Virus record (IMG/VR): IMGVR_UViG_3300008448_000737
Coordinates: 1 to 22,227 of that record
From: a virus
Reading direction: 5' to 3' (one strand)
DNA length: 22,227 bases
Position numbers and translations under genes: made by a program. The notes below the pieces were generated by a model that saw nothing but the letters and a program-made list of their open reading frames with translations, was not told where the DNA came from and ran no database searches. Shown piece after piece: positions 1 through 22,227 of the stretch; the stretch's first letter is position 1; the number at the start of each line of letters is the position of its first letter.

Positions 1-2
1 AT

Positions 3-1490
3 GGTGGTGGTGGAGCAGTTGATTCAGTTAATGGTCAGACTGGTGTTGTAGTGCTTGATGCAGATGATATAAGTGACTCGACAACTACAAATAAGTTCTT
101 GACTTCGACTGAAAAAACGAATCTTATAAACCATCTTTCGAACACTTCGAATCCACATAGCACAACTGCGACACAAGTTGATGCTTTGCAAAGAGATGGT
201 TCGAATGCGAACTCTAACATTAATATAGGTGAATATGAATTAAAAGCTGGTCAATTCACTTTAGATACTACACCAACTGGAACTGCATCTGTAGGTACTA
301 CACGATGGAATGACACACTTGGCTCGACAGAAACTACTTTAAAAGGTGGTAGTGTCATCTTGAAGAATGGAGTTGATTTAGTTGCGAGAGTAGTGAATAA
401 AGTAACTCCTAATGCTACATTGACAAAAGCAGCATACCAAGCAGTTCGGGTAAGTGGCGCACAAGGTCAGAGATTAGCAGTTGCATACGCACAAGCAAAT
501 AACGATAATAATTCAGCAGATACTATCGGAATAGTATGCGAGACAATTGCTACGAATCAAGAAGGATTCATTTTGACTGTTGGTCAGTTAGAAGGTATCA
601 ATACAACTGGAAGTCTTCAAGGAGAAACTTGGGCAGATGGTGATGTCATCTATCTTTCTCCAACTATTGCTGGTGCATTGACTAATGTGAAACCAACTGG
701 TGCAACTGGTCATATCGTAGTGATTGGATATGTCGAGTATGCACACGCAATCAATGGTAAGTTGTATATAAAAATTATGAACGGATGGGAGCTTGATGAG
801 TTGCACAACGTGAATATATCTTCACCTTCTAACAATCAAATTTTAGCGTATACTTCATCTACTTCTTTGTGGGAAAATAAAAGTGTATCAACTGCTTTAG
901 GATTCACTCCAGAAGATGTCTCTAATAAGCAAACAGACTTGACTGCAAGTGCGACTAAATATCCTACTATAAATGCAGTAAATACTGGACTTGCATTGAA
1001 GTCAAACTTAAGAAACACTCCAAGAATATTAGCCAATGACGAAAGTGGTATCACTTCAACTGGAACAGAGACTGTTTGTGCTACTATTCAGATAGACAAC
1101 TTTGGAACTAATTGGGCGATGGATTTATTTTTAGATGCGATAAAAAGTGGTGCAACTTCGGGAACTCAAGCAAGAATTTATTTAAATGATACTGCGAACT
1201 TAAGTGGTACACCTACACAATTAGCTTTATCGCAGTCAGCTACGAACTCTAATAGAGTAACTCCTTTGTATCGTAAGATGAGTTATAAAAGTGGTACTTT
1301 AAAGATAGCAAATACAACCACAACTTTACAAAATGATTTGGCGAATCAATCGAATGCAAAATCCGAAATTACGATAGATTTAAATACTGCAACAACAAGA
1401 TATTTAGTATTCACAATTCAAAGATTCTCAACGGCTGGAGATACTGTTACGGCTGGTCGACATCAAGTAATTTTATATCCTAACGTATAA
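3..1490 (+). CDS. Tail fibre / receptor-binding-like structural protein (5' partial)
   Basis: The frame is open from base 3, so the true start lies left of the window; the GTG at 51 is internal. About 495 residues are visible. They begin with a poly-glycine linker (GGGGAVDSV) followed by VNGQTGVVVLDADDI, a phrase that recurs in phage fibre and baseplate-attached proteins. Next comes a stretch with NPHSTTATQVDAL, also typical of phage fibres, then a Ser/Thr/Asn-rich, beta-strand-like body with DGDVIYLSP and GYVEYA. The C-terminal 170 residues look like a separate globular tip. No transmembrane segment or catalytic motif is visible. Position just before the lysis cassette is usual for the last tail gene. 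I infer host adsorption; the exact role (fibre, baseplate decoration or head fibre) cannot be settled from the sequence. Confidence 0.75.
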   Translation, partial: GGGGAVDSVNGQTGVVVLDADDISDSTTTNKFLTSTEKTNLINHLSNTSNPHSTTATQVDALQRDGSNANSNINIGEYELKAGQFTLDTTPTGTASVGTTRWNDTLGSTETTLKGGSVILKNGVDLVARVVNKVTPNATLTKAAYQAVRVSGAQGQRLAVAYAQANNDNNSADTIGIVCETIATNQEGFILTVGQLEGINTTGSLQGETWADGDVIYLSPTIAGALTNVKPTGATGHIVVIGYVEYAHAINGKLYIKIMNGWELDELHNVNISSPSNNQILAYTSSTSLWENKSVSTALGFTPEDVSNKQTDLTASATKYPTINAVNTGLALKSNLRNTPRILANDESGITSTGTETVCATIQIDNFGTNWAMDLFLDAIKSGATSGTQARIYLNDTANLSGTPTQLALSQSATNSNRVTPLYRKMSYKSGTLKIANTTTTLQNDLANQSNAKSEITIDLNTATTRYLVFTIQRFSTAGDTVTAGRHQVILYPNV

Positions 1491-1651
1491 TGAAAGCATA
1501 CTATTATAATAGCATCAATGGTTTAGTTTGTCAGTATTTCGATGAACAACCGAAGTTTGAATGTTTAGAAGTAACTGATGAATTAAGAGCATTAGTTGAT
1601 TTAATGACTAATCCTATCTTGAAAGATGGAAAAATAGTTGAGAATGAGTAG
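1490..1651 (+). CDS. Small hypothetical protein, 53 aa, after the fibre gene
   Basis: The ATG overlaps the stop of the fibre gene (TAATG), the translational-coupling arrangement used throughout this genome. The 53-residue product starts MKAYYYNSINGLV and ends KDGKIVENE; it is soluble-looking, slightly acidic and has no recognisable motif. It overlaps the following membrane-protein gene by eight bases if that gene starts at 1644. Small genes in this position are often fibre chaperones or lysis accessory proteins, but nothing here distinguishes these. The ORF fills what would otherwise be a gap of about 150 bases, which supports it being real. Confidence 0.6.
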   Translation: MKAYYYNSINGLVCQYFDEQPKFECLEVTDELRALVDLMTNPILKDGKIVENE

Positions 1652-1844
1652 AAAAGAGTTTATAGATGGTTTACAAAGTAAGTTTATATCTCGCAAGTTG
1701 CTTGTATTTCTTGTTGCTTGTGGTGGATTGTTTACTGGTAAGCTTACATCGAGTGACTTCGTTGTGATTGCAAGTGCTTATATGATAGCTCAAAGTGGAA
1801 AAGATATGATGTTGGAATATATAAAAGGAAGAAATAATGGATGA
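1644..1844 (+). CDS. Small membrane protein, holin candidate
   Basis: The product is 66 residues from ATG 1644 (a TTG six bases upstream is also in frame). A short basic, amphipathic N-terminus (MSRKEFIDGLQSK) precedes a hydrophobic stretch at about residues 18-32 (KLLVFLVACGGLFTG) and a second, weaker one at 37-50 (SDFVVIASAYMIAQS). The C-terminus is charged (KGRNNG). The size, one or two membrane passes and position two genes before an endolysin that lacks a signal peptide fit a holin, which would form the inner-membrane hole that releases the endolysin. No family signature was recognised, so holin is inferred from context. It overlaps the next gene by eight bases. Confidence 0.6.
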   Translation: MSRKEFIDGLQSKFISRKLLVFLVACGGLFTGKLTSSDFVVIASAYMIAQSGKDMMLEYIKGRNNG

Positions 1845-2133
1845 TTTAAAAGTTTTAAAAGGCGAAATAGAAAGGATTCGACACCATATGGACTTGAATA
1901 AAAAAGCCACAGAAGAGAACACTCAACTTCTGGTAGACATAAAGACTACATTAGTTGGGAATCACTTAAATGAAGGTGGAATGGTGCGTGAACAGAGAAT
2001 AATAAAAAGAGATGTTGAAGAACTTCAAGACTTCAAGAAAGAAGTCAATGTATACATTAAACAAGCGAAGTATTTTTTAGGTATAATTATCGGAGCAATT
2101 GTCACAATTACAATTAAATTATTCAGCAAATGA
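1837..2133 (+). CDS. XhlA-like coiled-coil protein with C-terminal membrane anchor
   Basis: The 98-residue protein is mostly charged helix (residues 1-72, heptad-like, rich in K, E and I/L). It ends in one hydrophobic segment at about 80-95 (YFLGIIIGAIVTITIKLF) followed by a short tail. This layout, a soluble coiled coil tethered by a C-terminal helix, matches XhlA/hemolysin-type accessory lysis proteins, which sit in the inner membrane beside a holin. It lies between the holin candidate and the endolysin, overlapping both (eight and four bases), so it is very probably co-translated with them. Alternatives are the holin itself or an antiholin. There is no signal peptide and no cysteine. Confidence 0.6.
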   Translation: MDDLKVLKGEIERIRHHMDLNKKATEENTQLLVDIKTTLVGNHLNEGGMVREQRIIKRDVEELQDFKKEVNVYIKQAKYFLGIIIGAIVTITIKLFSK

Positions 2134-2576
2134 AACTAAACAACGATGGATATCGATTAATCTCGAAGCACGAAGGATTCAGAAGTAAACCATATCTATG
2201 TCCAGCAAAAATAGCTACTATTGGATACGGAAACACTTACTATCCAGATGGAACACGAGTGACTCTTTTAGATAAAGAAATCACAGAACAACAAGCATTC
2301 GAGATGTTCAAAGAAATAGCAGATAGATTTGCAAAAAAGGTAAGCAGATTAGTCACTTCTCCTATAAACCAGAATCAATTCAATGCTTTGGTTTCTTTTT
2401 CGTACAATGTAGGTTTGGCTAATTTTATGAAGTCTACTTTATTAAAAAAGGTGAATGCTAATCATAACGATGCATCAATCACTAACGAATTTATGAAGTG
2501 GAATAAAGCTGGTGGAAAAGAATTAAGAGGTTTAACTTTAAGAAGAAAGGATGAAGCACTTGTTTATTTTAGTTAG
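2130..2576 (+). CDS. Endolysin, GH24 (T4/P22-type) lysozyme
   Basis: This 148-residue muramidase should cleave the beta-1,4 bond between N-acetylmuramic acid and N-acetylglucosamine in peptidoglycan. The catalytic pattern of the phage lysozyme family is plain: Glu15 in HEGF, Cys24 nine residues later in place of the T4 aspartate, and Thr30 in ATIGYG. This is the known E-8-(D/C)-5-T spacing. A mid-protein segment FNALVSFSYNVG and a C-terminal RGLTLRRKDE match the family's conserved helical part. The length is normal for a single-domain enzyme. No signal peptide or SAR segment is seen, so export should depend on the holin upstream. Its 3' end overlaps the spanin-like gene by 26 bases. Confidence 0.93.
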   Translation: MKLNNDGYRLISKHEGFRSKPYLCPAKIATIGYGNTYYPDGTRVTLLDKEITEQQAFEMFKEIADRFAKKVSRLVTSPINQNQFNALVSFSYNVGLANFMKSTLLKKVNANHNDASITNEFMKWNKAGGKELRGLTLRRKDEALVYFS

Positions 2577-3018
2577 TCTGGTTTTCTTGAGTTGTGCATC
2601 TCGAAAAGTAGATGTAGACATTAAGAAAAAAGACTCGACAACTGTTCAAATCACTAAAGAGATTACTACTAAAAAGACAGATTCTACTTCTAACAATTTA
2701 GTAATTGATAAAACAGAAACAGATGAATTGATTATTGTTCCAATTGATTCTACAAAAGAAATAGTAGTGAACGGAAAGAAGTATTTTAACGCAGTTTTAA
2801 AGTACAAAAAAGTAAGAAACAACACTTATAACAATAACAAGGTAAAAGTCTCTAAAATTGAAGATAAAGCAGTTAAAACTAATAATCGCACAACATTAAA
2901 AACTAAAAACAAAACAAAAAAAATAGAGACAAATAACACAATAATTTATATATCATTATTACTTCTATTCATTTTACTTCTTATCATTGGTAATAGATTA
3001 AGAAGAATATATTTTTAG
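2551..3018 (+). CDS. Probable unimolecular spanin (lipoprotein with C-terminal membrane anchor)
   Basis: The 155-residue protein begins with a lipoprotein signal: basic start, hydrophobic residues 4-13, and cysteine 15 in VFLSC. A Lys/Thr/Asn-rich body of about 115 residues (15-130) follows. It ends in a strong membrane helix at about 131-147 (IIYISLLLLFILLLIIG) with a basic tail RLRR. An outer-membrane lipid at one end and an inner-membrane helix at the other is the defining design of u-spanins such as phage T1 gp11, which join the two membranes at the last step of Gram-negative lysis. Its start is embedded in the 3' end of the endolysin gene, as Rz/Rz1 genes often are. The lipobox is relaxed (Phe at -3), which Bacteroidota tolerate. 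The function is inferred from topology and context. Confidence 0.7.
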   Translation: MKHLFILVSLVFLSCASRKVDVDIKKKDSTTVQITKEITTKKTDSTSNNLVIDKTETDELIIVPIDSTKEIVVNGKKYFNAVLKYKKVRNNTYNNNKVKVSKIEDKAVKTNNRTTLKTKNKTKKIETNNTIIYISLLLLFILLLIIGNRLRRIYF

Positions 3019-3204
3019 ACACTTACCACCCACCTATGTTATTTTAAATTTCAGAAATGCTGGTTGAGTTGAATGATTGTCGGGTGGCACGAAAATAACA
3101 AAGGATAAACAATCGCAATATTCAAGCAGTCTTATTTTATCTGTTCCAAGCACCTTCCATCTTTGTTAGGTTGTGCAAGTCTTCAACGCATTGGAGTGAC
3201 AAAG
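3019..3204. other. Gene-free block with dense long-range complementarity (candidate structured RNA or acquired repeat)
   Basis: No reading frame of useful length exists on either strand. By hand count the block is about 38% GC, against about 16% for the 95 bases after it. It contains CCACCC 3026-3031 pairing with GGGTGG 3082-3087; TGTTATTTT 3037-3045 pairing with AAAATAACA 3092-3100; and TTGAATGATTGT 3069-3080 pairing with 3109-3114 plus 3120-3125 (12 pairs, one five-base bulge). CTTTGT 3161-3166 can also pair with ACAAAG 3199-3204. The first two pairings cross in pseudoknot order, and the loops are long enough (5 and 4 nt) to allow it on the + strand. I cannot assign it to a known RNA class. 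It could also be a repeat picked up from a host chromosome. Confidence 0.45.
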
Positions 3205-3222
3205 TTAAAATAAAATTAACTT
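3202..3222. repeat. AT-rich inverted repeat followed by a T7 run
   Basis: AAGTTAA 3202-3208 and TTAACTT 3216-3222 form a 7-bp hairpin with a 7-base loop, and a run of seven T (3230-3236) follows seven bases later. With a single G-C pair and an offset T-run it would be a weak terminator at best for the lysis operon. It marks the boundary between the GC-richer block and the very AT-rich leader of the next gene. Confidence 0.35.
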
Positions 3223-3253
3223 AAGTATGTTTTTTTCTTATAAACATCTTGTA

Positions 3254-3285
3254 AATAAGTATAATTCATACCTAATAAGTATTAT
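3254..3285 (+). repeat. Imperfect direct repeat, possible operator pair
   Basis: AATAAGTATAAT at 3254-3265 recurs as AATAAGTATTAT at 3274-3285 (11 of 12 bases), with starts exactly 20 bases apart, close to two helical turns. A third AAGTAT is at 3223-3228. The pair lies just upstream of the NinG-like gene in a stretch of about 16% GC. The spacing suits two protein sites on one DNA face, but AT-rich DNA makes chance repeats likely. Confidence 0.3.
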
Positions 3286-3299
3286 TCGTAAATTTGAAA

Positions 3300-3680
3300 A
3301 TGAAATCCAAGAAACCAAAGAGCAAACTAATAAAAGAACTGGATATCTTGTTTAGTCAGTTTATTAGATTGTCTAATAGTATAGATGGATTTTGTAGTTG
3401 CGTGACTTGTGGCAGAGTCTACGAATGGAAAAAGATCCAAGCTGGTCACTTCATTTCAAGACAACACTATTCAGTAAGATGGGATGAAAGAAACGTAAAG
3501 CCACAATGTTATGGTTGCAACGTGATGCAACAAGGAAGGCAGTATGAGTTCAGCAAGTATCTTGGTCAAGAGTTGTCAGAAGAATTGTATCTCTTGTCTA
3601 AACAAACAAGAAAGATCTCCGAGATTGAACTTCAAGAAATGATAGAACATTATAAAAATAAGATTGTCAGTTTTTCATAA
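3300..3680 (+). CDS. ninG: NinG/Rap-like recombination protein
   Basis: The product is 126 residues from ATG 3300 (a TTG six bases earlier is in frame). It carries the NinG pattern: a cysteine cluster C32-x-C34-xx-C37 (CSCVTC), then the core QAGHFISRQH (about 47-56) and RWDERNVKPQC with C70-xx-C73 (YGCN). The cysteines and histidines should bind zinc, making an HNH-like fold. In lambda, NinG (Rap) is a Holliday-junction/D-loop endonuclease of phage recombination, and I infer the same type of role. The protein is shorter than lambda NinG, but many phage members are about this size. It is a single-gene unit between the structured block and a strong terminator, separate from the ERF and exonuclease genes it probably works with. 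Confidence 0.85.
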   Translation: MKSKKPKSKLIKELDILFSQFIRLSNSIDGFCSCVTCGRVYEWKKIQAGHFISRQHYSVRWDERNVKPQCYGCNVMQQGRQYEFSKYLGQELSEELYLLSKQTRKISEIELQEMIEHYKNKIVSFS

Positions 3681-3698
3681 TTTTTAGTTAATTGTTTG

Positions 3699-3732
3699 AA
3701 AATGGGTGGATTAAGGTCTACCCATTTTTTTT
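3699..3732 (+). terminator. Rho-independent terminator after the NinG-like gene
   Basis: AAAATGGGT 3699-3707 and ACCCATTTT 3720-3728 form a 9-bp stem with a 12-base loop, running into a T tract that ends at 3733. The reverse complement also has a stem and a T-run (from the leading A residues), so weak bidirectional function is possible. It separates the NinG-like gene from promoter P1 immediately downstream. Confidence 0.85.
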
Positions 3733-3737
3733 TAAAA

Positions 3738-3813
3738 TGTTAAAATTTTGTTAAAGTCAATCAACAGACTTGTCAATTAAAAATAACCTATTACTTTTAC
3801 ACCATCAAACAAT
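3738..3813 (+). promoter_or_regulatory. Promoter P1 of early operon 1 (Bacteroidota type)
   Basis: A TTG at 3770-3772 (-33 element) is followed after 19 bases by TACTTTTA at 3792-3799, close to the Bacteroidota -7 consensus TAnnTTTG. Upstream is the 20-mer TGTTAAAATTTTGTTAAAGT (3738-3757). Downstream is CATCAAACAAT (3803-3813) just before the first start codon. The same 20-mer, TTGTnAATTA core, -7 box and CATCAAACAAT recur at 8768-8842, and in both places the -7 box begins 28 bases before the ATG. That duplication is the main support. Confidence 0.7.
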
Positions 3814-3819
3814 AATAAT

Positions 3820-4017
3820 ATGGAAAATAAAACAGACATTTTTGCAACAAAAACTGCAGTAGAACTATTCAAAGAGTGCATTGAGTTCTACATCCCAGAA
3901 CAATATCAAGAGAAGTTCTTGAATGTTTACGAAGAGTGCAGAGAGATTGAAATGAAGCAATGGGATACTCAACGCATAAGAGGTATTATCGAACAGTTAA
4001 ACCGAAAACTATATTAA
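3820..4017 (+). CDS. Hypothetical early protein, 65 aa
   Basis: This is the first gene after promoter P1, so probably among the earliest expressed. The 65-residue product (MENKTDIFATKTAVEL) is acidic, predicted mostly helical, with two cysteines (FKECIEFY, YEECREIE) and no membrane segment. No family was recognised. The start is the ATG sixteen or so bases after the inferred transcription start, preceded by AATAATAAT rather than a Shine-Dalgarno. Small acidic first-gene products are often host-takeover factors, but nothing in the sequence shows this. Confidence 0.75.
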   Translation: MENKTDIFATKTAVELFKECIEFYIPEQYQEKFLNVYEECREIEMKQWDTQRIRGIIEQLNRKLY

Positions 4018-4018
4018 A

Positions 4019-4195
4019 ATGAAAGACTTAATCGACTTCCAGCGTTATCAGATTGAAACGCTACAAAAGAGAGTGTGTGAGCTTGAATCACAATTGAATG
4101 AAGTGAAACAATATTGTTTCGAATTGTGCGAAGATGCACCTTCAGAGTATAAAAGAATCATTAAACAAACAATCTACGAGTTATGCAAGAGTTAA
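4019..4195 (+). CDS. Small coiled-coil protein, 58 aa
   Basis: The ATG is one base after the previous stop (TAAAATG) and the ORF overlaps the ERF gene by 13 bases, so it sits in the operon without slack. The 58-residue product (MKDLIDFQRYQIETLQ) is a single long charged helix for residues 5-32 (coiled-coil heptads), then a Cys-containing tail (YCFELCED, ELCKS; four cysteines overall). It may dimerise or bind metal. No family recognised. It could be an accessory to the annealing protein it is coupled to. Confidence 0.65.
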   Translation: MKDLIDFQRYQIETLQKRVCELESQLNEVKQYCFELCEDAPSEYKRIIKQTIYELCKS

Positions 4196-4713
4196 GCGAA
4201 AAGTTATCAGCAATCCAACGAGAATTCAAGAGTAAGAAATCGAAGTTCAATTCATTTGGTAAATACTATTTCAGAAGTGCAGAAGATATCCTTGAAGCAC
4301 TAAAACCAATGAATGAAAAATATGGTGTATATTTCTTGATTAAAGAAAAGTTAATCGGAAACGCAATAATCGAATCAAAAGCGTATATTTGCGATGTAAA
4401 CGGAATCAATTCAATTTGTGCTACTGCAATTGTTGGAGTTGATTTAGAACAGAAAGGTATGCAGACACCACAAGCTTATGGATCAGCGAGTTCATATGGA
4501 AAGAAATATGCTCTTGGGAACTTACTTCTAATCGATGACACGCAAGATGCAGATGCGATTAATACGCACGATGTTAAGAAGACATTGAACATCAACACAC
4601 CAGAATTCACTAAAGCGATTGAGTTCGTGAAAGGTGGTGGAGATTTATCTAAAATCGAAGAAAAATATAATTTGAGTAAAGAAGCTAAAAATCAACTATT
4701 AAAAATCAAGTAA
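4183..4713 (+). CDS. erf: ERF-family single-strand annealing protein
   Basis: The 176-residue protein has the ERF signature: an N-terminal helix LSAIQREFKS, then the core FGKYYFRSAEDILEAL (about residues 25-41), a strand-rich middle, and the very typical PQAYGSASSYGKKYALGNLL (about 97-116) followed by DDTQDAD. ERF proteins, of the P22 Erf kind, form rings that anneal complementary single strands during phage recombination and genome circularisation. It is short for the family, ending soon after the core with a small C-terminal domain (about 130-176, lysine-rich) that may contact a partner. It lies directly before an SSB-like gene. The matching RecE-like exonuclease is about 6 kb downstream in operon 2 rather than adjacent. 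Confidence 0.9.
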   Translation: MQELSEKLSAIQREFKSKKSKFNSFGKYYFRSAEDILEALKPMNEKYGVYFLIKEKLIGNAIIESKAYICDVNGINSICATAIVGVDLEQKGMQTPQAYGSASSYGKKYALGNLLLIDDTQDADAINTHDVKKTLNINTPEFTKAIEFVKGGGDLSKIEEKYNLSKEAKNQLLKIK

Positions 4714-4714
4714 A

Positions 4715-5014
4715 ATGAGTGCAATTATTTCCTTAAGTATCGATGTGACAAAAATCGACAAATCAAAATTAGTGAAAGACAAGTATCTAAATTTAGATGT
4801 TATCGTAAACGATGAGACCAACAACTTCGGACAGAACGTGAGTGCATCGCATTCGCAATCCAAAGAAGAGAGAGAAAGAAAAGTTTCTAAAGTGTATCTT
4901 GGAAACGGAAAAGTTAACTGGACAAACGGACAAATCGTGAAAGCAGAGCCAGTTGCTACAAACCAAACACAACAACGTGGTAGAGTTGAAGAGACTTCAG
5001 ATTTACCTTTTTAA
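4715..5014 (+). CDS. Putative single-stranded-DNA-binding protein
   Basis: The 99-residue protein starts one base after the ERF stop. The N-terminal 70 residues alternate short strands and basic residues (LSIDVTKIDKSKL, KYLNLDVIV, KVYLGNGKV). The end is disordered and Gln-rich (NQTQQRGR), finishing in EETSDLPF. An acidic tail ending in D-L/I-P-F is the hallmark of bacterial and phage SSB proteins, used to recruit partner enzymes. I do not see a full OB-fold signature, so SSB is inferred from the tail, the size and the position between an annealing protein and a replicative helicase. The closing codons run into a terminator seven bases after the stop. Confidence 0.55.
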   Translation: MSAIISLSIDVTKIDKSKLVKDKYLNLDVIVNDETNNFGQNVSASHSQSKEERERKVSKVYLGNGKVNWTNGQIVKAEPVATNQTQQRGRVEETSDLPF

Positions 5015-5020
5015 TTAATT

Positions 5021-5046
5021 GGGAAGGGTAACACCTTCCCTTTTTT
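5021..5046 (+). terminator. Intra-operon terminator between the SSB-like and helicase genes
   Basis: GGGAAGG 5021-5027 and CCTTCCC 5034-5040 form a GC-rich 7-bp stem with a 6-base loop, followed immediately by TTTTTT. It is one of the strongest hairpins in the window, yet it lies only eight bases before the helicase start codon, with no promoter visible between. It probably attenuates transcription so the helicase is made at a lower level than ERF and SSB. Confidence 0.85.
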
Positions 5047-5054
5047 ATGAAATT

Positions 5055-5990
5055 ATGACAACAAATCTTATAGACATTCAGAAAAAGATACTCGATGTGA
5101 AGTATGGAAGAGTCAAAGAAGGACTCAAACTTGACATCGATGAGATAGATGAATTCATTCGCTTTAAACCTGCGAACTTCAATGTTATAATCGGTCACGC
5201 AAATGTGGGTAAGACAACAGTCATCCTATATCTGATGACTCTTTACACGATTAAGCACAACGTGAAGTGGTTGATTTTCTCCAGCGAGAATACTGACTAT
5301 TCGATGGCACGAAAAATCCTTGAATTTAAAAAAGGTAAACCTATTCAGAAAATGGCAGATGATGAAATCGAGTACGGACTTGCTTGGGTTTTTCAGAACT
5401 TCAGAATCATTAATGTGGATAAAGTCTACACCTACAAGACTCTAATGGCAGAAGCGAAAGAAATCAAGCAAACATTCGACTACAAAGGATTCTTAATTGA
5501 CCCATACAATTCACTTGCTAAAGACAAAGAGCTTATAAAATCAGTAGGCAGTCACGAATATGACTATGAAGTATCAAGCGATATGAGACTCTTCTGTAAA
5601 GAGAATGATGTATCTATTTGGTTGAACACTCACGCAGTTACAGAAGCATTAAGAAGAGTTCATCCAAAGTACGAAGACAAGAAAGAACAACATAAGTTTG
5701 CTGGACTGCCTATCCCACCAAATATGGCAGATGTCGAAGGTGGTGGTAAATGGGGCAATAGAGCAGACGATGTGATTACTATTCATAGATACACCCAGCA
5801 TTCACTTGACTGGATGTATTCGGAGTTGCACGTTAGAAAAGTCAAAGAAGTAGAGACTGGTGGCAGACCAACACCTATTGATAATCCTATTCGATTACGA
5901 ATGAAACAAGACAATGTTGGATTTCTTCTTAATGGAGAAGACATTATTATCAACGAATCTGTTAATAAAATAAATCTATCTCCTTTTTAA
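5055..5990 (+). CDS. DnaB-type replicative helicase / RecA-fold ATPase
   Basis: The product is 311 residues from ATG 5055 (an upstream in-frame GTG at 5019 would lie inside the terminator). It is the C-terminal ATPase half of a DnaB-family helicase: Walker A GHANVGKTT at 47-55, the following IFSSENT at 74-80 (the SxE motif of DnaB enzymes), and Walker B GFLIDPYNSL at 145-154. WLNTHA at 189-194 is the sensor-like motif, and NRADDV with a later RMKQDNVGF is the arginine-rich C-terminus. The N-terminal domain and any primase domain are absent, as in many small phage helicases. It should unwind DNA at the phage fork. A shorter recombination ATPase role is the alternative. It follows an attenuator-like terminator. 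Confidence 0.82.
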   Translation: MTTNLIDIQKKILDVKYGRVKEGLKLDIDEIDEFIRFKPANFNVIIGHANVGKTTVILYLMTLYTIKHNVKWLIFSSENTDYSMARKILEFKKGKPIQKMADDEIEYGLAWVFQNFRIINVDKVYTYKTLMAEAKEIKQTFDYKGFLIDPYNSLAKDKELIKSVGSHEYDYEVSSDMRLFCKENDVSIWLNTHAVTEALRRVHPKYEDKKEQHKFAGLPIPPNMADVEGGGKWGNRADDVITIHRYTQHSLDWMYSELHVRKVKEVETGGRPTPIDNPIRLRMKQDNVGFLLNGEDIIINESVNKINLSPF

Positions 5991-6008
5991 ATTAACTTAA
6001 TTTTACTT

Positions 6009-6305
6009 ATGCAAATAAACAATCACATACAAGAAATTCTGAACACTACTTCGAGAGCATTGCTTTACAACTCGGACAATCCAGAACTTAAGTCAATCTT
6101 TAAGGATATAGTTGAGAGACTTCACGCTTGTCAAGATATAATGAGATTAGATGACAAGTACAAACTAAACGAGATTAGTGAAGCACTTGATTCTGTTGTG
6201 GCATTAGACTCGGAATTAACACATCTGGAAGTCACTATTCAGATTAAGCCAGTTCTAAAGGAAAAGAAGACTGCAAAGATATCTGCTAAACTATACACGA
6301 TATGA
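6009..6305 (+). CDS. Hypothetical protein, 98 aa
   Basis: The 98-residue protein (MQINNHIQEIL) is predicted to be helical for residues 1-65, with leucine-spaced segments. It ends in two strands rich in lysine (VTIQIKPVLKEKK, AKISAKLYTI). No motif or family recognised, and no membrane segment. It overlaps the next gene by four bases (ATGA), so the two are likely co-translated. Its position after the helicase suggests a replication-module accessory, such as a loader, but this is only positional. Confidence 0.75.
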   Translation: MQINNHIQEILNTTSRALLYNSDNPELKSIFKDIVERLHACQDIMRLDDKYKLNEISEALDSVVALDSELTHLEVTIQIKPVLKEKKTAKISAKLYTI

Positions 6306-6508
6306 TACAACTAATTTCAATTATCTTAATTCTATTTCTACTTCGGCAATTCTTTTTGTTTGTCAGAGATAAGGAGTTAATTTTTGCAGTAATTCAAGGA
6401 TTTATTGTGGGTGCTTTATACGATGTAGAAGAAGATGGAGAAGATAAGTACCACACAATACAGATTTGTCTTGGATTTGTCACAATTAATATCTTATGGG
6501 AGAATTAA
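6302..6508 (+). CDS. Small membrane protein, 68 aa
   Basis: It starts inside the stop of the previous gene. The N-terminus is one clear hydrophobic helix, residues 3-20 (QLISIILILFLLRQFFLF). A second weaker hydrophobic stretch at 27-40 (IFAVIQGFIVGALY) precedes an acidic patch DVEEDGED, and the tail is hydrophobic again. No signal-peptidase site is obvious, so it should stay in the inner membrane. It overlaps the sigma-like gene by 13 bases. A small membrane protein coupled to a sigma-like factor resembles an anti-sigma pair in arrangement, but no zinc-binding anti-sigma motif is visible, so this stays a guess. Confidence 0.65.
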   Translation: MIQLISIILILFLLRQFFLFVRDKELIFAVIQGFIVGALYDVEEDGEDKYHTIQICLGFVTINILWEN

Positions 6509-7035
6509 GATGGTTGGAAAAGGTTGCAGAAATGCACGATGAATGGGTTAAGATAGCGAATCTATATCCAGTTGATGACTACGCAGAAGACATCGTACAA
6601 GAGTCTTATATTACTCTTTACAAATACGCAAATGAATCCAAAATAATTGATGTAAACGGAAACGTAAGAAAAGGATATGTCTTTTTCACTATACGAAGCT
6701 TGTGCCTTCAGTATATTAATAAGAAAAGAAAAATCGATAAAGTAGACATCTCGACTTGTTTCAATATCGCAGAAGAAATAACAATCGAAGAGAAAGAAGC
6801 ATTCGATTTCATCTGTAATAAAGTAGATAAACTGCTGAAGGATGTTCACTTCTACGATGAGAGACTGTTCAAAGTGTACCGAGATTCTGGTTTGTCAATG
6901 AGAAAATTAGCAAAAGAAACCAATACATCTTTGGTGACTATATTCACTTCACTTAAAGAGACAAAGAGATACATCTTCGAGAACTTGTTCGAAGACTGGA
7001 TTGACTATAAAAATGGGGATTTAGAACTTAATTAA
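6496..7035 (+). CDS. Sigma-70-family (ECF-like) sigma factor
   Basis: The 179-residue length is typical of ECF sigma factors. Region 2 is seen at about 15-80: the core-binding helix YAEDIVQESYITLYKY (29-44), a variable loop, then an aromatic/basic helix GYVFFTIRSLCLQYINKK (60-77), equivalent to the 2.3-2.4 DNA-melting and -10 recognition helix. Region 4 is a helix-turn-helix at about 130-160 (SGLSMRKLAKETNTSL, then TIFTSLKETKRYI). Such proteins direct host RNA polymerase to phage promoters, most often for late genes. The overall resemblance is good but residue identity to known sigmas is modest, so a sigma-fold regulator without sigma activity is possible. It sits mid-operon, after replication genes, a sensible place for an early-to-late switch. 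Confidence 0.7.
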   Translation: MGELRWLEKVAEMHDEWVKIANLYPVDDYAEDIVQESYITLYKYANESKIIDVNGNVRKGYVFFTIRSLCLQYINKKRKIDKVDISTCFNIAEEITIEEKEAFDFICNKVDKLLKDVHFYDERLFKVYRDSGLSMRKLAKETNTSLVTIFTSLKETKRYIFENLFEDWIDYKNGDLELN

Positions 7036-7041
7036 TTTAAT

Positions 7042-7419
7042 ATGGCTAAAAGAAAATCAAAAGGATTAGGTGACACAATTGAGAAAATCACAGAAGCGAC
7101 TGGAATCAAGAAAGCAGTTGAATTGTTTAGTGAAATTACTGGCATCGATTGTGGCTGCGATGAAAGAAAAGAATTATTGAACAATCTTATTTCTTATCGC
7201 AAGAAAGTCAATTGCTTAAATGAGTCAGATTACAACTATCTGAAGGAATTATTCGAAAATAAGACTAATAGATTGACACCTATCCAGCAGTTCAGATTGA
7301 TGGAAATCTACAAGAATGTGTTCGAAGTGCAACTGGAACAAACAAGTTGTGACTCGTGCTGGAGAACAACCATCGCTGAACTTCGCAAGATATACGATGT
7401 CTATGGTAAGCAAGAATAG
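7042..7419 (+). CDS. Conserved-looking Cys-rich phage protein, 125 aa
   Basis: The N-terminus is a basic KRKSKGLGD followed by TIEKITEATGIKKAVELF. Then comes IDCGCDERKELLNNL (two cysteines at about 47 and 49) and later SCDSCW (CxxC, about 102-105). The four cysteines could bind one zinc ion. I recognise the general pattern (GLGDTIEK...CGCDxRK) as one that recurs among phages of Bacteroidota, but know no function for it. Basic N-terminus plus possible zinc site suggests nucleic-acid binding. It overlaps the start of the nuclease-like gene by 23 bases. The fit of codon use and spacing with neighbours makes it a secure gene. Confidence 0.75.
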   Translation: MAKRKSKGLGDTIEKITEATGIKKAVELFSEITGIDCGCDERKELLNNLISYRKKVNCLNESDYNYLKELFENKTNRLTPIQQFRLMEIYKNVFEVQLEQTSCDSCWRTTIAELRKIYDVYGKQE

Positions 7420-7861
7420 ATACAATTATTGCTTTCGTGTAGGAAATAATGCAGAGCAAAGATTCAAGGCATTAGTGGAAAAGACTGGTTTGTCTTGTTT
7501 GCCATCTTCTGACCAAGAAAATATGGTAGATAAGATTGATTTCTTTGTATCTGGAAAAGGTGTTGATGTAAAAGGAAACAAGCATCTTGATAACATCTGG
7601 TTGGAGATCACTAATGTTCGTGGCAACAAAGGTTGGTTGTATGGCAAGAGTGACTATATCGCAATCGAGATTGTCGAACTTGAAGCATTCTGCGTTTTTC
7701 CAACTTCTGAACTCGCAAAATACACAGAACAGTTCACTAAAGTGACCGATAGCAAATTAGACTATTACAAACTTTATACGAGAAAAGACAGAAACGATAT
7801 TATTGTGAAAGTTACATACGATGACATCAAGCATTTAGAGAAATTTAAAATTAACTATTAA
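7397..7861 (+). CDS. Candidate PD-(D/E)XK-fold nuclease
   Basis: I take ATG 7397 (154 residues; ATG 7403 is equally likely); the frame stays open to an upstream ATG at 7316, but that would overlap the previous gene by about 100 bases. A helix with NNAEQRFKALVEK is followed by strands carrying DKIDFFVSG and GVDVKGNK, then IWLEITNVRGNKGWLYG and SDYIAIEI. An acidic residue in the first helix, an aspartate starting a strand, and D-x-K on the next strand form the order expected in the PD-(D/E)XK nuclease fold, used by resolvases and restriction-like enzymes. No family name is assigned. It may resolve or cleave branched or host DNA. An ordinary structural role is not excluded. Confidence 0.6.
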   Translation: MSMVSKNRYNYCFRVGNNAEQRFKALVEKTGLSCLPSSDQENMVDKIDFFVSGKGVDVKGNKHLDNIWLEITNVRGNKGWLYGKSDYIAIEIVELEAFCVFPTSELAKYTEQFTKVTDSKLDYYKLYTRKDRNDIIVKVTYDDIKHLEKFKINY

Positions 7862-7862
7862 A

Positions 7863-8222
7863 ATGAAAGACAATCCTATTCAATTAGAGTATTTGAAATT
7901 CGTGCTTTTAAGCCAATTGACGCTTGAAGCAAACGAGAATCTATACTTCACGCAGCAGTATAGACAACAAATAAAGAATCTCGGCAAGAGATTGAACAAT
8001 GAACTTGAGTCTGTAGTGAGAGATGAATACGAAAAAATCTACAACACAGACAGAGAGATGACAACCAACATTCTTCGAAGTATGGAAGAACTTGTCCAGA
8101 AGATAGCGAAGTCTACCATTGACGATATGGTACTTTTGAATGCTATCATAGACAAGTACAAAGACAATAAAGAGTGGTTTTTAGAACACGCAAATGCAGA
8201 ATTCTTAAAATTGGATATATGA
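7863..8222 (+). CDS. Hypothetical helical protein, 119 aa
   Basis: It begins one base after the previous stop (TAAAATG). The 119 residues are almost entirely predicted helix, with charged heptads at about 30-60 (YRQQIKNLGKRLNNELES) and 70-90 (ILRSMEELVQKIAKS), so coiled-coil assembly is likely. There is no cysteine, membrane segment or catalytic motif. Not recognised. The end overlaps the next start (ATGA). Co-translation with the DUF3310 gene and the nuclease candidate suggests a DNA-metabolism setting, no more. Confidence 0.75.
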   Translation: MKDNPIQLEYLKFVLLSQLTLEANENLYFTQQYRQQIKNLGKRLNNELESVVRDEYEKIYNTDREMTTNILRSMEELVQKIAKSTIDDMVLLNAIIDKYKDNKEWFLEHANAEFLKLDI

Positions 8223-8434
8223 GACCTACACACTACGACAAAGAGATAGATGTAATTGACTTCGTGAAGTTACACGAACTTAATTTCAATGAAGGAAACG
8301 TGATAAAATACGTCACAAGAGCAAGAAAGAAAGGTAATCAAATAAAGGATTTGGAGAAAGCTATTGATTATTTAGAGAGAGAACTGGAGCATATAAGAAA
8401 AGAACAGTCAAGATGGATAGAATTGAACAAGTAG
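8219..8434 (+). CDS. DUF3310 family protein, 71 aa
   Basis: From ATG 8219 (overlapping the previous stop as ATGA) the protein is 71 residues. The whole sequence matches the DUF3310 pattern: THYDKEIDVIDF at the start, then LNFNEGNVIKYVTRARKKG (about 21-39) and DLEKAIDYLEREL (about 43-55). This small all-helical domain is widespread in phages and has been discussed as a nucleotide-kinase or MazG-like fold, but its biochemistry is not established. A longer in-frame start at 8174 would lie in the preceding gene and lacks the family's usual N-terminus. It overlaps the next small gene by 22 bases. Confidence 0.8.
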   Translation: MRPTHYDKEIDVIDFVKLHELNFNEGNVIKYVTRARKKGNQIKDLEKAIDYLERELEHIRKEQSRWIELNK

Positions 8435-8565
8435 AAGAAGAATTTCGATTGATTAAACTTCTAAAAAAGCAAGAAGCACTCCTAATGAAAGGATGTAACG
8501 ATGAGAAACTGAACGATAAGATTAGACAACTCCAAAACAATAAATATGCCAGAAGTAAGAAGTGA
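8413..8565 (+). CDS. Small charged helical protein, 50 aa
   Basis: ATG 8413 lies inside the DUF3310 gene and the stop lies inside the next gene, so it tiles the operon as its neighbours do. The 50 residues (MDRIEQVEEEFRLIK) form one highly charged helix (EEEFRLIKLLKKQEALL), one cysteine (MKGCND), and a basic tail NNKYARSKK. No family recognised. Its size and basic end would suit a small nucleic-acid-binding or bridging protein. Without conservation data its status as a gene rests on tiling and codon use. Confidence 0.55.
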   Translation: MDRIEQVEEEFRLIKLLKKQEALLMKGCNDEKLNDKIRQLQNNKYARSKK

Positions 8566-8686
8566 CGAAAGTCAAAAAGAGTTCATTCAACGATGTATGT
8601 CGGATGAGCAAATGAACAAAGAGTTCCCAGAAAGAGACCAACGCTATGCAGTTTGTCAAGCGAAATTCAAAGAAGGTAGCAAATAG
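8546..8686 (+). CDS. Small protein with the RCMSD...FPERxQRxAVC motif, 46 aa
   Basis: The 46 residues hold a motif I know from the C-termini of phage prohead proteases and portal-type proteins: FIQRCMSDEQMNKEFPE, then RDQRYAVCQAKF. The cysteines at about 17 and 38, with FP and QRxAVC between, are the invariant parts. Here it is a free-standing microprotein in the early operon rather than a fused domain. Its biochemical role is unknown to me; the conserved Cys pair may bind metal or a disulfide. The stop codon is inside the hairpin of the operon terminator, so the gene closes operon 1. Confidence 0.7.
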   Translation: MPEVRSDESQKEFIQRCMSDEQMNKEFPERDQRYAVCQAKFKEGSK

Positions 8687-8699
8687 TCTACCTTTTTTT
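8673..8699 (+). terminator. Rho-independent terminator ending operon 1
   Basis: AAGGTAG 8673-8679 and CTACCTT 8688-8694 make a 7-bp stem with an 8-base loop, followed by T residues to 8699. The 5' arm and loop overlap the last codons and stop of the preceding gene. It isolates operon 1 from promoter P2. Confidence 0.85.
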
Positions 8700-8767
8700 A
8701 TACCCGAAAAGGTAACTTATAAGTGAATTTCTTATTATTTCTTATTATTTATACCTTAATGGGTATA
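8699..8767. repeat. Nested inverted repeats and a 10-bp tandem repeat upstream of P2
   Basis: TATACCC 8699-8705 is complementary to GGGTATA 8761-8767. TATACC 8750-8755 can pair with the same 3' arm (GGTATA 8762-8767) in a tight 6-base loop, so two pairings compete. Between them CTTATTATTT is repeated exactly twice in tandem (8731-8750). No coding sequence is present. The elements end where the P2 module begins and could bind a regulator, though low complexity makes chance possible. Confidence 0.4.
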
Positions 8768-8842
8768 TGTTAAAATTTTGTTAAAGTTAACAAGGTTGTT
8801 AATTATATTCAAAATAATACTATATTTGACACATCAAACAAT
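8768..8842 (+). promoter_or_regulatory. Promoter P2 of operon 2 (copy of the P1 module)
   Basis: The 20-mer TGTTAAAATTTTGTTAAAGT (8768-8787) is identical to that in P1. A TTG at 8796-8798, within TTGTTAATTA, is the -33 element, and TATATTTG at 8821-8828 is a perfect Bacteroidota -7 box (TAnnTTTG), 22 bases further on. CATCAAACAAT (8832-8842) matches the P1 leader. The -7 box begins 28 bases before ATG 8849, the same distance as in P1. Confidence 0.78.
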
Positions 8843-8848
8843 TACAAA

Positions 8849-9163
8849 ATGAAAGGACAAAAATTACTTAACGAGATACTTGATTTCATCACCGATTTTG
8901 AATATCAAGAAGTAGGTCAAACGAGATATGATGTTGACTTAATTATTAACCATCTTCAATACGGATACATCACATTCGAAGTGAATGTCGAAGAAGATGA
9001 AGAGATGTATGTGGACTTAATGTTCTACAAATCAATGAGAGGAGATGTGACACTTCTAAACGCAGAAATCACTCAATTGAGTGGAGAGCTTTGCGATGAC
9101 TTACCTAACCTACGAGAGCATTTAAATAATCAATTAATCAAATATATCGGAAAGAAATTATGA
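8849..9163 (+). CDS. Hypothetical early protein, 104 aa, first gene of operon 2
   Basis: The ATG follows promoter P2 after a leader of roughly 16 bases. The 104-residue protein is acidic, with an EEDEE patch in the middle (VNVEEDEEMYVDLMFY) flanked by strands (YGYITFEVNV, YVDLMFYKS) and closed by helices. It looks like a small globular alpha/beta protein. I do not recognise the family. Being the lead gene of a strong-looking promoter, it is probably abundant early. Its stop overlaps the next ATG (ATGA). Confidence 0.78.
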   Translation: MKGQKLLNEILDFITDFEYQEVGQTRYDVDLIINHLQYGYITFEVNVEEDEEMYVDLMFYKSMRGDVTLLNAEITQLSGELCDDLPNLREHLNNQLIKYIGKKL

Positions 9164-9291
9164 CACCAAAAAAGACACAAAATGAAAAAATCCTTTTTGC
9201 AAAGTACCAAAAGTGGTTGCATTCAGAAGAGGTCATCCCACAAGATGTTGTGAACGAATATTTAACTGACTTAAAAAAACTAAAAAAATGA
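9160..9291 (+). CDS. Microprotein, 43 aa
   Basis: ATG 9160 overlaps the previous stop and the TGA at 9289-9291 overlaps the next ATG, so it is a tile in an ATGA-coupled chain. The product MTPKKTQNEKILFAKY... is basic and helical, with a tryptophan (QKWLHSEE) and a Lys/Leu-rich end. Length and base composition match neighbours. No function recognised. The precise overlap at both ends is the main argument that it is translated. Confidence 0.55.
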   Translation: MTPKKTQNEKILFAKYQKWLHSEEVIPQDVVNEYLTDLKKLKK

Positions 9292-9422
9292 GAACTACTT
9301 TTGACTTAATTATTGCATCTGTTGGTTGTTTGAGTGACAACAACTATATTTGTGCTGGAGTGTTGGTTTATGTATTAATACGTTTAAAAATGGAATTCGA
9401 TGGAAAAGCAGAACATCCTTGA
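9288..9422 (+). CDS. Small membrane-like microprotein, 44 aa
   Basis: The 44 residues (MRTTFDLIIASVGCLSD) have a hydrophobic N-terminal stretch (FDLIIASVGCL) and a second one at about 20-33 (YICAGVLVYVLIRL), then a charged tail KMEFDGKAEHP. One or two membrane passes are plausible. It is linked to the previous ORF by an ATGA overlap and overlaps the next by 23 bases. No family recognised. In early phage operons, such peptides can alter the host envelope or exclude other phages, but this is only a possibility. Confidence 0.5.
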   Translation: MRTTFDLIIASVGCLSDNNYICAGVLVYVLIRLKMEFDGKAEHP

Positions 9423-9579
9423 CCAGTTGAACTTGCTTTACGATTTAGCAAGATATCAAGAAAATGTCTTTATGGCTAACAAGTTGCTGGAGATTCGCCA
9501 ATCATTAGCAGACTTATGGATAAAAGAAGAATACTACTACGAACAGATTAGAAAAACATTAAGCAATGAAGACAGTTAA
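9400..9579 (+). CDS. Small helical protein, 59 aa
   Basis: ATG 9400 lies in the preceding ORF and the stop lies 14 bases into the PP-loop gene. The 59 residues (MEKQNILDQLNLLYDL) form a helical hairpin-like pattern with aromatic residues (LYDLARYQENVF, WIKEEYYYEQI). There is no cysteine and no membrane segment. Not recognised. Coupled translation with the PP-loop enzyme suggests it may be a partner of it. Confidence 0.6.
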   Translation: MEKQNILDQLNLLYDLARYQENVFMANKLLEIRQSLADLWIKEEYYYEQIRKTLSNEDS

Positions 9580-10414
9580 TAGTATTTCTGGTGGACAAAC
9601 TTCTGCGTATATTGCTGCAAATTACCCAGCAGATTACAATGTTTTTGCTTTAGTGACTACTGATGACATTAAATGTCAGTATCCAGATGCAAAAGTTAGG
9701 CAAATGGTAAGCGATAAGATAGGCAGAGAGTTTATTGGAACATTAGAAGACGATGTTATAATTCAGACTATTTTAGAACTCGAACAATTTATAGGCAGTG
9801 AAATAGTTTGGTTATCACCTAAAACTTTTGATTCGGTAATTGATTCTTATAAGATGCAAAATGGCAAATCTTTTTTGCCTAATCAAATGATGAGATATTG
9901 TACTGTTGATATGAAGGTTAAACCAATCGCACAATGGTGTTATGACAATACTGATTTACCTATTGAGATGCGAATCGGATTTCGTGCTAATGAAATTAAA
10001 AGAGCTAATAAAATGATTGAAAGAAATCTAAACGGCTACGAATCTTTTAAATTTAAAGTAGGAGAGAAAAATGGTAGAAATGTATGGAAAACTTTACCAT
10101 ATCGAAATGTTAAATTTCCATTGATAGAGGATAATATTTATAAGGATACTATTGTCGAATATTGGAAAGATAAACCAGTTAAATTTGCTTACAAAAACAA
10201 TTGTGTTGGATGCTTTCACAGAAACGAAATGTTTCTAAAACATATTTCTGAAAAAAGTCCAAAGCAGTTGAATTGGTTTGTTGAGCAAGAAAAGAAAAAT
10301 AATTCAACTTTTAAGAAAGGAATAACGTACGAAAAAATAAAAAATTATAACTTGCAACACGATTTGTTTGATTCAGATTTCAACGATTGTGATACTGGGT
10401 ATTGTGGACTTTAA
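9566..10414 (+). CDS. PAPS-reductase-like PP-loop (adenine nucleotide alpha hydrolase) protein
   Basis: The 282-residue protein opens with a strand and SGGQTSA at 8-14, the PP-loop that binds ATP in the PAPS reductase/ThiI/TtcA/DndC superfamily. RYCTVDMKVKPI (110-121) is the family's R-x-C-T...K-P motif. CVGC at 213-216 with Cys112 and the last residues C275 and C280 could hold an iron-sulfur cluster or the catalytic cysteines. Enzymes of this group activate a substrate by adenylation or move sulfur; phage members are common but few have a proven substrate. Options are tRNA or DNA thiolation, nucleotide modification, or sulfate-type metabolism. A true PAPS reductase is less likely with this extra cysteine set. 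It has more T-rich codons than its neighbours (TTT, GTT), hinting at separate acquisition. Confidence 0.8.
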   Translation: MKTVNSISGGQTSAYIAANYPADYNVFALVTTDDIKCQYPDAKVRQMVSDKIGREFIGTLEDDVIIQTILELEQFIGSEIVWLSPKTFDSVIDSYKMQNGKSFLPNQMMRYCTVDMKVKPIAQWCYDNTDLPIEMRIGFRANEIKRANKMIERNLNGYESFKFKVGEKNGRNVWKTLPYRNVKFPLIEDNIYKDTIVEYWKDKPVKFAYKNNCVGCFHRNEMFLKHISEKSPKQLNWFVEQEKKNNSTFKKGITYEKIKNYNLQHDLFDSDFNDCDTGYCGL

Positions 10415-10428
10415 TAAATTTAAATAAT

Positions 10429-11193
10429 ATGATAACAACTTTTGACAACAAGAAATGGAATAGAGAGACTATCCTTGCAGAAATGATTAACGATGACTTC
10501 TATTATGGTTATCTCGGACAGAATGCTTTATCGGCATCTTCATTAAAGACTTTGATTAAGTCACCAAAAACTTTTCATTATGTGCGAAAGTATGGAAGTG
10601 GTGAGACACAAGCATTGAGAGATGGAAGACTATTTCACACAATGGTTTTAGAGCCACATAAGATAGAAGATATGGTCTTCATTGATGGCACTAAAGCGAC
10701 TAAATTGTATAAGGAAGCAGTTGCAGAACACAAGAGAGATGTCTACACGATGAGTGAGAAAAATGAAGCAGAACGATTGGCAGATGCTTTACTTAAGAAT
10801 CACGAAGCGATGGGATTAATCTCGAAGTCAGAGTTCGAAGTTCCAGCGATTGAAATGATTGATGGACTTCCGTTCAGAGCAAAAGCAGACATTCTAAAGT
10901 CTAATATGATTGTGGACTTGAAGACCACAACTGACATCGGGAGCTTTAAGTATTCAGCTTATAAATATGGCTACGATTTACAAGCGTATCTTTATTCTTT
11001 GATGTTTAATGTAGATGAGTTCGTATTTTTGGTGATAGATAAAGGAAGCACAGACATCGGAATCTTTGAGTGTTCAGAAGAATTTCTTGAATCTGGGAAA
11101 CAAAAACTTCAGCAAGGAATCGATAACTACGAGTACTTCTTCAAAAGCGAAGGCATCGATTTGCACGACTATGTAATAAAAGGTATTTTATGA
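10429..11193 (+). CDS. RecE-like exonuclease, PD-(D/E)XK fold
   Basis: I take ATG 10429 (254 residues); an in-frame TTG at 10402 overlaps the previous gene. Conserved blocks of the phage exodeoxyribonuclease-VIII-like family are visible: the N-terminal ALSASSLKTLIKSPKTFHY (33-51), GRLFHTMVLEP (66-76), FEVPAIE (136-142), then the catalytic FRAKADIL with Asp154, VDLKTTTD with Asp163 and Lys165, and the QxxxY motif at 185-189 (QAYLY). These make an Mg-dependent 5'-3' nuclease that resects double-stranded ends to give 3' tails for an annealing protein. The natural partner is the ERF protein in operon 1. It is unusual only in lying far from that gene. Overlaps the next ORF by four bases. Confidence 0.87.
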   Translation: MITTFDNKKWNRETILAEMINDDFYYGYLGQNALSASSLKTLIKSPKTFHYVRKYGSGETQALRDGRLFHTMVLEPHKIEDMVFIDGTKATKLYKEAVAEHKRDVYTMSEKNEAERLADALLKNHEAMGLISKSEFEVPAIEMIDGLPFRAKADILKSNMIVDLKTTTDIGSFKYSAYKYGYDLQAYLYSLMFNVDEFVFLVIDKGSTDIGIFECSEEFLESGKQKLQQGIDNYEYFFKSEGIDLHDYVIKGIL

Positions 11194-11411
11194 CAGATAA
11201 AGCAATAGAATTCTATAATATCACCATCTTTGATATGATGAATGGTACTTCAATAGAAGACATCGAAATGATTCTAAAGGACTACGAAGAAGAAGAAGAG
11301 TTCGAGATTTGTCAAGGCATTTACGCAGCATTAGAGATGGTGAAATATAATATTGATTTCAGACTTATAGATAAAAAAAACTTAAATAAAATAACATATG
11401 ACAACGATTAA
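11190..11411 (+). CDS. Small acidic protein, 73 aa
   Basis: It starts at an ATGA overlap with the exonuclease and overlaps the DnaA-like gene by 14 bases. The 73 residues (MTDKAIEFYNITIFDM) are strongly acidic, with DYEEEEEFEIC near the centre, and mostly helical; the tail is Lys/Asn-rich. A very acidic small protein next to nuclease and DNA-binding genes could be a DNA mimic or an enzyme regulator, but no known inhibitor is recognised. Confidence 0.68.
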   Translation: MTDKAIEFYNITIFDMMNGTSIEDIEMILKDYEEEEEFEICQGIYAALEMVKYNIDFRLIDKKNLNKITYDND

Positions 11412-11910
11412 CGACTACATTAAGAAGAGAATTAAAGACATTGCAGACATCAATGTGAACAAAGATACCAGACAACGAGAGATAGTTGAATATAGAGCTT
11501 TATATTGCTTTCTGATAAGGAAGTACACGAATCAATCACTACCACAAATTGCTAAAACTTTGAAAAGAAATCACGCAACAATCATTCACTCACTTAAATG
11601 TTTTGAAATGTACGAAAGATACAACGAGAAGTTAAGAACTGCCAGAACAGTTATCGAAGATGAACTCGTTAATAAGACAGAATTCACCATTTCCAGTAAG
11701 ACACTATCTCAAGAATTACTATCTTTAAATTACGAATTAAGAGAAGAGATAAAAAGACTAAAGAAGTTAGAGAAATATCTTAACACTCCGACATTCATTT
11801 CTAACTTAATCGATAACTACGAAAATTTAAATAATTTTGAAAGAGTCCAAGTCAAAGAATCCATCGAATCAATTACATCCAGATACCAAGTTGAAGATTG
11901 TAGCAGTTAA
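11398..11910 (+). CDS. DnaA domain IV-like DNA-binding protein
   Basis: The 170-residue protein has, at about residues 24-70, a segment close to the DnaA C-terminal domain: REIVEYRALYCFLIRKYTNQSL, then PQIAKTLKRNHATIIHSLKC. The last part corresponds to the DnaA signature G-R-D-H-[ST]-T-V-x-H, which contacts the DnaA box; here it reads KRNHATIIH. The AAA+ domain is missing. Residues 100-150 are a coiled coil (LSLNYELREEIKRLKK). A free DnaA-IV domain with a coiled coil suggests a dimeric phage factor that binds origin-like sites for initiation, or that competes with host DnaA. The start is ATG 11398. Confidence 0.72.
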   Translation: MTTINDYIKKRIKDIADINVNKDTRQREIVEYRALYCFLIRKYTNQSLPQIAKTLKRNHATIIHSLKCFEMYERYNEKLRTARTVIEDELVNKTEFTISSKTLSQELLSLNYELREEIKRLKKLEKYLNTPTFISNLIDNYENLNNFERVQVKESIESITSRYQVEDCSS

Positions 11911-11920
11911 TAAGCAAACT

Positions 11921-12013
11921 ATGGAAAGACACGAAAAGATAGGCACATTTCAAGAATGGGAAATGATGACTAAAAAAAGAATATTGTATTACTATTACGC
12001 TTATCAACTTTAA
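11921..12013 (+). CDS. Possible microprotein, 30 aa
   Basis: A 30-codon ORF starts eleven bases after the preceding stop with ATGGAAAGACAC and ends in a tyrosine run (LYYYYAYQL). The reading frame has neighbour-like codons and no better explanation covers this 175-base gap between genes. It is too short to be certain, and there is no motif. Confidence 0.3.
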   Translation: MERHEKIGTFQEWEMMTKKRILYYYYAYQL

Positions 12014-12046
12014 TGGTTTAAACTATCACAAAACTTTATTATAAGA

Positions 12047-12070
12047 CTTAATGTTGGAATTAAGCAACAT
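12047..12070. repeat. Two overlapping inverted repeats in the leader of the 70-aa gene
   Basis: CTTAAT 12047-12052 pairs with ATTAAG 12059-12064 (6-base loop). ATGTTG 12051-12056 pairs with CAACAT 12065-12070 (8-base loop). The arms interleave, so only one hairpin can form at a time, and a pseudoknot is ruled out because no linker remains. It sits 16 bases before a start codon in a gene-free 70-base stretch. It could be an operator for a dimeric regulator or a switchable leader. Confidence 0.35.
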
Positions 12071-12085
12071 AAAAATTAAAAAAAG

Positions 12086-12298
12086 ATGAAAAACAAGACT
12101 TACTATTGGACTACCAGAGCTGGAGAGAAAATAAATGTAGATGATATGGACATCACGCATTTAAGAAACGCTTTGAAAATGATTTTGAGAAATGTAGAAA
12201 ATCAACCTAAAAGAATTAATTTCACATTGAATGGTGACATTGCCAATGATTTCAATGATAAGATGGAAGAGTATGAATATTACGATGAACAATTTTAA
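12086..12298 (+). CDS. Hypothetical protein, 70 aa
   Basis: The ATG follows an A-rich stretch (AAAAAAAG). The 70-residue product (MKNKTYYWTTRAGEKI) begins with an aromatic, positively charged segment, has a central helix (LRNALKMILRNV), and ends acidic (DKMEEYEYYDEQF). No motif or family recognised, no membrane segment. It is separated by 11 bases from the next gene, a looser spacing than elsewhere in the operon, and it follows the inverted repeats at 12047-12070, so it may have separate control. Confidence 0.7.
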   Translation: MKNKTYYWTTRAGEKINVDDMDITHLRNALKMILRNVENQPKRINFTLNGDIANDFNDKMEEYEYYDEQF

Positions 12299-12309
12299 AA
12301 ACTAAAAAT

Positions 12310-12579
12310 ATGGAAACTATTAAAATTAAAAACAATGATTGTGAGTATACATTTACTCATCACGATTATGAAGGTCAAATTTTTTATAATTTTTATGAAG
12401 ATGGAAAAATACTTTATGAAGCAGTAGATTATGGAGATGGAATAGAATTCGAAGGGAAAGAATTTAATTACGATGAATTTGCTGAAATGTATTTATTTTT
12501 ACGAGCAATTATAAAAACCGATACTTACTTAATGGGAGAGTATATCGCTTCGACTGAAACTAAATTATTTGATTTGTAA
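12310..12579 (+). CDS. Hypothetical acidic protein, 89 aa
   Basis: The 89-residue protein (METIKIKNNDCEYTFTH) is rich in aromatic and acidic residues. It has alternating strand segments (CEYTFTHHDY, IFYNFYED, ILYEAVDYG, IEFEGKEFNY) followed by a helix (AEMYLFLRAII), suggesting a small beta-sheet domain. No recognised family. It uses more AT-rich codons than neighbouring structural genes. The stop begins a 12-base direct repeat (12577-12588) that recurs downstream. Confidence 0.7.
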   Translation: METIKIKNNDCEYTFTHHDYEGQIFYNFYEDGKILYEAVDYGDGIEFEGKEFNYDEFAEMYLFLRAIIKTDTYLMGEYIASTETKLFDL

Positions 12580-12620
12580 CCTTAAAAAATTATAAGAAAT
12601 TAAGAGTATAACCTTAAAAA
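12577..12620 (+). repeat. 12-bp direct repeat TAACCTTAAAAA, two copies
   Basis: TAACCTTAAAAA occurs at 12577-12588 (its first three bases are the stop of the 89-aa gene) and again at 12609-12620, starts 32 bases apart (about three helical turns). The stretch between is AT-rich and non-coding. It could bind a regulator of the small Cys gene downstream, or be a trace of slippage or duplication. Confidence 0.35.
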
Positions 12621-12628
12621 CACATAAA

Positions 12629-12826
12629 ATGGCAGACATAAGTAAGTGCAACGATTCAAGTTGCCCATCAAAAAATAAGTGCTATCGATTTACTGCACCA
12701 GATTCATTCTATCAATACTACACCAACTTCAATCGTGAAGAAGATGCAGATAATTGCGAATACTACTGGGAACTTAACATCGAAGAGCTTAAAGTAACCG
12801 ATGCGATAATCTTCGACAAACTATGA
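12629..12826 (+). CDS. Small Cys-rich protein, likely zinc-binding, 65 aa
   Basis: MADISKCNDSSCPSKNKCYRF holds three cysteines in C-x4-C-x5-C spacing, followed by APDSFYQYY, a middle acidic patch (NREEDADNCEYYW with a fourth cysteine) and a hydrophobic acidic tail. The sequence KCxxxxCPSKxxCYRF is a pattern I recognise in short phage proteins of unknown role; four cysteines suggest a zinc knuckle. Length and start (ATG after ACATAAA) fit. Its position before the terminase genes does not identify its role. Confidence 0.75.
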   Translation: MADISKCNDSSCPSKNKCYRFTAPDSFYQYYTNFNREEDADNCEYYWELNIEELKVTDAIIFDKL

Positions 12827-12855
12827 CAATCTACTGACTTGTTTATTTTTACTAA

Positions 12856-12878
12856 AACAATAGTTGAATTTTATTGTT
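12856..12878 (+). promoter_or_regulatory. Inverted repeat abutting the small-terminase start codon
   Basis: AACAATA 12856-12862 and TATTGTT 12872-12878 form a 7-bp hairpin with a 9-base loop; the 3' arm ends at the base before ATG 12879. As RNA it would cover the ribosome landing site, and as DNA it is a symmetric protein site. Either could hold back packaging genes until late. It is AT-rich, so folding is weak. Confidence 0.4.
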
Positions 12879-13160
12879 ATGGATAACAGAAAAAACAATG
12901 GTGGAAATTCTACCAAATCATTAGGACCAGATAAGAGAAAGAACGAATATCGCAAAGCATTAGAGATGGCTGCTGGAGTTGAAGAAGTCATTGAAGTACT
13001 TCAATCAGTTTACAAGAAAGCGACTCTGCATTCAGATATGAAAGCAGCACAACTATTCCTTGAATACTATCTCGGAAAGCCAAAGCAAGATATCGACATA
13101 TCTTCAAGCGAAGGATTCAGCATCAACTTCAAAGAGCTTGTGAAGTTTGGTAACGATTAA
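12879..13160 (+). CDS. terS: Putative terminase small subunit
   Basis: The product is 93 residues from ATG 12879 (a TTG at 12864 is inside the hairpin). The N-terminus is basic and disordered (MDNRKNNGGNSTKS); helices cover about 25-70, and the end is a short acidic strand. The segment DMKAAQLFLEYYLGKPKQDI (about 52-71) resembles a phrase often seen in small terminases of PBSX-like phages (AAxxxLEYxLGKP), which bind pac/cos DNA and feed it to the large subunit. Its 3' end overlaps the large terminase by 14 bases, which is the strongest support. It is short for a TerS and the DNA-binding helix-turn-helix is not obvious. Confidence 0.68.
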   Translation: MDNRKNNGGNSTKSLGPDKRKNEYRKALEMAAGVEEVIEVLQSVYKKATLHSDMKAAQLFLEYYLGKPKQDIDISSSEGFSINFKELVKFGND

Positions 13161-14355
13161 TCCTAAATACCAAAGCATCGTAGACAACGATTCACGATAT
13201 TACATAGTGACTGGTGGAAGGGGAAGTGGGAAATCGTATTCGATAAACCTTCTTCTTTCTCTATTGACTTTTGAACGTGGTCATATTATCTTGTTCACAC
13301 GATATACACTTCGGTCTGCTACTATTTCAATCATTCCAGAGTTCCTTGAGAAACTTGAAACATTGGGGATCGAATCACATTTTCACATCACTAAAGATGA
13401 GATAGTCAATAAGCAAACTGGAAGCAAGATACTATTTCGTGGAATCAAGACATCTTCTGGTGACCAGACTGCGAACTTGAAATCTCTTCAAGGAGTTACA
13501 ACGTGGATACTGGATGAAGCAGAAGAACTTACAGATGAAGATACCTTCGATAAGATAGACTTATCTGTTCGACAAAGAGACAAGCACAATAGAGTCATTC
13601 TTATTCTGAATCCGACTACGAAAGAGCATTGGATATATCAACGATTCTTCGAGAGTAAAGGAGTAAGCGAAGGAACGAACACAACGAAGAACGATGTCAC
13701 TTACATTCACACAACGTATTTAGACAACATCAAGAATCTGTCAGAGTCTTATATCAAGCAGATTGAATTGATGAAAGAGACTCGACCAAAGAAATACAAG
13801 CATCAAATCTTGGGTGGGTGGCTTGATAAAGCAGAAGGAGTCATCTTTTCTAACTGGTCGATTGGGAACTTTCAACCTATAAACAAAATTGTTTACGGAT
13901 TGGATTTTGGATGGTCACCAGACCCGACTGTTCTCGTTCAGACGTGTATAGATTCATCTAACAAACGAATCTATCTCAAGGTGTGTTTCTATAAGAACGC
14001 ACTATCAACTGGTCAGATTTACGACTTATGCAACTATCACGCAAAGGATTCTCTTATCGTAGCAGATAGTGCAGAAAAACGTCTAATCAACGAACTCAAA
14101 CAAAAAGGATTGAACATTGTAGAAGCAGAGAAAGGTCAAGGTAGTGTTACATTTGGAATCTCTTTATTGCAAGACTATGACTTGATTATCGATGAAGATT
14201 CAACTGAACTAATCAAAGAGCTTAACAACTATGTTTGGCTGGAAAAGAAATCAAGCACTCCTATTGATGCTTACAATCACGCAATCGACTCTATAAGATA
14301 CGCAGTCACCTATCAATTGGAGAATGCTCACAAAGGAAATTACTATGTATATTAA
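13147..14355 (+). CDS. terL: Terminase large subunit (PBSX-type, Terminase_3)
   Basis: This 402-residue packaging motor is complete. Walker A GGRGSGKS is at 23-30, Walker B WILDEAEEL at 120-128 with Asp123-Glu124, and the coupling motif LNPT at 154-157. The nuclease domain has GLDFGWSPDP with Asp253, IVADSAE with Asp307, and NHAIDSIRYA with Asp381, the three metal-binding acids of the RNase H-like fold. It translocates DNA into the prohead and cuts concatemers. The only possible start upstream of the ATPase is TTG 13147: a stop codon lies six bases before it and no ATG occurs early. The start overlaps the small-subunit gene, so translational coupling probably sets the stoichiometry. The gene ends at a terminator. 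Confidence 0.95.
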   Translation: MVTINPKYQSIVDNDSRYYIVTGGRGSGKSYSINLLLSLLTFERGHIILFTRYTLRSATISIIPEFLEKLETLGIESHFHITKDEIVNKQTGSKILFRGIKTSSGDQTANLKSLQGVTTWILDEAEELTDEDTFDKIDLSVRQRDKHNRVILILNPTTKEHWIYQRFFESKGVSEGTNTTKNDVTYIHTTYLDNIKNLSESYIKQIELMKETRPKKYKHQILGGWLDKAEGVIFSNWSIGNFQPINKIVYGLDFGWSPDPTVLVQTCIDSSNKRIYLKVCFYKNALSTGQIYDLCNYHAKDSLIVADSAEKRLINELKQKGLNIVEAEKGQGSVTFGISLLQDYDLIIDEDSTELIKELNNYVWLEKKSSTPIDAYNHAIDSIRYAVTYQLENAHKGNYYVY

Positions 14356-14379
14356 GCCATCTTTCGAGATGGTTTTTTT
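14356..14379 (+). terminator. UUCG-loop terminator after terL
   Basis: CCATCT 14357-14362, loop TTCG and AGATGG 14367-14372 form a 6-bp stem closed by the stable UUCG loop, followed by seven T. It begins one base after the terL stop. It separates the packaging operon from the tail genes, which must therefore have their own promoter or rely on read-through. Confidence 0.9.
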
Positions 14380-14411
14380 GATTATACATATCTATATTTA
14401 GGTTATTTTTA
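14377..14411 (+). promoter_or_regulatory. Possible weak Bacteroidota-type promoter for the tail operon
   Basis: TTTG at 14377-14380 (in the terminator T-run) is followed after 23 bases by TATTTTTA at 14404-14411, a near match to TAnnTTTG. A second box, TATATTTA 14393-14400, is too close (12 bases). Expression of the tail genes demands a start here or read-through. The match is loose, and it lacks the P1/P2 upstream 20-mer, so it would be a different promoter class. Confidence 0.3.
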
Positions 14412-14422
14412 AAGAAAACAAA

Positions 14423-15100
14423 ATGAAGTTAGAAATTGATGTACCAGAAAAATTAAGTGAGATATCTGTTGAGCAGTATCAACGATATGTCAAACTATTG
14501 CAAGAGAATGAACTATCTGAATTCACAACGCAGAAAACAGTTGAAATCTTCTGCAAGTTGAAGTTGTCTGAAGTAGCCAAGATTAGTTATAATTCAGTCA
14601 ACGAAATCATTGACCATCTGAATGACTTATTCACGCAAGAACATAAGTTAGTTCAGACTTTCAAGATAAAAGACACAGAATTCGGATTTATTCCTAATCT
14701 GGAGAAGATGACATTCGGAGAGTTCGTAGATTTAGAGAATTACATCTATAAGACTGAAGACTACCACAAAGCGATGGCAGTACTTTACAGACCAGTTACG
14801 AAGAAGAGTGGTAACTTGTATGAAGTGTTTGAATATCGTGGAACTGAAGAGTTCTCTGACTTAATGAAGTACGCTCCATTAGACGCTCTATTGGGTGCTT
14901 TAGTTTTTTTTTGCGATTTAGCCAACGAATTAAGGAACGCTTCGAAGCACTATTTATCTCTGGTGCAGCAACAAATGACAGAACAAGAGAAACAAACTTT
15001 GCACGAAAATGGGGATGGTATCAATCCATTTACGCAATTGCAAGAGGCGATGTCTTACGATTTGGGGATGTCACTCGACTTCAAGTTACTGAAGCACTAA
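14423..15100 (+). CDS. Tail-assembly chaperone-like protein (G-type, zero-frame product)
   Basis: The 225-residue protein has the pattern I recognise from Flavobacterium-type phages: an N-terminal strand MKLEIDVPEKLSEIS, then a helical body, FGFIPNLEKMTFGEFVDLENYI (about residues 87-108), HKAMAVLYRPV, and an end with NGDGINPFTQLQEAM...LDFKL. Residues 159-163 lie on a run of nine T (14904-14912). There, a -1 slip leads into an open frame to 15162, giving a longer product. A short/long pair made by -1 frameshifting just before the tail genes is the hallmark of lambda G/GT chaperones, which coat the tape measure protein before tail assembly. The family link is by layout; direct similarity to lambda G is not visible. 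Confidence 0.65.
   Translation: MKLEIDVPEKLSEISVEQYQRYVKLLQENELSEFTTQKTVEIFCKLKLSEVAKISYNSVNEIIDHLNDLFTQEHKLVQTFKIKDTEFGFIPNLEKMTFGEFVDLENYIYKTEDYHKAMAVLYRPVTKKSGNLYEVFEYRGTEEFSDLMKYAPLDALLGALVFFCDLANELRNASKHYLSLVQQQMTEQEKQTLHENGDGINPFTQLQEAMSYDLGMSLDFKLLKH
14904..14912 (+). promoter_or_regulatory. T9 slippery run, probable -1 ribosomal frameshift site
   Basis: Nine T in a row fall on zero-frame codons GTT TTT TTT TGC. A slip of one base back at T-TTT-TTT (14905-14911) makes the next codon TTG at 14911 and enters the frame that reads RFSQRIKERF without a stop to 15162. Homopolymer T gives perfect re-pairing of both tRNAs. Polymerase slippage on the T9 run is an alternative with the same outcome. 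Confidence 0.65.
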
Positions 15101-15162
15101 TGTGGTTAACATTCGAAAAGGAAAAAACAGAGATTGAACTTGAACAACTAAAAAGAAAATAA
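14911..15162 (+). CDS. T-type extension read by -1 frameshift (C-terminus of the long chaperone)
   Basis: This 83-residue frame begins right after the slip codon and has no ATG of its own, only the TTG within the T-run. It reads RFSQRIKERFEALFIS, then KWGWYQSIYAIARGDVLRF and VTEALMWLTFEKEKTEIELE, which looks like a genuine folded helical domain with a conserved-looking aromatic core. Joined at the slip it gives a product of about 246 residues (163 + 83). Its first 190 bases overlap the end of the zero-frame product, so the DNA codes two proteins there. The stop TAA shares its last base with the next ATG. This corresponds to the T part of the lambda GT protein, which binds the tail tube protein. 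Confidence 0.65.
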   Translation: MRFSQRIKERFEALFISGAATNDRTRETNFARKWGWYQSIYAIARGDVLRFGDVTRLQVTEALMWLTFEKEKTEIELEQLKRK

Positions 15163-15611
15163 TGTACTACGAAATACTAAAAGCAATTAAAGACACACTA
15201 TCTGAAGATTCATTTGTGAATACTATCTCTACTGGTAGTATATATGATTTTGACTTGAAGAAACAAACGATGTTTCCGTTGAGTCATATTATAGTTAATA
15301 ACGTGAATTATAATTCAAATGTGTTTACGTTCAACATCTCAATTATCTTCGCAGATGTAGTTGATGTAAGCAAAGAAGAAGTGGTTGATTACTTCGTAGG
15401 GAATGACAACTTACACGATATACACAACACTCAACTAATGGTAGCGAATAGATTCCTTGATTTGTTTAATAGAGGTGACATTCGTAAAGATGGATACGAA
15501 TTGACTGGTACACCTTCGTTAGAACCATTTGATGACAGATTCGAAAATGGTGTAGCTGGATGGACATTGACATTTGATTTGGTAGTGAAAAATGATATGA
15601 CCATATGTTAA
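15162..15611 (+). CDS. Tail terminator / tail completion protein candidate
   Basis: The 149-residue protein has an N-terminal helix (YYEILKAIKDTLSED), then strands (SHIIVNNVNY, VFTFNISIIFADVV) and the segment HNTQLMVANRFLDLFNRGDI. It finishes with strands (GWTLTFDLVV). This alpha-beta order resembles phage tail-terminator proteins (lambda gpU-like fold), and similar proteins are found in this position in Flavobacterium-type phages. It begins on the last base of the chaperone extension's stop and overlaps the following gene by seven bases. The assignment rests on size, fold pattern and neighbours. Confidence 0.5.
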   Translation: MYYEILKAIKDTLSEDSFVNTISTGSIYDFDLKKQTMFPLSHIIVNNVNYNSNVFTFNISIIFADVVDVSKEEVVDYFVGNDNLHDIHNTQLMVANRFLDLFNRGDIRKDGYELTGTPSLEPFDDRFENGVAGWTLTFDLVVKNDMTIC

Positions 15612-16099
15612 GCCAAGAGACACAAAAAGCACTATCATTATTCGCAAAGAATGTTGTTCAAGAATCGAAGAATAACCTTCGTGACCAGAAGAAGAATGCA
15701 TCTTACAAATTGTGGAAGTCTATTACTTACGACTTGAAGGTACACAAGAATTCTTTTTCATTAGACTTCTTAATGGAAGACTATGGTCACTATCAAGACA
15801 AAGGTGTTAGTGGTAAGTTAAGAAAGTTCGATACTCCTTTCTCTTACAAGTCAAAGATGCCACCACCATCTGCTTTCGATAAGTGGATAGTTGCAAAAGG
15901 AATTGCACCAAGAAACAATGGTAAATTCGCAAGTAGAAAAGGACTTAAAAGAGCAATCTCAAGAAAGATATTTAATTACGGAATAAAGCCATCACTTTTC
16001 TTTACTAAACCATTCGAAAAGCATTTTCAAAATATACCTAATGAAGTTGTCGAAGCTTACGGATTAGACATCGAAACATTCTTAAAATTCACACTATGA
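15605..16099 (+). CDS. HK97 gp10-like neck / head-tail connector protein
   Basis: The 164-residue protein contains LDFLMEDYGHYQDKGVSG (about 53-70), PPPSAFDKWIV (about 86-96), and GIAPRNNGKFASRKGL (about 99-114), followed by GIKPSLFFTKPFEKHF. The phrase YGxxQDKGVSG plus FxKPFEK is characteristic of gp10-like head-tail joining proteins, in which the strand ends near Gly and a C-terminal aromatic helix packs on the connector ring. The function is to close the neck between head and tail. It overlaps its neighbours by seven and four bases, so all three are coupled. The name is an analogy from these motifs. Confidence 0.65.
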   Translation: MLSQETQKALSLFAKNVVQESKNNLRDQKKNASYKLWKSITYDLKVHKNSFSLDFLMEDYGHYQDKGVSGKLRKFDTPFSYKSKMPPPSAFDKWIVAKGIAPRNNGKFASRKGLKRAISRKIFNYGIKPSLFFTKPFEKHFQNIPNEVVEAYGLDIETFLKFTL

Positions 16100-17268
16100 T
16101 AGTAATATTAGCAAGAAGTCCATATCTTATACAAATAGATGAGTCTATGCAAATAGCAGGAAAGGTTGACATCTTTCTATGGCACAAAGGAGAGACAGAA
16201 CCAACATCTCCTACTTATACACTTGAGAAAGTAATTCGAGGAGATGACAATAGACAACTATGGTTTAATGTTTCTCCGTATATCATTGAGAGAATCAACA
16301 ATGTAGTTCCAGACCAAACTGCTACCAATATTGCTGGTGATGCTAACGGAATAGGAAATGCTCTTTTCCCACAACCAGCCGAAGAAGAGAACGATGCTTG
16401 GTGCTTTGTCAAGTTAGTGACTTCTTACAAGAATCTTGCTGGAACTTGGAATGAAATCGATGAAGAATACTATGTCGCAGTCAATGGGTGGGGTGCGTAT
16501 CAACAAGGATTCAACTACACTCCAGACACAGAATTATTAATGGGAACAGAGATAGTTCATCTTGCTAATAGTAGCCAGATATTACGATTCCCTAATTACT
16601 ACGGAACAAACATTTCTGGATTCAGATACTTCAATGTATTAATCGACCACGATGGAACGAGTGAAACAGTTGCTCGATATTTGCCTTATGAAGGTGCGCC
16701 TTCAATATACAGATATGATGAAGTTGTTTTAGATGCATCCGATGCTGCTGGAATCTACAATTTTAAGATACCATATCAAGTGTGTATAGACAATTTATAC
16801 GATGGCAATGTTGTCTATTTAGTGACTGACTTGAACTCGGAAGAAATGCCAGTCTTTAAAGTAGAGACACCTTGTGAAACTAAATATACACCAGTTGAGT
16901 GTGCATTCATTAATAAGTTAGGTGGATGGTCTTATATTACTTTTTACAAAGCAAGAACAAACTCGTATAGTGTCGAAGCGAAAGAGTATTCATTCCTTCA
17001 GACAATTCCTTATAATACTGCAATAGGAGAAAAGAAATCATTCAACTATGACTTGCGAGAAAGCGTAAAGTTGAATACTGGATTCGTTGAAGAAAATTAC
17101 GAGAATGTCATTAAGGAGTTAATGGTGTCAGATACTATCTTATTAGACTTTAAGCCAGTAACATTAAAGACAAAATCGATGCAAGTCAAGACTTCATTGA
17201 GAGACAAGGTCATCAACTATGAAATAGAGTTCGAATACAACTACAACCTAATGAATGATATGATATGA
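16096..17268 (+). CDS. Large tail-associated structural protein, 390 aa
   Basis: The product starts in the stop of the neck gene (ATGATAG). The 390 residues are largely predicted beta-strand, with segments such as AGKVDIFLWHKG, YYVAVNGWGAYQQG, and GWSYITFYKAR, and a final module LDFKPVTLKTKSMQ. It lacks a membrane segment and catalytic signature. The type is familiar from tail regions of Bacteroidota phages, where it is usually annotated only as tail or structural protein. Plausible roles are distal tail or baseplate hub. It shares an ATGA overlap with the next tail gene, so these two and the split gene beyond form one cassette. Confidence 0.65.
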   Translation: MIVILARSPYLIQIDESMQIAGKVDIFLWHKGETEPTSPTYTLEKVIRGDDNRQLWFNVSPYIIERINNVVPDQTATNIAGDANGIGNALFPQPAEEENDAWCFVKLVTSYKNLAGTWNEIDEEYYVAVNGWGAYQQGFNYTPDTELLMGTEIVHLANSSQILRFPNYYGTNISGFRYFNVLIDHDGTSETVARYLPYEGAPSIYRYDEVVLDASDAAGIYNFKIPYQVCIDNLYDGNVVYLVTDLNSEEMPVFKVETPCETKYTPVECAFINKLGGWSYITFYKARTNSYSVEAKEYSFLQTIPYNTAIGEKKSFNYDLRESVKLNTGFVEENYENVIKELMVSDTILLDFKPVTLKTKSMQVKTSLRDKVINYEIEFEYNYNLMNDMI

Positions 17269-17624
17269 TAGTTCAACTATACATAATGATTGACGGAGAG
17301 CCACAACGATTGGAGTTGTATAAAGATGAGAAAATTTCGCTCACACAGAATATCATAAATTACCAAGATATATCGAAAGTCTTCGCAGATTATTCGCAGT
17401 CATTCACTATTCCTTGCTCTAAAGTGAACAATAGAATTTTGTCGCATTGGTACGAAAATAGTGTGAATGATTCCTTTGACCATCGAGTAAGATACGATGG
17501 GTATATCGAGATAGATACACTTCCTTTCAAGGATGGGAGCTTTCAGTTGGAGTCTGTTTCTTTTAAGAATGGTCAACCAGAATCTTACAAGATAACTTTC
17601 TTCGTTAGATTATTCGTCTCTTAA
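17265..17624 (+). CDS. Tail protein, N-terminal part of a split gene
   Basis: This 119-residue ORF reads VQLYIMIDGEPQRLEL, then LTQNIINYQDISKVFADYSQSFTIP (residues about 26-50) and a strand-rich region to GQPESYKITFFVRLFVS. The first hundred residues are the start of a large tail protein; the ending is not natural, because the last seven residues are out-of-frame reading of a segment that makes sense in another frame (LSSLDYSSLNHP). The DNA from 17596 continues in that frame as the ORF listed next. I infer that the two were one gene of about 770 residues. The gene is overlapped by ATGA with the preceding tail gene. Confidence 0.7.
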   Translation: MIVQLYIMIDGEPQRLELYKDEKISLTQNIINYQDISKVFADYSQSFTIPCSKVNNRILSHWYENSVNDSFDHRVRYDGYIEIDTLPFKDGSFQLESVSFKNGQPESYKITFFVRLFVS

Positions 17625-17649
17625 CCATCCATTCCTTGCATCAGAAATC

Positions 17650-19575
17650 TTGACAAGAATTACTTCATCATCGAACTACGAAGTTAGATATCCTTTGTTT
17701 GCTCATAATAGATTGTATGACTTTGGTGGTGGTGGTGCTAATGATGTGACAACGAATACTGGAGCAATACAATGGAACTCTTTGTTCCCAGCGATTAAAG
17801 TTCCAAAGATAATGGAATTGATTCAATCGAAATACGGAATCAGTTTTAGTTCTATTTTCTTAACAACGTATAACCAATATAAAAAGTTGTGGATGCTACT
17901 AAAGAATGCAGAAGTAATGGTAGCACAATCTGCACCTTTGAAGATAAACTTCACGAGTAAGTCTGCTGGATTTCCAGCGATGGACTTGACAAACGATGAC
18001 TGCGATATCAGACCATCTGACTGGACTTATATCGGAACACCTAACGTAGATTTGTTTGACCAACCTTTCACGATTAAGTTAAGAATCTTCACAACATCAA
18101 CTGCAACATATCGAATTAACTATTTAAAGAATGGTCAATTGGTAGGTAAGAGTGACGTGGTTTCTGGGAATCAGATTATCGATGTGAGTTCCTTAAAGGC
18201 AGGTGGCACACCAAACAGAGTGAGTTTTGAAATGGTGTCAGATGCTGCAATGACTTTCACAACTGAACTTCAAGTAAGATACTATCATTCACAATTTACT
18301 GCTGGTGGATTCATAACTTATGACCAGACAAAAACTGCTACGAGTGCATCGCAAACTACTACGCAAGATGTGAACATTCAAAACTATGTTCCAGACATCA
18401 AGGTGTATGACTTTTTTATGGGATTAGTAAAGATGTTTAATCTTGTTATTGTTCCAAAATCAGAAACAGAATTCACTATTGAACCATTAGAATTATGGTA
18501 TTCGATTGGTGCGAAAAATGACATCACAGAATTCGTTCAGAAAGAATCTATTGAAGAGAAGAAACCATCAATCTTTAAAAAGATAGACTTCAAATATGAG
18601 AATTCAGAGAATATCTTGAATGCTAAATTCAGAGAACTGTTCACTTCTATTCGTGGATTCGACTACGGAGATTTATCATATACTTCAGTTACTGACATCA
18701 CAGAAGCAAAATACGAAATCAAACTTCCATTCGAGAATGTGATGTACGAAAGAGACAACGGAAGCACACTTTTAACTACTACATTCAAGAAAATGGATTT
18801 GAACAACTATGTGCCAAAACCAGTTCTAATGTATGAGAATGGATTGACAGACTCAAAGAATAGTGCTGGTACTACAACATCAATGAAGTACTACAATGGA
18901 AGTACTTATCAAAACATCAATGGTTATTTTAGATTTAGTAATGAGTTGTCTTTAGTGCCAAACGATAACACAAATGTTCTATCACTAAATTGGAATGAAG
19001 AGATAAGTGCTTGGTCTTTGAATGTTATTATAAATGGCTTGTATTCAAGAGTTTACGATAACTTCATCGAGAATCTTTATAATATTAAGTCAAGATTATT
19101 CAATGTAAAATGTAAATTGACTTCAAAAAAGTTGTATGAATTAAAGATGAATGATATCATTTTCATCGGAGATAAGCGATATGTAATAAACAACGTGACT
19201 ACTGACTTGACAACTGGCGAGTGTGACTTCGAATTGATGACTGATTTTAGAGAAGGAATAAATGGTCAGGTAACATTTGTTGGTACTGGTATTGGTTTTA
19301 GAATGTCGAATATTGAATCTATGATTATACCTAAAGATGCACTCAATGTAGACATCGTTGCATTCATTGGAGAGTTCGAGCAATTCGACTATATCGCATC
19401 ACCAAATAGTCTTCTCACTTATGTCTTGAAAACTGGTGTCACAGAGACTGAAGAATTTAATCTTACAATGCCATCGAATACTACTGGAGTTGAAAGAAGT
19501 GATTCTGTGGTTATCAAGTACTATCTCGATGGTGAAGAGTACTACTATTTTATAAACGTAATTCAAGAAGGATGA
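17650..19575 (+). CDS. Tail protein, C-terminal part of the split gene, 641 aa
   Basis: The only start in the open frame (from 17596) is TTG 17650. The frame just upstream reads LSSLDYSSLNHPFLASEIL before TRITSSSNYEVRYPLF, fitting an uninterrupted protein. The body is beta-rich with repeats of strand-turn units; segments such as VYDFFMGLVKMFNLVIVPKS (about 251-270) and IDFKYENSENILNAKF (about 314-329) are followed by a C-terminal domain from about 540. It is typical of the large baseplate/tail-tip protein that lies before the tape measure gene in this phage group. If the break is real the long half may still be made from TTG, but its efficiency is doubtful. The alternative is a sequencing or assembly error. 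Confidence 0.65.
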   Translation: MTRITSSSNYEVRYPLFAHNRLYDFGGGGANDVTTNTGAIQWNSLFPAIKVPKIMELIQSKYGISFSSIFLTTYNQYKKLWMLLKNAEVMVAQSAPLKINFTSKSAGFPAMDLTNDDCDIRPSDWTYIGTPNVDLFDQPFTIKLRIFTTSTATYRINYLKNGQLVGKSDVVSGNQIIDVSSLKAGGTPNRVSFEMVSDAAMTFTTELQVRYYHSQFTAGGFITYDQTKTATSASQTTTQDVNIQNYVPDIKVYDFFMGLVKMFNLVIVPKSETEFTIEPLELWYSIGAKNDITEFVQKESIEEKKPSIFKKIDFKYENSENILNAKFRELFTSIRGFDYGDLSYTSVTDITEAKYEIKLPFENVMYERDNGSTLLTTTFKKMDLNNYVPKPVLMYENGLTDSKNSAGTTTSMKYYNGSTYQNINGYFRFSNELSLVPNDNTNVLSLNWNEEISAWSLNVIINGLYSRVYDNFIENLYNIKSRLFNVKCKLTSKKLYELKMNDIIFIGDKRYVINNVTTDLTTGECDFELMTDFREGINGQVTFVGTGIGFRMSNIESMIIPKDALNVDIVAFIGEFEQFDYIASPNSLLTYVLKTGVTETEEFNLTMPSNTTGVERSDSVVIKYYLDGEEYYYFINVIQEG

Positions 19576-19706
19576 TAAAATTAATTTTACAAATGTTGCC
19601 ATTCGTAGAGACTGGACTCGGAACAAACATAGACATAGCAAAAGGAAAATACCAATATCCTACTAACCTAAAAGAAATAAGCAAAGTATGGCAGTCAAGA
19701 AAATAA
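19572..19706 (+). CDS. Small protein, 44 aa, before the tape measure
   Basis: ATG 19572 overlaps the stop of the tail gene (ATGA) and its own stop is 19 bases into the tape measure gene. The 44 residues (MIKLILQMLPFVETG) start hydrophobic and end with a lysine-rich tail (KEISKVWQSRK). The tiling arrangement and a coding-like composition support translation. No motif recognised. It could be a small tail-assembly factor or a coupling peptide. Confidence 0.5.
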   Translation: MIKLILQMLPFVETGLGTNIDIAKGKYQYPTNLKEISKVWQSRK

Positions 19707-21556
19707 TAGATTTAGAAGTTCAATCGAATGCTGATGAAGCAGTTGGATCATTAAGAACTCAACTACGATTAGCACAACAAGAAGTTGCTGCGTTATCTGA
19801 AAAGTTTGGAGCAACATCAAAAGAAGCAGTTGAAGCAGCGAAAAGAGCAGCAGAGCTTAAAGATAGGATTGGTGATGCTAAAGCATTGACAGATGCGTTC
19901 AATCCAGATGCGAAATTCAAATCTTTGAGTGCATCATTGAGTGGTGTTGCTGGTGGATTCTCGGCAGTTCAAGGTGCAATGGTTTTGATGGGTAACGAGT
20001 CTGAAGCAGTAGAGAAATCACTTTTGAAAGTTCAATCTGCGATGGCATTGTCTCAAGGACTTCAAGCATTGGGAGAAAGTGCAGATTCCTTCAAACAACT
20101 AAAAGCAGTAGCAGTCAATGCTATGAATTCAATCAAGGCAGCTATTGGTGCAACTGGTATTGGTCTTCTTGTAGTTGCGTTAGGTGCTATCTATACATAT
20201 TGGGATGATATCAAAGAAGTAGTAAGTGGTGTAAGTGAAGAGCAAGAGAAGTTGAATGCTGAAACTGCTAAAGATGTTGCTTTAAATAAAAAGAAACTTG
20301 ATAGTATTTCTGCTCAAGATAACATCCTAAAACTTCAAGGGAAAACCGAAAGAGAAATTCTTCAGATAAAAATCAAGCAAACGGATGAAGCGATTAAAGC
20401 TGGAGAAGCACAGATAACTGCACAGATTGCTACGAATAAAGCACAAGTAGAAATTGCTAAAAGAAATAAAGACATTCTTGAAGGATTATTGAAATTGGTT
20501 TCTTTACCTATTACTGCCGTATTAAAAGGAATTGATTTGATAGGCGATGCTCTTGGAGAGAATCTTAATTTATCTGGTAAGTTCTTTGGTGGAATGGCAT
20601 CTTTAGTTTTTAATCCCGAAGAAGTATCGAAGAAAGGAGAAGAGACTCTTCAAGCACAAAGAGATGCTTTGGTTAAGTTGAAAAACGATAGAGCTGGATA
20701 TGTTTTAGGAATTCAAAATATAGATAAACAAGCAGCAGATAAAGCAGCAGAAGATGCAAAAGCAAATGCAGATAAATTGCTTGAGATTGAAAAAAAGAAA
20801 TACGAAAATTTAAGAAAAGAAGCAGATGACTTCTTTGAGAAAGGTAGACAAGCACAAGAAGAGTTTGATAAGAATCTGGATAATCAATTAAACAAACTTA
20901 ATAGTTTGGTTTTGCCAGAAGACCAAGCAGTTATTGATGCTGAAAAAAAAGCAAAAGAACTTGAATCTTTCAATGGTACTTTAGGTGAAAAACAAGCAAT
21001 GCTTGACTCTTACTATCAATGGGTGAATGACAATGAGATGTTGTCTGAAGAACAAAAAGATTTTTATAGAAGACAAGGTCTTGAAAGAGAAAAGATTCTA
21101 AATAGTCAAAGATTAGATTTGACGCAACAGACACTTGGAAAATTATCAACTATTTTTGGTGAATCTTCGAAAGCTGGTAAAGCATTTGCAGTTGCTCAAG
21201 CGTTGATAAACACTTATCAAGGTATTACGGCTGAACTTGCTACGAAAGCAGTCACTCCTTACGAAATAGGATTGAAAGTTGTGAATGTTGCTTTCATTGC
21301 GAAGACTGGTTTTGATGCAGTAAAAAAGATTCTTGCCACACAAACTAATGGTAGTGGTGGTAGTGCATCTATGGGTGGTATGGTAGGTGCTGCTCCACAA
21401 GCTCAACCACAATTCAACGTAGTTGGAAATACTGGAGTAAACGCATTAGCGAACTCTATCAATCAGCAACCTATACAAGCTTACGTTGTTGCTCAAAATG
21501 TGACTTCTGCTCAATCTATGAACAGAAACATAGTTCAATCTGCAACACTTGGTTAA
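19688..21556 (+). CDS. Tail tape measure protein
   Basis: The 622-residue protein is mostly helix and coiled coil, rich in Ala, Lys, Glu and Gln (LRLAQQEVAALSEKFG, AAKRAAELKDRIGDA). Hydrophobic helices at about 155-172 (ATGIGLLVVALGAIYTYW) and 270-290 are the membrane-active region typical of tape measures. A long KAAEDAKANADKLLEIEKKK coiled coil covers 355-420, and the end is Gly/Ala/Gln-rich. It sets tail length and helps DNA entry. At the usual 0.15 nm per residue it would give a tail of roughly 90 nm, a medium siphovirus tail. It starts at ATG 19688. No peptidase motif is visible. Confidence 0.88.
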   Translation: MAVKKIIDLEVQSNADEAVGSLRTQLRLAQQEVAALSEKFGATSKEAVEAAKRAAELKDRIGDAKALTDAFNPDAKFKSLSASLSGVAGGFSAVQGAMVLMGNESEAVEKSLLKVQSAMALSQGLQALGESADSFKQLKAVAVNAMNSIKAAIGATGIGLLVVALGAIYTYWDDIKEVVSGVSEEQEKLNAETAKDVALNKKKLDSISAQDNILKLQGKTEREILQIKIKQTDEAIKAGEAQITAQIATNKAQVEIAKRNKDILEGLLKLVSLPITAVLKGIDLIGDALGENLNLSGKFFGGMASLVFNPEEVSKKGEETLQAQRDALVKLKNDRAGYVLGIQNIDKQAADKAAEDAKANADKLLEIEKKKYENLRKEADDFFEKGRQAQEEFDKNLDNQLNKLNSLVLPEDQAVIDAEKKAKELESFNGTLGEKQAMLDSYYQWVNDNEMLSEEQKDFYRRQGLEREKILNSQRLDLTQQTLGKLSTIFGESSKAGKAFAVAQALINTYQGITAELATKAVTPYEIGLKVVNVAFIAKTGFDAVKKILATQTNGSGGSASMGGMVGAAPQAQPQFNVVGNTGVNALANSINQQPIQAYVVAQNVTSAQSMNRNIVQSATLG

Positions 21557-21582
21557 GAATTTTATTTTTAAAAAAAACAACG

Positions 21583-22227
21583 ATGAAGAAATTAGATATA
21601 ATCTATTTAGACATAGACGAAGAAAAATTGAACGATGGAATTGATGCAGTTTCTCTTGTGGAATTTCCTGCAATAGAAGAAAATTTCGTTGCATTAAACG
21701 ACCACAAAATCGAACTGAAAGCAATTGACGAAGAGAAAAGAATAGTTATCGGACTTGCGTTAGTACCCGAAAAGAATATCTATCGCAGAAATGGTGATTA
21801 CGAGTATTACATTCGATTCTCGGAAGATACGGTTAGAAGAGCAGCAGAAGGATTTATGCGTAAGATGAAACTTCACAATTCTACTTTAGAACACGCTGAA
21901 CAAGCAGATGGAATTTATACAATAGAATCTTGGATTGTCGAAGATTCTGAAAAAGACAAGAGTGCTTTGTATGGTTTGAACGCACAGAAAGGTAGTTGGG
22001 TAATCACACAACGAATCGAGAACGATGAAATATGGAATGATATCAAAGAAGGCAAGTACAAAGGATTCTCAATCGAAGGGTACTTTAGTGAGCAGACTGA
22101 CTTATCCTTGACAGATGATGAGAAACTACTGGAAAGAATTAAGAAAGCAATTCGTATGGCAGAGAAATCTTTCGATGACTATCCACAAGCAGTACGAAAC
22201 AATGCTCAAAAAGGTATCGACTTGAAT
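21583..22227 (+). CDS. XkdF-like prohead protease (3' partial)
   Basis: The frame is open from ATG 21583 to the window edge (215 codons). It opens with MKKLDIIYLDIDEE and has AVSLVEFPAIEENFVAL (about 22-38), then IVIGLALVPEKNIYR (54-68) and a histidine in LEHAEQ (His104). IESWIVEDSEK follows, then GSWVITQRI and GFSIEGYF with Ser163. The His/Ser pair with a nearby acidic residue (Glu120) matches the XkdF-type S78-like prohead protease, which clears scaffold from the capsid. The visible end (YPQAVRNNAQKGIDLN) begins an additional C-terminal domain not seen here. It is the first head gene after the tail cassette, so portal and capsid genes probably follow. Confidence 0.82.
   Translation, partial: MKKLDIIYLDIDEEKLNDGIDAVSLVEFPAIEENFVALNDHKIELKAIDEEKRIVIGLALVPEKNIYRRNGDYEYYIRFSEDTVRRAAEGFMRKMKLHNSTLEHAEQADGIYTIESWIVEDSEKDKSALYGLNAQKGSWVITQRIENDEIWNDIKEGKYKGFSIEGYFSEQTDLSLTDDEKLLERIKKAIRMAEKSFDDYPQAVRNNAQKGIDLN

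Follow-up and report, generated by a model that had tools for sequence, protein, structure and literature searches.

A candidate minus-strand RNA gene beside ninG represents an uncatalogued phage RNA family with an exchangeable 3' module

The put RNA of phage HK022 is reportedly a small antiterminator RNA of two hairpins located at an early promoter, where it suppresses downstream termination in cis, and lambda OOP and the RNA anti-CRISPRs are likewise said to be short phage RNAs with promoters of their own. Transcript-primed replication origins in which the RNA is anchored have ColE1, T4 and the mitochondrial CSB II as models, and mirror repeats are the textbook sequence of H-DNA. An intrastrand triplex motif has been reported in E. 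coli, where it shows no association with phages (PMC4666352). RNAs with the ABCABC order of pairing have been named pseudotrefoils, 51 of them standing against 1688 of ABAB order in the table of PMC3390330, and Flavobacterium promoters carry the box TAnnTTTG at -12 to -5 (PMC9723704).

The element described here shares features with several of these systems. It lies in the window, the whole stretch of 22,227 bases analysed, which comes from an uncultivated virus record. Like the put RNA, it is predicted to be a small two-hairpin RNA at an early promoter, its position fitting in one orientation only; unlike put, it is present in single copy, has no Rfam match and, in one clade, would lead a transcript running in the antisense direction. 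With lambda OOP and the RNA anti-CRISPRs it shares its short length and its own promoter, the RNA of the window being directed opposite to the neighbouring genes; unlike them, no antisense target was found for it in the phages and its conserved domain, M1, occurred in 0 of 249 host-family genomes. Most relatives, but not the window, carry a homopyrimidine mirror repeat whose centre is short, as in H-DNA and the intrastrand triplex motifs of PMC4666352; unlike those motifs, it comes joined to a structured RNA gene and is pyrimidine on the RNA strand. The 3' module of the window has the topology of the pseudotrefoils of PMC3390330; unlike them, and with no sequence relation to them known, it stands behind M1 and is exchangeable. 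No description of such an element was found in the open-licence literature, including the accessible parts of PMC3390330, PMC4666352, PMC9723704 and PMC10309648. Phage small RNAs are already known as a broad kind, and it is the family and its module exchange that are new.

The block between the spanin-like gene and ninG

An earlier note on this DNA had singled out positions 3019-3204 as a gene-free block of raised GC content, and both observations were borne out: GC is 38.2% in the block against 17.6% (2900-3018) and 15.6% (3205-3300) in its flanks, and neither strand carries an open reading frame of 40 aa or more. No tRNA was detected in the block, and nested folding of the window alone was not better than that of shuffles (z 0.24 on the plus and 1.00 on the minus strand). 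Conservation of the block first became apparent from NinG and endolysin relatives in IMG/VR. A small protein gene on the minus strand was considered and rejected, the frame that is open in the relative L006 (MRPRLAEPNK...) being interrupted by TGA in the window, by TGA and TAA in L187, and displaced by one base in both L186 and L191.

On its late side, the block is flanked by an open reading frame (2551-3018, plus strand) taken for a spanin-like lipoprotein gene, a label that is the note's own, the sole family match being phrog_5885, of unknown function. On its early side lies ninG (3300-3680, plus strand; PF05766, phrog_5034), encoding a Rap/NinG junction endonuclease, with its ATG at 3300 in a frame open from TTG 3294. 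Two 17-nt direct repeats (3254-3270 and 3274-3290; 88% alike, 20 nt apart) resemble an operator and are placed between the promoter of the RNA and that of ninG, and directly after ninG (~3700-3731) a hairpin followed by a T-run has, by eye, the look of an intrinsic terminator. Elsewhere in the window lie a gene for a phage protein that includes the C-terminal, DNA-binding domain of DnaA (11398-11910, PF08299) and a PAPS-reductase-like gene (9566-10414, phrog_424); the one strict DnaA box, at 5422, is unrelated to the element.

A TAnnTTTG box, TAACTTTG, is found on the minus strand at 3200-3207, as a -7 promoter box, and it recurs upstream of M1 in the relatives: 74 of the 93 distinct elements had it within 45 nt upstream of M1 on the RNA strand, compared with a background, for same-orientation elements, of 1 in 72 over the 95 nt that begin 55 nt after the core start. 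Since the box spans -12 to -5 in Flavobacterium, transcription of the window RNA would be expected to start at about 3195 on the minus strand, just ahead of the first hairpin of M1. Moreover, the G-U cells in the M1 alignment would become A-C on the opposite strand, so that the fold belongs to the strand of the promoter; a plus-strand RNA is disfavoured by both the G-U polarity and the box. On these sequence features, the block is very probably an RNA gene on the minus strand. The earlier note had counted an RNA among its possibilities, correctly, but had missed the minus strand, the promoter box and the fact that 3141-3193 is the most conserved part; what it had observed stands, and its interpretation is supported in part only.

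M1 and the extent of the family

M1, the near-invariant 5' domain of the predicted RNA, covers 3193-3141 (minus strand) and includes hairpin H1 (3184-3193, CAA-TGCG-TTG) and a core domain with hairpin H2 (3141-3180). Both hairpins were proposed by RNAalifold from 13 rows, and two of the three pairs of H1 changed among these rows while forming in all 13, one as C-G in seven and G-C in six, the other as A-U in seven and G-C in six. H1 is different in other clades (GCT-NNN-AGC, TATAC-AAAC-GTATA and others) and in some none is evident, 2 of the 93 elements being left unparsed in this comparison. In alignment A4, which holds 52 of the 68 distinct references, seven pairs of M1 were standard in all 52 distinct rows (364 of 364 pair cells). 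Pair 3173:3153 (columns 8 and 29) was formed in every row, as C-G in 21, A-U in 13, G-C in 10 and U-A in 8, and pair 3176:3150 (columns 5 and 32) was G-C in 36, G-U in 11 and A-U in 5. The covariation score of M1 was 0.295, compared with 0.094 when shuffled and at most 0.064 with slid partners, and shuffled 3' letters equalled the paired percentage or the covariation score in none of 500 trials. Two further measures stayed at the level of the shuffles (pairs changed on both sides, 2 versus 1.8; further pair types, 5 versus 6.4), as variation is confined to two of the seven pairs. Traced over a tree of NinG from 86 rows, the variable M1 pair underwent at least 24 changes, although it should be considered that the columns of this tree are few and many of its forks open, and that recombination of the element would inflate the change counts. 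These compensatory base-pair changes are those of a structured RNA, as opposed to conservation of sequence only, and the covariation check proposed for the element thus gave a positive answer: its homologues keep the pairing through sequence change, both in M1 and in the 3' module.

Searches with nhmmer gave 12 loci, of which L006 has a near-full block, L102 most of it and the others about 3128-3213 or less. A core pattern matched 20 stretches and a shorter one 30, 22 of them true by sequence, and two relaxed patterns, built on different halves of the core, matched at least 119 stretches each, largely at common loci. By regular expression, the M1 family was found to comprise at least 146 locus records and at least 93 distinct 120-nt elements, a record count from which L001 and L266-L284 had been removed as repeats and in which some contigs are still counted twice. 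M1 occurred once per record in all 146, and wherever the locus includes ninG the element is less than 500 nt from it. One M1 copy, at L369:1765-1815 in a 95-kb record, has no ninG nearby, no promoter box and no pyrimidine tract.

A model of the element, R1, scored 71.6 bits for the window and 75.1 bits for L320, both being training rows, and no higher than 17.9 bits in 98 other sources. DNA searches of named phages and plasmids returned short chance matches or none, the low-complexity filter possibly hiding the pyrimidine part; the Nonlabens phage P12024L, among the nearest named phages by terminase, had no R1 match, and NinG proteins of named phages reached about 35% identity at most among the 12 of 64 records listed. 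An 18-base pattern of the window's 3' module matched 65 stretches, nearly all by chance, and a window-specific 20-mer matched none. Rfam 15 gave no match above the gathering cut-off for the window and 10 family loci (87,127 bases), in keeping with the remark that the block could not be placed in any known class, and a relaxed Rfam search of 2900-3350 gave three chance matches (E 1.2-5.3). The element very probably represents a previously uncatalogued phage RNA family, whose carriers are numerous among the viruses that infect marine and freshwater bacteria. The suggestion that it might be a repeat carried in from a host chromosome did not hold: a relaxed M1 pattern was found in 0 of 249 Flavobacteriaceae genomes and a stricter one in 1 of 397, with 3 mismatches, the control likewise giving 1. 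Together with the finding of a tyrosine integrase in 0 of 6 carrier records, this led us to reject a host repeat or an attB/attP site.

Exchangeable 3' modules

The 3' module of the window (3129-3026, minus strand) is predicted to consist of three helices. Helix A joins 3108-3129 to 3060-3081, P2 joins TGTTATTTT (3092-3100) to AAAATAACA (3037-3045) and P1 joins CCACCC (3082-3087) to GGGTGG (3026-3031), the 5' strand being given first in each case. The three pairings had been noticed on the plus strand, where CCACCC (3026-3031) with GGGTGG (3082-3087) crosses TGTTATTTT (3037-3045) with AAAATAACA (3092-3100), and the loops between these crossing helices are indeed of 5 and 4 nt. The bulged duplex described as the third pairing is real; it belongs to a longer helix of slightly different register, in which 3060-3081 pairs with 3108-3129. 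It had been held to be necessarily an alternative state; since the three helices share no nucleotide, such a state is possible and not required, and all three helices are kept in relatives.

Helix A has an architecture common to the window, L006, L102, L196 and L362, and its register is kept on the minus strand (CTG.TTGA...TTG.GATTGTT / GACAATC...CAA.TCAA.CAG, 17 pairs). Its elements are, in order, CTG/CAG, CAG/CTG or CTC/GAG; TTGA/TCAA, TAAG/CTTA or ATTA/TAAT; TTG/CAA; and an end helix whose sequence differs between rows. Its energy was equalled by 7, 17, 18 and 8 of 500 shuffles in the window, L006, L102 and L196, respectively, and by 12 of 1000 in L362. P2 is replaced by TTTAGATTT in L006 and by ACAAATTT in L102 and L196, with matching partners, and P1 differs between L102 (CGCCAA/TTGGCG) and L196 (CACCAA/TTGGTG) by one compensatory change. 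The crossing of P2 and P1 was equalled by 1, 0, 18 and 1 of 5000 shuffles (window, L006, L102 and L196); such a crossing pair is rare by chance in the window, and it is the relatives that settle its reality. In the same four sequences, the best partner of each row's loop was the tail of that row. Judged from these alignments, the predicted A-B-C-A'-B'-C' pairing survives total sequence change, the three mutually crossing helices being kept in the window, L006, L102 and L196 in a sample of five sequences, two of which are close to each other and one of which, L362, was scored for helix A alone, being cut by a contig end. The pseudoknot claimed for this block is in this way backed by covariation.

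Most relatives carry a different module: in 80 of the 89 scorable elements it consists of a tract that is homopyrimidine when read on the RNA strand (only this strand was considered, and 4 of the 93 elements were too short and were excluded). The nine tract-free elements contain no long purine tract except for G-runs in three of them: three have G6-7 TAA G6-7, five have the three-helix knot and L369 has neither. On paper, the G6-7 TAA G6-7 motifs and C-runs of L343, L402 and L403 could give strong hairpins or G-quartets. Perfect mirror repeats, their arms 18-27 long and their centre mostly of 4 nt, were present in 48 of the 78 relatives scored, whereas 30 shuffles per tested region gave arms of 11 at most; no H-DNA mirror repeat was found in the window, whose longest mirror is 10. 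Among 31 distinct pairs, the mirror arms were 94.0% identical within elements and 72.2% between them, and the value within elements was reached in 0 of 5000 permutations (maximum 79.1%). Matching non-pyrimidines were seen in both arms, A in L292 and L293 and G in L309 and L389, and such symmetric changes give no canonical triads, unlike those of an H-DNA triplex. Contrary to a strict mirror rule, several elements (for instance L317, L336, L313 and L194) have a G or A in one arm only. No consistent second target of the pyrimidine arms was found elsewhere in the genome.

The modules have been exchanged between close relatives. L005 (pyrimidine) and L006 (knot) have NinG proteins 98.3% identical despite their different modules, NinG is 90.3% identical between L096 and L102 despite a module exchange, and at least 5 changes of module type were counted on the NinG tree.

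Orientation and possible roles

The RNA is directed toward ninG in 69 elements and away from it in 18, the locus of the other 6 having no ninG, and orientation changed once on the NinG tree. In 17 of the 18 away-orientation phages, including the window (TAAATTTG, 3289-3296, plus strand, 11 nt before the ATG), the start codon of ninG is preceded at 11-13 nt by a TAnnTTTG box, compared with 0 of the 69 in the toward group; the position of the box implies that the ninG mRNA of these phages would be leaderless, or nearly so in the window. This separate ninG box, restricted to the away group, suggests that the element probably starts the early transcript in most phages and a separate transcript in the clade of the window. 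Eight records that were scanned are coding on one strand, with opposite-strand reading frames of no more than 372 bases, and their GC skew showed no switch at the element.

We propose that a sigma-A type promoter would drive a minus-strand transcript from about 3195, production of the RNA being itself inferred, and that its first ~60 nt (H1 and M1) would be the working part, forming two small hairpins in which loop and tail are almost invariant. The remainder would be the exchangeable 3' module (a knot here, a homopyrimidine mirror repeat in most relatives, G-runs in a few), which may make or protect the 3' end. For the element as an independent, accessory phage RNA gene acting through M1, most likely in trans, we see roughly even prospects on the sequence evidence, and slightly less than even ones for the narrower proposal of a trans-acting M1 with an accessory role in regulation or counter-defence, and not just that of a leader. 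The 18 away elements keep M1, 17 of them with a separate ninG box, which indicates that M1 is not tied to leading ninG. Against a role in trans, 69 of the 87 elements with ninG are probable 5' leaders of the early operon, for which a role in cis is natural; termination at the tract would, in the toward group, leave ninG silent unless there were read-through; and the fixed place beside ninG is needless for a freely trans-acting gene. As to targets, no conserved complement of M1 was found in the genomes of the phages, nor any host sequence like M1; in 10 phage records, complementary matches were near chance or above it (up to 35 versus 8.1 expected, in G006), with no shared site.

The accessory nature of the element is suggested by L011, which matches L005 at 96.1% identity across the 2575 nt that start at ninG and at 92.6% across 1313 nt on the side of the spanin-like gene, and which has a 162-aa GIY-YIG gene (L011:4480-4968) exactly at the site of the RNA element. 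M1 was not found in the 30.4-kb L011 record, which may be incomplete but contains the site itself. The presence of this site without the element favours an accessory role and disfavours an essential origin or packaging site. Nor was M1 found in 9 of the 11 other records searched, the two positives being known carriers, and by eye L007, L017, L018 and L034 resemble L011 in their GIY-YIG replacement.

Alternatively, the element could work in cis as a leader that forms the 5' end of the early transcript, a riboregulator or an antiterminator comparable to the put RNA, whose 3' module is the controlled pause or termination site. M1 starts at or right behind the predicted start, none of the ninG genes behind the 69 same-orientation elements has a box of its own within 60 nt, and only 1 of the 72 elements mentioned above has one 55-150 nt past the core start, all of which fit a leader. 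The away orientation of the window clade weakens this reading, since there the transcript leaves ninG and runs antisense to the late genes, 17 of 18 ninG genes have a box to themselves and M1 is equally conserved, and we consider a leader function rather unlikely.

A little more doubtful is a transcript-primed replication origin, in which the RNA would be the primer, M1 would recruit replication proteins and the 3' module would anchor the RNA in a triple helix or R-loop. The single copy per record, the constant site at the late/early junction beside recombination genes irrespective of orientation, the pyrimidine tracts that 80 of 89 elements carry on the RNA strand and the G6-7 TAA G6-7 motifs of L343, L402 and L403 are all consistent with an origin. 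What weakens it is L011, where the GIY-YIG gene replaces the element and both flanks are kept, together with the uniform GC skew of the eight records and the knot, which has no obvious anchoring role; pyrimidine RNA, besides, forms weak RNA-DNA hybrids. We regard as similarly doubtful an RNA clamp that would physically lock the transcript: the two mirror pyrimidine arms would close, in a triple helix, on the purine strand of the template from which they were made, the knot or the G-runs substituting for them in other phages. A DNA element (a packaging, recombination or attachment site), which the earlier note had also entertained and which the mirror repeats and the arm identities within elements would suit if their symmetry is read as that of DNA, is very improbable in view of the strand-specific G-U pairs, the promoter box, the absence of the element from a close relative, the lack of phage integrases in the 6 records and the lack of any host match.

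Whichever role an accessory RNA gene acting through M1 may have, a phage RNA so widespread and nearly invariant, and without catalogued relatives, suggests a function not yet recognised in the infection of Bacteroidetes, which are major bacteria of sea and lake water. As M1 is constant while the 3' module is swapped between a mirror repeat and a knot, either of which occurs with the same promoter and M1 in phages whose NinG proteins are 98% identical, the family offers a natural experiment on the function of such structures. The natural use of mirror repeats is an old question, which becomes testable in a short and defined element. If the clamp proposal were true, the family would provide a natural case of an RNA gene based on a mirror-repeat clamp, with arms co-evolving base for base.
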